A stretch of DNA of 64,000 bases, taken from Candidatus Jettenia sp. Lineage in GTDB: Bacteria; Planctomycetota; Brocadiia; Brocadiales; Brocadiaceae. Shown piece after piece: positions 1 through 64,000 of the stretch. The stretch spans positions 3,439,659-3,503,658 of the forward strand of contig CP091278.1 of NCBI GenBank assembly GCA_021650895.1. Reading direction: 5' to 3'. Position 1 is the stretch's first letter. Every line of letters starts with the position of its first letter. A program made the translations under genes and the position numbers. Below the pieces are notes generated by a model. The model was not told the origin of the DNA, did no database searches, and saw nothing but the letters and a program-made list of their open reading frames with translations.

Positions 1-631
1 TTTTGGAATCAGTTTGTAGTTCATCATCGGAATAGCAGTTCTTATGAGAATATTGCTTTGCCCTGTGATGCCGGAGGTATACAAAATCAGTTACTATGGG
101 GGTATATCCGGTAAATTTTGGAAAATCAGCAATGCATATGGCTATATGAGCATTTTCCAATATACGATATACATCCTTACAAAACCAACTCTTATTCCGA
201 AATTCAAATACAAAGGGGATGGTACTCAATTTTCTCAATAATGATACAAAATTGAATAACCTATCGATATGTACCGTGAACGTAGGCGGCAATTGCCATA
301 ATACTATTGATAATTTTTCTTTAAGAAACTTTGTTCTACCCAAAAATAATTTTAATGGCGCTTCTACTTCATTGAGTCTTTTAATATGGGTAATAAATCG
401 GCTCCCTTTTACCGCAAATGAAAAATCATCTGGTGTTTGCCGGTACCAGTTTTTGAAGGCATTTTCAGAAGGCAAGTGATAAAAGGAGACATTCAGTTCC
501 ACGCTTTTAAGAAATTGTGAATAATATTCCAGCCACTTGCTTTTAGATAGTTCCCCCGGATAAAATACTCCATTCCCCCAGTGTTTATAAGTAAAGCCAC
601 TGGTACCTATATATACCTTGTCTTTCTTCAT
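1..631 (-). CDS. DUF72 (YecE-like) family protein, 3' end outside window
   Basis: An open frame of 210 codons runs off the left edge of the window. It begins at the ATG at 631 with residues MKKDKVYIGTSGFTYKHW, followed by FYP and KWLEYYSQ. The GTSGF-Y-W and FYP motifs and a later FVFEFRNKSWF block are the signature of the DUF72/YecE family, a TIM-barrel fold of unknown biochemical function. No clear Shine-Dalgarno sequence precedes 631, and the frame stays open upstream through the intergenic gap, so a non-ATG start is possible. It lies 65 bp downstream of cysE on the same strand and may be read through from it. Family assignment is firm; function is not known. Confidence 0.85.
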   Translation of the reverse strand, partial: MKKDKVYIGTSGFTYKHWGNGVFYPGELSKSKWLEYYSQFLKSVELNVSFYHLPSENAFKNWYRQTPDDFSFAVKGSRFITHIKRLNEVEAPLKLFLGRTKFLKEKLSIVLWQLPPTFTVHIDRLFNFVSLLRKLSTIPFVFEFRNKSWFCKDVYRILENAHIAICIADFPKFTGYTPIVTDFVYLRHHRAKQYSHKNCYSDDELQTDSK

Positions 632-696
632 AACATCGAAAATTACCAAATCGTAATTTTTTGTTACAGAATTATCAAGATTGAACGGGTAACATA

Positions 697-1431
697 TTAT
701 ATTCCTTCCCCGTCTTTGTAATTTTTCATAAATATAGTCATTAGTTTTGATTCTGTTTCAGAAACGTAATCGTCTTCTTTTGTTGAAATATGTAAATTTT
801 CTTCTAGTTTTTTTATCCGCTCTTTGAGTTTACGGTTTTCAACCAATACGATTTTAAGCGCCTCGGCGATAGGGTCCGGTAATTGTCCATGGTCTAATGT
901 TGCATCATGTTCTTTCTTTTTCTGTTCAATAATTCTCCCTGGTACTCCAACCACAGTTGCATACGGTGGTACATTTTTAACAACAACAGAGCCTGATCCG
1001 ATACGTACATGATCTCCCACCGTTATATTGCCCAATATACACGCATTTGAGCCTACGATAACTTTTTTCCCCAGTTCCGGATGTCTTTTTGTCCTTTCTG
1101 TAGTTGTACCTCCGAGGACAACTCCTTTATAGATAAGACATCCATCTCCGACTACTGCGGTTTCGCCAATAACCACGCCCATACCGTGATCGATAAATAC
1201 ACCGTGTCCGATTGTGGCGGCCGGGTGTATTTCAACTCCTGTTAAGAATCTGCTGATATGAGAGATAAAACGGGATAATACAATCCATCTTTTTTTCCAA
1301 AGATAATGCGATATTCGATACAGCCATAAGGCATGTACACCTGGGTAGCATAAAACTACTTCAAGTTTGCTTCTTGCGGCCGGATCATTTTGGAAGGCAG
1401 CATTAATGTCCTCTTTCATGCGATTGAGCAT
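697..1431 (-). CDS. cysE: serine O-acetyltransferase
   Basis: Transfers acetyl from acetyl-CoA to L-serine, making O-acetylserine for cysteine synthesis in the cytoplasm. The protein has 244 residues: an N-terminal helical part, then a left-handed beta-helix of hexapeptide repeats with the block [18 protein letters not shown] (about residues 74-91) and the [12 protein letters not shown] loop typical of CysE. The C-terminal tail (KKLEENLH) is charged and helical, longer than in short CysE forms. Its start codon overlaps the cysK stop codon (TAATG), so the two are translationally coupled and make up the two-step cysteine pathway. Confidence 0.95.
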
Positions 1432-2360
1432 TAAAATTCCTTAAACAAAACGGTAGATAAATATCTCTCACCGGTGTCAGGAAATACGACAACCGTTAGT
1501 TTCCCTTTATTTTCAGGTCTTGCTGCTACCTGTAATGCTGCATGGGCGGCGGCTCCGGAAGAGATACCTACTAAAATTCCCTCCTCTCGTGCGAGTTGAC
1601 GGGCCAAAGCAAATGCCTCCTCGTTTTTGACCGTGATAATTTCATCGATTACTTTCCTGTCAAGGATTTCAGGTATAAACCCTGCGCCAATCCCCTGAAT
1701 TTTATGCGGGCCTGGCTTTCCACCCGAGAGCACTGATGAATCAGTGGGTTCTACGGCGATTACTTTCAATGAGGGTTTTCGTTTCTTAATAATCTCGCCG
1801 ACTCCGGTAATTGTTCCACCGGTTCCTACGCCCCCCACAAAGATATCAATCTTGCCATCGGTGTCATTCCATATTTCTTCTGCTGTTGTCTTTCTGTGAA
1901 TTTCCGGGTTAGCCGGATTTTTAAATTGCTGCGGCATAAAAGAGTTCGGGGTATCTTTTACCAATTCTTCTGCCTTACTGACAGCGCCCTTCATCCCCTC
2001 AGCTCCCGGTGTTAACACTATTTCGGCGCCAAATGCCTTCAGTACTGACCGCCGCTCTATACTCATGGTGTCCGGCATGGTTAAAATCAGCTTATAGCCT
2101 CTTGCTGCGGCCACGAAGGCTAAAGCTATACCCGTATTGCCCGAAGTAGGCTCTATGATAATTGTATCCTTCTTAAGGAGTCCTGCTTTTTCTGCTGCTT
2201 CCAGCATAGCAATTCCGATACGGTCTTTTACACTGGCCATAGGGTTGAATGATTCCAATTTAGCTACAACCGTTGATTCCAATCTCTTAGTAATATTGTT
2301 TAATCTAACCAGTGGTGTATTGCCAATTGTTTTGGTGATGTCTTCATATATTTTTGCCAT
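1431..2360 (-). CDS. cysK: cysteine synthase A (O-acetylserine sulfhydrylase)
   Basis: Pyridoxal-phosphate enzyme that converts O-acetylserine and sulfide to cysteine. The protein has 309 residues, the family length. The PLP lysine is K45 in the motif [11 protein letters not shown]; the substrate loop PTSGNTGIA follows near residue 70, and the phosphate-binding loop [11 protein letters not shown] lies near residue 176. A GAGGA ribosome site sits just before the ATG. First gene of the cysK-cysE pair, with its own upstream region at 2361-2480. Confidence 0.96.
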
Positions 2361-2479
2361 ATATTCCTCTTAATTAAATTCTCTGTAAAGCAAATGTCTT
2401 AATTAATTAAGGATACAAAGCAACTATGATACCTAGTCAGAGGTTATTTCTCAAGAGATTTTTAGTGCCTTGTTTTTTC

Positions 2480-2510
2480 TTGACAAAAAAAAAATTGTCT
2501 ATAGTATATA
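2480..2510 (+). promoter_or_regulatory. probable sigma70-type promoter of rpoZ
   Basis: A perfect TTGACA -35 lies at 2480-2485, and a TA-rich -10 region (TAGTAT/TATATA) lies at 2502-2510. The -35 overlaps a small inverted repeat, GACAA-A8-TTGTC, at 2482-2499. Exact -10 is uncertain because several overlapping hexamers fit. Confidence 0.5.
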
Positions 2511-2604
2511 TGGTTTTAGGTAATATTGTTGTGTGTGCGAAGATGTAAAAAAATTTTACAATTGTATATATTTTTGGAACATATATCTTATTAAAGGTGT
2601 TATT

Positions 2605-2871
2605 GTGAACTATAAATATATTGATAATTTAGCGAAACAGGTTGGTGGTTCGTTACGGCTTACCGCATTGATTATAAGCCGGTCTCGGCAAATTGTAAAA
2701 AAAGCCCCGATATTAATTGAAACAAATATCGATGATCCTGTGCAGATTGCGTTTTTAGAATTGATGCAAGGAAAGATTAGACTCAACGAAGGGGGCGTAC
2801 CGCCATCTCAGGTTTCAGAACAAAAGAAGATTGAAAAACTCTTAGGTGCTTCTGAGAAATCAGAGGCCTGA
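2605..2871 (+). CDS. rpoZ: DNA-directed RNA polymerase omega subunit
   Basis: Small subunit that helps assemble and stabilise RNA polymerase by binding beta-prime. I place the start at the GTG at 2605 (VNYKYIDNLAKQVGG), because AAAGGTG lies about 5 nt upstream and the omega signature begins here; the frame remains open to 2533 but that part is not omega-like. The 88-residue product has the conserved LTALIISRSRQI and DPVQIAFLELMQGKI segments. It stands alone, 364 bp before the ABC transporter genes. Confidence 0.85.
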   Translation: MNYKYIDNLAKQVGGSLRLTALIISRSRQIVKKAPILIETNIDDPVQIAFLELMQGKIRLNEGGVPPSQVSEQKKIEKLLGASEKSEA

Positions 2872-3235
2872 TGGTAACTACACTACAACAATAAAAGTAT
2901 TATCATGTATCGCTTCTTCTAAACAATTTATTATGCGAGGGGATAAATTACACAAATACGTGGTATTGTAGTTAGGAAAAAATCCTAATCTGTTTAGAAT
3001 ACATCATAAATTTACCTGCCCAAACTATTACACCACAATACACAGAAGTTTAATTCCATATTGTAAATTCATTAACGTAAAATAAGGTTGTGTTTTCTCG
3101 ATGTAATTCATAAAGGCGATAAGTCCATAACCAACATAACCGGATATCTCATAATTATGTATAGTAAAGGACTGATTGAAAATTACTGAGAAAAAGTTTT
3201 TATAGGATACTAAAACAAGGGAGAATTTTGTAATT
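2872..3235. other. intergenic, rpoZ to ABC transporter
   Basis: AT-rich and without a convincing gene. It presumably holds the promoter of the following five-gene plus-strand cluster, but I cannot point to a clean -35/-10 pair. A GGGAG ribosome site lies about 12 nt before 3236. Confidence 0.4.
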
Positions 3236-4180
3236 ATGATTAAAGTTGACCATTTGGCAAAGCGTTATGCAAACGTGTATGCAGTAGACGACATCTCATT
3301 TGAAGTCAACCAGGGTGAGATTTTAGGTCTCTTGGGGCCTAACGGAGCAGGGAAGACAACTACCATGCGCATATTGACCTGCTATATGCCGGCGACTTCG
3401 GGAACTGTTACGGTTGAAGGTTATGATGTCTTTCGGGATTCGGTTCAGGTACGCAGGCAAATAGGATATTTGCCGGAAAATGTGCCCTTGTATCCTGAAA
3501 TGCGGGTGAAAGAATATCTTTCGTTTCGCGCAAAACTGAAGAAGGTGCCGTACCGTGAACGGAAGAAAAAGATTGATGAATCGATTGAAAAATGCAGGAT
3601 TGTCGATGTGCAAAATCAGATTATTGGAACTCTTTCCAAAGGTTACCGCCAGAGGGTCGGTTTGGCTGATACCCTTGTTCACGATCCAAAGATCCTGATC
3701 CTTGACGAACCAACAATTGGACTTGATCCGAATCAAATTCGGCAGGTCAGGCAACTGATAAAAGAATTAGGTGAAAAACATACCATCTTACTCTCCACCC
3801 ATATCCTTCCTGAAGTTGAAATGCTTTGTGGCCGCGTTATTATTATCAATAAGGGTAAAATCGTTGCTATGGATACACCTTCAAATCTGGCTACCCAACT
3901 AAGAGCCGGAAGCAATATTACGTTAGAAATTCGTGGAAACGGAGAAAAAATTAAGAATGCCTTGTCGGAAGTACAAGGGGTAAAGAAGGTTGTATGGCAC
4001 GACAACGGTGCTATTAATCATTATACACTGGAGGCAGAAAAGGGTATGGATGTTCGTGAAGATGTCTTTTCAGCGGTCGTGAAGAATGGCGGAATTATTC
4101 GCGAAATGAAACAGGCTTCCATTACCTTAGAAGAAATATTTCATCAGATTACTACGCAAGAACAGGAGGTAACGTTATAA
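3236..4180 (+). CDS. ABC transporter ATP-binding protein, GldA type
   Basis: ATPase of an ABC-2 type exporter. The 314-residue protein has Walker A GPNGAGKTT (34-42), Q-loop region QIGYLPENVPLYP (75-87), signature LSKGYRQR (133-140), Walker B ILILDEPT (153-160) and the H-loop STHILPEVE. An extra C-terminal domain of about 90 residues follows, as in GldA/CcmA-like ATPases. It is followed without a gap by its permease and then a GldG-like auxiliary protein, the set known from Bacteroidetes gliding motility but also present in non-gliding bacteria. The substrate cannot be read from the sequence. Confidence 0.9.
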   Translation: MIKVDHLAKRYANVYAVDDISFEVNQGEILGLLGPNGAGKTTTMRILTCYMPATSGTVTVEGYDVFRDSVQVRRQIGYLPENVPLYPEMRVKEYLSFRAKLKKVPYRERKKKIDESIEKCRIVDVQNQIIGTLSKGYRQRVGLADTLVHDPKILILDEPTIGLDPNQIRQVRQLIKELGEKHTILLSTHILPEVEMLCGRVIIINKGKIVAMDTPSNLATQLRAGSNITLEIRGNGEKIKNALSEVQGVKKVVWHDNGAINHYTLEAEKGMDVREDVFSAVVKNGGIIREMKQASITLEEIFHQITTQEQEVTL

Positions 4181-4891
4181 ATGACAAGTGTAGGTACTAT
4201 ATTTCAAAGGGAGATTAATTCCTACTTCCTATCACCGATTGCATACGTTGTAATTGCAGTGTTTACAATTTTTTCGGGTTATTTCTTTTCCATTATGCTT
4301 GGAATAACCCAGGAAACTACGCTGCGATACAGCTTCGCCTATACACAATTTATTCTTTCCATCCTGACACCTGTTATCACGATGAGATTATTAGCCGAAG
4401 AAAATAAGACAGGGACTATTGAGCCTCTGATGACAGCCCCTATTACCGATTTTGAGGTAGTATTTGGAAAGTTCTTATCAGCCTGGGCACTCTACAATAT
4501 CATGATTGCCCCAACCGCTTTTTACATCATATTCCTGGCATGGGTAGGTTCTCCCGATTATGGTGCAATTATTGCTAGCTACATTGGGCTGATCTTAATG
4601 GGTGGACTTTTTATATCTATCGGACTGCTGGTATCTGCTATTACGAAAAACCAGATTGTTGCAGCCGTTATAGGAATTGTTGCGCTCCTTATACTGCTGG
4701 TCATTGGCCTAGCAAGTTCCGGAAGTGAGGGATGGTTTTATGATGTTTTGAGATACATTGGCACCTATGATCATTGGGATACGTTTACAAAAGGAATCGT
4801 AGATACCAGGGATGTAGTTTATTATGTCAGCTTTACCGCTTTACTCATATTTATTGTTGTACGTATTGTCGAAAGCAGGAGATGGAGATGA
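4181..4891 (+). CDS. ABC-2 type permease, GldF type
   Basis: Membrane subunit paired with the preceding ATPase. The 236-residue protein has about six hydrophobic segments: an N-terminal one following REINSYFLSPIAYV, the others between residues 50 and 235. The motif RLLAEENKTGTIEPLMTAPI after the second segment is the cytoplasmic coupling helix seen in GldF/ABC-2 permeases. It starts one base after the ATPase stop and its stop overlaps the next gene's ATG (ATGA at 4888-4891), so all three genes are translationally linked. Confidence 0.9.
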   Translation: MTSVGTIFQREINSYFLSPIAYVVIAVFTIFSGYFFSIMLGITQETTLRYSFAYTQFILSILTPVITMRLLAEENKTGTIEPLMTAPITDFEVVFGKFLSAWALYNIMIAPTAFYIIFLAWVGSPDYGAIIASYIGLILMGGLFISIGLLVSAITKNQIVAAVIGIVALLILLVIGLASSGSEGWFYDVLRYIGTYDHWDTFTKGIVDTRDVVYYVSFTALLIFIVVRIVESRRWR

Positions 4892-6588
4892 GGACTTTGA
4901 ACAAAAAAAGGGATGATTGGTTTAATCAGTTTAGTGGATATATTATACTGGCAGGTATTATTGCCGTCGTAGCAGGTTTTGGTATATCGAGAATCCTAAA
5001 TGCCTGGGGATTGCCCTCTCTCATACCTATGGGTATTGGCGGAGGTGTTATCATTGGGTTTAGCCTCGCTACGGCTATCAGAAACAAATGGTTCTCCACC
5101 GAGGCATCTAAGAGAAAAGCACTCGTTGGTACCAACGTTGCCATCATGTCAATCTTTGCTGCTTGCATCTTTGCGGTTGTTGGGTTTTTAAATAATCGGC
5201 ATTATGAGCGTTTCGATCTCACCCTTACCGGCAAATATTCTCTCTCGCCAAAAACGAAGAATATTCTGAAAAATCTTGATAAACCTATTATTATTACCAC
5301 CCTCTTTAATCCCGGTGAGATGTTTTATGAACAAATTGTAGACATCCTGAAAGAGTATGCTTACCATTCAGATAAAATTAAGGTAGAAAGCGTTGATCCT
5401 TTAAGAAATCGTACCAAAGTTGAAGAATTAGCAAAGCGCCTTAAGATTGATGATCTTCAAATGAATACCGTAGTATTTGAATGCGGTGAGTACAGTAAAC
5501 ATGTACCGCAAAATGAGGTTATAGAAAGACAATATCCGTTTAAGTTTAAAGGAGAGGAATCCTTTACTGAAGCTATTCTGAATATTACCCAGGAGAAGCA
5601 AACGGCGATTTACTTTGTTACAGGACACGGAGAACGACATTTTGAAGATTATGACCGTGCAGGAATTTCCGGAATTGCAAATGCCCTGAAACGTGATAAT
5701 TGTCGTATAGCTCCACTCGATATTCTGACCACAAAAAAAATTCCGGATGACTGCGATGTGCTGATCGTTGCAGGACCAACCAAGGCCTATCTGACAGAGG
5801 AATTAAATATTATCCGTAATTATCTTGAGGGCAGGGGTAAACTCCTGCTTATGTTAGAGCCTGGCATTGACCCAAATACTCCCACAGGGTTTAAAACCCT
5901 TTTGGCAGAATATGGTGTTGCTGTGCGTGATAATGTTGTTGTATATAACAAAGTCAATATGCCTCTTTTTGGTATTCAGACCGTTGCAGAAATCTATATC
6001 GGTAAGGATGAATATGCAGACCATATCATTACTGATGATCTGAAGAGTTATAATACGATTCTTTTCGGCTCATGTGTTGTTGATGCAGCGCCCGCTAATG
6101 ACCAAATGCCGTATCAGGCTGTTGTGCTTATGCGTGCGCCAGAAGGGTCGTGGGGTGAGGTTGATGTTGCAGATTTACGGCAGAAAAAACCTGAGTACAA
6201 CATAGATACTGATGTGCAAGGTCCGGTCTCTCTGGCAATTGCCTCCCAGGTTAAGGAATTGCCGAAAGCCGTAACCCAATCACATCCTCAAATGGCAAAC
6301 GATCCGAATGCTAAGCCACAGGGCGCACGACTGGTTGTCTTTGGAGATACGAATTTTGCCTCGAATGAATATGTTGAAAACCCGGGGAATATGGATCTGT
6401 TCCGTAATTCTGTTAACTGGCTGGCTAAGAAAGAAACACAATTAGGCATTTCTGCCAAGCCACCAGATTTCCGTAAGGCAACGATTAATCCAATCCAGAT
6501 GAAGGTTATATTCTGGGTATCAATTGCCGGAATCCCCCTTATACCTATTGTTGTCGGTAGTGTTGTCTGGTGGAAGAGGCGTCGATAA
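4888..6588 (+). CDS. GldG-like ABC auxiliary protein
   Basis: Extracytoplasmic partner of the ABC pair, of the gliding-motility auxiliary family. The start is set at the ATG at 4888: AGGAG at 4877-4881 gives 6-nt spacing and the codon overlaps the permease stop. About 566 residues: two or three N-terminal membrane helices (to about residue 100), a large soluble domain beginning RFDLTLTGKYSLSPKTKNIL and containing IYFVTGHGERHF, and a final C-terminal helix followed by VWWKRRR, which would leave the domain on the outer face anchored at both ends. The frame continues upstream to 4774 inside the permease gene; that part is not a start. Confidence 0.85.
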   Translation: MRTLNKKRDDWFNQFSGYIILAGIIAVVAGFGISRILNAWGLPSLIPMGIGGGVIIGFSLATAIRNKWFSTEASKRKALVGTNVAIMSIFAACIFAVVGFLNNRHYERFDLTLTGKYSLSPKTKNILKNLDKPIIITTLFNPGEMFYEQIVDILKEYAYHSDKIKVESVDPLRNRTKVEELAKRLKIDDLQMNTVVFECGEYSKHVPQNEVIERQYPFKFKGEESFTEAILNITQEKQTAIYFVTGHGERHFEDYDRAGISGIANALKRDNCRIAPLDILTTKKIPDDCDVLIVAGPTKAYLTEELNIIRNYLEGRGKLLLMLEPGIDPNTPTGFKTLLAEYGVAVRDNVVVYNKVNMPLFGIQTVAEIYIGKDEYADHIITDDLKSYNTILFGSCVVDAAPANDQMPYQAVVLMRAPEGSWGEVDVADLRQKKPEYNIDTDVQGPVSLAIASQVKELPKAVTQSHPQMANDPNAKPQGARLVVFGDTNFASNEYVENPGNMDLFRNSVNWLAKKETQLGISAKPPDFRKATINPIQMKVIFWVSIAGIPLIPIVVGSVVWWKRRR

Positions 6589-6647
6589 TTTATATTGTAA
6601 TGTGTAGGAAATTCAATATTGAATGTTTAGGAATTTCAAACACCTCT

Positions 6648-6675
6648 GTAGTGGCAAGGCGTGCCTTGCCACTAC
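6648..6675. repeat. short perfect palindrome
   Basis: GTAGTGGCAAGGC and GCCTTGCCACTAC, separated by 2 nt, form a 13-bp stem. It resembles the core of the 73-bp element just downstream. No T-run follows, so a terminator role is not evident. Confidence 0.8.
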
Positions 6676-6690
6676 TGCTATAAAAGTTAC

Positions 6691-6763
6691 GTAGGGCAAC
6701 CCTTTAGGGTTGCTCTCTCTCGCATGCACGTTCATGGGGGGCAAGGCTAAAGCCTCGCCCTAC
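6691..6763 (+). repeat. 73-bp palindromic intergenic element, copy S1
   Basis: Begins GTAGGGCAACCCTTTAGGG and ends GGCTAAAGCCTCGCCCTAC. Two self-complementary half-hairpins flank a central ACGTTCATG segment, and outer ends are inverted repeats. The same element recurs at 14949, 28197, 32132 and 44948, and in shorter forms at 19290, 22366 and 40698. Confidence 0.9.
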
Positions 6764-6846
6764 GGTTTAATAAAAAACAAAAGTCACCGAAGGCCCAATT
6801 AAAGGAAATTTACCGTTGAGATTCTTTGCCATCTTACTCTCAGAAA

Positions 6847-6861
6847 TGATAATGATTGTTA
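6847..6861. promoter_or_regulatory. possible Fur-type operator
   Basis: TGATAATGATTGTTA matches 12 of 14 defined positions of the 7-1-7 Fur box pattern TGATAATnATTATCA. It is located 113 bp before the DUF4340 gene. A match of this size can occur by chance in AT-rich DNA. Confidence 0.25.
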
Positions 6862-6973
6862 TTCTGAATGGGGTGAAGCGTCTCGTTGATACATACTAGA
6901 AACAGAACAATGGAGATTTACTAGTGTTTCAATTTCACGATATTTATTCTACGTCGGAGGAAAGTATTAAGCT

Positions 6974-9418
6974 ATGAAACTTAAAACAACCATTATCCTT
7001 TTAGTTGTCGCAGTTATTGGTATCTCGTATATCTTCCTGTATGAGAAGAAACAACTACCTCAGGAGGAATGGGAAAGACTGCAAAAGAAGGTGATTCCTG
7101 ATTTCAAGTCATCTATGATTAAAAAGATCGAATTAAATAACGAGAGCGGCAAGATTCTTTTGGAGAAGACTGAAGATGATTACTGGCATATCGTTGAGCC
7201 CCTGAAACTCCGGGCAGACAACTCCGAAATAAATAGCATACTTTCCGAATTTGAATTTATGAATAAGGTAGGTTCCTTCAAGGATGAAGGAGACAAGCCG
7301 TTTGATCTTAAAGATTATGGTTTAGATGTTCCGAAGACCTCCCTTATCATGTATACAGGTATTCCGGCAAAACGCGATAAGATACAGGTAACCGGACCAA
7401 AGGATAAATATACGGTGTTTATAGGCCAAAAACTTGCTGCAGGTGACAATGTATACCTTAAGCTTGATACCAGCGATGAAGTTGTTGTCGTGCCAGGGTC
7501 TATTGGTGACAAGGTTAGCAAGAATATTCTCGATTTAAGAAGCAAATGGGTGTTTTCCTTTGACAAGGAGGCTGTAGATAATTTACAGATTAAAACGAGT
7601 GAATCGAATATTGTTTGTAATAAGAAGGGCAGTTTCTGGCGGGTTATTGAACCGGTTAGTGACCTTGCGGATTTGGAGAAGATTAAAGATATTATTGGTA
7701 AACTCAAAAATTTACAGATTGAAAGTACCGATTTTATTACCGAAGATTCAACCGACTTGGCTAAATACGGTCTGGATAACCCACGTTATGTAGTCACAAT
7801 CAATGAAAAAGGCGCTACGCAATCTGTCTCCTTTGGACATTCATTAGATAATAAGGTCTATGCAAAACGCATGGATGAGCCGACCATCTTTTTCCTGAAA
7901 GATATCATACTTGCAGATTTGAGCAGGAAGCCGAATGACTTGAGAGATAAGAAGGTTGTCAGGTTTGATTCCATCGGAACGTATGGTATAAATAAACTGG
8001 AGATCAAGACCGCTTCTGATGTAATTGCTATTGAAAAATCCTTGGATTTAGATTGGGTAATTACAAAGCCTGTTAATCTTTACGCAGATCAGGATACGGT
8101 TAAGAATTTTATTGAAAAAATCAAGACATTGGAAATTGAGGATTTTATTTCAGATAAACCGGCTGATTTATCCCCGTACGGTCTGAAAGATCCTGTCTTT
8201 GAGATTTCTGTTACCAAAGAAGAGGACAAGGAGTTAGCCAAGTTTTATGTTGGTAAAAAGCTGCCTGAAGGTGACAAATGTTACGTGAAGCGTGTCGGAG
8301 AAGAACCGGTGTATACCGTTCCTACAGCAGAATTTTATGATAAAATAGAGGATGCATTATTATCATTCCGTGATAGGCTCGTAAGCGATTTTAACAAGGA
8401 TCTTGTTAAAAAATTGGTAATTGAAAAACCGAATCGTACCTTTGTTTGCGATGTAACGAACAAGAAGGATGCTGAAGGTCAGGTTGTATGGGATCTCTCT
8501 CAACCTATCCAGACGACAGCAGACACGGAAGCAGTTAACCAGATTATCTGGGACCTTTCCTTTTTAAAAGCAGAAAAGCACGTTACAAAGGCGCCGAAAG
8601 ATCTGAAGAATTTTGGATTGGATAAGCCCAAACTCAAGGTTTCTGTAACATACGAAAAAATTACAGAACCAATGCCTCAAGAGGCAGATAAAAAGATGGA
8701 TGAAAAATCTCAGCTTGCAACGAAGGAAAAGGAGTCTGCGGAAAAAACTATAGAGACAAGAACTCTGCTCATTGGTAAGAAGGTTACGGAGGATGACAAG
8801 GTAAGCTCATACGGTATGTTTAGCGATAGCGATCTTGTATTCGAACTTTCCTGGCCAAAAATCAGAAACTTTGATGCAGAACTGGTACCTACCAAAATAC
8901 TTAATTTCGAGAGGGTGGCAGCAGAAAAGCTTACTATTAACTACGCTGACAAAGCTATCCAGCTAGAAAAAACAAACAATGTGTGGAAGTTGAAAAATGA
9001 GCAGAAGGATGTACAAGGAAGAGAAGTAGATTACTACATTCGCAACCTTTCAGAGTTAAAAGGTAGCTATATTGAGCAATATAAAACGGCGAGCCTGAAA
9101 CCATTTTCTCTGGATAAACCTCAATTGACTATCACGATTGGTTTAGGAGATAGTGATGCTGTGCTTTTGGTTGGTAAGAATAAAGATGCTCATGGGTATT
9201 ACGTGAAGAGTAAAGATTCAGACTATATTTATGTGGTTCCTAATGATCTGGTGGCTAAACTCATAAAAAAAGAAGAGGACTTCACCACGATTATTCATGA
9301 AACTGCGGATGAGGCATCTATGGAAGCGGCAAAAATCATTCCTGAGGAAAAACCTCTGGGTGCCAGTCCACATGGACATGGAAGGCCATATAGTTCTCCT
9401 CATGGAGGAATTCATTAA
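6974..9418 (+). CDS. DUF4340 repeat protein, membrane-anchored
   Basis: An 814-residue protein with one N-terminal membrane helix (TTIILLVVAVIGISYIFLY) and a long extracytoplasmic part. At least four related units can be seen, each with a block like KYGLDNPR, DYGLDVP, PYGLKDP or FGLDKP followed by a strand giving VGKK or IGKK and a Tyr-Val-Lys segment; this is the DUF4340 repeat. The C-terminus is His/Gly/Pro-rich. DUF4340 proteins commonly accompany GldA/F/G-type ABC systems, and here it follows that set, so an accessory role in the same envelope complex is likely, though unproven. Strong GGAGGAAAG ribosome site. Confidence 0.85.
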   Translation: MKLKTTIILLVVAVIGISYIFLYEKKQLPQEEWERLQKKVIPDFKSSMIKKIELNNESGKILLEKTEDDYWHIVEPLKLRADNSEINSILSEFEFMNKVGSFKDEGDKPFDLKDYGLDVPKTSLIMYTGIPAKRDKIQVTGPKDKYTVFIGQKLAAGDNVYLKLDTSDEVVVVPGSIGDKVSKNILDLRSKWVFSFDKEAVDNLQIKTSESNIVCNKKGSFWRVIEPVSDLADLEKIKDIIGKLKNLQIESTDFITEDSTDLAKYGLDNPRYVVTINEKGATQSVSFGHSLDNKVYAKRMDEPTIFFLKDIILADLSRKPNDLRDKKVVRFDSIGTYGINKLEIKTASDVIAIEKSLDLDWVITKPVNLYADQDTVKNFIEKIKTLEIEDFISDKPADLSPYGLKDPVFEISVTKEEDKELAKFYVGKKLPEGDKCYVKRVGEEPVYTVPTAEFYDKIEDALLSFRDRLVSDFNKDLVKKLVIEKPNRTFVCDVTNKKDAEGQVVWDLSQPIQTTADTEAVNQIIWDLSFLKAEKHVTKAPKDLKNFGLDKPKLKVSVTYEKITEPMPQEADKKMDEKSQLATKEKESAEKTIETRTLLIGKKVTEDDKVSSYGMFSDSDLVFELSWPKIRNFDAELVPTKILNFERVAAEKLTINYADKAIQLEKTNNVWKLKNEQKDVQGREVDYYIRNLSELKGSYIEQYKTASLKPFSLDKPQLTITIGLGDSDAVLLVGKNKDAHGYYVKSKDSDYIYVVPNDLVAKLIKKEEDFTTIIHETADEASMEAAKIIPEEKPLGASPHGHGRPYSSPHGGIH

Positions 9419-9460
9419 AATTTCCCTTCATAAAAGATGAAGGAGATCAGGTATTTTCAG

Positions 9461-19200: not shown

Positions 19201-19245
19201 TCTTGTGTGAAGAATCGCTAAGATGGTATCTTTCTCTATATTCAT
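16216..19245 (-). CDS. CheR methyltransferase-PAS-histidine kinase fusion
   Basis: A cytoplasmic hybrid sensor of 1009 residues, starting at the ATG at 19245 (MNIEKDTILAIL); the frame continues to 19296 but that leader lacks a ribosome site. Order: CheR N-terminal and SAM-methyltransferase domains (1-265, with VWVPGCATGEEAYSLA near 102), a long coiled coil with repeated NEEL units (about 310-400), three PAS domains (about 405-510, 530-645, 655-770), HisKA with the motif ASHELKTPVTSIKAY, and HATPase with DFGCGISKEDQ and GLGLGLYIA. The family usually carries a CheB methylesterase domain in front; here it is absent. No chemotaxis gene is nearby, so a role outside flagellar chemotaxis is likely. 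Confidence 0.9.
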   Translation of the reverse strand: MNIEKDTILAILHTRTGIDFSQYKSTTVNRRIQRRMLLNHIKTLPEYRAFLEKNPDEVEALRRDMLIHVTSFFRELDQFEMLKKSVFPTLIQKKSSKTPITVWVPGCATGEEAYSLAIAFQEFLGKKAPLRRIKIFATDIDEDAIREARKGLYKKDVINHVSPQRLRRFFTKKNNGYQINRAIRILCEFVVHDVTHNPPLTNADLISCHNLLIYLGQELQKKALIRMHQALAPHGFLVLGKAEGLGEASKLFHTIDSKQRIYSRKDTGVISAPEDLRDTINVQVEKSRLPSLKPFGTMQPEVLQQSHRQHNISKLKEALSLTQEYANEIIDELDVMNKELQSAIEELSTSNEKLLMTNEELETAEEELQASNEELRTLNEELEVRNEEVARAKDYVEAIVNTVRESLIVLDNNFRVKSANKAFYDTFKVTPEETKNTLLFNLGKKQWNIPKLRTFLTKILPQKGMLDDFIVGHDFETVGQKTMILNARTLQQEMEKSPLILLAIKDITELQKGEKALRESEERFRILVESVKEYAIFMLDLKGNIQVWNKGAENLFGYTAAEIIGKNAEQFFTPEDRKAGSFKKELATAIKNGWAESENWRIRKDGSRFWATGVTTAVYDEAGKIVGMSKIIHDITERKKAEELLQAQKEIFQTLNDNATVGIFIMDEKHHCTFMNPAAEKITGFTFEEVKKANKPLHDIIHHTRPDGSYYPMCECPIDRALPQKNRIPGEDIFIRPDGSFYPVAFMASPILNKGKPVGTVIEVRNTTEEKKAEEERRWLERQKDEFIGIASHELKTPVTSIKAYTQILQHRFQKAGDMKSAEMVGKMDAQIDKLTSLIGDLLDITKIEGGKLQFHEELFDFNELIGEIVEEVQRTTARHTLVQQLAKSRTIAGDRDRIGQVITNFLSNAIKYSPHADTIIIKTKTGKERVTFCVQDFGCGISKEDQEKVFERFYRIIASDQKTYPGLGLGLYIAAEIIKRHNGKIWVESEKGKGSTFCFSLPLKQQKL

Positions 19246-19289
19246 ATCTTTTCGTATCCTATTTTTATGTATATGAATTTCGACTTTGC

Positions 19290-19310
19290 AGGGCAACCCT
19301 TTAGGGTTGC
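19290..19310. repeat. half copy of the palindromic element
   Basis: AGGGCAACCCTTTAGGGTTGC: only the left hairpin of the 73-bp element. It lies just upstream of the sensor-kinase start, inside its probable leader. Confidence 0.7.
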
Positions 19311-19792
19311 TATAATGATCTCAAAATAAAATGTTATATAGCATAACTGATTTTTCCAGAAAATACAAAATTCTAAAAGATTATAAAAGCGATATTTTAT
19401 TTCAACATTATTATATCCCGGCGCAGGTATGCAGGCGGGGAAGCAGGGCTAAAGTCTCATATGCATCAAGCTAACATGTGAAAACGGTGAAGAATAACAT
19501 AATCCCCCTTAATCCCCTTTAGAAAACTTATCCTTACCCACATCTTTAAATACCACAAAGAGCACGAAGTACACGAAGAATAAGAGAGTTCCAAATCTCA
19601 ATAAATTCTTTTTATGATCGATCCCTTCTTGAGGCGATGTGAGTGTGAGTGAGAAAACACTGACACTAAACAAAAAGCAACACACCCCTACCTCAATTGT
19701 AAAGGCGCAAAATCTTGCATCTCTCCATCTTTCGCAAAATCTTGCTTCTCTCCGTCCTTCTTTCTTCGTGTACTTCGTGGTTTACCTTGCTT
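19297..19792. other. gene-free interval occupied mainly by TIR element C
   Basis: Between the kinase start and the vapC stop. 19311-19458 is AT-rich leader sequence with a fragment resembling the right half of the palindromic element (GGGGAAGCAGGGCTAAAG, near 19437-19454). The rest belongs to TIR element C. A 61-codon frame at 19639-19824 lies wholly inside the repeat and I do not call it a gene. Confidence 0.7.
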
Positions 19793-19921
19793 CTACCTTC
19801 GCTCCCTACCTAACTTGTGGGTAAGGATAAGTAGAAAAGGGGGAAATATTTGATATTTTTGATCAGGCAAACTTTTCTCAAGAGAAAATCCTTTCTTTCT
19901 CCCTTTTTTAAACTTATCCTT
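19459..19921 (-). mobile_element. TIR element, copy C (one end truncated)
   Basis: Left terminus ATATGCATCAAGCTAA intact at 19459-19474. Internal modules follow in the same order as copy B, with an extra segment GTGAGTGTGAGTGAGAAAAC plus CACTGACACT (about 19639-19667) shared only with copy E. The right end is lost: repeat identity stops near 19921, inside the vapC frame. Confidence 0.8.
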
Positions 19922-20287
19922 GCCTGATTTTAGCAGAATGTCATCTTTTGTGATTAAAGACGCTTCATAATGCAAGGCTGTTGCGGCAATAAGCCTGTCA
20001 TGCATTTCCAGTTCAGCCTCGATTTTGTTGGCAGCTCTCAATATTTCAGCATTTAATGGGGCAATTTCAAAATTGTCGCTTTCTTCAATCCGTTTAAGCG
20101 TATCATCAAAAGAAAGTGTAATCCTGCCTTTTCTTGCTATAAACATTATCTCGGCCAGAACAACTGCGGGCACAAATACGGTTCCTTCTGTTTCAGACGT
20201 CTGAAAAGCTTTAAGTGCATTGCTACCCAGCCTGCTATCGTCCGTAAAGTACCAGACAAGCGAATGCGTATCTGTTACATAGTCCAT
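19793..20287 (-). CDS. PIN-domain toxin (VapC type) with repeat-derived C-terminus
   Basis: Ribonuclease toxin of a type II toxin-antitoxin pair. The PIN domain occupies about residues 1-122: first acidic residues in MDYVTDTHSLVWYF (D6), E in LAEIMFIA, D in LEMHDRLIAATAL and the last in LITKDDILLKSG. About 42 residues after KSG are encoded by TIR element C (tail KKGFSLEKSLPDQK and onward), and the same bases recur non-coding in copy E near 41270-41335. The native PIN C-terminus is therefore lost and activity is uncertain. Its ATG overlaps the antitoxin stop (TAATG at 20285-20289). Confidence 0.85.
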   Translation of the reverse strand: MDYVTDTHSLVWYFTDDSRLGSNALKAFQTSETEGTVFVPAVVLAEIMFIARKGRITLSFDDTLKRIEESDNFEIAPLNAEILRAANKIEAELEMHDRLIAATALHYEASLITKDDILLKSGKDKFKKGRKKGFSLEKSLPDQKYQIFPPFLLILTHKLGRERR

Positions 20288-20523
20288 TAGAGTTCCCTGC
20301 CTTTTTCATATGGAAAAAGTGACTTCCTGGCATCAGTAAATAGAGAATCATCAATCTGGCTGCCCTTCCATATCCCTCTTAGCGAAGACCTTTTGCCTGT
20401 TTTTTTTACACCAGCCGTAATCTCCTCGGTCAGCAAATGGATAATTTTGTAAATATTTTCCAGCTTGTCATCAGGGATTTTCTCGATTTCACGCAATATT
20501 TTTTCTTTATAACTCGTCTGCAT
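20287..20523 (-). CDS. VapB-type antitoxin (DUF2281-like)
   Basis: Small protein of 78 residues, partner of the PIN toxin. It has an N-terminal helical part (KILREIEKIPDDKLENIYKI) and the C-terminal motif LRGIWKGSQIDDSLFTDAR with SLFPYEKG, which is characteristic of antitoxins paired with PIN toxins. A strong AAAGGAGG ribosome site precedes the ATG. Such antitoxins usually repress their own operon, but no operator is evident. Confidence 0.8.
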   Translation of the reverse strand: MQTSYKEKILREIEKIPDDKLENIYKIIHLLTEEITAGVKKTGKRSSLRGIWKGSQIDDSLFTDARKSLFPYEKGREL

Positions 20524-20552
20524 CTCAACCTCCTTTCAGATATATTATTATC

Positions 20553-20690
20553 TCATAATTCTTTATTGGAAGCATTATCAAATTCATAAGATACTGTTTC
20601 TAATTTGCCTGACTTATATGCCTGCCAGCGTTTTCGTGCCTCTTTCGCCCATATATGATCAATATCCGGGTCTGGTTTGTCCAGTTGCAT
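20553..20690 (-). pseudogene. remnant of an addiction-module antitoxin
   Basis: A 45-codon frame, MQLDKPDPDIDHIWAKEA then RKRWQAYKSGKLETVSYEF. The W-x-x-EA-xxRW-xAYxSGK block is the C-terminal part of the small addiction-module component family (Unstab_antitox). Only nine further codons upstream are in frame before a TAA, so the N-terminal half is missing. No toxin partner adjoins it. Confidence 0.6.
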
Positions 20691-20708
20691 AAGGATTGAA
20701 TCAACGAT

Positions 20709-21257
20709 TTAATAAGCCTTTAAGGCATGTATGGTGTCAGGCGTAATTTCTTTATCCTGGTCATTGAGCACAGCCAGAGCAATCGAATTTTCTGACCGTA
20801 TCTTTCTGGTATCATCCCAGGAAAAAATCATAGCAGAAACATTATTTTTTGTGGGATGGTTAATTGCCCTCAAAATCCTTTCTGGTTCTTTTTTAGATGA
20901 TGGTATGACAAAATCAAAATGGTGATTGAACCCGCTTTTACCGATAAAATTTATATCTTTTGTGAATCTAATATCATGCAATGAAAGAAAACGCTCCACA
21001 TCTTCTTTGAAGAAACTTGCAACCTTTGCCGGAGTCAAAACAAAAAGGTCATTTATGGCGAGCATTGCCTGTAATAGATTATGTTTTTTCTGCGGGAAAT
21101 TATCCGGACGTGCTTCAACTTCCAGACAATCTCCATGAAGCTTTACTCCAAGGCCGTTCAGGATATTATACAGTTCATTTTTTCGACGTTCGGTATTAAA
21201 CTCAAGACCGCTTATTTCTAAATCCCGGATTATATAACCGTCATCGGTAAGGAGCAA
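20709..21257 (-). pseudogene. DUF1828/DUF1829 protein, 5'-truncated
   Basis: About 182 codons from a TTG at 21257, with LLTDDGYIIRDLEISG (DUF1828 part) and a C-terminal DUF1829 part (FDFVIPSSKKEPERIL, ending IHALKAY). In the same frame, conserved family residues continue upstream as VVDRHNDYLQIYIKATPSG up to a TAG at 21318-21320, so the true N-terminus lay further upstream and has been lost or joined to the next remnant. Members of this family are often found in defence or prophage regions; function is unknown. Confidence 0.65.
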
Positions 21258-21317
21258 ACCGGAAGGCGTTGCCTTTATATATATCTGCAGATAATCATTA
21301 TGCCTATCAACAACAGC

Positions 21318-21611
21318 CTAAGATTTCAACGCCGCTGCGTCTAAAACCTCTTTATAAAGTGGTAATGAACTCATGTATTTCAAACTTTGTGCCTTATTTT
21401 TTCCCAAATTTCTGTAAAGCACGTAGAAGAGGTGATATTCAAAGACTTCGCGTGTCAACCGCGGCTCTGCAACAATTTTGGTATCTGAAAAAAGCTCCGG
21501 ACGCCTTGCACGCATATAACTGGAGGGGCTCAAGCCTTGAACACTACTGACATCAAGTTCCTTGATGGTATGTTTATGATTTGTAGCCTTTTTCTTTGAG
21601 TTATTGCTCAT
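21318..21611 (-). pseudogene. chimeric remnant, N-terminus of an unrecognised protein
   Basis: Starts at MSNNSKKKATNHKHTIKELD (ATG at 21611) and reads SSVQGLSPSSYMRARRPELF, a conserved-looking segment, up to EVFEYHL. It then changes character (FYVLYRNLGKNKAQSLKYM) and stops at the TAG at 21318. The DUF1828 frame continues immediately past this stop in the same phase. This looks like two gene fragments joined by a deletion. I do not recognise the family. Confidence 0.45.
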
Positions 21612-21627
21612 AAATTTTATTCTCTCT

Positions 21628-21765
21628 CTACACTTCAGCAATCATCCTTTCAATCCGCATTTCAGCCTCTTGGCGCAAAAAACGCACGCCTTCTGATGCT
21701 TCCACTTCTTTATCAAGTTTGACAACTATTTCTTGTTGGACAGGAAGAGGGGGAAGATAGACCAT
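21628..21765 (-). pseudogene. 3' remnant of a type I restriction specificity gene (hsdS)
   Basis: A 45-codon frame, MVYLPPLPVQQEIVVKLDKE then SEGVRFLRQEAEMRIERM. The PPLPVQQEIV-KLD block is the conserved end of HsdS target-recognition halves. Everything upstream of it is gone; the frame is preceded two codons earlier by the stop of the next remnant. Confidence 0.65.
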
Positions 21766-21768
21766 TGG

Positions 21769-21984
21769 TTAATGTGCATTCTTTCTAGCCAAAATATTCT
21801 CGTGTATATTAGTGAGTGTAATATTCGGCTCTATGCTTTTCTGGTTATTAAACATCTTCTGATATTCAGGGCTTAACGCATACATCTGCCGATATAGTAA
21901 TGTGTCTCCTCTCTTCCAGTCGAGTTGATGTAATCTTTCAATAACCTTTAAATCCGTATCTGTAGCTTCGTTGGTTCCTGGCAT
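21769..21984 (-). pseudogene. 5' remnant resembling a type I restriction gene
   Basis: 71 codons, MPGTNEATDTDLKVIERLHQ then DWKRGDTLLYRQMYALSPEY and EPNITLTNIHENI. It resembles the N-terminus of HsdR-like proteins, but the nuclease motifs that should follow are missing. Its stop is two codons before, and in phase with, the hsdS fragment, which suggests a large internal deletion joined the two. Assignment is by resemblance only. Confidence 0.4.
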
Positions 21985-22108
21985 GGTTAGTTTATTTTGG
22001 GTTTATACGAATTCTTTAAGATTGTATATCTATAAAAAGAAGAGATTAACCCTTAAAATTTCAAAGGGCATATTATCGTAAGAAGCTTTTTGTATTTCAA
22101 GAATTTTA

Positions 22109-22137
22109 TTGACAATTGTTAGTTCTTACTGTATAAG
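22109..22137 (+). promoter_or_regulatory. strong sigma70-type promoter with no downstream protein gene
   Basis: TTGACA at 22109-22114, exactly 17 bp, then TATAAG at 22132-22137. Expected start of transcription is about 22144. The nearest plus-strand coding gene starts at 22500, beyond a terminator. Confidence 0.65.
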
Positions 22138-22143
22138 TTAACC

Positions 22144-22235
22144 TTGTTGTTATACTATAAAAGATTATATTTGTTTTATTGTAAAGGCTTCGCTCATCTG
22201 TATCTTTCATGGTTCAAATGAGCAAAGCCTTTTTC
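22144..22235 (+). ncRNA. candidate small RNA, about 90 nt
   Basis: Bounded by the promoter at 22109-22137 and the intrinsic terminator at 22185-22234. It has no open frame with a ribosome site. The 5' part is an unstructured U/A-rich stretch of about 40 nt; the 3' part is the terminator hairpin. This layout is common to regulatory sRNAs, but no known family is recognised. Confidence 0.4.
22185..22234 (+). terminator. intrinsic terminator
   Basis: AGGCTT-C-GCTCAT-C-TG at 22185-22200 pairs with CA-A-ATGAGC-A-AAGCCT at 22215-22230, giving a stem of about 16 bp with two mismatches, followed by TTTTTC. Confidence 0.7.
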
Positions 22236-22499
22236 ATTTCCTAAGATTCAGGGAATTATCCATCTTACCCTTTTAGACCTTCCAACTGTTTAGCCACGAA
22301 TGGACACGAATTTACACGAATTGAGAACCATATCTATTTATAGCCGACGTCAAAAATAAGTTGACGTAGGGCAAGGCTTTAGCCTTGCCAGGGGCAATCC
22401 TAAAGGATCGCCCTACAAAGAAATGGCGGAATTATTACGTAAATTACTTAAATATTTTTTTATTTTAAAAATCTTATTTTTAAGAAAGGAGGATTACGT
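22235..22499. other. intergenic with repeats
   Basis: Contains a CCACGAATGGACACGAATTT motif (22294-22313), also seen near 23950, a short palindromic element (22366-22416) and the AAAGGAGG ribosome site of the next gene. Confidence 0.6.
22366..22416 (-). repeat. short form of the palindromic element, copy S6
   Basis: 51 bp, GTAGGGCAAGGCTTTAGCC to CTAAAGGATCGCCCTAC; it lacks the central ACATGCACGG segment of the 73-bp copies. Confidence 0.8.
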
Positions 22500-22769
22500 A
22501 TGAACGCATTTTTTGTATGTCCCAAGTGCGGTAATGATAAAGAATTTAATATCTTTACCAGTAGTTTTCAGGCTATCAAACAGTCGCCTGAACTTGGGAA
22601 ACGTGTAGACGAGAGTGATGTTTTGCCTAGTTTACGACAAAACGATACTCATATCGAGTGTAAATGTTGCTTTCAGAGAATTGAATATGACAGCGCAGCA
22701 ACGATTGGTAAGAGATATATTCAAATGACTCAAAAACTTTTAAAAGTAAAACATATCCCTGCCAAGTAG
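22500..22769 (+). CDS. small zinc-ribbon protein
   Basis: 89 residues with two Cys pairs: CPKCGNDKEFNIF near the N-terminus and CKCCFQRIEYDS in the second half, which would bind one zinc ion. The strong ribosome site AAAGGAGG lies 7 nt before the ATG. No further domain; function is not recognised. It is followed by a bidirectional hairpin terminator and has no operon partner. Confidence 0.75.
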   Translation: MNAFFVCPKCGNDKEFNIFTSSFQAIKQSPELGKRVDESDVLPSLRQNDTHIECKCCFQRIEYDSAATIGKRYIQMTQKLLKVKHIPAK

Positions 22770-22811
22770 GGCATTTCACTTGAAATTCCTGAAGAAGACC
22801 ATACAGCAAGC

Positions 22812-22839
22812 TTGAAAAGGTTCTAAAACCTTTTCAAGA
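22812..22839. terminator. hairpin between convergent genes
   Basis: CTTGAAAAGGTT and AACCTTTTCAAG form a perfect 12-bp stem with a 4-nt loop, between the ends of the zinc-ribbon gene and rtcA. The T-run is weak on both sides, so it may act as a bidirectional terminator. Confidence 0.6.
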
Positions 22840-22901
22840 ACTTTATGGCGGCAAAAAGACAAAATTTTTGTAATGTAATTTATTCAACCGTGTGGTACTG
22901 A

Positions 22902-23942
22902 TTACCCATGGTGTATTTCTACAGATCCTTCCTCGTTCAATTTCCCGGAAACGTTGATTGTTACCGGCAGGAATAATTTTACAACATCAATATTTGTTAA
23001 CAGGTGTTGCGTAATCCTGGGTGTGACGAAGTATGATGTGCCTTTCGTGAGTGCAAGGGGGATGATGAGCTGGTCAGCAAGGTATTCATCAACAACTCCC
23101 TTTGTTTTCAGGAAAGAAAGGAACTCATCGCAAGCCTCATCGGCAACGGTTTCTGCGCGTTTGCCAATGGCGCCGAGACTAAAATAACAGCACTGACTGT
23201 GTTCAAATTTTCCTATCAGGAGTAACAGGGTGCCTCTTCCAATGGAAGGCGCTTCTTCTATAGATATCTCATGGGGTATACCATACTCTAAGAGCCTTTT
23301 CTTTGCTTGCAATTGTTGCCGTTGAGCAACAGCTCTATCGAGATTACCTATCATAGATATTCCCATTACCTGAATAAGTTTTCCTCTATCTTCAATGTGC
23401 AATGGATATTGCGGTCTTGCCGGGTGTATGGTAACAAAAACCTCGCCATTACCACGTGGGTAAAAACCTGCCTTCATGATTTCTATTTCTGCATGAAAAC
23501 CTGTGTGTTTTAGAAAGTATAACCACTGCAGCTTGAGGTAATCTGCACAAGGGCTATGAATTACGTGTGTTCCCCCTGTTACGGTGATTGAAGAGGGTTT
23601 ATCTCTTAGACTCAAGGGATAAAAGACAGATTGCAATACGAGAGGCACAGAGCCTGCCGTGCCAATATCAAAACGATACACTCCTGTTTGTATTTCTCCT
23701 GGATAGAACTTAAGATCGGTGGACCGAAGATAGTTTCCGGTGACTTCTGCATTGCAGACTTTAGCGGTGGCATTCACTGCTTGTAAATGCTGGTAGCTAA
23801 GTCCAGGTGTTTTTCTATTGGCCCGTATATTGAATATCTCAAAAGGTTTTTTTGTAATAGACGATAACGAGAGAGATGTGCGTAAAATTTGTCCGCCTCC
23901 CTCGCCGAACGACCCATCGATTTTGATAATGTTCTCTTGCAT
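22902..23942 (-). CDS. rtcA: RNA 3'-terminal phosphate cyclase
   Basis: Converts RNA 3'-phosphate ends to 2',3'-cyclic phosphates using ATP, through an enzyme-AMP intermediate. 346 residues from the ATG at 23942 ([20 protein letters not shown]); an in-frame GTG at 23954 falls within a CCACGAATGA repeat and is less likely. Motifs: [10 protein letters not shown] at 13-22, RGNGEV, and the catalytic His (about H313) in RITQHLLTN. No RtcB ligase or RtcR regulator is adjacent, so it appears to be a stand-alone RNA repair gene. Confidence 0.93.
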
Positions 23943-24005
23943 ATTTTTGGCCACGAATGATCACGAGTTTATTCGTGGCTAAACTTGCTTTGTATAAAAA
24001 CAAAA

Positions 24006-24030
24006 GGGTAGAGCATTGTATGCCCTACCC
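24006..24030 (-). terminator. terminator of the cytochrome c gene
   Basis: On the minus strand GGGTAGGGC and GCTCTACCC form a stem (24006-24030), followed by TTTTGTTTTT. It lies 41 bp after the cytochrome stop codon. Confidence 0.8.
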
Positions 24031-24070
24031 TCCCTGTATTGGTCGAATAAACCTGTGTATTACTTATACC

Positions 24071-24418
24071 CTATTTTCCATTGAATCCACGAACTAACTG
24101 AACAAGAGGGTCGAGGTCTGCAAGATCAACCCCAAGGTCTGAAAGTTTTACATAATTTGGATTCTTTGTGCCGTTAGTCATGGATTCTTTCATCTGCGCA
24201 TCAGTTCTTGACTTCTGATAATCAGGGCTAGTAAAGTCTGGTACGCCAAATTGCTTTCCGGCTTCACTGCCTTTTCCATCTGCTCCATGGCACAGTTCAC
24301 AGGTATCCTTATACGTTTTTTGGATATCTCCGGCATGTACCAGAGAACTTGAAAAGCCAAGATATAGACCAAACATCGTTGCAAGAGAAATTGCACAGTA
24401 ATTAAAAACCTTTTTCAA
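24071..24418 (-). CDS. monohaem c-type cytochrome
   Basis: Small soluble electron carrier, 115 residues. It starts with a TTG at 24418, eight nt after GGAGG. A signal peptide (SLATMFGLYLGFSSSLVHAG) with cleavage likely after VHA directs it outside the cytoplasm. One haem motif C40-E-L-C43-H44, and M76 or M80 in AQMKESM is a plausible axial ligand. GADGKGSEAGKQFGVPDF after the haem is typical of class I cytochromes. It has its own terminator and is probably monocistronic. The redox partner is unknown. Confidence 0.9.
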   Translation of the reverse strand: MKKVFNYCAISLATMFGLYLGFSSSLVHAGDIQKTYKDTCELCHGADGKGSEAGKQFGVPDFTSPDYQKSRTDAQMKESMTNGTKNPNYVKLSDLGVDLADLDPLVQLVRGFNGK

Positions 24419-24523
24419 CTAAATTTCCTCCTAAAAAATGTTACCTTTGTTATGAGTAAATACCACGAGATATGTTTTAGCATAAATTTTATGGAAATTT
24501 CCCGGAATATGCATCACCTCCAA

Positions 24524-25039
24524 TCAAATTTGCTTAATTTTTAATTCTATAAATTTTATAACGTTATTCAAGTCAATTTTGTTAAAAGTAGGTATTGGAG
24601 AGCCTGTCTGTAGAGTGCTTACAATTCTTATATGATTTTTGTATATCCTGTCTGTTGATCTGATTGGTAAACAATTGTTATAGATTTCAATATAAGGATA
24701 TCGATATTTTTTATAACCTTCGACAAGTACTATATCGACATCGGAATACGCATGATTCACAATATCCTGTATTGAGAGAGGATGTTGATTAAGTCTTTTT
24801 ATGATTGCTAACTTTTCTGGTGAAGATATGGAGACAATATCTGCTCCTGCTTCATAATGTCTGTAAGTATCCTTTCCCTCATAATCCATCTCAAAATGTG
24901 GAATATTGTATTTAATAGTTCCAACCCTATATCCCTTTTTTTTCAAGTACGGTATAATAAGTCCAATGAGGGTGGTCTTACCTACATTTTGTTTACCAAT
25001 GATTGAAATAACAGGAAAATCTCTTGTGTCTTTTGGCAA
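24524..25039 (-). CDS. mobB: molybdopterin-guanine dinucleotide biosynthesis protein B
   Basis: GTP-binding adaptor in molybdenum cofactor maturation. 171 residues with Walker A GKQNVGKTT (15-23), then GYRVGTIKYNIPHFEMD, DTYRHYEAGAD and DIVLVEGYKKYRYPYIEIY, all MobB signatures. The start is a TTG at 25039 without a clear ribosome site; no in-frame ATG lies nearby. No other molybdenum cofactor gene is in the window. Confidence 0.88.
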   Translation of the reverse strand: MPKDTRDFPVISIIGKQNVGKTTLIGLIIPYLKKKGYRVGTIKYNIPHFEMDYEGKDTYRHYEAGADIVSISSPEKLAIIKRLNQHPLSIQDIVNHAYSDVDIVLVEGYKKYRYPYIEIYNNCLPIRSTDRIYKNHIRIVSTLQTGSPIPTFNKIDLNNVIKFIELKIKQI

Positions 25040-25459
25040 AATTGTCTGCTTTTTTGAAAAATAGCTTTATAAATCTTTAGAGATATTAAATTATTATTTA
25101 ATTATTAAATATAGCTGTAGTTTTATAGTAAACCTTCCTAACGAAGGTTGATTTTTATCTGATAAATCGTAGCAGCTCGATACTATGGTGTCAAGCGTTT
25201 TTACTTGCTTATCGTATCTGCTATAATCTGGTGTAAAAGGCATAATTTCATTTTTGGCTTTGTCCTAATTATAATATGTATTTATAAATTTCTTGTCTTA
25301 AAGTGGGTAAATTTGCTATATATAAATATTTTGTATAGTAAGTGAGGAACAAATTCGTTGGGAATTGTTGTTAACAAGAAAGATAAAGATTATGTATGCT
25401 GTTGTAATTTTAATTTTACATAAGAATGTTTTGATTTCCTTTTGTAGTGGAGGGAGTAC
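25040..25459. other. intergenic between mobB and the MoxR cluster
   Basis: Very AT-rich, divergent promoter region. AACCTTCCTAACGAAGGTTG (25131-25150) forms a small hairpin followed by ATTTTT. GGAGGGAG before 25460 is the ribosome site of the moxR-type gene. Confidence 0.5.
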
Positions 25460-26449
25460 ATGGAACCGGATGTTAAAAAGATTACAGAAAGGGTAAAACA
25501 AGAGAGTGATTTCGTGAATACCCTGATGTACGAAGTTGGCAAGGTAATTGTAGGCCAGAAGTATTTAATTGAAAGGTTATTAATCGGCATTCTTTCAAAC
25601 GGACATGTATTATTAGAAGGTGTACCGGGATTGGCAAAAACGCTGACAGTTATGACTCTTGCCAAGGCAATGCATGCCAGTTTTCAGAGGGTACAATTTA
25701 CCCCGGACTTACTCCCTGCCGATTTGATCGGTACTCTTATTTATAATCCCAAAAGTGGTGATTTTACCGTAAGGAAAGGGCCTATCTTTACCAATATTGT
25801 TTTGGCCGATGAGATTAACCGTGCTCCTGCAAAAGTACAAAGTGCACTCCTGGAGGCCATGCAGGACAGGCAAGTTACCATCGGGGATCAAACATTTACC
25901 CTGGAAGACCCATTCCTTGTATTAGCTACTCAAAATCCGATAGAACATGAAGGCACCTACCCGCTGCCTGAAGCTCAGGTAGATCGTTTTATGTTTAAAT
26001 TGAACGTTACCTATCCTGATAAAAAGGAAGAACGGGAGATTCTCGACCGGATGGCGTTGACAAACAAGGATTTTCGTATAAACCCTGTCATTTCTCCCAA
26101 AGATATTCTGCGGTTGCGTTCCCTGATCGATGATATCTATATAGACGATAAAATTAAGGACTATATTATTGATATCATATTTGCATCAAGGGATCCAAAG
26201 GCATATAACCTTAAATTAGATGATTTCATAGAATATGGCGCATCTCCGCGGGCAACCATCTATCTTACCCTTGCTGCCAAGGCACATGCCTTTATAAAGG
26301 GCAGGGGATTTGTGACTCCCCAGGATGTAAAATCGATAGGGATGGATGTTCTTCGCCATAGAGTGATTGTAACGTATGAAGCTGAGGCGGAAGAGATGAA
26401 GTCTGAAGATATTATACAAAAGATATTTGATACCGTAGAAGTGCCATAA
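25460..26449 (+). CDS. MoxR-family AAA+ ATPase
   Basis: Chaperone-like ATPase that usually works with DUF58 and VWA proteins on envelope or metal-enzyme assembly. 329 residues: Walker A GVPGLAKT (about 54-61), Walker B VLADEINRAPAKVQSALLEAM, sensor 1 LATQNPIEHEGTYPLPEAQ, arginine region DRFMFKL and a C-terminal lid domain. First gene of a plus-strand cluster reaching to 36.5 kb. Confidence 0.93.
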   Translation: MEPDVKKITERVKQESDFVNTLMYEVGKVIVGQKYLIERLLIGILSNGHVLLEGVPGLAKTLTVMTLAKAMHASFQRVQFTPDLLPADLIGTLIYNPKSGDFTVRKGPIFTNIVLADEINRAPAKVQSALLEAMQDRQVTIGDQTFTLEDPFLVLATQNPIEHEGTYPLPEAQVDRFMFKLNVTYPDKKEEREILDRMALTNKDFRINPVISPKDILRLRSLIDDIYIDDKIKDYIIDIIFASRDPKAYNLKLDDFIEYGASPRATIYLTLAAKAHAFIKGRGFVTPQDVKSIGMDVLRHRVIVTYEAEAEEMKSEDIIQKIFDTVEVP

Positions 26450-26521
26450 TGATAAAACTCATGAGAAAGGTATGCCGCGGATTTTACAAATAATCAATAA
26501 TCCCTCATAAGGAATTTTGTT

Positions 26522-27397
26522 ATGATCTCAAAAGATATATTAAAAAAAATCCAGCAAGTAGAGATCCATACCCGCCGCCTCGTTAATGAAGCATTTGTAG
26601 GTGAGTATCATAGTGTATTTAAAGGGCGTGGTATGGAGTTTGATGAGGTGCGAGAATATCAGCCAGGTGATGAAATCCGAACTATTGACTGGAATGTAAC
26701 GGCGCGTATGGGTCGGCCCTTTATTAAACGCTATGTAGAAGAACGGGAGTTAACCGTGATGCTTCTTGTGGATGTAAGCGCCTCGGGAAATTTTGGGTCG
26801 ATAAGGCAGTTGAAAAACGAGGTTGCAATAGAGATCTGTGCGCTCCTGGCATTTTCTGCTATAAAGAATAATGATAAAGTAGGCCTGATCATGTTTACGA
26901 ATACTGTTGAAAAATTCATTCCTCCCAAAAAAGGGCAAAAACATGTGTTAAGAGTTATTCGGGAACTTCTCTGTTCGACCCCCGCCGGAAAGGGAACCAA
27001 TATTCCTGTTGCGCTGGAATATCTGAATAAGATATCATCGAGACGTACGATTTCTTTTGTGGTGTCCGATTTTATTGCAAACGATTATGCTCATGCGTTA
27101 CGCATTGCAAATAAAAAACATGATGTGATCGCAATTACTATTGTAGACCCCAGAGAGCAGGAATTGCCTAATGTGGGTTTTATAGAATTAAAGGATGCAG
27201 AGTCCGGCGAGGTAATTTTGGTTGATACGGCACATGTCCTGGCGAGAAAAGAATTTCATAAGATGAAGAGTCGTCAAATGCAGGAACGTTCAAAGTTGTT
27301 TCGGTCAATGGGTGTTGATGAAATTGTAATCAATACCAATAAACATCATGTAGAACCTATTGTTCGCTTTTTCAGGATGAGGGAGAACCGATATTAA
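26522..27397 (+). CDS. DUF58 domain protein
   Basis: 291 residues. The DUF58 signature GMEFDEVREYQPGDEIRTID is followed by a VWA-like fold with the metal site DVSAS (about residues 82-86). The standard partner of MoxR ATPases. AAGGA lies 8 nt before the ATG. The following gene is separated by about 0.9 kb filled with TIR element D and other repeats. Confidence 0.92.
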   Translation: MISKDILKKIQQVEIHTRRLVNEAFVGEYHSVFKGRGMEFDEVREYQPGDEIRTIDWNVTARMGRPFIKRYVEERELTVMLLVDVSASGNFGSIRQLKNEVAIEICALLAFSAIKNNDKVGLIMFTNTVEKFIPPKKGQKHVLRVIRELLCSTPAGKGTNIPVALEYLNKISSRRTISFVVSDFIANDYAHALRIANKKHDVIAITIVDPREQELPNVGFIELKDAESGEVILVDTAHVLARKEFHKMKSRQMQERSKLFRSMGVDEIVINTNKHHVEPIVRFFRMRENRY

Positions 27398-27468
27398 CAG
27401 GTATTCGTTCCATTAAACCCCAATTGTAGAGACTCAAGATTTTGCGTCTCTCCAGGGGAATGAACCCC

Positions 27469-27957
27469 ATATGCATCAAGCAAGAATAGTGTTCCATGAA
27501 AAAGGAGGTATCTCCCTGGAGAAAGAGCAATGTGTGTCCATGTTTCCCTATAATCCCCCCTAACCCCCCTTTAAAAAAGGGGGAAAGAAGGATAAGTTAA
27601 AAAAAGGGAGGAAAGAAAGATAAATTTAGAAAAGTGGGAACGAGGGATTTCCCCCTTTTCTAAACTTATCCTTACCCACAAGTTAGGTAGAGAGTGAAGG
27701 TAGAAGCAAGGTAAACCACGAAGTACACGAAGAAAGAAGAACGGAGAGAAGCAAGATTTTGCGCCTTTACAATTGAGGTAGGGGTATGTTGCTTTGCCTC
27801 AAGAAGGGATCGATCATAAAAAGAATTTATTGAGATTTGGAACTCTCTTATTCTTCGTGTACTTCGTGTTCTTTGTGGTATTTAAAGATGTGGGTAAGGA
27901 CAAGTTTTCTAAAGGGGGATTATGTTATTCTTCACCGTTTCTACATTTTAGCTTGAT
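27469..27957 (+). mobile_element. TIR element, copy D
   Basis: Left terminus ATATGCATCAAGC at 27469-27481, changed after position 13. The internal order is as copy A but lacks its second TTTCCCCC module. The right terminus is TTAGCTTGAT (27948-27957), then a junction with another repeat. Length 489 bp. Confidence 0.8.
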
Positions 27958-28057
27958 TGTATAGGAATTTTCATTTTATTTAAGCGGTTTTCAGGGTGGC
28001 AGGACAGACTCCGTTTGTCCGTGTTGCCGTCTTTAACTTGATGCATATAGGAATGAA

Positions 28058-28126
28058 CCCACCCCTGACCCCTCCCAGGAGGGGAATAAAAAAGTCTCCT
28101 CTCGGGGAGGGGATTTAGGGGTGGGT
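28058..28126. repeat. GC-rich palindromic repeat (CCCACCCC family)
   Basis: CCCACCCCTGACCCCTCCC and GGGGATTTAGGGGTGGG arms around AATAAAAAAGT. Nearly the same as 32226-32294. Confidence 0.8.
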
Positions 28127-28196
28127 AAAAAAGAACAGTCATTGGGTTTTGCCTTTTAAAACCCAACCTAATGTAATGTATAGGAGTTTCAATTCT

Positions 28197-28269
28197 GTAG
28201 GGCAACCCTTTAGGGTTGCCATCCCTGTGTACGTTCAAGCGGGGAAGCAAGGCTAAAGCCTTGCCCTAC
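28197..28269 (+). repeat. 73-bp palindromic intergenic element, copy S3
   Basis: GTAGGGCAACCCTTTAGGG to GCTAAAGCCTTGCCCTAC. It is followed by the AATAAAAAACAAAAGT tail that also follows S1. Confidence 0.9.
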
Positions 28270-28323
28270 AGTTTAATAAAAAACAAAAGTAGCCGAAGGC
28301 CTAATTTATCAAGGTTGATTGAT

Positions 28324-29337
28324 ATGGTTATAGTTATAAACAGGCAACATGCACTCAGTAGTACCCTATTGATTTTCATAGTATTTGTATATACACTGAT
28401 ACCGTTAAAGAATGCAGCTTTTGCCCATGAATCGGACAATATCGGAAAGTTAGCTTTGCCAGAAGCCACAGCAAATGTGGATAAATCTGAGGTAATGATT
28501 GGCGATAAAATAACGTTGAAAGTTCACGTAAAGTACAAGGATTCTATTACGATACAATTTCCTGAGTTTGATCAACAAATCGGGGTATTTACGGTAAAAG
28601 GATCAGGGGTGGTTGAAGGACCAAGAAAGGATCGCGATGGATACTCTCTGGTTGAACGAAGTTATATACTGAGTTCATATGAGATTGGACGTGCAACAAT
28701 TCCATCATTGAAAATAAACTATAAGGGCGCTCAGGGTGAAGGCGAGGTTACTACGAATGAAGTGACGATTGATGTTAAAGGGGTTATAAAAGAAGAAGAG
28801 ACAGTAACCGATATAAAAGATATTATTCCACCGATAGAGATACCTACGAATTACAAACGATTCATGTATTGGGTTTTTGTGGGACTCGGCGGGCTGTTTA
28901 TTGCTGGCATTCTTTATAGATTTTTCCATAAAATGAAAAAAAGGCAAACAACGCAGGAACAAGAATACAGAAAAAGAACTCCACACGAGGTTGCCTATGA
29001 ATTGCTGGAACGGTTATTAAAAGAGGATTTAGTTGGCAAAGGATTAACCAAGGAGTATTATTATCGTATAACAGATATCCTGCGGCATTATATTGAGGAC
29101 CGGTTTGGCTTGTTGGCACCAGAACGAACAACGGAAGAGTTCCTCGCAGAAATGGCGCATACGAATAGGCTGGAAGATAGCCACAAAAGATTAATTCGTG
29201 AATTTCTTGAACACGCTGACATGGTTAAATATGCAAAGTATGGGCCATCTAACGTAGAGGTTAAAGAGGCTTATGAGAGAGCGAAACGATTAGTCGATGA
29301 AACAAAAGAACGTTTAGAAGAGGAGGTAGTTATCTGA
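28324..29337 (+). CDS. BatD/DUF4381-like membrane protein
   Basis: 337 residues from the ATG at 28324 (MVIVINRQHALSS); the longer frame from 28216 starts inside repeat S3 and is rejected. N-terminal signal or anchor (LLIFIVFVYTLIPL), an extracytoplasmic beta-rich domain (to about residue 170), one membrane helix (MYWVFVGLGGLFIAGILYRF), then a cytoplasmic helical domain with YYRITDILRHYIEDRFG. That tail pattern matches the C-terminal part of BatD-type proteins. It sits between DUF58 and BatA genes as in many MoxR clusters. Confidence 0.75.
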   Translation: MVIVINRQHALSSTLLIFIVFVYTLIPLKNAAFAHESDNIGKLALPEATANVDKSEVMIGDKITLKVHVKYKDSITIQFPEFDQQIGVFTVKGSGVVEGPRKDRDGYSLVERSYILSSYEIGRATIPSLKINYKGAQGEGEVTTNEVTIDVKGVIKEEETVTDIKDIIPPIEIPTNYKRFMYWVFVGLGGLFIAGILYRFFHKMKKRQTTQEQEYRKRTPHEVAYELLERLLKEDLVGKGLTKEYYYRITDILRHYIEDRFGLLAPERTTEEFLAEMAHTNRLEDSHKRLIREFLEHADMVKYAKYGPSNVEVKEAYERAKRLVDETKERLEEEVVI

Positions 29338-29471
29338 TGCCTATGTTGATTACCTTCAGGAACGATAAAATATGTTGTTGGTATGTCTGGGCAGATGTGA
29401 TTGCTCTCTGCAAAGGTATTGTCCCGGGTATTGATTGTACGTCTATTTTTAAACCTTTTCTTAAAGGGTAA
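29337..29471 (+). CDS. possible small protein, 44 residues
   Basis: The ATG overlaps the stop of the preceding gene (TGATG), with GAGGAGG about 8 nt upstream. Product MPMLITFRNDKICCWYVWAD then VIALCKGIVPGIDCTSIF, with four cysteines. It ends 4 nt before the next gene's ATG. The coupling and ribosome site favour translation, but no family is recognised. Confidence 0.4.
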   Translation: MPMLITFRNDKICCWYVWADVIALCKGIVPGIDCTSIFKPFLKG

Positions 29472-29475
29472 AAAA

Positions 29476-30000
29476 ATGGTAAAAGCGCCAGAAAAATTCT
29501 TGGATGAGTATTTACGTCATCAAAAAGGTCTTGCAAGTAATATAGTCACAAAGGCAGCAAGGGAACCGATGCATAGTGTTTCAGAAGAAGAAATGGCAAG
29601 GCTTAAATTAAATTTGCAGATGTTATGGGCTATTTATAATACGCCAGAGATCAAAGAGATTCTTTCCAGAAAACACAGAATCCACTTCCTGGATATGAGA
29701 GGAGCCAAGGTAAGCTTAACGCTAAGTTATGTGGATCATGGTATTCTCATGGAATATGAGATAGACATGGGCAGCAAAAAAGAGCTTGCAGGCGCTCAAT
29801 TATATAAGCAGGCAGAGATGAATTTACAGAGATATTTTACTCATAAAGAAGGAACGGAAGAACTTCTCAAGACTGAGAATCCGGCGCTTCAGACGGTGGT
29901 GGATGTTTTTATAGGGAGAGAACTTTTAGAATCAGAAGTCTGGAACGCTATTGCAAAAGGGGAACAGATCCAGTTATCAACAATGTCATATCTTGTTTAA
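29476..30000 (+). CDS. conserved-position hypothetical protein in the Bat cluster
   Basis: 174 residues from the ATG at 29476 (MVKAPEKFLDEYLRHQKGLA). No signal peptide, membrane helix or metal motif. The first half is helical and charged, the middle has strands (KVSLTLSYVDHGILMEYEID). Six bases separate it from BatA, so it is surely cotranscribed. The family is not recognised; a cytoplasmic partner of the MoxR/Bat proteins is an inference from position only. Confidence 0.7.
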   Translation: MVKAPEKFLDEYLRHQKGLASNIVTKAAREPMHSVSEEEMARLKLNLQMLWAIYNTPEIKEILSRKHRIHFLDMRGAKVSLTLSYVDHGILMEYEIDMGSKKELAGAQLYKQAEMNLQRYFTHKEGTEELLKTENPALQTVVDVFIGRELLESEVWNAIAKGEQIQLSTMSYLV

Positions 30001-30005
30001 GGGTA

Positions 30006-31016
30006 ATGGTTGTCTCAATGGTTTTTCGTGATCCGTTAATATTGTTATTAATTCTTATTATTCTTCCGCCGTTAATCTATTTTCACTTCCGTCGTAAGGG
30101 AACAAATCAGGTTGTTTTTCCGTCGATAGAGATAGTAAAGAATCTAAAACCTTCTTTCTTTCATCGTTATAGACATATATTGATTATCCTTAGGTCTACG
30201 GCTATTATTTTGCTTGTGATCGCCCTGGCACGGCCTCAATATGGAAATGAACAAACAAAAGTATCGACCGAAGGAATAGATATCGTCCTCGCTGTAGATG
30301 TTTCAGGCAGTATGCTGGCAGAAGATTTTACTATCGGTGGTCAAAGACATAACCGGCTTTATGTCGTTAAACGCGTGGTGGAGGATTTTATCAAGAGGCG
30401 TACGAATGATCGAATCGGCCTGGTTGTCTTTGCCGGGCGGGCGTATACGCAATGTCCAATGACTCTCGACTATGGGATGTTATTACAACTTTTACAGAAA
30501 GCTGAGATTGGTATGGTTGAAGATGGCACAGCCATAGGCTCTGGTATCGGTTCTTCTGTGGACAGGTTAAAGGATACGAAAGCAAAGAGCAAGGTAGTCA
30601 TCCTGCTGACGGATGGAAGAAATAATGCGGGAGAGATAGATCCCTTAACTGCGGCTGAGATAGCGAAGACCTTTGGTATTAAGATCTATACCATAGGCGC
30701 TGGTACGAAAGATTTGGCTCCATTTCCCATGATGGATATGTTTGGAAATAAAGTGATGAAGCAGGTGAAGATTGATATCGATGATGATGCCCTCACGGAA
30801 ATTGCAAAAATTACTGATGGGAAGTATTATCGGGCAACCGATACCGATTCACTGAAGGAGATTTATAATCAAATAGATAAACTCGAAAAAACTGAGGCTG
30901 AGGTAACTCAATATACAGAGTATAATGAAGTATTTCATTATTTCCTGCTTCCCGCTTTTGGCTTACTACTATTTGAATTAGGATTAATCAAAACAAGGTT
31001 CAGAAAAATACCATAA
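30006..31016 (+). CDS. batA: BatA-type VWA-domain membrane protein
   Basis: 336 residues. N-terminal membrane helices (ILLLILIILPPLIYFHF and ILIILRSTAIILLVIALA), a VWA domain with complete metal site DVSGSMLAEDF (about 97-107) and ILLTDGRNNAGEIDP, and a final C-terminal helix (VFHYFLLPAFGLLLFELGL). The VWA domain lies between helices 2 and 3, as in BatA/BatB of the aerotolerance operon. The start could also be the ATG at 30018. Confidence 0.9.
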   Translation: MVVSMVFRDPLILLLILIILPPLIYFHFRRKGTNQVVFPSIEIVKNLKPSFFHRYRHILIILRSTAIILLVIALARPQYGNEQTKVSTEGIDIVLAVDVSGSMLAEDFTIGGQRHNRLYVVKRVVEDFIKRRTNDRIGLVVFAGRAYTQCPMTLDYGMLLQLLQKAEIGMVEDGTAIGSGIGSSVDRLKDTKAKSKVVILLTDGRNNAGEIDPLTAAEIAKTFGIKIYTIGAGTKDLAPFPMMDMFGNKVMKQVKIDIDDDALTEIAKITDGKYYRATDTDSLKEIYNQIDKLEKTEAEVTQYTEYNEVFHYFLLPAFGLLLFELGLIKTRFRKIP

Positions 31017-31112
31017 TATTAGAGAAGGCACAGATTTTCGCAGATAAGCACAGGGAAAGATTTTTAGTTTTCATCTTTACCGCCTGATAATCTGCATTCG
31101 AATAAAATTTTT

Positions 31113-32135
31113 ATGAAATACGGAAACCTTAACTATCTTTATCTGCTTCCTGTTATTCCGCTATTGATTGTTGGGTACATCTTTGTCTTCAGGAAAAAGA
31201 TGAAGGATTTACATACCTTTGCAAATATTGAACTCTTGCAAAAAGTCGGGCTCTCATTGAGCCGGAAGAAGCAATGGTTCAGGGCCGCCTTAATGACGAC
31301 AGGCATACTCTTTCTGATATTTACCCTTATTGAGCCTAAATGGGGATACCATTGGGAAGAGGTGGAAAAGAAAGGTATCGATATTGTAATTGCTGTTGAT
31401 ACTTCTAGAAGTATGCTGGCTGATGATGTAAAACCCAACCGGCTGGAAGTAGCAAAAAGAGAGATTGAGGATTTATTACATGTGCTGGAAGGAGATCGTA
31501 TCGGTCTGGTGGCATTTGCCGGGTCGGCATTCACGTATTGTCCGTTGACATCCGATTATGGCGCTTTCCGTCTCTTTTTGAATGACTTAAATACTCATAT
31601 TATTCCGCGGGGCGGTACTGCTTTGGCTGAGGCAATAAGAAAAGGTCTTACTACTTTTGAGCGGAATTCAAAGAATCGCAAGGCGATAATCTTAATTACC
31701 GATGGCGAGAACCACGAGGATGACCCCCTGAAAGCATCCGAGGAGGCAAAAAGACAGGAAGTAGTTATCTATACTGTTGGCGTAGGGAAAAAGGAAGGTT
31801 CCTATATCAGGATAAAAAACGAAAGTGGTCAGGAAACATTACTGAAAGACAAACAAGGGCAGGTTGTCAAATCAAGGCTCGATGAGATTACCTTAAACAA
31901 AATCGCATTGGGAACCGGCGGGCTTTATACTCCGGCGTATGGAACAAAGTGGGGTTTGGAGAAGGTGTATAAGGATAGCATCGCACAGATAGAAGAGTCT
32001 ACGTATAAAACACAACGGGTAAAACGGTATGTGAACCGTTATCAGATCCCACTTCTTATTGCAATAATTGTCATTACCGTAGAAAGTTTTTTGATGGAGA
32101 GAAGAAAAGTAGTTAGTCCTGTTACCTATCCGTAG
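31113..32135 (+). CDS. batB: BatB-type VWA-domain membrane protein
   Basis: 340 residues, a paralogue of the preceding gene with the same layout: two N-terminal helices, VWA domain with DTSRSMLADDV (about 94-104) and IILITDGENHEDDP, and a C-terminal helix (IPLLIAIIVITVESFLM). Its stop codon TAG (32133-32135) is part of the first bases of palindromic element S4, so the last codons border a repeat insertion. BatA and BatB usually form a pair that binds TPR partners such as the gene at 32539. Confidence 0.9.
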   Translation: MKYGNLNYLYLLPVIPLLIVGYIFVFRKKMKDLHTFANIELLQKVGLSLSRKKQWFRAALMTTGILFLIFTLIEPKWGYHWEEVEKKGIDIVIAVDTSRSMLADDVKPNRLEVAKREIEDLLHVLEGDRIGLVAFAGSAFTYCPLTSDYGAFRLFLNDLNTHIIPRGGTALAEAIRKGLTTFERNSKNRKAIILITDGENHEDDPLKASEEAKRQEVVIYTVGVGKKEGSYIRIKNESGQETLLKDKQGQVVKSRLDEITLNKIALGTGGLYTPAYGTKWGLEKVYKDSIAQIEESTYKTQRVKRYVNRYQIPLLIAIIVITVESFLMERRKVVSPVTYP

Positions 32136-32204
32136 GGCAACCCTTTAGGGTTGCCACCCCTGTGCACGTTCATGCGGGGGAGCAAGGCTAAAGCCTTGCC
32201 CTAC
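32132..32204 (+). repeat. 73-bp palindromic intergenic element, copy S4
   Basis: GTAGGGCAACCCTTTAGGG to GCTAAAGCCTTGCCCTAC, almost identical to S3. Bases 2-4 of the element are the batB stop codon. Confidence 0.9.
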
Positions 32205-32538
32205 ATCTACATTTTGAGGAATGAACCCACCCCTAACCCCTCCCAGGAGGGGAATAAAAAAAGTCCCCTCTCGGGAGGGGATTGAGAGGTGGGTAAATTG
32301 AGAGGAAACTCACCCCTTAGCCCCATCCAGAGAGCATCGGAGTGGGTAAAAAAGAACAGTCGTTGGGGTTTGCCTTTTAAAACCCAACCTAATTTAATTG
32401 TATAGGAATTTTCATTTTATTTAAGCGGTTTTCAGGGTGGCACGGACAAACTTCGTTTGCCCGTGTTGCCGTCTTTAACTTGATGTATAGGAATTTCAAA
32501 GTATTTTGTTTTTCCATGTCATTACTCTGGTAAATAGT
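32205..32538. other. repeat block between batB and the TPR gene
   Basis: Contains the CCCACCCC palindrome (32226-32294), the CCTTTTAAAACCCAACCTAA segment, and a segment GTATAGGAATTTTCATTTTA through GGGTGGCACGGACAAAC to TTAACTTGATG (32400-32486) that matches 27958-28045. Same modules as at 28 kb, in a different order. No gene. Confidence 0.7.
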
Positions 32539-33453
32539 ATGCTTAATAAGAAAAATTGCAGTTTACTCTTCGTAGTATTCCTTGGGATTTTATCCATAGG
32601 GTGGATTGACCCATTGGCTGATAAGGTACGGGAGGGAAATCAGCTTTATCATAATGGCAAGTATGATGAGGCATTGGATAAATATATAAATGCACAAATA
32701 GATTTACCTGGCGCGAGCCGACTCGATTTTAATGTAGCCGATGCTCAATACAAACGGGGTAAATACGAAGAGGCTACTCAGTTATTTGACAAGGTTATAA
32801 AATCTGACGATGCTGGAATGAGAGCAAGATCGAGTTTTAATATGGGTAATGCCCTGTATCGCCAGGGTAAAATGAAAGAGGCATTGGAATGCTATAAGAA
32901 GACTGTGGATTTTGCTGAAGAAGCAGAAGGCAGGGGGGGTAGTAATCTTGATACATTGAAAAATGATGCAAAGTATAACTACGAATATGTTGAAAAGAAG
33001 ATGAAAGAGGAGAAGCAACAGCAGCAAAATCAGGATCAAAAAGATCAACAACAGAAAGAAGACCCTAAAAAAGACGATAAACAATCAGACGAAAATAAAG
33101 GCGAGGATAAGGAAAAAGAGCAGCAAAAGCCCCAGGAGGAGAAGGATAAAGAACCATCCGAACCAGAGGATACTCAGGAAAAGGATAGGAATGAAGAAGA
33201 TAAACATCAAAACCAGTCTCAGAAAGATAAACAAAAAGATCAACCTTCTGAACAGCAACAACAGCAGCAACAACAGCAGCAACAACAGCAGCAACAACAA
33301 CAACAGCAGTTACAGCCACAGGGACAGAAACAGATGTCAAAAGAGGAGGCAGAACAATTGCTGGAGGCATTGAACCAGTCCGAAAAAGAGGCGAGGGCAA
33401 TGAAAAGAGATGCACAGCGCGTACAACATGGGTCCGCTGAAAAGGATTGGTAA
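32539..33453 (+). CDS. BatC-type TPR protein with polyglutamine tract
   Basis: 304 residues from the ATG at 32539 (MLNKKNCSLLFVVFLG, a signal peptide or anchor). Two or three TPR units follow (GNQLYHNGKYDEALDKY, ADAQYKRGKYEEATQLF, GNALYRQGKMKEALECYKK). The second half is a very hydrophilic Glu/Lys/Gln/Asp region, including about 19 consecutive glutamines encoded by a CAA/CAG run at 33253-33309. The C-terminus (SKEEAEQLLEALNQSEKEAR) is again helical, as in BatC. The low-complexity linker probably spans or reaches across the periplasm. Confidence 0.85.
   Translation: MLNKKNCSLLFVVFLGILSIGWIDPLADKVREGNQLYHNGKYDEALDKYINAQIDLPGASRLDFNVADAQYKRGKYEEATQLFDKVIKSDDAGMRARSSFNMGNALYRQGKMKEALECYKKTVDFAEEAEGRGGSNLDTLKNDAKYNYEYVEKKMKEEKQQQQNQDQKDQQQKEDPKKDDKQSDENKGEDKEKEQQKPQEEKDKEPSEPEDTQEKDRNEEDKHQNQSQKDKQKDQPSEQQQQQQQQQQQQQQQQQQQLQPQGQKQMSKEEAEQLLEALNQSEKEARAMKRDAQRVQHGSAEKDW
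33253..33309 (+). repeat. CAA/CAG trinucleotide run
   Basis: About 19 codons of mixed CAA and CAG in frame with the TPR gene. The regular alternation makes it prone to length change by slippage in units of one glutamine. Confidence 0.9.
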
Positions 33454-33605
33454 TTCATTCATGAGAGTAAAATTTACCGCAGACGGCACCGAGAGAAAGG
33501 GAACAGGCAAAGATAAAAATGAAAACATTTTTTCATGAGAATCTCTGAGGTTTTTGTGTCCTCTGCAGGCAAGTTAATTTTTATGTGTTAGAAAGGTATT
33601 ACAGA

Positions 33606-35450
33606 ATGGGAAAATATGTAAGATATGTAAGCCTCTGTATCGGGATTATCATAACCTTTGGGTATATGGGGAGTGTATGTGCTCAGGATATTAGTTTAAC
33701 GGCGACTGTTGACCAGAATATCCTGAAATTGCATGATCGTCTGGAATTAACATTAACGGTTCATGGCACGCAGGATACACCACCACCCTCATTCCCAAAT
33801 GTCGAAGGTTTTACCTTATTATTTGGTCCAAAGGTTTCTGCACAAACAAGGATCGTCAATGGTGATGTTTCCATAAGTAAAGGATATACGTATGTATTAC
33901 AACCTGCAGCAAAAGGTAAATTTACTATTGGGCCATCTACGGTAGAATATAAAGGGAAGGTTTATTCTTCTCGTCCAGTACAGGTTGAAGTCGTTGATTC
34001 ATCTCACTCGGCGGATTCACAATCACCGGATCTCGACAAACTCATCTTTCTGGAACTCTCTGCCGATAAGAATGATGCCTATATTTATGAACAGGTTGTG
34101 CTATCATTCAAATTCTTCTTCCAGAAGGGATTGCCGGTTAGTGATATTGATTATACGGCGCCGGTTACAAAAAATTTTATGGAAGAAAAACTTGGAGACC
34201 AAAGACAGTATGAGGAAATTCGTGACGGGATTATCTACAATGTCTTAGAGCTTCGCACAGCCCTTTTCCCTATGGTTTCCGGGGAACTCACGGTGTCGCC
34301 CGCAAAGTTGAAATGCGATTTAATTATTCAGCAAAGGAGGAGTCGCAGGGATTCAAATCATGATAGTTTTTTTGATGATGCCTTTTTCGATGACTTTTTT
34401 GGCAAGGAACAGAAGAGATATCCTCTTGAAAGGTCAACGAAGCCAGTAACCATAAAGGTTAAACCGATGCCTGAACAAGGTAAGCCGAAGGAGTTTAAAG
34501 GCGCTGTAGGCACGTATGAGATGGAGGCCTCTATAGGGACACGGCAAGTAAAGGTAGGCGACCCGATTACCTTTTCCATTTCAATATATGGAGAAGGAAA
34601 CATTCAGACAATTAATGAGCCTGTGCTGGCGTTACATAACGAAAATGATTTTAAACTATATCCTGCTGAATCTCATACACAAATTACGAACCGTGAGGAA
34701 TTGATTCGGGGGCGAAAGGTATTTAGCAAGGTGATTGAACCTCAAAAAACAGATCTGAAATATACCCCTGCTATTGTATTTAGCTTTTTTGATCCATCCG
34801 CAGGACAATACAAGACGATTACCAAAAACCCCATGCCTATTCTTGTTGAGGCTGGCCAGCAGGAAATGCCGATTCAATTAACACTTCCCGGTGATACTGC
34901 GCCATCGGCAAAACAGCATGCACAAATATTAACACAAGATGTCTTGCCTATTATGACGAATCTGGCCTCGCTGCGGAATCAGAATACCTCTGTCTATAAA
35001 AGCCCTCTTATAATAGCGTGCCTTTCTATTCCATCGGTTGCGGTTATAGCTTCATTGCTGATAACAAGGCATAAAGAAAAATTGCAGTCAGATGTCGGGT
35101 ATGCCAGGAACAGGCGGGCGCATACCATTGCAAAAAAGAGGCTGGCAATAGCACAATCGGTGCTCTCCCAAAACACGCCTGCAGAATTTTATTCAGCTCT
35201 TTCCAGGGCGCTGGCTGATTACCTTGCAGATAAATGTAACATTTCTGCAACAGATGCCTCCGATGAGAAAATTGGTTATGTATTAAAACATCGGGGGGTT
35301 GAAGACGAATTGACAGGAGAACTCTTCCGTTGTTTAACCAATTTTGATTATCGGCGCTTTTCGGGAGACGGAGGAACAAAGGACGAGATGGATCGTTCTT
35401 TAAAACTTGCAGAACAACTTATTACAAGACTGGAGAAACAATTATCATGA
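33606..35450 (+). CDS. batD: BatD-type protein
   Basis: 614 residues from the ATG at 33606, nine nt after AAAGG. Signal peptide (YVSLCIGIIITFGYMGSVCAQ), then several Ig-like beta domains (ISLTATVDQNILKLHDRLEL, and a repeat near VKVGDPITFSISIYGEG), one membrane helix (PLIIACLSIPSVAVIASLLI, about 470-490) and a cytoplasmic helical end with EFYSALSRALADYLADKCNI. This matches full-length BatD. The stop overlaps the next ATG (ATGA). Confidence 0.9.
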   Translation: MGKYVRYVSLCIGIIITFGYMGSVCAQDISLTATVDQNILKLHDRLELTLTVHGTQDTPPPSFPNVEGFTLLFGPKVSAQTRIVNGDVSISKGYTYVLQPAAKGKFTIGPSTVEYKGKVYSSRPVQVEVVDSSHSADSQSPDLDKLIFLELSADKNDAYIYEQVVLSFKFFFQKGLPVSDIDYTAPVTKNFMEEKLGDQRQYEEIRDGIIYNVLELRTALFPMVSGELTVSPAKLKCDLIIQQRRSRRDSNHDSFFDDAFFDDFFGKEQKRYPLERSTKPVTIKVKPMPEQGKPKEFKGAVGTYEMEASIGTRQVKVGDPITFSISIYGEGNIQTINEPVLALHNENDFKLYPAESHTQITNREELIRGRKVFSKVIEPQKTDLKYTPAIVFSFFDPSAGQYKTITKNPMPILVEAGQQEMPIQLTLPGDTAPSAKQHAQILTQDVLPIMTNLASLRNQNTSVYKSPLIIACLSIPSVAVIASLLITRHKEKLQSDVGYARNRRAHTIAKKRLAIAQSVLSQNTPAEFYSALSRALADYLADKCNISATDASDEKIGYVLKHRGVEDELTGELFRCLTNFDYRRFSGDGGTKDEMDRSLKLAEQLITRLEKQLS

Positions 35451-36316
35451 AGGTGCGTTTCATTGCTCTTTTCTTCTTTCTTCTTTCTTTTTTTATCTAT
35501 GAGGAACTTTTTGCATCCGCACTATCAAGGGATGGGGCAATAAAATTATTTACTGATGCAAATGAAAACTATCAGCAAGCTGCAAAGCTTATTGCAGCAA
35601 AAAATAATCAAGAGGCAGATAAAAAATTACATGATGCGGCATTGCAATACGAAAAGATACTGGCGAATGGATTCAAACATGGCCAAATATACTACAATCT
35701 GGGAAATACCTATTATCGTCAGGGAGCATTAGGAAAAGCTATTGTAAGTTACCGAAAGGCTCAGCGCCTTATGCCAAGGAATGCAGATATCGATGCTAAT
35801 CTGAAATTGGTTAAAAGTGCTATAGAGGATAAGGAATTAGTCCATGAAACCCCGGTTGTGATTCAAAGGATATTTTTTTGGCTTTTCCTGTTAAACCAGA
35901 ATGAATTGATACTAACAGCCGTATCTCTGTATGCTGTGTTGATGGTCTTAATTCTCTCTTTCATTATTCTTAAATATCCATGGTTTAAAAGGATTATCAT
36001 AGGTTTTACCTTCGGCCTGTGTATTGTAGTGGTATCACTGGGTATTAAAATCTATAGAGAACAGGGAATACATCGTGGGGTAATTGTTGTGAAAAAGTGC
36101 CAGATACTCTATGGTCCCGGAAAAGAGTATGAACCTAAGTTTGAAATACACGATGGCGCAGAATGTATCGTTGAAGATGAAAAAGATGGTTGGTACAGAG
36201 TGTATATGTACGTTGGCGTCAAACAGGACACGGAGTCAAAAGCAGGCATGGAAGAAAAGGCAAGTAAAGAACTCAGAAGAGGATGGTTGCAAAAAGGGAA
36301 TGTGGATATTATCTAA
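35447..36316 (+). CDS. BatE-type TPR and SH3-like protein
   Basis: 289 residues. Signal peptide (IALFFFLLSFFIYEELFAS), a TPR part with YYNLGNTYYRQGALGKAIVS, two membrane helices (ELILTAVSLYAVLMVLILSF and IIIGFTFGLCIVVVSLGI), then a C-terminal SH3-like segment with KCQILYGPGKEYEPKFEI and DGWYRVYM. This TPR-TM-TM-SH3 order is BatE. Overlaps batD by four bases. Confidence 0.88.
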   Translation: MKVRFIALFFFLLSFFIYEELFASALSRDGAIKLFTDANENYQQAAKLIAAKNNQEADKKLHDAALQYEKILANGFKHGQIYYNLGNTYYRQGALGKAIVSYRKAQRLMPRNADIDANLKLVKSAIEDKELVHETPVVIQRIFFWLFLLNQNELILTAVSLYAVLMVLILSFIILKYPWFKRIIIGFTFGLCIVVVSLGIKIYREQGIHRGVIVVKKCQILYGPGKEYEPKFEIHDGAECIVEDEKDGWYRVYMYVGVKQDTESKAGMEEKASKELRRGWLQKGNVDII

Positions 36317-36388
36317 TGCCTTACGGTTCATTTTTCTTACATTTTCCTTCTTTCCCTTTTTCCGGTTTGTTTAAACTAGGAGGGTAAA

Positions 36389-36544
36389 ATGAAGTTCTCT
36401 GGAGAATTGTTAATCACTGCATATATCATGTTCGTTACCGTGGTATTGGGTTTTATTATTCTCTGTATGATATTGGGGAGAAAGGGCTACAAAAAGACAC
36501 TCTCTTCAAAGATAGATCATCATAAAAGCACGCCAGATAGTTAA
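36389..36544 (+). CDS. small single-helix membrane protein, 51 residues
   Basis: Begins ATG at 36389 after a strong AGGAGGG ribosome site 5 nt away. MKFSGELLITAYIMFVTVVL then GFIILCMILGRKGYKK: one membrane helix (about 8-29) with a basic cytoplasmic end and a polar tail. 72 bp after batE, probably the last gene of the cluster. No family recognised. Confidence 0.65.
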   Translation: MKFSGELLITAYIMFVTVVLGFIILCMILGRKGYKKTLSSKIDHHKSTPDS

Positions 36545-36621
36545 CGATAACTATAACCATTTGAATCGCTAAAAATTTTATCTTCAGCACTCCACATATA
36601 TCATTTTACAAGGCTTCCAAA

Positions 36622-39600
36622 ATGAGTCTATTCAGATCAATTAAGATAAAATTAATCATATTCTCTCTCTGTATTTCTCTCATACCTATAGCTATAATCA
36701 CTACCCTATACTACTTCAAGGCTAAAGGTACTTTAAAGTATCAAATTCTCGAGGAACTGAAGATAATTGCAGAATCAAAGAGCCTTCATATTTCATCTTT
36801 TATGGAGACAAATAAGGTACGGATATCAGATTTTAGTACCGATGGATGTATAAGGGAAAAGCTTGAGCTTATTGTTCATGGAAAAGAGGCTTTCAGGCAG
36901 GAAACAGTAACTCGCTTAAATAAATACCTCATAAAGAATAAATTGCCGGTATACCGCCATTATCTTACTGCAATAGTCCTTGTGGATAAGTATGGCAAGG
37001 TTGTTTCGTCTACCAGCGAGGAATTAATTGGTATGGATATGGCTGATCAGGAACTATTTAAGCAAGCGATCAGCAGGAAGTATGGCGAACCATATAGTGG
37101 TCAGTTCTGTTATCATGATGGGAACTATCTGTGTGTTTCTGCTCCTGTTATCTCCAGACATCGTGCTGAAGCGATTGGTGTAATTATCAATATGCATTCT
37201 TTTGCAGTTTTAAATGAAATTACCGCGGGTTCTGTTAAACAGGGAAAAACGGGTGAAGTATATCTGGTTAATAGAGATAAGATAATGCTTACCGAATCGA
37301 GGTTTATAAAGAATGCTCCCTTCAGGCAGCTTGTGGATACGGAACCGGTTCGGAGGGTTATTGAGGGTAAAGAAATAGTTGCTCTGTATAAAGACTACCG
37401 GGGAGTACCTGTCATTGGCGCCTCGATAAATATGCCTGAATATGGCTGGATACTCATAGCAGAGATGGATAAAGCAGAGGTATTTGCGCTCTTAAAAACG
37501 CTGGGTATTGTTGCATGTGTTTTAGGAGGAACTTGTGCTATTGCAGTTATTGGTGCAGGAGTTTTCTTTGTTGTTTCAACATCCAGACCGATCCTGGATT
37601 TAACGAATGCAACAAAGAGATTTGCAGGTGGAGAGTTGGATTATCGGGTAAAAATAGCTCATGAGGATGAGATTGGCGACCTTGCCAAGAGTTTTAATGC
37701 TATGGCTGAGGAGCTTCAGAGGGAAATTAGTGAGCACAAACGGATGACTATTGAATTGCAAAAAAGTGAAGCCAGCCTGATCAATGCGCAACGAATTTCC
37801 AGCCTGGGGAATTGGGAATGGAGTAAAGAAAAGGATGAGATATATTGGTCTGATGGAGTCTATCGCATTTTTGGTTTAGTTCCACAAACAGACATTTTAA
37901 CCTATGGGATGCTTCTGAATTATGTCCATCCCGATGACAGAGAATTTGTAAAAGAATCTGTTCACAGGGCATTGTATGAGAAAAGGCCTTACCGTATTGA
38001 CCACCGGATCGTTTTGTCAGATGGTTCGGTACGAATTGTCCATGAAGAAGCTGAGATCATTTTTAATGATACCGGAGAGGCGATTCAAATGAAAGGAACG
38101 ATCCAGGATATCACCGAACGTAAGCAGATAGAAGAAGAACTGAAGATGCTGAACGAATCTCTGGAACAACGGGTAGTGGAAAGAACAGCAGCGCTGGCAA
38201 AGGCAAATGAAGAATTACGGGCTGAAATTGTGAGACGCAAAGGAGCAGAGGAACAATTACATGATCTCTCCCAGAGATTGAAGTATCACGTTGAGAATTC
38301 TCCATTAGCAGTAATTGAGTGGGATCGTGAGTACAGAATTACCTATTGGACGGAAGAAGCACAACGAGTCTTTGGCTGGAGTAGTGAAGAGATACTCGGC
38401 AAGCGCATTGATGAGTTGCGTTGGGTTTATGAGGAGGACTGGGGTAAACTCTATCAGCTCATGGGTGATATGCTGAACGGCACACGCCCGCGTAATATCA
38501 ATAAAAACCGCAATTATCGTAAGGATGGTTCTGTTATCTATTGCGAATGGTATAACTCTGCATTACTGGATTCATCCGGCAAGCTCGTATCTGTTCTATC
38601 ATTGGTCCTCGATGTTACTGACCAAAAGAATGCAGAGGCAGCATTGCAACAATCTGAAGAACAATATCGGCTCTTGTTTGAAAACAATCCGAGCCCTATG
38701 TGGGTTTTTGATCAGGAAACGCTCGCTTTTCTGGCGGTGAATGATGCTGCAATTCATCATTATGGTTACTCCCGTGAAGAATTTCTTCGTATGACTATTA
38801 AAGATATTCGTCCACCGGAATGTATCCCCAGGCTCTCTCATTATCTTGCCAACACTCCTTCAGGATTCGGCCCGATAGGCGAGTGGAAGCATCGTAAGAA
38901 AGATGGAACATTGATTGATGTTGAAATTACAAGAAATACCGTGTTATTCAGAGGGAAAAAGGGTGTGCTTGTTCTGATACATGATATTACTGATCGTAAG
39001 CGAATGGAGGAAAACCTGAGGGACCTGACTGAATCTTTAGAGCAACGGGTAAAAGAGAGAACATCTGAACTCGTAAAGGTAAATGAAGAGTTACAAGGGG
39101 AAATCAGAGAACGCAAGCTGACAGAGGAAGCGTTGCGTATAAGCGAAAGTAAGCATCGCTTGCTCCTGGAAAACCTGCCGCAAAGGATATTTTATAAAGA
39201 TAAAGATCTCGTATACGTCTCTTGTAATGAGAATTTAGCCAGGGATTTACATATCAGACCAGAAGAAATTTACGGGAAGACCGATTACGACCTCTATCCG
39301 AAAAACCTTGCTGATACATACCGGGCATATGATAACCGCATTATGAAATCGGGAAAAACAGAGGGCAGAGAAGAGAAATATTTCAAGGACGGAAGAGAAT
39401 TCATTATCCATATGGTGAGGACTCCCATAAAGGATGAAGGGAATAAAACTATTGGTATATTAGGTACTTTTCTGGATATTACCGAAAAGGTAGCATTGGA
39501 GAGGGAATCTATACTTAACAGACAACTAGCATCATTAGGTGAATTGGCAGCAAGCATAGGGCATGAGATTAACAATCCTATAACAGGCGTTATCAATTGC

Positions 39601-40224
39601 GCCCAGATATTATTTAACAAGGGTAAAGAGGGAAGTAAGGAACGGGATATTGCAAATCGTATTATTAAGGAAGGTAATCGTATAGCAAAAATAGTGCATA
39701 GCCTCCTCTTTTTTGCGGGACCTGGCGATGTACATGAGGAGAAAAGCAAGATCTGCTTACATGAAATAGTATCTGATGTACTTATTCTGATCAATGCACA
39801 ATTACGAAAAGAGGGCATTAAGGTAAAATTGGATATTACCCCAAAATTACCAGAAATAATCGCACATCCGCAACAGATACAACAGGTCTTTTTGAATATT
39901 ATCAGTAATGCGAGATATGCCCTGAACCAAAAGTATCCAAAGGCTCATGATAGTAAAATCCTTGAGATTTTGGGCGAAGAAATAACCATGGATGATCTTC
40001 CCTGGGTAAAGATTACCTTCTACGATCATGGCACTGGTATACCTGCCAGGATAAAAGAGAGAATAACAGAGCCATTTTTTACCACAAAACCAAGAGGGAT
40101 AGGCACTGGATTAGGATTAGGCATAAGCCAGGGTATTATCAATAATCACGGTGGCAGATTAACGATTGATACCCTGGAGGGAGAATTTACGAAAGTTGCA
40201 ATTATTCTACCGGTAAAGTCCTGA
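36622..40224 (+). CDS. Cache-HAMP-multi-PAS sensor histidine kinase
   Basis: 1200-residue membrane sensor. Helix 1 at about 11-32, an extracytoplasmic dCache-type domain (to about 290; contains GMDMADQELFKQAISRKYG), helix 2 at about 295-318, HAMP (about 320-372), then four PAS domains (about 390-500, 550-670, 680-800, 840-960) separated by coiled coils with ESLEQRVVERTAAL and ESLEQRVKERTSEL, HisKA with H981 in ASIGHEINNP, and HATPase with DHGTGIP and GTGLGLGISQGI. The type fits NtrB-like HisKA kinases. No response regulator adjoins it. Parts of it are paralogous to the fragment at 41811-42617. Confidence 0.92.
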   Translation: MSLFRSIKIKLIIFSLCISLIPIAIITTLYYFKAKGTLKYQILEELKIIAESKSLHISSFMETNKVRISDFSTDGCIREKLELIVHGKEAFRQETVTRLNKYLIKNKLPVYRHYLTAIVLVDKYGKVVSSTSEELIGMDMADQELFKQAISRKYGEPYSGQFCYHDGNYLCVSAPVISRHRAEAIGVIINMHSFAVLNEITAGSVKQGKTGEVYLVNRDKIMLTESRFIKNAPFRQLVDTEPVRRVIEGKEIVALYKDYRGVPVIGASINMPEYGWILIAEMDKAEVFALLKTLGIVACVLGGTCAIAVIGAGVFFVVSTSRPILDLTNATKRFAGGELDYRVKIAHEDEIGDLAKSFNAMAEELQREISEHKRMTIELQKSEASLINAQRISSLGNWEWSKEKDEIYWSDGVYRIFGLVPQTDILTYGMLLNYVHPDDREFVKESVHRALYEKRPYRIDHRIVLSDGSVRIVHEEAEIIFNDTGEAIQMKGTIQDITERKQIEEELKMLNESLEQRVVERTAALAKANEELRAEIVRRKGAEEQLHDLSQRLKYHVENSPLAVIEWDREYRITYWTEEAQRVFGWSSEEILGKRIDELRWVYEEDWGKLYQLMGDMLNGTRPRNINKNRNYRKDGSVIYCEWYNSALLDSSGKLVSVLSLVLDVTDQKNAEAALQQSEEQYRLLFENNPSPMWVFDQETLAFLAVNDAAIHHYGYSREEFLRMTIKDIRPPECIPRLSHYLANTPSGFGPIGEWKHRKKDGTLIDVEITRNTVLFRGKKGVLVLIHDITDRKRMEENLRDLTESLEQRVKERTSELVKVNEELQGEIRERKLTEEALRISESKHRLLLENLPQRIFYKDKDLVYVSCNENLARDLHIRPEEIYGKTDYDLYPKNLADTYRAYDNRIMKSGKTEGREEKYFKDGREFIIHMVRTPIKDEGNKTIGILGTFLDITEKVALERESILNRQLASLGELAASIGHEINNPITGVINCAQILFNKGKEGSKERDIANRIIKEGNRIAKIVHSLLFFAGPGDVHEEKSKICLHEIVSDVLILINAQLRKEGIKVKLDITPKLPEIIAHPQQIQQVFLNIISNARYALNQKYPKAHDSKILEILGEEITMDDLPWVKITFYDHGTGIPARIKERITEPFFTTKPRGIGTGLGLGISQGIINNHGGRLTIDTLEGEFTKVAIILPVKS

Positions 40225-40291
40225 GTATATAGAGATAAATTCAGTAGAATTACGGTATGCAATAGCTTATCTATCAAGATATTATTGAGCC

Positions 40292-40391
40292 AGGGTGGCA
40301 CGGACAAACTTTGTTTGTCAGTGTATGATATTCCCTATTCGCGCGGGTATGGAAACAAACACGGACAAACCAGTTTGTCTGTGCTACCCTG
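40292..40391. repeat. GGGTGGCACGGACAAAC inverted repeat
   Basis: CAGGGTGGCACGGACAAAC at the left and GTTTGTCTGTGCTACCCTG at the right face each other across about 60 bp. Related modules: 27993-28032, 32437-32475 and 41052-41178. Confidence 0.75.
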
Positions 40392-40697
40392 AGCCTGATT
40401 GCACAAAATGAAAATTCCTATACATCAAGTTACTATTGAGTAACAAAAGAATACTTACTGGAGTATTTCTCGCTAAGTTATCTATAGGTATAGCATCCAA
40501 GAGATGAGACAGAACAGAATATGGTATAAGTTGAGTCTTTGGTTGTATGCTGGTATAGGGAACGTTACAGAATCCCTACGGCGGGGTAGTCTTTCCTTTG
40601 TTGAGGATATGTTCGGTTTCATCCCTGAAATACTATAACTTACAGAGAAATACTCCTGATCATGGTCCTCTCACCCGGTAAAAAATAAAGTCGATAT

Positions 40698-40875
40698 AGG
40701 GCAAGGCTTTAGCCTTTGCGAAAGGCAACCCTAAACAGGTTGTCCGAAAATGCAATTGCAATCTCAGGATATACCCTATATATTGTTTACATTATAATAA
40801 TTGATCTCTCGGGGAGCATAGTTTTCGGCCTGCAAAATAATTTTCGGACAGCCTGTTTAGCCTTGCTACCCTAAC
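40698..40875 (-). repeat. palindromic element copy S7, interrupted
   Basis: Left half AGGGCAAGGCTTTAGCC through GGCAACCCTAAA (40698-40735); the expected continuation is displaced to after 40856. The interruption is the 130-bp element below. Confidence 0.65.
40731..40860. mobile_element. 130-bp MITE-like element
   Basis: 21-bp terminal inverted repeats at 40731-40751 and 40840-40860 with one mismatch (core TGTCCGAAAAT and ATTTTCGGACA). The interior is AT-rich and non-coding. It sits inside the palindromic element, so it arrived later. Outermost CTAAA/TTTAG bases belong also to the host repeat, so the exact boundary and any target duplication are ambiguous. Confidence 0.7.
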
Positions 40876-40900
40876 CTGAATGGAAATGGGGTAACCAATG

Positions 40901-41810
40901 TATGCATCAAGTTGAGAATATTGTTCCATAAAATTAAAGAGGTATCCCCCTGGAAAAAGAGCAATGGGTGTCCATGTTCCCCTCTAATTCCCCTAATCCC
41001 CCCTAACCCCCCTTTAAAAAAGAGGGGAAAAGAAGGATAAGTTTAGAAAAGCAGGGTGGCACGGACAAACCGTGTCCCCGTACGCCTTGAACGGGGACAC
41101 GGTTTGTCCGTGTTGTTCGAATACACCCGTGGATGGGGAATATACCACACTGACAAACAGAGTTTGTCAGTGCCACCCAGGAATAGGCTTACAGAGAATA
41201 AAAATTTCTCTAGAGACGCCCCCGGCCAGACATATCTTCAGGGTATTCTAAAGATGTGGGTAAGGATAAGTTTAAAAAAGGGGGGAAAGAAGGAGGGATT
41301 TTCTCTTGAGAAAAGTTTGCCTGATCAAAAACATCAACCTTTTTCCCCTTTTCTAAAGGAGAACTAAGGGGAATTATACATTTCCCCCTTTTCTAAAGCT
41401 GATTAAAAATATCAAATATTTCCCCCTTTTCTAAACTTATCCTTACCCACAAGTTAGGTAGAGAGTGAAGGTAGAAGCGCGGTAAACCACGAAGTACACG
41501 AAGAAAGAAGAACGGAGAGAAGCAAGATTTTGCGAAAGATGGAGAGATGCAAGATTTTGCGCCTTTACAATTGAGGTAGGGGTGTGTTGCTTTTTGTTTA
41601 GTGTCAGTGTCAGTGTCAGTGTTTTCTCACTCACACTCACATCGCCTCAAGAAGGGATCGATTATAAAAAGAATTTATTGAGATTTGGAACTCTCTTATT
41701 CTTCGTGTACTTCGTGCTCTTTGTGGTATTTAAAGATGTGGGTAAGGATAAGTTTTCTAAAGGGGGATTATGTTATTCTTCACCGTTTCCACATTTTAGC
41801 TTGATGCATA
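40901..41810 (+). mobile_element. TIR element, copy E (expanded)
   Basis: Termini TATGCATCAAG at 40901 and TTAGCTTGATGCATA ending at 41810. The same module order as copy A, enlarged to 910 bp by a GGGTGGCACGG/GTGCCACCC palindromic insert (41052-41178) and by a segment with CTCTTGAGAAAAGTTTGCC (near 41303-41321) shared with copy C. Like C, it has the AGTGTC hexamer tract, here three units against one in C. Confidence 0.8.
41052..41178. repeat. palindromic insert inside TIR element E
   Basis: CAGGGTGGCACGGACAAAC at the left, GTTTGTCAGTGCCACCC at the right, with an internal inverted repeat CGGGGACACGGTTTGTCCGT. Confidence 0.75.
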
Positions 41811-42617
41811 CCGGGAAACTGGGAATGGGATATAAGGGAAGATAAGTTGTATTGGTCGGATGAGCTTTATCGTATCTTTGGTTTATCTCCGGATACGTTT
41901 ACTCCGACCTACAAGGTGTTCCTGAGTTTTGTTCATGGAGACGATAGAGAGTCTGTGAAAAAATCTCTTCGTGAATCTATCTGTAAGAGAAAGCCTTATA
42001 CTGATAATCTCCGTATTATTTTACCAAACGGCCGGATACGCATCATTCATGTACAGACTGAGATCATAAGTAATCAGAGAGGCAAGGTGGTTAAAATGAA
42101 TGGAACGGTTCAAGATATTACTGAATTTAAGCGCATAGAAGATGAACTGAGAGTGCTGAATGAATCCTTGGAGCAACGGGTGGCAGAGCGAACTATGGAA
42201 CTCATGAAGGTAAATGAAGAATTGCGGAAAGAGATTGCAGAGCGAAGACAGGCAGAGGAAGCATTGCGTACAAATGAAAGTAAGTATCGTTTGCTCTTAG
42301 AGAACCTGCCACAAAAGATATTTTACAAAGATAAAAATTCAGTATATGTGTCTTGTAATCAAAATTACGCTGCGGATCTATCGATAAAATCGGATGAGAT
42401 TAGAGGAAAAATGGATTATGATTTCTATCCCAGGGCAATAGCTGAAAAATACCGGGCAGATGATAAAAGGATTATGAAGTCAGGGCGAACAGAGGAAATA
42501 GAAGAGAACTATATCAAGGATGGGCGGGAATGTATTGTGCATACGGTAAAAACTCCCGTAAAAGATGAAAAAGGTGCTGTTGTTGGTATCTTAGGTATAT
42601 TCTGGGATAAAAAATAG
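41811..42617 (+). pseudogene. 5'- and 3'-truncated PAS sensor kinase fragment
   Basis: The frame is open from the end of TIR element E. Residues GNWEWDIREDKLYWSDELYR align with the third-kilobase PAS of the 36622 kinase (GNWEWSKEKDEIYWSDGVYR), starting within 3 bp of the element's last base. A coiled coil (NESLEQRVAERTMEL) and a second PAS (LLLENLPQKIFYKDKNSVYV) follow, matching the last PAS of that kinase. It stops at FWDKK, before any HisKA or ATPase domain. The leader with start codon is gone. It could encode about 256 residues from the TTG at 41847, but no ribosome site is apparent. Confidence 0.8.
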
Positions 42618-42763
42618 CCGTATAAATTTATTTATTTATTGCTTTTACCATTATACTATGATATGAGAATAGAGCGAAAGTCCTGGTTTTCTTGGATTTG
42701 TTGAAGATGAATGGGGGAATGGAAATTATCAAAAGGAATATCGAGGGAGATAGGAAAGAGTAT

Positions 42764-44424
42764 ATGGAAGAACTAATTGATATAGAAAAATTAAGATTTG
42801 AAGATTTACATGTATCAGAAGAACTACGGAAAGCAATTAAAGATATGGGTTTTGAAGAAGCCACTCCAATACAGTATCAATCTATCCCCCATATTTTAAA
42901 AGGAAAAGATATCATTGGGCAAGCCCAAACAGGCACCGGGAAGACTGCAGCGTTTGGAATCCCCACACTCGAAATGATAGATCCTGGTACCAGAGAATTA
43001 CAAGCGATAATTTTATGTCCTACAAGGGAGTTGGCAATCCAGGTTGCCGAAGAGATGAAAAAATTATCAAAATATAAAAAGGCCATTGAGATTTTGCCGA
43101 TCTACGGAGGGCAACCTATAGAACGTCAAATTAAGGCATTAAAAAAAGGTGTGCAAATTATTATTGGTACTCCGGGGCGTGTTATGGACCACATGAACCG
43201 CCATACGCTAAAAATGGATACCGTAGAATAATCATATTGGATGAGGCGGATGAGATGTTGGATATGGGGTTTCGGGAAGATATTGAATTTATTATGGAGA
43301 AAATTTCCAAGAAGAGACAAACCATTCTCTTCTCCGCAACTATGCCTCAGGCCATTTTGGATTTGACAAAAAAATATCAAAATGATCCGCAATTTATAAA
43401 GGTTGTGCACAAAGAACTTACAGTTCCGCATATTGAACAATTTTATTTTGAGGTAAAAGAGCAAGCGAAATTAGAGACGCTATCCCGTTTAATCGATATC
43501 TATAATTTAAAATTATCACTGGTATTTTGTAACACAAAAAGGCGGGTAGATGATCTGGTAGAACATCTCCAGGCAAGAGGATATCTGGCTGATGGTTTGC
43601 ATGGGGATATGAGGCAATCACAAAGAAATAGCGTTATGTCCAAATTCAGGAAAGGAACTATCGAAATTCTGATAGCAACTGACGTAGCAGCCCGGGGAAT
43701 TGATGTAGAAGATATAGAAGCTGTTTTTAACTATGATGTGCCGCATGATGAAGAATACTATGTACACAGGATAGGAAGAACGGGCAGGGCGGGAAGGAAA
43801 GGTCGCGCATTTACCTTTGTTGTAGGGAGAGAGATTTATCAAATAAAGGATATACAACGATATGCAAAGACGAAAATTACACCTCAAAAGATTCCTTCTC
43901 TCAGTGACGTAGAAGAAATTAAAACAAATTTGCTTTTAGGGAAAGTAAAAGAAACAATTGATGAAGGGCATTTAGGGAAATACATTCACTGGGTTGAAAG
44001 TCTGGCTGGTGAAGATTATACCTCTATAGATATTGCCGCATCTTTATTAAAAATAATTATAGGGGAAAAGAGTAAACAAACATCAGCACAAGAGGAAGAT
44101 TTTAGAGATACGGGACCCGCAACATCAGAAATGGTGAGACTGTTTATTAATGCGGGGAGCAAGCAGAAAGTGCAAGTTAAGGATATTGTAGGAAGCATTG
44201 CTGGTGAAACAGGTCTTTCCGGCAAGATGATCGGAGCTGTTGATATTTTTGACAATTATACTTTTGTAGAGGTACCGAAAGAGTACGCAGAAGATATCCA
44301 GGATGTTATGAAAGATATTAAAATCAAAGGGAAGAAGATTATTATAGAACCTGCCAGCCAAAAAACAACCGGAACAGCATCTCAGAAATCTTATGGGAAA
44401 AAGGGTAGACGGCGCAGGAAATAA
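42764..44424 (+). pseudogene. DEAD-box RNA helicase with a single-base frameshift
   Basis: RNA helicase of the CsdA/DeaD group. Two frames make one protein: first part with Q motif ([13 protein letters not shown]), motif [15 protein letters not shown] and TPGR; second part with DEAD, SAT, ATDVAARGID, HRIGRTGRAGR and a C-terminal DbpA-type RNA-binding domain (RLFINAGSKQKVQVKDIVG). The first frame ends [18 protein letters not shown]-stop; the second resumes as [11 protein letters not shown]. One base is missing near 43226-43230. Start placed at the ATG at 42764 (AGGAAAG upstream); earlier in-frame ATGs exist. A sequencing error is possible. Confidence 0.85.
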
Positions 44425-44430
44425 TTGTAT

Positions 44431-44880
44431 ATGAGAGCCGATTATTTTGTGATATTTTCTTCTGGTATTACTCTTCTGATGTGGGGCCTTTGGGGCTTTT
44501 TCGGAAAACTTGCAATTGAAAGAAACATGTCACCTGTCTCTATTTTTCTTGCCGAAGTGCTTATTTGCCTGGTTTGTGCAGCATTCGTTTTCCTGTTTTT
44601 TTTCCGTACGGAAAATTTTCTTCCATGGCGCACGTCCTGGAATATATTTGGTTTCCTATCCGGCGTAAGTTTGGCTTTGGGTCTTGTGTTCTATTATTTT
44701 GCGCTCCAAAGAGGCCATGCAAGTCTGGTCGTGCCCTTAACTTCCCTGTATCCTGCTGTGACAGTAGTTCTGAGCTATGCAATTCTCGCTGAGCGACCAA
44801 GCTTAACCCAGTGGATTGGACTCATACTGATTCTTATCGGTGCATTTCTTTTGCTCTCAGGTCCGATTGAGGGCAGGTAA
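44431..44880 (+). CDS. EamA/DMT-family small membrane transporter
   Basis: 149 residues, a single EamA unit of about five membrane helices: GITLLMWGLWGFFGKLAIER, VSIFLAEVLICLVCAAFVFL, IFGFLSGVSLALGLVFYYFA, ASLVVPLTSLYPAVTVVLSY and WIGLILILIGAFLLLSG. The conserved LTSLYPAVTVVLSYAILAER loop is typical. Single-domain members work as dimers. The substrate is unknown. Starts just after the helicase gene. Confidence 0.88.
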   Translation: MRADYFVIFSSGITLLMWGLWGFFGKLAIERNMSPVSIFLAEVLICLVCAAFVFLFFFRTENFLPWRTSWNIFGFLSGVSLALGLVFYYFALQRGHASLVVPLTSLYPAVTVVLSYAILAERPSLTQWIGLILILIGAFLLLSGPIEGR

Positions 44881-44947
44881 GGCAACTATAGATGACTTTA
44901 TGAGAATTATGATATATCCTCGTTGCCTGGTTAGGAATTTCATTTCC

Positions 44948-45020
44948 GTAGGGCAAACCTTTAGGTTTGCCACCCCCGTGCATGGTCAGACGGGGGAGCA
45001 AGGCTAAAGCCTTGCCCTAC
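44948..45020 (+). repeat. 73-bp palindromic intergenic element, copy S5
   Basis: GTAGGGCAAACCTTTAGGTT to GCTAAAGCCTTGCCCTAC. Two compensating changes (CAAACC and GGTTTG) keep the left stem paired, which suggests selection for the structure or recent mutation pairs. Confidence 0.9.
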
Positions 45021-45071
45021 ATCAACTCCTGTTTTTTATGATTCTGTTTTGTTTCATCTCTTGGATGCTCT

Positions 45072-46381
45072 ATGCAACTTAATGATAAAAAAGCGATCTT
45101 CGGATGGAGTATGTATGATTGGGCTAATTCGGCTTTTGCTACCACCGTTATGGCCGGATTTTTTCCCATTTTTTTTAAACAATACTGGAGTATTGGCGTT
45201 GATACCACGATAACTACAGCGAGGTTAGGATTTGCAAATTCGGCTGCAAGTATGATCATAGGTTTAGGAGCACCCATATTAGGAGCCATTGCTGACAAGG
45301 GAACTTCAAAAAAGAAATTTCTTTTCTTCTTTGCTTATATGGGCGCAGTGATGACTTCATGTCTGTGCATGGTCTCTCAGGGTAACTGGCCGGTAGCCAT
45401 TCTTCTGTATATCTTTGCAACTATTGGATTCTTAGGAGGGAATATCTTCTACGATGCATTGATCACGAGTGTGGCATCTGAGAAGAAGTTGGACTTTGTC
45501 TCTGGATTAGGTTTTTCTTTGGGATATCTGGGAGGTGGTATCCTTTTCGCATTCAATGTATGGATGGTTCTCAATGCTAAAGTATCTGGATTTTCAGATA
45601 CCGGGAAAGTGATAAAATTCTCATTCCTTTCCGTAGGCATCTGGTGGGCTGTATTTTCTATCCCTCTTTTCCTTTTTGTAAAAGAACCTAAGAATACTGA
45701 GATAAAATTACCGGTAACTATGGTAAAAGCAGGTTTTACCCAATTAAGAAAAACATTTCGGAACGTTCGGCATTTAAAGACGGTTTTTTTTTTCTTATGG
45801 CCTATTGGTTCTATATTGATGGTGTAAATACCATTGTCTACATGGCGGTAGATTATGGTATTTCTATAGGCCTTGAATCCCGTGATTTAATTGTCGCATT
45901 ACTCATCACCCAATTCATTGGGTTTCCATCTGCTTTGGGGCTTGTTTATCTTGGCGGTAAGATTGGCGCCAGATATGCTATCTTTATTGCTCTTGCAATT
46001 TATTTATTTGTTTCCTTCTATGGCGCTTTTGTGCAAAGTAAGAATGAATTCTATATATTAGCCATTACCATTGGTTTGGTTCAGGGGGGCATTCAGGCGT
46101 TAAGTCGCTCATACTATGCAAAAATAATTCCTGTTAACAAATCAGCCGAGTATTTTGGCTTTTATAATATGGTAGGTAAATTTGCCGCTGTTATTGGCCC
46201 TGCCTTTATTGGTGGGACCAATCTGATGGTGAGATCTCTTGGGTATAGCAGTGATAGTGCATCGCGATTTGGTATTTCGTCTGTTTCGCTCTTTTTTATT
46301 ATTGGCGGAATTTTGTTCTCTCTTGTGAATGAAGAAAAAGGGAGGAAAGAGTTGAAATACTTATCTCAGGATTCTGTTTAG
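45072..46381 (+). pseudogene. UMF1/Atg22-type MFS permease with frameshift at a T10 run
   Basis: Major facilitator protein of about 436 residues, split in two frames. First part begins MQLNDKKAIFGWSMYDWANS, the UMF1-family N-terminus with YDWANSAFAT; the second resumes MAYWFYIDGVNTIVYMAVDY, an equally typical segment. The frames join if one T is added to the run of ten T at 45784-45793 (VFFFLMAYW). This could be a homopolymer sequencing error, a true mutation, or a slippage switch. Family members export small solutes; the substrate is unknown. Confidence 0.85.
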
Positions 46382-46987
46382 AATTTTTTGTAAGATGGAA
46401 AATATTTTCTTTTTATCTTTCATTTCCTCTATTATGCGGTATAGTATAGCTAAGAGAAAACAGTATTACTGTACGAGATTTTTTATAAATTACGTGATTG
46501 CAAGGTAACTATCAGATTGATAAAGAAAATTTAAAAATCTGCTTATGATATCTGATTTATGAATCTTTTATAGCAAAGAGATCCCCCATCGAATTAAAAA
46601 GGAATCCCAACCTTATAGATACTGTAAAGGTGGGGTATGCATATAGTTCCCACTCAATCGTGCTGCATCGATCTTTATTAAGGGCAACTCATCTTTTTTT
46701 TGATATTCAAATTCAATCTCCAGGTACTTCCAATACACTGCCTCCAGATATCTTAGATTTACTCCATATACTGTTTTATTGTTACATAAGGTAGTCTTCA
46801 ACAATTGTATAAGCTCTTGGATTTTCGCATAAATCTATACGTAGGTTCTTTCGATAACAGAATTTGTATGGCATGTATTTTTAACTTTTTAGACTATGGT
46901 ATATAAAATTTGTAACTGTTTTTACATTGGTTTATTTGTGAGGATAAATCGTAGACAAGGGCTTTAAAGAATAGAAAGGAGATACGC
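46382..46987. other. intergenic with one unassigned frame
   Basis: AT-rich. On the minus strand a frame of about 73 codons between two stops (46613 to about 46834) reads IYAKIQELIQLLKTTLC then YGVNLRYLEAVYWKYLEIEF, protein-like but without ATG or ribosome site: perhaps a gene remnant. A long 5' leader (from about 46850) precedes the RRM gene, as is common for cold-induced RNA-binding proteins. Confidence 0.35.
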
Positions 46988-47350
46988 GTGAATATTTACG
47001 TAGGTAACTTACCACCTGATGTTAGTGAAGATGATTTGCGACAAGCTTTTGAGGTTTTTGGAAAGGTGACATCCGCTACTGTTATAAAAGATATATTCAG
47101 CGGGACATCAAAAGGGTTCGGATTTGTGGAAATGCCTGCTAAAGCTGAAGCACAGGCTGCAATCAATGGCTTGAATAGCAAGGAATTAAAAGGGAAAATG
47201 ATTGTCGTTAATGAGGCTCGTCCACGTGAAGAAAAACGAAGGGGCGGTGGCGGTGGAAGAGGCGGCAGTGGTGGAAGAGGCAGCAGTGGCGGCGGTGGTA
47301 GGGGTGGAAGATACGGTAGTAGTGGCAGCGGTGGAAGGCGACGTTTCTAA
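46988..47350 (+). CDS. RRM-type RNA-binding protein with glycine-rich tail
   Basis: Small RNA chaperone-like protein, 120 residues, starting at a GTG after GGAG. One RRM: RNP2 IYVGNL (3-8) and RNP1 KGFGFVEM (42-49), then a tail of RGGGGGRGG-type repeats (about 84-120). This design is that of bacterial and cyanobacterial Rbp proteins, often cold-induced. Confidence 0.93.
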   Translation: MNIYVGNLPPDVSEDDLRQAFEVFGKVTSATVIKDIFSGTSKGFGFVEMPAKAEAQAAINGLNSKELKGKMIVVNEARPREEKRRGGGGGRGGSGGRGSSGGGGRGGRYGSSGSGGRRRF

Positions 47351-47502
47351 TAAAGATACCATGCGGAATAATGCAGGATATCATGTTACTTAACAACGTG
47401 TTTGCAGCTATGTTTTGCCTAACACATTTGGTTTTAGCATATGCTGGAGGACGTTATTAAATTCCTCAGAAGGGAGCTATTATAAAACGAAAGGAGTGAA
47501 AA

Positions 47503-47931
47503 ATGAGACAGGCAAAGTATGGTGATACCGTTAAAGTACATTACACGGGTAAATTGGATGATAGTACAGTATTTGATTCCTCTGAAGACCGTGAACCTCT
47601 GCAGTTTACTATAGGCAATGGTCAGATAATTCCAAGTTTTGAACAATCGGTGGTGGGAATGAGCCCCGGAGAATCAAAAACCATCAATATTAAATCGGAA
47701 GATGCATATGGGGGTCATAACGAAGAGATGGTAGGGGTTGTGGACCGAGATCAATTTCCCTCCGATGTGGAACCAAAAGTTGGACAACAGTTTAAGGTCC
47801 GTGGCGCTGATGGTCAAACATCGGTAGTTACGGTAACTGATGTTTCTGAATCTGATGTGACATTAGATGCTAATCATCCTTTAGCTGGTAAAGATCTTAC
47901 TTTTGATATCAAACTTATAGATATTGCATGA
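47503..47931 (+). CDS. FKBP-type peptidyl-prolyl isomerase, SlyD-like
   Basis: Folding catalyst and chaperone, 142 residues. FKBP part VKVHYTGKLDDSTVFDSSED and the IGNGQIIPSFEQSVVGMSPG block, then an inserted IF chaperone domain (DAYGGHNEEMVGVVDRDQFP), then the FKBP end LDANHPLAGKDLTFDIKL. It lacks SlyD's His-rich tail. AAAGGAG precedes the ATG. Confidence 0.93.
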   Translation: MRQAKYGDTVKVHYTGKLDDSTVFDSSEDREPLQFTIGNGQIIPSFEQSVVGMSPGESKTINIKSEDAYGGHNEEMVGVVDRDQFPSDVEPKVGQQFKVRGADGQTSVVTVTDVSESDVTLDANHPLAGKDLTFDIKLIDIA

Positions 47932-48433
47932 GTGCCTTTCGTTATTATTTTCATTAGATAGTACAGAAACTTCTCATAGGAAGGCTGAGGCAATTTGCTT
48001 CTTTTATCACAGAGGGATTATGCTAAGGTACGAATGCGAATTACCGTCTTATGTGCTCTCTATCAGATAGATAATTATAGAAAATTGTGTGCACTAATGT
48101 AGGGGTGAACGTCCATTCACCCCTACATTGTTCGTCCTTCTTCAGTCTTCATTTCTTGATTTTTATCTTCTTTTCCAGAAATTGTGCCATGTCACATCCT
48201 TGTGATATCGCAATTTTGTATCATGTCACAGTATTCCACATTATCATGGTCAATCATTCTGTGCTGTTCGCCATTCGAAAAACTACACTGAGTTTATTAT
48301 CTTATCGATTATGTACTATGAAAAGTAAAATTTAATCATTCCTTATCTTTTTCATGCTATTGGCACATCTTTTTCTCTCTAATGCATATTACATTCCTTT
48401 GATTGTACAACAACACAAGAGGAGCAAAGAGAA
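47932..48433. other. intergenic with a perfect 14-bp palindrome
   Basis: AATGTAGGGGTGAA and its complement flank the loop CGTCCA at 48096-48129. No T-run follows directly. The rest is AT-rich and without a convincing frame. Confidence 0.6.
48096..48129. repeat. perfect hairpin, 14-bp stem
   Basis: AATGTAGGGGTGAA / TTCACCCCTACATT with a 6-nt loop. Resembles the GTAGGGG-CCCCTAC palindromes dispersed in many bacterial genomes; single copy in this window. Confidence 0.85.
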
Positions 48434-48874
48434 GTGGTACGGGCAAAATATGGTGATACTGTTAAGATCCACTATACGGGAAAACTTGAAGATGGTACGA
48501 TATTCGATACCTCAATTAATCGAAAACCTTTGAGATTTACCATAGGTAAAGGTTCTATCATTTCTGGTCTTGAAGAAGCAGTAATTGGGATGGAGCCGGG
48601 TGAGCTAAAAACAATCAGAGTACCATCAAATAAAGCACATGGTTCATATGACGAAGAATTAATTGTTGTAATAGACCGAGAAGAATTTCCATCCAATTTG
48701 GAACCGGAGGTAGGTCATCAGCTAGATATTTATCAAGAAGATGGCGGGACTGTTGTAGTCACGGTGACTAATATTACTGAACAGGAAGTAACTCTGGATA
48801 TTAACCACCCTTTAGCCGGCAAGGATCTTATTTTTCATTTTCAGCTCATAGAAATTATTCCACCGTCCCATTGA
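48434..48874 (+). CDS. FKBP-type peptidyl-prolyl isomerase, SlyD-like (second copy)
   Basis: Paralogue of the preceding FKBP gene, 146 residues, starting at a GTG after GAGGAG. VKIHYTGKLEDGTIFDTSIN and LDINHPLAGKDLIFHFQLIE keep the fold; the IF domain is present (KAHGSYDEELIVVIDREEFP). Roughly half of the residues differ from the first copy, so the duplication is old. Confidence 0.92.
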   Translation: MVRAKYGDTVKIHYTGKLEDGTIFDTSINRKPLRFTIGKGSIISGLEEAVIGMEPGELKTIRVPSNKAHGSYDEELIVVIDREEFPSNLEPEVGHQLDIYQEDGGTVVVTVTNITEQEVTLDINHPLAGKDLIFHFQLIEIIPPSH

Positions 48875-48877
48875 TAG

Positions 48878-49740
48878 TTATCTTAAATATTTTCCGAAGA
48901 TAACATCGAGCTTCTTCTTAACGCTCTCTGGAATCATGTTTTTATGAGTTACAATAGCATTTTGTACTGCTGTTGCGCAAGAACAGCTTCTCTTTTGTTC
49001 TATTTTTGGAATAGCGCTCCTGAGAATCTGTTTTGCTGTTTCAGCATTTTTATTTAAATTTGCAATAATCATTTCCAGCGTTACCGGTTCTTCTTCTATG
49101 TGCCAACAGTCATAGTCTGTAGCCATAGCCAAGGTACTGTAGCATATTTCTGCTTCCCGTGCCAGTTTGGCCTCCTGAAGGTTTGTCATGCCGATGACGC
49201 TAACCCCCCATTGTCTGTACACATTCGATTCTGCCCGGTAGAGAATAAAGGGCCTTCCATGCACAAATAAGTACCGCCCTTGTGCACCCGTACACCAATG
49301 GATTTAGCCGCATTAAATAATGTATTGGCAAGGGTACTGCATACCGGATCGGCAAAACTTACATGTCCCACAATTCCTTCTCCGAAGAATGTGCTGATCC
49401 TGCCTTGTGTCCTATCAAAGAATTGGTCTGGAATAACAATATCTAAAGGTTTAATCTCTTCTTTCATGCTTCCAACAGCGCTGACAGCAATGATATGCTC
49501 CACACCTAATTTCTTCATCCCGTAAATATTAGCCCTGAAGTTGAGTTCTGATGGCAAGATCATGTGCCCTCTGCCATGACGTGGCAGAAAAGCTACTTTC
49601 CGTCCTTCTAAGGTTCCTACCATAAAACTATCAGATGGCTTGCCAAAAGGGGTATCAATTGACACTTCTTTTACCTCTTGAATTCCCTCTATATTGTAAA
49701 GGCCGCTCCCCCCAATAATGCCGATCATCTGCTCTCTCAT
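48878..49740 (-). pseudogene. mtnP: 5'-methylthioadenosine phosphorylase with a single-base frameshift
   Basis: Splits methylthioadenosine into adenine and methylthioribose-1-phosphate. The first frame from the ATG at 49740 (AAAGGAG upstream) has [24 protein letters not shown], and [13 protein letters not shown]. The second continues [19 protein letters not shown] and AREAEICYSTLAMATDYDCW. They join if one C or G is added in the CCCGG run at 49234-49238 (GPLFSTRAESN). All substrate-site motifs are otherwise intact, so an error or very recent loss is likely. Confidence 0.88.
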
Positions 49741-50003
49741 TTTTTATCTCTCCTTTTACCGTAACCTTTTTTGCTACAGAGTAACGAATCTCCAGGATCA
49801 AAATCTTTATTGCTTGTATTTTTTTATGTCTGAGCAATATGGTTATTATTCAGAATAAAAACGTCTAGATTATGCGAAAAGTATCCTCTCTGTGTCAATA
49901 AATAAAATTTGAAGTGTTTTGAGGACGTTGATATAATCCACTTACCTGTGAAAAATTTTCCTGTATGTTTAATAAGCAATAATGAAAAGAGAAGGATGAT
50001 GAT

Positions 50004-51728
50004 GTGAAAAATCATGAGATTGCAGCATTATTTGAACGGATTGCTAATGTACTGGAGCTTAAAGGGGAAAATGCTTTTCGCATAAATTCTTACCGGAAGG
50101 CTGCTCGGATACTTGGAGATGTAACAGAGGATATAGAAATACTTGCCAGGGAAGGGAAATTAAAGGATATTCCCGGCATCGGAGAAAGTATGGCCGAAAA
50201 AATTATGGAATATATTCATACCGGAAAAATGTCCAAGTACGATGAGGTAATGAAGGAAATTTCTGAAGAAACAATAACCCTTATGCAGATACCTGGCTTA
50301 GGTCCAAAAACCGTAGCCATGTTGAATAAGAAATTAGGTATCGTGAGTTTGAGTGACCTTGAGAAGGCTTTACAAGAAGGCAAGCTAAAGGGGTTATTTG
50401 GGATTGGAGATAAGAAGATTCAAAACATTATGAGAGGGATCGAGTTATTTAAGACAAGTCAGCAGCGTATTCCTATTGGAATGGCATACCCTGTTGTGAA
50501 AGGGATTATAGAAGTATTAAAACACCATTCACAAACAAAAGATATCCAATCAGCAGGTTCATTGCGCAGAATGAAGGAAACCGTTGGGGATATAGATATA
50601 CTAGCCACCGGTACACATGGTGAGGATATTGTAAAATCTTTTGTAACTATGCGTGGTGTAACACAGATATTAGCAGCAGGGGATACCAAAGGAAGTGTTC
50701 GGGTGGAGGAAGGTGTGCAAGTAGACTTGCGAGTGGTTCGTGAAGATGAGTTCGGTTCTGCATTACAATACTTTACCGGCTCAAAGGAACACAACGTTCA
50801 TCTCCGGGAGATTGCTAAAAAGAAGGGATATAAGATCAATGAGTATGGCATCTTTAAGGACAATAAAAGGATTGGGGGAAGCAGGGAGGAGGAGATTTAT
50901 AAGGCACTGGGGATGGACTGGATACCGCCTGAGTTGCGCGAAAATAAGGGAGAAATCGAAGCTGCTCAGGAGGGGAAATTACCGAATCTCATTAAACTTT
51001 CAGATATCAAAGGAGATCTCCACAACCATTCCAATTGGAGTGATGGCAATTCCACTTTTGAGGAAATGGCCAAACGAGCTATGGATATGGGATACAAGTA
51101 TCTCGTGGTATCGGATCACTCACAGTCACTCCATGTGGCGAATGGTTTAAAGGAGGAAGAACTGCTTGAAGAGATTGAGGAGATTGATAATTTGAATAAA
51201 AAATTGAAAGGATTTACCTTATTGAAGGCGACAGAAGTGGATATTATGGCTGATGGGTCTATTGATTTTCCTGATAAACTATTAGAAAAACTGGATGTTG
51301 TTATAGCTTCTATCCATAGTGGATTTAAGCAAGAGAAGAAAAAAATTACCGAACGAATGATTGCTGCTATTCGCAATCCTTATGTTAACATCATCGCTCA
51401 TCCAACAGGCCGGTTAATTGGTAAACGTGAAGGGTATGAGGTAGACCTGGATAAGGTTATGGAGGCTTGCGTTGAAACCGGTACGGCGCTTGAGCTTAAC
51501 TGTTATTATGATAGGCTCGATCTCAATGATAGCAATTGCAAAAAGGCAAAAGAGACAGGAGTTATGATTGCAATTAGTACCGATGCCCACCATGTGGATC
51601 AGATGTGGATGATTGAATTGGGTGTGGGGATAGCCCGCAGAGGTTGGCTGGAGGCAAAGAATGTAATTAACACATTCTTACTCCATGACTTAAAAGCCTT
51701 TTGTAAGAAAAAAAGGGCAACTATCTAA
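50004..51728 (+). CDS. polX: DNA polymerase X family protein with PHP domain
   Basis: Base-excision-repair type polymerase, 574 residues from a GTG. N-terminal helix-hairpin-helix part (KLKDIPGIGESMAEKIMEYI and QIPGLGPKTVAMLNK), nucleotidyltransferase part with GSLRRMKETVGDIDIL (catalytic Asp pair DID) and VDLRVV, then a C-terminal PHP domain from about residue 333 with GDLHNHSNWSDG, VSDHSQSL, IHSG, AHPTGR and STDAHH, the full metal set of 3'-5' exonuclease PHP domains. Confidence 0.94.
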   Translation: MKNHEIAALFERIANVLELKGENAFRINSYRKAARILGDVTEDIEILAREGKLKDIPGIGESMAEKIMEYIHTGKMSKYDEVMKEISEETITLMQIPGLGPKTVAMLNKKLGIVSLSDLEKALQEGKLKGLFGIGDKKIQNIMRGIELFKTSQQRIPIGMAYPVVKGIIEVLKHHSQTKDIQSAGSLRRMKETVGDIDILATGTHGEDIVKSFVTMRGVTQILAAGDTKGSVRVEEGVQVDLRVVREDEFGSALQYFTGSKEHNVHLREIAKKKGYKINEYGIFKDNKRIGGSREEEIYKALGMDWIPPELRENKGEIEAAQEGKLPNLIKLSDIKGDLHNHSNWSDGNSTFEEMAKRAMDMGYKYLVVSDHSQSLHVANGLKEEELLEEIEEIDNLNKKLKGFTLLKATEVDIMADGSIDFPDKLLEKLDVVIASIHSGFKQEKKKITERMIAAIRNPYVNIIAHPTGRLIGKREGYEVDLDKVMEACVETGTALELNCYYDRLDLNDSNCKKAKETGVMIAISTDAHHVDQMWMIELGVGIARRGWLEAKNVINTFLLHDLKAFCKKKRATI

Positions 51729-51796
51729 TTACTTCACACAACGATAGCGCTTATTCCTCTATCTGATCCAACAGGGTAGAACTTTCCTGAGTAAAT

Positions 51797-52102
51797 TCAG
51801 TCATCACCTCTGTGTATTCTCAATATAACATCAGAGACGATACAAAGCCCACCAAACTTTTTTATAATAGGCTTTATAGCCTCTACGACCTTATGCATCT
51901 GATTTTCCTCACCCACAACTAATATGTAACTGTTTTTAAATAAATCTGCAAATTCATAACCCGACCGCACCCCTCGATGGCCTTTTCCTGTTACATCTTT
52001 TATAACACTGTAACCAGAAACTCCAACCTCTTCAAGAAGTTTAATAATATTTTCAACTTCAAGAGAATCTGTTATAATTTCTACTTTTACCACTCTTTTC
52101 AT
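51797..52102 (-). CDS. PII-like protein of the SbtB type
   Basis: Regulatory partner of the bicarbonate transporter, 101 residues, ferredoxin-like PII fold (VVKVEIITDSLEVENIIKLL, then VSGYSVIKDVTGKGHRG). The loop GKGHRGVRSGYEFADLFKNS takes the T-loop place. It starts 4 bp after the transporter stop. It lacks the C-terminal CGPxGC redox loop found in some cyanobacterial SbtB and ends RIHRGDD. Cyanobacterial SbtB binds adenine nucleotides and inhibits SbtA; ligand binding here is inference. Confidence 0.85.
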   Translation of the reverse strand: MKRVVKVEIITDSLEVENIIKLLEEVGVSGYSVIKDVTGKGHRGVRSGYEFADLFKNSYILVVGEENQMHKVVEAIKPIIKKFGGLCIVSDVILRIHRGDD

Positions 52103-52106
52103 ATTT

Positions 52107-53102
52107 TTATTTCCAAAATAAGGGAATCCATTGATCAGTTCTCAAAATTAAATAGTAATACAAAGGTATTCCTACGATAATATTGAATGGGAAGGTGATA
52201 GCTAAAGCCATGGGAACGAATAGACTTGGATTTGCCTCAGGAAGCGACAATCGCATAGCTGCAGGGACTGCAATATATGAAGCGCTGGAACAAAGTACCG
52301 AAAACATGAGGGCATTTTCTGGCTGCAAATGTATGAGCTTTGCTATAAAAATGGCAATACACGCATTAAGAACTGGAACTAATATCGCAAAAGGCGGTAA
52401 AAAGAATCCTGCGCTTTTCAGGTCGCCAATTCTTTTCGCTGCCAAAAGTCCCATATCAAGAAGAAAAAAGCTTAGCATTCCTTTAAAGATGTCTTTTGTA
52501 AAAGGTTTTAATGTATCCCACCCTTCTTCACCTGAAGCTAATCCAATCAAAAGACTACCGGATATAAGTAATACAGAACCATTCAGAAAGGCCTCCTTCA
52601 TGACCGTACTCCAGGAAAAGCCATTACCCTCTTTATTGTTCGGAGCAAATAATCTTGCTAAGATAATACCGATAACGATCGCCGGTGATTCCATAAGCGC
52701 CAGCGCTGCTACCATATACCCTCCAGGCTCAAGACCTAATGTCTGAAGAAAAGTGACAGCGGTTATAAACGTTACCGCACTTATGGAACCATATGTTGCA
52801 GCAATTGCTGCAGCATTATAAGTATCTAATTTAATCTTTAAAATAAAGAACGTATATATCGGTACAATAATAGCCATTAATATACCAGCAGACAAGGAAA
52901 AAATAACTTCCTGATTGATACCTGTTTTACGAAGCTCGACTCCACCATGAAATCCTATAGCAAGTAACAGGTAGAGTGAGAAAAGCTTGGGTAGGGGGTC
53001 GGGGATTTTGAGGTCTGATTTACAGAACGATGCAATCATTCCGAGAAAGAAGAAAAGAACCGGGGGATGCACTAAATTATTAATAATAAGACCAATATCC
53101 AT
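52107..53102 (-). CDS. sbtA: SbtA-type sodium-dependent bicarbonate transporter
   Basis: 331 residues, about ten membrane helices in two inverted halves. Begins MDIGLIINNLVHPPVLFFFL; conserved stretches IGFHGGVELRKTG, AATYGSISAVTFITAVTFL and ALMESPAIVIGIILARLF are SbtA family hallmarks, and SSASYIAVPAAMRLSLPEAN lies in the second half. Paired with the SbtB-like gene, it probably imports bicarbonate for autotrophic carbon fixation. GGAG precedes the ATG. Confidence 0.9.
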   Translation of the reverse strand: MDIGLIINNLVHPPVLFFFLGMIASFCKSDLKIPDPLPKLFSLYLLLAIGFHGGVELRKTGINQEVIFSLSAGILMAIIVPIYTFFILKIKLDTYNAAAIAATYGSISAVTFITAVTFLQTLGLEPGGYMVAALALMESPAIVIGIILARLFAPNNKEGNGFSWSTVMKEAFLNGSVLLISGSLLIGLASGEEGWDTLKPFTKDIFKGMLSFFLLDMGLLAAKRIGDLKSAGFFLPPFAILVPVLNACIAIFIAKLIHLQPENALMFSVLCSSASYIAVPAAMRLSLPEANPSLFVPMALAITFPFNIIVGIPLYYYLILRTDQWIPLFWK

Positions 53103-53570
53103 ATCTTTTCTCCATTATCCATATTTTCTCCTTATGTATAAAATAACAATAAGCTTAAGTTAAATATTATGCCCGTTATGAGCTACTCAATATGAAATGT
53201 AAATTTTTAATCTAAAATGGATAGGGTAATATACAAATAGTATTCCAAAATAATTATTATCTTAGAATATAATATTAGTGGTTATATAACAAAGACTTAG
53301 CTGAATAGTGATTAATTGTTTTAGATTATACAGGCAAATTATGATAAAATACTACCATTTCATTTTTGAAATTTATTTTCCAATTTCGCTTTATTATCAC
53401 TACGATAAGCTCACACAGTAGCCGAAAATACTATCTGACTATGATATACTAAGCCCTCCTGCATAAATTCATGGATTATAAATTTTACAGTGAGAGTATT
53501 TTTTTCATAAGCTTACGTTACCGGTAGAGAACGAATCGGGATAAATTTTACACCCTTTTAAGGAGAATGT
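53103..53570. other. divergent intergenic region, sbtA and lipoprotein gene
   Basis: Very AT-rich, no frame or repeat that I recognise. It must carry promoters for sbtAB (leftward) and the lipoprotein gene (rightward); AAGGAG sits before 53571. Confidence 0.5.
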
Positions 53571-54161
53571 ATGAATAGGCTATTTTGGTTCTTTATCCTG
53601 GTAATATATATGATATGTTCTGGCTGCAGGATGGTCTCTATGACTGAGGCATATGTAGAGAGAGAGACACCTTATCACCATAGAAATACGTTAGCCGTGA
53701 TGTGTTTTGATGATGGGCATATTCAGAAAGATGAAGTGAAGGGTCTCTTTATCAAAACAATTAGTAATCCTGATGCGGGTGAAATGCTTGCAGGTATGAT
53801 GACCGATGCATTATCAGATTGGGGAAGATATCATATCTTAACGCGCTCGGAAATTAGAAATATATTAAAAGCTGAAGACATAAAAGAAGAACTGATGAGA
53901 GATTCTATTGCTCTGGGGAAAATATTAGAGGTAGATGCTGTGGTTATTGGTAAAGTATATAAGCTTGAGTTATCGAACGCGGCAATCTACCAGTGTGGAA
54001 AAGTATCTTTTAAAGCTGATTGTATTGATACAAAACAAGGAAAAATCTTATGGTCTATAGAGGCAAACAAGAGCGTGCCTTATAAGGACGAAGTTGTATT
54101 GGCAAGCGAGGCTATCAAAGAAGCAGTTGAAAAACTTGAAAAAAAAATAGATAAAAAATAA
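53571..54161 (+). CDS. lipoprotein, CsgG/LpoB-like
   Basis: 196 residues with a lipoprotein signal (LFWFFILVIYMICSGC, lipobox CSGC with Cys near 19). The mature part (NTLAVMCFDDGHIQ, MLAGMMTDALSDWGRYHILT and VDAVVIGKVYKLE) follows the pattern of GNA1162/CsgG/LpoB-type envelope proteins, whose cores share this alpha/beta fold. Family assignment is by pattern; function unknown. Confidence 0.75.
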   Translation: MNRLFWFFILVIYMICSGCRMVSMTEAYVERETPYHHRNTLAVMCFDDGHIQKDEVKGLFIKTISNPDAGEMLAGMMTDALSDWGRYHILTRSEIRNILKAEDIKEELMRDSIALGKILEVDAVVIGKVYKLELSNAAIYQCGKVSFKADCIDTKQGKILWSIEANKSVPYKDEVVLASEAIKEAVEKLEKKIDKK

Positions 54162-54210
54162 CTACAGGATAAACTTGTAAAGACATACTCCAATAAATTA
54201 CTACGAAATA

Positions 54211-54381
54211 TTATGTATTTTCCTTAGCACATTTACAAACAGTACCTTCCTTGACTTCTGTATTGCAATTTCCACATCTGAAACACCATTTTTCCTCATC
54301 CCAGTAAGTTCTTAATGTATGACTTTCATCAAACAGTTCATTTTTAGGATTTTTCCACCAATGTCCTACTCTCTTCTTCAT
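54211..54381 (-). CDS. small Cys-rich (zinc-binding?) protein
   Basis: 56 residues from the ATG at 54381, seven nt after GAGAGG. MKKRVGHWWKNPKNELFDES then CFRCGNCNTEVKEGTVCKC: CxxCxxC and a CxC pair suggest a single zinc site. No signal peptide. Not recognised. Confidence 0.6.
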   Translation of the reverse strand: MKKRVGHWWKNPKNELFDESHTLRTYWDEEKWCFRCGNCNTEVKEGTVCKCAKENT

Positions 54382-54432
54382 TATTTTCCTCTCCAAAATT
54401 TGTATTCGCCTGTTTCACAGTTATAAAGTCAA

Positions 54433-54460
54433 AAGCGCCTTATGTTAATACAAGGCGCTT
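54433..54460 (-). terminator. terminator of the Cys-rich secreted gene
   Basis: AAGCGCCTT and AAGGCGCTT form a 9-bp stem, followed on the minus strand by TTTTGACTTT. Lies 26 bp past the stop at 54486. Confidence 0.8.
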
Positions 54461-54485
54461 CTGAATAGAGAAAACTTTGGGCTGT

Positions 54486-54665
54486 TTAATGTTTACAAAT
54501 ACATTTATCTGTCTTTCCCTTCACACATTCTGGATCACATTTTATCGTATCCGGGCATTTGCAAGCATCCGGACAATTAGGTTCCTTTGCAAAGGTGTTA
54601 ACCGTACCTATACCGAACATCAATGCGCCCACAAACGTCGCGGTAATACCAATTTTTTTAAACAT
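54486..54665 (-). CDS. small exported Cys-rich protein
   Basis: 59 residues from the ATG at 54665 (GGAG 6 nt upstream; an ATG at 54671 is too near the site). Signal peptide (MFKKIGITATFVGALMFGIG, cleavage likely near TFA-KE), then a short mature part with eight cysteines: CPDACKCPDTIKC, CVKG and CICKH. Possibly metal-binding or disulfide-rich; no family recognised. It has its own terminator and is followed by another Cys-rich small gene. Confidence 0.7.
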   Translation of the reverse strand: MFKKIGITATFVGALMFGIGTVNTFAKEPNCPDACKCPDTIKCDPECVKGKTDKCICKH

Positions 54666-55004
54666 AGGCATCTCCTTTCAATTTAATGAAAAAGTATGAA
54701 AATAAAGGATGTATTTTTTCCTGAAACTATCCATAAATCAATTTCAGGGATATTCCTCCGGATGTTTGCGCGCATCATTAATTTATATAAGATAAAAGTC
54801 AGGCACTCATTGGCTCTATTCCAATGTACGTGCATCAAACTTGATACATAAAATAAAAAATTTTAAAGATTCAATCATCACCTCCTCTCATGATGTTGTA
54901 TCGATGATCGCAAATATGATCCGTAAGGTCAGTTTCGGTTTTTTTAAAGAGAAAAATTCTCCCAGATCAGAATTCGCTTTTTACTATGATATGGGAAATT
55001 CTTT

Positions 55005-55061
55005 AAAACAAAAAGCCTTACTGTCAAGATATTCAGTGAGAACATCTTCGGCAGTAAGGCT
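55005..55061 (-). terminator. long hairpin with T-run (minus strand)
   Basis: AGCCTTACTG (55052-55061 on the minus strand) pairs with CAGTAAGGCT (55014-55023), with an inner AAGAT/ATCTT stem, then TTTTTGTTTT. It could end the response-regulator transcript that starts at 55696, or a small RNA arising nearer. Confidence 0.65.
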
Positions 55062-55075
55062 ATCTTATTTCTATC

Positions 55076-55117
55076 GTGTCAGTTATGAGTGTAAGTGTCT
55101 GTTATGTATACTGACAC
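55076..55117. repeat. inverted repeat upstream of the terminator
   Basis: GTGTCAGT at 55076-55083 pairs with ACTGACAC at 55110-55117 across 26 nt. Together with the adjacent terminator it forms a two-hairpin structure on the minus strand. Confidence 0.55.
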
Positions 55118-55327
55118 TGTTCACGAACACTCTCCACGGTTACAAGATCCTTTCCTTTGCGTCCCCTGATTACTCAAGGTTTGCCTTTATCGTAATGTAC
55201 TCTATATCTTAAATAACATGCATATCTCTGTATTTCAAGAAAAATATAAAATCTTAAAAAAAGGCATAAGAGATGATCTGCAGGTAATAAAGAGAAAGAA
55301 AGGTTACCTGGCTTAGTCTTTGTTACG

Positions 55328-55696
55328 TTATTTGGAATTATCGAGCCTTTTTGTTATTTCACTCAAAAGTCTTTCTTTGTTAAAAGGTTTTTCTAAAAAT
55401 GAAATATTTCCTAATGCCTGGAAACACCGGTAAGCCTTTTCCTCTAATACAGAAGCCATAATAACCGGTACATTTCTGTATCGGCTGTCCTTTCTGAGTA
55501 AAGCAAATAGTCTATCTCCTGTAACGCCTTCCATTAAAATATCGAGTATTACCATATCATACGTATTTTCTTTTATTTTTTTGAGTCCATCATCGGCATT
55601 TGAGGCGAGGGTAACGGTAAACTGTTCCCCTTGGAGCATGTCTTTATAAAATTCTTGCATTTCCGAGTCATCTTCTACAATTAGTAATTCCTTCAT
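55328..55696 (-). CDS. response regulator receiver protein (CheY-like)
   Basis: 122 residues, receiver domain only. Acidic pair VEDD (8-10), phosphoacceptor D52 in MVILDILMEG, and lysine in ISFLEKPFN. AAAGGAG precedes the ATG. No kinase adjoins; the nearest is the GAF-PAS kinase at 56709. Confidence 0.92.
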   Translation of the reverse strand: MKELLIVEDDSEMQEFYKDMLQGEQFTVTLASNADDGLKKIKENTYDMVILDILMEGVTGDRLFALLRKDSRYRNVPVIMASVLEEKAYRCFQALGNISFLEKPFNKERLLSEITKRLDNSK

Positions 55697-55990
55697 TTCT
55701 CTTCAACTCCTTTGAAAAGATTATTCATATTTCGTTTCTTCTCTACCGGTATATATTTTCCAGCGTATTGGCAAAATAGTTATAAACAATTTTTCGTATT
55801 TCCTGTATACTTTTATATCTTTTGATGTTCTTTGATTTTACCAGTAATTTAAAAGCTTTCAAGGGAATTTAATGCTTGTTTATCTCTGTTTGTTTTGATA
55901 TGTTTTTATCTTTAGGTATGATATAAAACTACGGATAGTCTCTGGTAAAAGTTATCGTTAATTGTATAATTCTATGGTGGGAAATGCCAA

Positions 55991-56350
55991 ATGAGAGAAT
56001 CAATTCGTGTAGTTAATACAATATTGTATTGCCGTTGCTGGCAAGAGACAGTTGCCTTTTATCGAGATACTCTCGGTTTTCCAATAACGTTTAGAAATGA
56101 CTGGTTTATAGAGTTCAAAGTAAATGACTGCGCTCGTTTAAGCGTGGCAAACGAGAAACGCGCCACCATTAAAAGTGCAAACGGTCAGGGATTGACGCTT
56201 GCTTTTCAAGTGGATAAAGCCGATGAAGCGTGGCAGGGGTTATTCGCTAAGGGGATACGTATAGGAAAGATTTCAGACCATCCCTGGGGAGGAAGATCCT
56301 TTTTTTTGTTTGATCCGGAGGGAAATCGTCTTGAGATATGGTCAGCTTAA
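55991..56350 (+). CDS. VOC (glyoxalase/bleomycin-resistance) family protein
   Basis: 119 residues: one vicinal-oxygen-chelate module pair, with NTILYCRCWQETVAFYRDTL at the N-terminus and RSFFLFDPEGNRLEIWSA at the end (metal ligand E in the last strand). The second-half LAFQVDKADEAWQGLFAKG is typical. Substrate unknown; it could be a dioxygenase-like enzyme or a binding protein. Confidence 0.85.
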   Translation: MRESIRVVNTILYCRCWQETVAFYRDTLGFPITFRNDWFIEFKVNDCARLSVANEKRATIKSANGQGLTLAFQVDKADEAWQGLFAKGIRIGKISDHPWGGRSFFLFDPEGNRLEIWSA

Positions 56351-56387
56351 AGCTTCAGAATAAAACGTAGATTTGCTAAATTATGCT

Positions 56388-56580
56388 CTAGTACACTGTC
56401 AACTTAATTTACCATAATAGACTCTCTCGTATGTGCCATTGCGAGGGGTATTTTCCCGAAGCAATCTCTTTTGAAATGTCCAGGGGGATTGCTTCGGACA
56501 CTACCCTCGCAATGACACAGCCCCATGCAGTTGAACCGATACAAATCGTATTATCATGAATTATATTGACACTGTACTAG
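56388..56580. mobile_element. 193-bp MITE-like element
   Basis: Imperfect 22-bp terminal inverted repeats, cores CTAGTACACTGTCAA (56388) and TTGACACTGTACTAG (ending 56580). Inside is a second inverted pair, CATTGCGAGGGG / CCCTCGCAATG and CGAAGCAATC / GATTGCTTCG. No coding capacity. The ends with internal TA resemble IS630-type termini. Confidence 0.65.
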
Positions 56581-56596
56581 TGATCAATGATTGAAA

Positions 56597-56620
56597 ATTG
56601 TAGAGACGCAAGATGTTGCG
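56597..56620. repeat. GAGACGCAA hairpin
   Basis: GAGACGCAAGATGTTGCGTC: 9-bp stem. The same hairpin recurs near 12967, 15070 and 27430. Confidence 0.75.
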
Positions 56621-56708
56621 TCTCCCCGTATGGGTTGTGTTCTGGCACGAGCAGGTGTATTCAGCTTTATCGGAGAGATGTAAGATTTTACGATTGTTTC
56701 TCTATAAG

Positions 56709-58274
56709 TTATGCTTTGATTGGTAAGATAAATTTGAACCGTGATCCTTTTCCCTTGCCTTCAGATTCTACCCAGATATTTCCTTTATGCATCTGTACAA
56801 TGTTTTTACAAATGGCAAGACCTATTCCTGACCCATAGGCGGAAGGTATTTCTTTATAAAACTTTTCAAATACGCGTTTTTGTACCCCTTCATCCAAACC
56901 TCTGCCAGTATCTTCTACGGTTAACTCCACTGTATCAGAGAGTTTTCGTGCCGATATGTTGATTTTTCCACGTTCTGTAAATTTTATAGCATTGTCCACC
57001 AGATGGGTTATCAAATGAAGTATCTTATCCCGGTCCGCTTTAATTATGGGAATGTCAGAAGGTATTTGATACAGAAGGATATTCTCTTTTTGATTGGCCG
57101 TATCTTTCAGTTCATTAACAGCTATTTTTACTAATTCAACCAGTGAGATATCAGATAACTTTAACGATTCCGTTCCCGATTCTAACTTAGATATATCAAG
57201 TATGTTTTTAATTATGTTCTTTAATCGCCTGATATTATTTCGAAGAATTTCATTGATTTGATAGCCCCTCTCCGGCATACCTTTATTTCCAGCTAAAACA
57301 GAACGTTGAAACATATCAAGAGCCATTTCTATCTTAGCGACAGGTGTCTTGAGCTCATGGGTAACATCCCGGATTAGAATATCTTTTAGCTCCTCTAATC
57401 GTTTTCTTTCGGTAATATTACGACAAAAACCTTCAATGCCAATGATCGTATTTTCCTGAATAATGGGAAGTATCTCAAGAGAGAGCCAGACAATCTGACC
57501 TTGCTTATGAATGATCCGAAACTCCAGATTCATTAAATTTCTATTGACGCCCTGTAATACCTGGAGTATTTCATGGTATACTCTTTCCTGGTCTTCTGGA
57601 TGGCAAAGGGTGAGTCCGTAACCCCGATTATCATAAAATTCATGGAGCGGATAACCTGTTATTCCTTCCACGGAAGGGCTCATAAGAGAAAATTTCCCAT
57701 CTTTCATACACTCAAAGATAATATCCGGAGAGTTTTCGATGACTGTCCTGTACTTCTTCTCTGCTTCTTTAATTTTGTTGAAAAGTCTTGTATTTTCAAT
57801 TGCCATAGCTAACTGAGGCGCGATCTGCGAAAGAAAATCGATATGCTTTCTTGTGTAATAATCTTTCCGCTTACTCCCAAAATTTACGCTGCCGATTATG
57901 CGCCCTTTATAATCAAGGGGAAACCCCAATCTTGAGCGAATGTTTTCTTTAAATAGTACAGCATCGGTAAGAAATCGGCCTTTTGATGTATCATCAACAA
58001 GTACCGGTTCACGAAATTGAACTACTCTTTTCATTAAACTTCCTTCCATCGGATATAATACACCTTCTTTGAGGTCTGTATATTCGTAATCCTTTGAAAG
58101 CACAAAGGTTTCATATAAATTGTTATTTTCACTAATAAGAGTAACACTCATACGATCGAAATCAATTACCTTTAAAAGTTCCTTACTCATTGTTTGGTAA
58201 ACTTCTCGTATATCAAGGCTGGAGAAAATGATTTTATTAATGGTAAGAATGATTTCTCTTTTTTTAATAAACAT
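56709..58274 (-). CDS. GAF-PAS sensor histidine kinase
   Basis: Soluble sensor of 521 residues with no membrane helix. GAF domain (about 15-165, VLVDDTSKGRFLTDAVLFKE), PAS domain (about 175-290, SPDIIFECMKDGKFSLMSPS), HisKA with H306 in DVTHELKTPVAKIEMAL, HATPase with VEDTGRGLDEG and GSGIGLAICKNIV. It begins 13 nt after the macro-domain gene and is probably cotranscribed with it. The receiver at 55328 is on the same strand about 1 kb further and may be its partner. Confidence 0.92.
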   Translation of the reverse strand: MFIKKREIILTINKIIFSSLDIREVYQTMSKELLKVIDFDRMSVTLISENNNLYETFVLSKDYEYTDLKEGVLYPMEGSLMKRVVQFREPVLVDDTSKGRFLTDAVLFKENIRSRLGFPLDYKGRIIGSVNFGSKRKDYYTRKHIDFLSQIAPQLAMAIENTRLFNKIKEAEKKYRTVIENSPDIIFECMKDGKFSLMSPSVEGITGYPLHEFYDNRGYGLTLCHPEDQERVYHEILQVLQGVNRNLMNLEFRIIHKQGQIVWLSLEILPIIQENTIIGIEGFCRNITERKRLEELKDILIRDVTHELKTPVAKIEMALDMFQRSVLAGNKGMPERGYQINEILRNNIRRLKNIIKNILDISKLESGTESLKLSDISLVELVKIAVNELKDTANQKENILLYQIPSDIPIIKADRDKILHLITHLVDNAIKFTERGKINISARKLSDTVELTVEDTGRGLDEGVQKRVFEKFYKEIPSAYGSGIGLAICKNIVQMHKGNIWVESEGKGKGSRFKFILPIKA

Positions 58275-58286
58275 ACATGAAACCCA

Positions 58287-58850
58287 TTATTGCTTTTCCT
58301 TAAGGGTCTGGTATTTTATAAGCTCCTGTAAAGCTTTCTCGTAAGGCTGATATGACCTGGAATTAAAGAGGACAAAGCGTACAAGTTCGATACTATGAGA
58401 ATGGGTTTTTAAATAGTCTATTACTGTTTTTAAGGCTACTGTTGCTGCCTCGTAAATTGGGTACCCGTAGGCACCAGTACTAATAGATGGAAATGATATG
58501 CTTTTGAGCTTATATTGAGAGGCGAGTATGAGGCTATTTTTATAAGCATGAGCCAGTAATTCTGCTTCGCCTTTTTTACCATGGTGATACATAGGACCGA
58601 CGGTATGAATTATATACCTTGCCTTAAGATCTCCTCCTGTAGTAATGCGGGCTTCTCCTGTTGGACATCCTCCCAGCTTCTTACATTCCTCTAATATTTT
58701 TGGTCCCCCTGCCCTGTGAATAGCTCCGTCTACACCGCCACCGCCTAAAAGACTTGTATTTGCTGCATTAACGATGGCATCTGTTTCCTGCAGAGTAATA
58801 TCTCCCTCAATAAGTTCTAACGTTGATGTGTTAATAGTAGTTTTTAGCAT
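58287..58850 (-). CDS. macro-domain ADP-ribose-binding protein
   Basis: Probable O-acetyl-ADP-ribose deacetylase or ADP-ribosyl hydrolase, 187 residues from the ATG at 58850 (GGAGG upstream; the frame runs on to a TTG at 58868). Motifs: DAIVNAANTSLLGGGGVDGA with IHRAGG, HTVGPMYHHG, and SISTGAYGYP, the full substrate pocket of MacroD-type proteins. The gene is paired with a sensor kinase. Confidence 0.92.
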   Translation of the reverse strand: MLKTTINTSTLELIEGDITLQETDAIVNAANTSLLGGGGVDGAIHRAGGPKILEECKKLGGCPTGEARITTGGDLKARYIIHTVGPMYHHGKKGEAELLAHAYKNSLILASQYKLKSISFPSISTGAYGYPIYEAATVALKTVIDYLKTHSHSIELVRFVLFNSRSYQPYEKALQELIKYQTLKEKQ

Positions 58851-59181
58851 AAAATTTAATGCCTCCAAAATATTGTAACACGTTACATCATAATGTTTCT
58901 ATATCTTTTTGTTTTTGTTGTGAATATTTTCTTTTCTAGTCTCTGGTATTTTTTACTTTTCTCCGCTTTTATATTTTTTTATACTCATGAACACAAGCAG
59001 CCAATCTTTTGATAAGCACTCGTTGCTTGTGGTCATTATGGTATTTATAGGAGGAGGAGAATCCTGGCCAGATTATGATTTGTAATGGCACAGGATGGGA
59101 TTCGTGCTGCATTTCTTCGGTATCGGTTATCAGTAAGAAGAAACAGGTAATCAATAACTTCATTATAGGAATGATAACAAT
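58851..59181. other. divergent intergenic region with a doubtful small frame
   Basis: On the minus strand an ATG at 59163 opens a 64-codon frame (MKLLITCFFLLITDTEEMQH) to 58969. The start looks like a signal peptide, but there is no ribosome site and no family, so I keep it as a possibility only. The region also holds the promoters of the two flanking genes. Confidence 0.3.
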
Positions 59182-59823
59182 ATGGATGTTAGAGAAGCAA
59201 TTCATAAACGCCGTAGTATCAGAAAATTTAAATCAGACCCGGTACCCGATGAATACATAGTGCAAATTTTAGAAAGTGCACGGCTTGCACCATCGGGTTC
59301 TAATACACAACCGTGGAGATTTATCTTGGTGAAGGATGCCGAAACAAGAAAGAAACTCCAGGCCGCTTCATATAATCAACGCCATGTTGGGCAGGCGCCC
59401 GTGATTATTGCCTGTTGTGCAGATATCAAGGCATTTGGTGAGTTTCCGGAGCGGATTGATGAACTGATTGCTGCCGGTGCCCTGCCGGCTAAGACTCGTG
59501 AAGTTTTTGTTCCTTCATTGAAACGGGGTGAAACGAGCGCCGATATTACATGGCACTTATTGATTGCTGCTACAGGAAATACCGATATTGCTATTGAACA
59601 CATGGTACTTCAGGCTGTCGAATTAGGGTTGGGAACCTGTTGGGTAAGATGGTTTAATGATAATAAAGTCAAAGAGATACTTGAAATCCCAAAGGATATA
59701 GAAATCGTTGCGATACTTCCTGTAGGCTATCCTGATGAAGAACCATCTCAAAGACCAAGATTTGATCTTGAAAGGATTGTTTCTTATGAAAAATATGGAA
59801 AAAAGAAAGATGATAAGTCCTAA
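59182..59823 (+). CDS. nitroreductase family protein
   Basis: FMN-dependent oxidoreductase, 213 residues. MDVREAIHKRRSIRKFKSDP (FMN-binding arginines), RLAPSGSNTQPWRFILVKD, and a late GLGTCWVRWF / AILPVGYPDEEP block are characteristic. AGGA lies 9 nt before the ATG. Its 3' end overlaps that of the Amt-kinase gene by 4 bp (convergent). Confidence 0.92.
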   Translation: MDVREAIHKRRSIRKFKSDPVPDEYIVQILESARLAPSGSNTQPWRFILVKDAETRKKLQAASYNQRHVGQAPVIIACCADIKAFGEFPERIDELIAAGALPAKTREVFVPSLKRGETSADITWHLLIAATGNTDIAIEHMVLQAVELGLGTCWVRWFNDNKVKEILEIPKDIEIVAILPVGYPDEEPSQRPRFDLERIVSYEKYGKKKDDKS

Positions 59824-61856
59824 TACGATGGATTTTGTGGTAACGTGAAGGTGAATGTGCTTCCCTTTCCATAGATACTCTTTACCCATATCTTACCACC
59901 GTGTAATTCAACCAGACGTTTTGTGAGTGCCAGGCCAAGACCTGCCCCCTCATAATGGCGCGCATATGAGGCATCTAATTGACGGAACGTCTGGAATATC
60001 TTATCCATATCTTCTGATTTGATTCCTATGCCGGTATCACTTATGGCAAACTGGATATGCTGATCTAAAAGATCTGCAGAGATTGAAATCGCACCACTTT
60101 CCGGGGTAAATTTAATGGCATTGGATAATAGATTAAACATAATTTGCTTGAATTTCAATCGGTCTGCTGTTAAAGAGGGAATATCTTTTTGAATAAAAGT
60201 CTTCAGGGATATGCCTTTCTTCAGAGAAAGCCCCATGATCATATTCAGCACCTCATTGACTGCCTCTTCTATAGGGAACACCTCATAGTGAAGTTCTAAT
60301 TTGCCAGCTTCAATTTTTGAAAGATCGAGGATGCTATTAATCATATTGAGTAAGTGTTCCCCGCTACCGTGGATATCATTGATATATTCTTTTTGTTCTT
60401 CGTTAAGAGCTCCGGTAATTTCGTCCCTTAAAACCTCAGCGAAGCCAATGATAGCATTCAATGGGGTACGAAGTTCATGCGACATGGTTGCTAAAAATTC
60501 TGATTTTAATTTATTGGCCTTATCGAGCGCAATATTTGCTTTTTGAAGTTCCTCTGTTCTTTCTGCAACCTTCTTCTCAAGGAGGGTGTTTAAGTCTTGA
60601 AGTCTGGTAATACGTATGAAATCAAGCCATGAAGCCACATCTTCGTATTCGGCAACATTAAGTCCTCTTTTTTCTTCTTCAGGACTTACACGGATAGTCA
60701 CGATTTTTTTTAGACACCAAAAAAAGAGCGTTCCCAACCCGAAAGACCACACGAAGGCAACTGCAATGCCTGCAGTCTGTATACCAAGTTGATGTAATCG
60801 GCTGCCGCTTTCTACCGCTAGTGTCGATTTTTCAGCAAAAGATGCAACACAGAGAGTGCCTATAGCGCCCCCGACTCCGTGAACTGCAATGGCAGAGACG
60901 GGGTCGTCAACCTTTAATATCTTTTCAATAAAATCCTGAGCTAAGATCGCTCCTATACCAGCAATGAAACCAATACAGATGGCGCCATGAGGATTTACCC
61001 TGCTGGAGCCTGCTGTTATTGCTACCAGGCCAGCCAGTATGGCTGTAAAGAGTTTTCCGGCGTTCAGTCTCTTCTCTTTTGCATACGTAAAGAGTAATGC
61101 AGAAATTCCCGCTGTGGCTGCTGCCAGGTTCGTGTTGGTAATGACAAGACTGATCTCGGCGCTGGCCCGGAGAAGACTTCCTCCGTTAAAGCCAAACCAA
61201 CCAAACCAGAGGAAGAAGGTACCCAAAGTTACCAATGGAATATTATGTAGCCCCATGGGATTTGAAGATCCATCAGGATTATACTTGCCATTTCTTGGTC
61301 CGACAGCAACTGCCCCCGCAAGAGCGAACCAACCCCCAATCGAATGCACCAGAGTAGATCCTGCAAAATCAATAAACCCTAATTTTTCTAGCCAACCGTA
61401 TTGTCCCGAATGGAAAAGGCTTCCCCATGTCCAATGGCCGAAAATCGGATAGATGATGGCTACCATGAATATCGTGCCTGCAACATTAGGAATAAAACAG
61501 GAGCGTTCTGCTATAGCTCCGGTCATTATGGTAGATGCTGTGGCAGAAAAGACCAGTTGAAAAAAGAAAAAGGTATAACCCAAATTACCAGGATGTTCCT
61601 GAATACCACTGGTAAAGAAATGGTTTACTCCAATCCAGCCCATGTAGCTTACCCCAAACATAAATCCAAACCCGACAGCGTAAAATATCAGTGAGGATAT
61701 GAGAAATACTACGAGATTTCTAATAGAAGCGCTGATAGCATTCTTGGATTGTGAAAAACCTGCTTCATAGGAGGTGAACCCTAGCTGCATGAAAAATACC
61801 ATACATGCTGCTGCCATAATCCAGACGTGATTAATATTTATTTGTATGTTTTCCAT
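59820..61856 (-). CDS. ammonium transporter-histidine kinase fusion
   Basis: Membrane ammonium sensor of 678 residues. Residues 1-385 are an Amt/Rh domain with about 11 helices; D163 in FIDFAGSTLVHS, pore His pair H171 and H326 (AVHGVGGAIG) are kept. A linker (LLEKKVAERTEELQKANIAL coiled coil) leads to HisKA with H460 in TMSHELRTPLNAII, and HATPase with DTGIGIKSEDMD and GAGLGLALTKRLV. This architecture was characterised in Kuenenia (Ks-Amt5) as an ammonium-responsive kinase. No response regulator adjoins. Upstream on the same strand lies an unrecognised membrane protein gene (gap 83 bp). Confidence 0.95.
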   Translation of the reverse strand: MENIQININHVWIMAAACMVFFMQLGFTSYEAGFSQSKNAISASIRNLVVFLISSLIFYAVGFGFMFGVSYMGWIGVNHFFTSGIQEHPGNLGYTFFFFQLVFSATASTIMTGAIAERSCFIPNVAGTIFMVAIIYPIFGHWTWGSLFHSGQYGWLEKLGFIDFAGSTLVHSIGGWFALAGAVAVGPRNGKYNPDGSSNPMGLHNIPLVTLGTFFLWFGWFGFNGGSLLRASAEISLVITNTNLAAATAGISALLFTYAKEKRLNAGKLFTAILAGLVAITAGSSRVNPHGAICIGFIAGIGAILAQDFIEKILKVDDPVSAIAVHGVGGAIGTLCVASFAEKSTLAVESGSRLHQLGIQTAGIAVAFVWSFGLGTLFFWCLKKIVTIRVSPEEEKRGLNVAEYEDVASWLDFIRITRLQDLNTLLEKKVAERTEELQKANIALDKANKLKSEFLATMSHELRTPLNAIIGFAEVLRDEITGALNEEQKEYINDIHGSGEHLLNMINSILDLSKIEAGKLELHYEVFPIEEAVNEVLNMIMGLSLKKGISLKTFIQKDIPSLTADRLKFKQIMFNLLSNAIKFTPESGAISISADLLDQHIQFAISDTGIGIKSEDMDKIFQTFRQLDASYARHYEGAGLGLALTKRLVELHGGKIWVKSIYGKGSTFTFTLPQNPSY

Positions 61857-61939
61857 GATTGAATATCACACTATACTCATATCTGTCTAAACCTTCCTTG
61901 TAGTTTATGTCACGTTCTGGATAATAATGGTAATTGTAA

Positions 61940-63343
61940 CTAAGAATATGCGGTTAATCCACTATCAATTCCCAGTTTGTTGTTCTCTTCCACCGGAGCG
62001 GCCTCTAATCTGATTGTTGATGGCGACCCTTGTGATAATTGCCTGATAATAAACCTCTTTATTCTTAGGAAATGATTCATTACGAAATTGGCCTCCAACG
62101 GCTCTGTTGGAGGTTCGCCCTGCAGGAGAATGATTTGTCCTTCACATAACGTCAGGGCTGACTCTATTTCTAATGAAATCCTCTTGCGAGAATAATCACA
62201 GATAGCTGCACGTGTCAAGGTTTTATTATCTTGCAAGGAGATGCTCAGTGATGGCTGACCCCATCTCCATGACTGACTTGGAAGATTGTATTGGTCAATT
62301 ACAGAGGACGTACTATCTTTCGGTGTGTAAAGTACTTCATATACCTGTTTCAACCATGATGAATGAGAATCAAATACATCTTTTACGATACGATTCCGGT
62401 CTGCTATTTTAGCTTCTATATGAAACAGGTCTAAATTAGATGTCAGCCATAACTTCAGGAAATGATCTTCGAGAATTTCGAAGGGTTTTCCTTTTGGCTG
62501 TATTTGAAATTTAAATACTGGCATGTTAGCCCCGATGCAAAGGTTTGTTGAATGCTGGCTGGCGCTTCTTCCGAATGTATAGGGTTGAAAGTGTGCTACA
62601 TTATCTACAATCATCATCCAGCAGGTTGGGCTATGCGTGTAAAACCTCACCGCAGGCTCAACGTCTGGATAACTTTTCAGCCTATCACAGGCATGAACAA
62701 AATCACTGTACAATCGCTGATGAAAATAAGGATCCGGTGATTGTGTTTTTGTCCTGTCGGCATGGATAATCTTTGCAGCTTCAGATGCAGTGCTTTCAAG
62801 AAAAGTCCGGAAGATTGCCGGGCACTCAAGTGCATCAAGAAGGAGTATCTTTACATCGAGTCCATGCGATATTTTCTTCTGAAGCGTGGAAAGCAATTCA
62901 TCGAGATGGAGATTTTCGGAAAATGTGATGCCAAGAAGCCATACCCTTTTCTCAGCATTTTCTATTGCATCATAAATATCGCCCTTTACATCCTTGCGGG
63001 TGGAATAGATATTTGTGAGACCACAAAGTGCTGCCGACCCAATGAGTCGATTGGTTGTTTGTAAATATTTTTCTAAAGAAATTCTGTTATCATCGATAAG
63101 CCGGTTTGTAGTTTGAAGAGTTTCCTTTAATATATCCTTTATATGCCCAAAGATTTCCCACCAAAGGTAGGTATATTCCATGATATGAACGCACATTATG
63201 GCGCTGAAGATGAGAAGCAGATGCTTAACTATTTCTGGTACTGTATGCCAATAAAGTGGCAATAAAATATTAAGGAGAACTGCAATAAGAAAGAAAAGAC
63301 ATGCGATTAACAGCCGAACAATTGGTCTTGGTTTTTCACTCAT
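61940..63343 (-). CDS. membrane protein of unrecognised family
   Basis: 467 residues. Two N-terminal helices (LLIACLFFLIAVLLNILLPL and LLLIFSAIMCVHIMEYTYLW), a short coiled segment in which LQTTNRLI occurs twice, then a soluble domain with AIENAEKRVWLLGITFSENL and DVKILLLDALE, reminiscent of phospholipase-D-like folds but without an HKD motif. The C-terminal 100 residues (AAICDYSRKRISLEIESALT then LCEGQIILLQGEP) have a loose PilZ-like pattern. AGAGG precedes the ATG. Both resemblances are weak; function unknown. Confidence 0.7.
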   Translation of the reverse strand: MSEKPRPIVRLLIACLFFLIAVLLNILLPLYWHTVPEIVKHLLLIFSAIMCVHIMEYTYLWWEIFGHIKDILKETLQTTNRLIDDNRISLEKYLQTTNRLIGSAALCGLTNIYSTRKDVKGDIYDAIENAEKRVWLLGITFSENLHLDELLSTLQKKISHGLDVKILLLDALECPAIFRTFLESTASEAAKIIHADRTKTQSPDPYFHQRLYSDFVHACDRLKSYPDVEPAVRFYTHSPTCWMMIVDNVAHFQPYTFGRSASQHSTNLCIGANMPVFKFQIQPKGKPFEILEDHFLKLWLTSNLDLFHIEAKIADRNRIVKDVFDSHSSWLKQVYEVLYTPKDSTSSVIDQYNLPSQSWRWGQPSLSISLQDNKTLTRAAICDYSRKRISLEIESALTLCEGQIILLQGEPPTEPLEANFVMNHFLRIKRFIIRQLSQGSPSTIRLEAAPVEENNKLGIDSGLTAYS

Positions 63344-63863
63344 CGGTATTACCTCTAAAGGAGTATGGTTTCAGCTTATCAAAGTAACCTCTCACAATAT
63401 AATTACATCGCTGAGCCTACAAGATGAGTTAATCGTTTGTCCCATATTGTAAGAAGCTATTTGCGGGAATAACAAGTATTATGTCTGTAATGGTATGAAT
63501 GCTTCATTAACTTTTTGTAAACCTCCAAAAATTTTTCATAAAAGATCGGACTGTAATAACTTGATATTTAAAAATATTAACATTTAACAATATTATACTG
63601 CAAGATTTTATATTTTCAAAGATTACGGTGAAATAATATTGTGTGTTCTCAGAAAGTTATGAATTATATATTTTAAGATAACCTGCTTTTTATGGGACTC
63701 GTAAGCTTCTTTTTATACTTGTACATTACGTATTGGCAACTTTTAATTCCTTTGATCCGTTCCGATTAAGCTAGCAAACAATGCTTGACATTAACTAGCA
63801 AATTTGGTACTAAAATGCACGTTTACTGTTTTTTTTTAAATTTCATTTTTTACTTCCGAGCTA
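63344..63863. other. intergenic, AT-rich
   Basis: No gene. Holds the leftward promoter of the membrane protein gene and a rightward promoter at 63785-63813. Confidence 0.5.
63785..63813 (+). promoter_or_regulatory. probable sigma70-type promoter
   Basis: TTGACA at 63785-63790, 17 bp, TACTAA at 63808-63813. Start of transcription would be near 63820, about 45 bp before the frame at 63864. Confidence 0.5.
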
Positions 63864-64000
63864 ATGGTAGTAAAGATTACCGTTGTCATCATTCAATGTC
63901 CACCGGTTACTGCCTGCAATGAAGCAATTAAAGGTTTTGAAAAAGGATATAAAGGGAAAAAAACATTTCTATGCCGGTCATCCATTCAAATGAATTCAAA
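63864..64000 (+). CDS. start of an open frame cut by the window edge
   Basis: From the ATG at 63864, 45 codons stay open to the edge: MVVKITVVIIQCPPVTACNE, then AIKGFEKGYKGKKTF. It follows a promoter-like sequence but lacks a strong ribosome site. Too short to assign. Confidence 0.35.
   Translation, partial: MVVKITVVIIQCPPVTACNEAIKGFEKGYKGKKTFLCRSSIQMNS

What the first reader, a model, noticed from the sequence alone, without database searches (positions are those of the whole stretch)
22109..22235. Candidate small RNA with consensus promoter and terminator
TTGACA-17-TATAAG is followed 50 bp later by a 16-bp terminator stem and T-run, with no coding frame between. It lies at the edge of the decayed island, so it could be an independent regulator or an antisense/antitoxin RNA left from it.
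Basis: partly seen in the sequence, partly recalled or inferred. Interest (0 to 1): 0.5.

Follow-up and report, generated by a model that had tools for sequence, protein, structure and literature searches.

The report
Conserved terminator leader before zinc-ribbon gene
A short promoter-plus-hairpin element in an anammox-type bacterium is real and conserved, but it travels with one small zinc-ribbon protein gene, so it looks like that gene's own built-in brake rather than a free-standing small RNA left over from a decayed island.

Summary
TTGACA-17-TATAAG (22109-22137) is followed, 45 bases on, by a terminator-like hairpin and T-run (22183-22234), with no coding frame. The promoter alone is not beyond chance. 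The hairpin is (fold z = -5.25), and it is conserved. A covariance model finds one strong copy in each of 14 of 33 family genomes (65-85 bits); the best other match among 62 order genomes is 39 bits. Six of 18 pairs show two-sided change, four of them in the short inner helix. In 13 of 14 genomes the hairpin lies 90-440 nt upstream, same strand, of one group of a small zinc-ribbon gene (here 22500-22769). In the 14th that gene is truncated. No left-flank ORF of this genome recurs in the other flanks examined, so the element belongs to the gene, not to the island.

Best reading: a 5' leader with premature termination that limits read-through into the gene. The conserved loop can pair with the gene's long Shine-Dalgarno (GAAAGG in 12 of 13), but shuffle controls make this only suggestive. 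There are no transcript data, no antiterminator shared by all genomes was seen, and an independent sRNA is not excluded. It is an RNA motif not matched by Rfam, of an ordinary kind.

The parts
22109..22137 (+). Promoter-like TTGACA-17-TATAAG
   Evidence: Read; TTGACA kept in G001 and G002, TTGACT-17-TATAAA in G012. Alone not beyond chance.
22144..22234 (+). Predicted short leader RNA of about 91 nt (start inferred 7 nt after the -10, end at the T-run)
   Evidence: Inference; no transcript data. Fold of 22144-22236 z = -5.25.
22183..22234 (+). Conserved intrinsic-terminator-like hairpin and T-run
   Evidence: Alignment A3 of 13 genomes, 6 of 18 pairs with two-sided change; model R1: 14 of 33 family genomes, 65-85 bits, one strong copy each.
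22203..22209 (+). Conserved pyrimidine motif in the hairpin loop (TCTTTCA here; CCTTTC in most relatives)
   Evidence: CTTT can be read in all 13 rows, 10 of 69 terminator-like hairpins carry CCTTT or CTTTC in the loop and all 10 are copies of this element.
22484..22492 (+). Extended Shine-Dalgarno GAAAGGAGG of the downstream gene, possible partner of the loop
   Evidence: GAAAGG in 12 of 13 genes with the element, 4 of 19 relatives without it; 16S tail CCTCCTTTCT.
22500..22769 (+). 89-aa protein gene with zinc-ribbon-like CPKC ... CKCC motifs, no named family
   Evidence: only sub-threshold matches; relatives in 32 of 33 family genomes.

Best explanation
The element is the 5' leader of the small zinc-ribbon gene 22500-22769. 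A sigma-70-like promoter starts transcription near 22144. Most transcripts stop at the intrinsic terminator 22183-22234, giving a leader RNA of about 90 nt, and a minority read through into the gene, which keeps its expression low or conditional. SHOWN by sequence: a conserved, covarying hairpin with a T-run; same-strand linkage to one group of the gene. INFERRED: that the promoter-like pair before the hairpin is used, that the hairpin terminates, that the gene is read from this promoter, and that read-through is regulated. SPECULATIVE: that the loop (CCUUUC-like, resembling the 3' tail of 16S rRNA) pairs with the gene's GAAAGG Shine-Dalgarno and also damps translation, in cis or through the released leader RNA.
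For: One strong copy in each of 14 of 33 family genomes, 0 strong in the other 29 order genomes, and all 7 of 294 matching genomes of a phylum draw lie in the family. 13 of 14 lie 90-440 nt upstream, same strand, of a gene of one group (13 element-bearing rows plus G036, support 98/99). Element plus gene is the conserved unit: no other ORF family is shared by all 13; rtcA adjoins in 9 of 14; on the left, one family is shared by 5 genomes (G031, G028, G020, G013, G026), others by two at most, none with this genome. In G023 and G018 only 28 nt lie between hairpin end and Shine-Dalgarno region, too few for another promoter clear of the hairpin; in G019 there are 36, with a best pair scoring 0.0. 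In 11 of 14 the nearest left ORF is on the other strand (small ORFs that overlap the element in G031, G018 and G013 set aside), so the hairpin is not there to end an upstream gene. In G026, where a deletion took the Shine-Dalgarno and about the first half of the gene, the loop (CCTTTC to CCTTAC) and the -10 region have changed too. Covariation: 24 cells changed on both sides against 10.5 +/- 2.1 in shuffles.
Against: No transcript data. No antiterminator or leader peptide shared by the 13 genomes was seen, so a regulated switch is not shown. The promoter-like pairs are weak: only G001 and G003 have one that under 5% of shuffles reach, and the best-scoring pair is not the 16-17 nt pair nearest the hairpin in G002, G003 and G028. 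In this genome 254 nt with dispersed repeats separate hairpin and Shine-Dalgarno, and in G001 and G003 promoter-like pairs scoring above 10 lie in that interval (5.4 here), so the gene may have its own promoter there. G036, of another family, has a gene of the same group without the element. G026 keeps a strong hairpin although its gene is truncated. The Shine-Dalgarno is the loop's best site in 9 of 13 genomes but not in the three of this genus or G012; shuffled Shine-Dalgarno windows reach the energy in under 5% of cases in 7 of 13, and shuffled loops in under 5% in only 3 of 13. The loop could equally pair with the AAAGG of the 5' arm.
Confidence: 0.6

Rival explanations
1. An independent trans-acting small RNA of about 90 nt whose conserved pyrimidine loop pairs with Shine-Dalgarno regions of other mRNAs; it merely sits next to the zinc-ribbon gene.
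For: Own promoter-like pair and terminator-like hairpin; loop motif seen only in copies of this element (10 of 69 hairpins); hairpin kept in G026 although the gene is truncated; in this genome the gene is 316 nt from the hairpin start.
Against: 14 of 14 strong copies adjoin the gene or its remnant, although neighbours beyond it change. 16 of the 19 family genomes without the element had a gene in the tree, all outside the element group. In G023 and G018 the gene seems readable only through the hairpin.
Confidence: 0.25
2. A plain constitutive terminator that shields the zinc-ribbon gene from transcription entering from the variable left flank, with the gene using its own promoter downstream.
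For: Stable hairpins (-17.3 to -34.8 kcal/mol for the 13 aligned rows); variable left flanks; promoter-like pairs scoring above 10 in the interval of G001 and G003.
Against: Nearest left ORF on the opposite strand in 11 of 14; a TTG-type pair at 16-17 nt can be placed before the hairpin in all 13 genomes with the gene, though mostly weak; no room for a second promoter in G023 and G018; does not explain the conserved loop.
Confidence: 0.12
3. A leftover regulator (antisense or antitoxin RNA) of the decayed island.
For: It lies at the island edge; a PIN-domain gene and a small partner lie at 19793-20523.
Against: Present with the same downstream gene or its remnant in 13 other genomes, none sharing this genome's left-flank ORFs in the stretches compared; no overlapping ORF here; no direct repeats found.
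Confidence: 0.03

Closest known systems
5' leaders with an intrinsic terminator (transcription attenuators)
   Same: Promoter-like pair, short leader, terminator-like hairpin, then gene on the same strand, conserved as a unit.
   Different: No antiterminator, leader peptide or ligand pocket shared by the 13 genomes was seen.
RsaE/RoxS-type sRNAs with C-rich motifs that bind Shine-Dalgarno sequences (passages of PMC5419742 seen)
   Same: A pyrimidine motif complementary to a Shine-Dalgarno.
   Different: The Rfam RsaE match is 18.6 bits against a gathering score of 79; here one motif, next to one gene.
Type III toxin-antitoxin loci (recalled, no call)
   Same: Short RNA and terminator upstream of a protein gene.
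   Different: No tandem RNA repeats found, and the zinc-ribbon protein reaches the cut-off of no Pfam or NCBIfam family.

Membership tests
Intrinsic (Rho-independent) terminator | Stable stem followed at once by a U-run | tested here: met
   all 13 rows have a T-rich tail, interrupted in G019 and G016.
Intrinsic (Rho-independent) terminator | Stops RNA polymerase | not testable with these tools
   Needs in vitro or reporter assay.
Transcription attenuator leader | Terminator between a promoter and the gene, conserved with that gene | tested here: met
   13 of 14 strong copies; the 14th adjoins a gene remnant. The promoter part is only a weak consensus match.
Transcription attenuator leader | Mutually exclusive antiterminator or leader peptide | tested here: inconclusive
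   One energy-based fold per genome and an ORF listing show none shared by all 13; the three genomes of this genus share a leader-loop pairing. Not filed as a classical attenuator.
Transcription attenuator leader | Regulated read-through into the gene | not testable with these tools
   No expression data.
Independent trans-acting sRNA | Own transcription unit without dependence on a neighbouring gene | tested here: inconclusive
   Own promoter-like pair and hairpin, but 14 of 14 strong copies adjoin the same gene or its remnant.
Any Rfam 15 family | Covariance-model match at the gathering score | tested here: not met
Type III toxin-antitoxin | Tandem RNA repeats before a toxin gene | tested here: not met
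   One search finds no direct repeats in 21600-22520 (diverged copies could be missed).
Antisense RNA | Overlaps a gene on the other strand | tested here: not met
   No ORF of 60 aa or more overlaps 22109-22235.

The most novel reading that the evidence does not exclude
A terminator hairpin whose loop copies the Shine-Dalgarno-binding tail of 16S rRNA (CCUUUC), so that one small element both ends transcription early and, as part of the mRNA or as the released leader RNA, masks the ribosome site of the gene that follows: a two-step brake particular to this anammox-type family.
Probability: 0.2. Interest if true: 0.55.

Novelty: new member of a known kind. Interest (0 to 1): 0.35.

Why it matters
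Regulatory RNAs of anammox bacteria seem little studied: two searches (11 papers, 5 papers) listed no such study by title or start of abstract; a third was too broad to count, with 15 of 35,259 papers seen. The one Kuenenia paper looked at (passages) removed reads of 53 structural RNA genes, sRNA included, before analysis. This is a concrete conserved RNA motif with a named partner gene that RNA-seq could test. If the loop pairs with the Shine-Dalgarno, it would show an economical way to couple two levels of control.

Tried and rejected
Rfam at gathering and relaxed thresholds: nothing above a gathering score at the site. Repeats: none found locally; the hairpin is single copy in the genome. 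Leader peptide and mini-ORF: an ORF MVQMSKAFFIS sits on the hairpin's 3' arm and T-run, but the frame closes after two codons in G031 and G028, is not kept in G003 and has no start in G019, so rejected. Antiterminator: best folds of leader plus 5' arm differ between genera; the three genomes of this genus share a pairing of leader with loop. Protein function: only sub-threshold matches in Pfam, NCBIfam and PHROGs; PDB sequence search gave 84 weak matches, best E 0.082, those shown being Ras proteins, taken as chance; the structure prediction was of low confidence (mean pLDDT 55.6), so no fold search was run. Weaker model matches were taken as chance terminators and not followed up: at E <= 0.1, 28 of 33 family genomes and 38 of 62 order genomes have some match, strong ones included. 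G021 has a partial gene near a contig end, which could not be judged. Pairing against chance: see the figures in the full report. Papers: listings; two searches found no paper; passages only of PMC7438415 and PMC5419742.

Full report
What is there. The promoter-like pair and the hairpin are as described, with small corrections given in the observation check. The window lies in a 3.82-Mb single-contig genome. A contig of the same-genus relative G001 has the same length (84,484) and gene position as a record named Candidatus Jettenia ecosi, so the genome is probably a Jettenia, of the anammox family Brocadiaceae (inference; family name recalled).

Is it more than chance? The promoter alone is not: 10% of shuffles of the upstream 95 nt do as well, and only 2 of 14 genomes have a pair that under 5% of shuffles reach. 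The hairpin is: z = -5.25. DNA search of 59 genomes, own included, found near-full-length relatives in G001 and G002 (87% identity) and partial ones centred on the hairpin in G012 and G003; the remaining matches at E <= 1 are short. Reading upstream of the zinc-ribbon gene in 21 loci, I saw the hairpin in 13 and not in 8 loci of more distant relatives. The 13 were aligned. The consensus has 18 pairs, 6 with two-sided change, two in the outer stem and four in the short inner helix, where the alignment is least sure. 94.4% of cells pair against 84.6% in shuffles; covariation score 0.363 against 0.186; pairs with two-sided change 6 against 4.2 (8 of 500 shuffles reach it); every slid control is far lower. 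Relatedness inflates such shuffle contrasts, as the tool warns.

Distribution. Model R1 gives strong matches (65-85 bits, E at most 1.4e-9), one per genome, in 14 of 33 family genomes and none in the other 29 of 62 order genomes, where the best other match is 39.4 bits. In an even draw of the phylum, 7 of 294 genomes match at E <= 1e-4, all in the family. Limits: at most 150, 80 and 17 first-look candidates per genome were scored. Thirteen of the 14 trained the model and match by construction; G026 is the only new one.

Linkage. All 13 cases with an intact gene adjoin it on the same strand, hairpin start to start codon 90-440 nt. Relatives of the gene occur in 32 of 33 family genomes. In a tree of 32 rows (loci held, not all matches), the 13 with the element fall in one group with support 98/99 that also holds G036 of another family, which lacks the element; 17 of 29 inner branches are drawn open for low support, the bootstrap had not settled, and the label needs two changes on this tree. 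Sixteen of the 19 element-less family genomes are represented there, all outside the group; G009, G021 and G027 are not. Neighbours: the zinc-ribbon gene is the only ORF family shared by all 13; rtcA occurs beside it in 9 of 14 genomes; on the left, one family is shared by G031, G028, G020, G013 and G026, and others by two genomes at most (G002 and G012; G019 and G016), none with this genome (left flanks of G028 and G018 are only 0.4-0.6 kb). In G026 a deletion took the Shine-Dalgarno and about the first half of the gene; loop and -10 region have changed too. That is one case only, but it points to a tie between element and gene.

Direction of effect. In 11 of 14 the nearest left ORF is on the opposite strand, in G012 and G019 on the same strand, and G023 is ambiguous; small ORFs overlapping the element in G031, G018 and G013 were set aside. 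In G023 and G018 only 28 nt lie between hairpin end and Shine-Dalgarno region, and in G019 36 nt with no good promoter-like pair, so there the gene is probably read through the hairpin. The promoter position is not uniform: in G000, G001, G002 and G012 the pair at 17 nt lies 44-49 nt before the hairpin, elsewhere about 15-33. The top-scoring pair differs from this choice in G002 (19-nt spacing), G003 (a pair 60 nt before the hairpin) and G028 (15-nt spacing; TTGCAC-17-TATATG read by eye). So the transcript start is an estimate.

The loop. CTTT can be read in all 13 rows, while the inner stem around it varies with partial compensation. Of 69 terminator-like hairpins called in the window and 14 loci, 10 carry CCTTT or CTTTC in the loop and all 10 are this element (9 distinct, as window and L131 overlap; the scan did not recall every copy with that loop, so the other 59 may hold some). 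The gene's Shine-Dalgarno has GAAAGG in 12 of 13 element-bearing genes, in 4 of 19 relatives without it and in 3 of 51 ORFs of 150 aa or more with a Shine-Dalgarno-like word (first ATG taken as start). The 16S tail here is CCTCCTTTCT, so a long Shine-Dalgarno could simply mean strong translation. Pairing energies are -6.0 to -9.9 kcal/mol. The Shine-Dalgarno is the best site in the interval in 9 of 13, but in three of those the interval holds only 8-15 windows; the four exceptions include this genome. Shuffled Shine-Dalgarno windows do as well in under 5% of cases in 7 of 13 genomes, shuffled loops in only 3 of 13. I hold the pairing as a hypothesis.

Mechanism. Most likely: transcription starts near 22144, mostly ends at 22234, and sometimes continues into the gene. 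What decides read-through is unknown; no antiterminator or leader peptide shared by the 13 genomes was seen, so a protein, possibly the zinc-ribbon protein itself, or simple fixed leakage is the likeliest. The weight against: no expression data, weak promoter matches, possible promoters in the interval of G001 and G003, and the hairpin outliving half of its gene in G026.

Verdict. A real, conserved RNA motif of one anammox-type family, not matched by Rfam; ordinary in kind (leader terminator), mildly interesting for its loop.

Noticed in passing
22288-22423: Between hairpin and gene lie dispersed repeats: the stretch 22339-22423 (GGCAAGGCTTTAGCCTTGCC type) recurs at several places in this genome, and 22288-22322 (CCACGAATGGACACGAATT type) in several family genomes.
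   Followed up: partly
19793-20523, minus strand: PIN-domain protein with a small gene just upstream (weak DUF2281 match): a VapBC-like toxin-antitoxin pair in the variable left flank.
   Followed up: no
20709-21641, minus strand: DUF1828/DUF1829 protein: the 182-aa ORF at 20709-21257 begins inside the DUF1828 model, and the stretch up to 21641 read in one frame holds a stop, so the gene looks broken.
   Followed up: no
22100-22072, minus strand: A divergent promoter-like pair TTGAAA-17-GATAAT, the best match in 20000-25000; its first hexamer lies in the TTTCAAGAATTTTATTGAC block conserved in G001, G002 and G012.
   Followed up: no
22500-22769: The zinc-ribbon gene belongs to a family of unknown function with up to 7 matches per genome in the anammox-type family.
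   Followed up: partly
55047-55195, minus strand: c-di-GMP-I riboswitch, 55.6 bits.
   Followed up: no
L139 (G023), upstream of the zinc-ribbon gene: In G023 the reading frame of the gene is open back through the hairpin (132 codons), but in the near relative G018 it is closed by a stop, so probably chance.
   Followed up: yes
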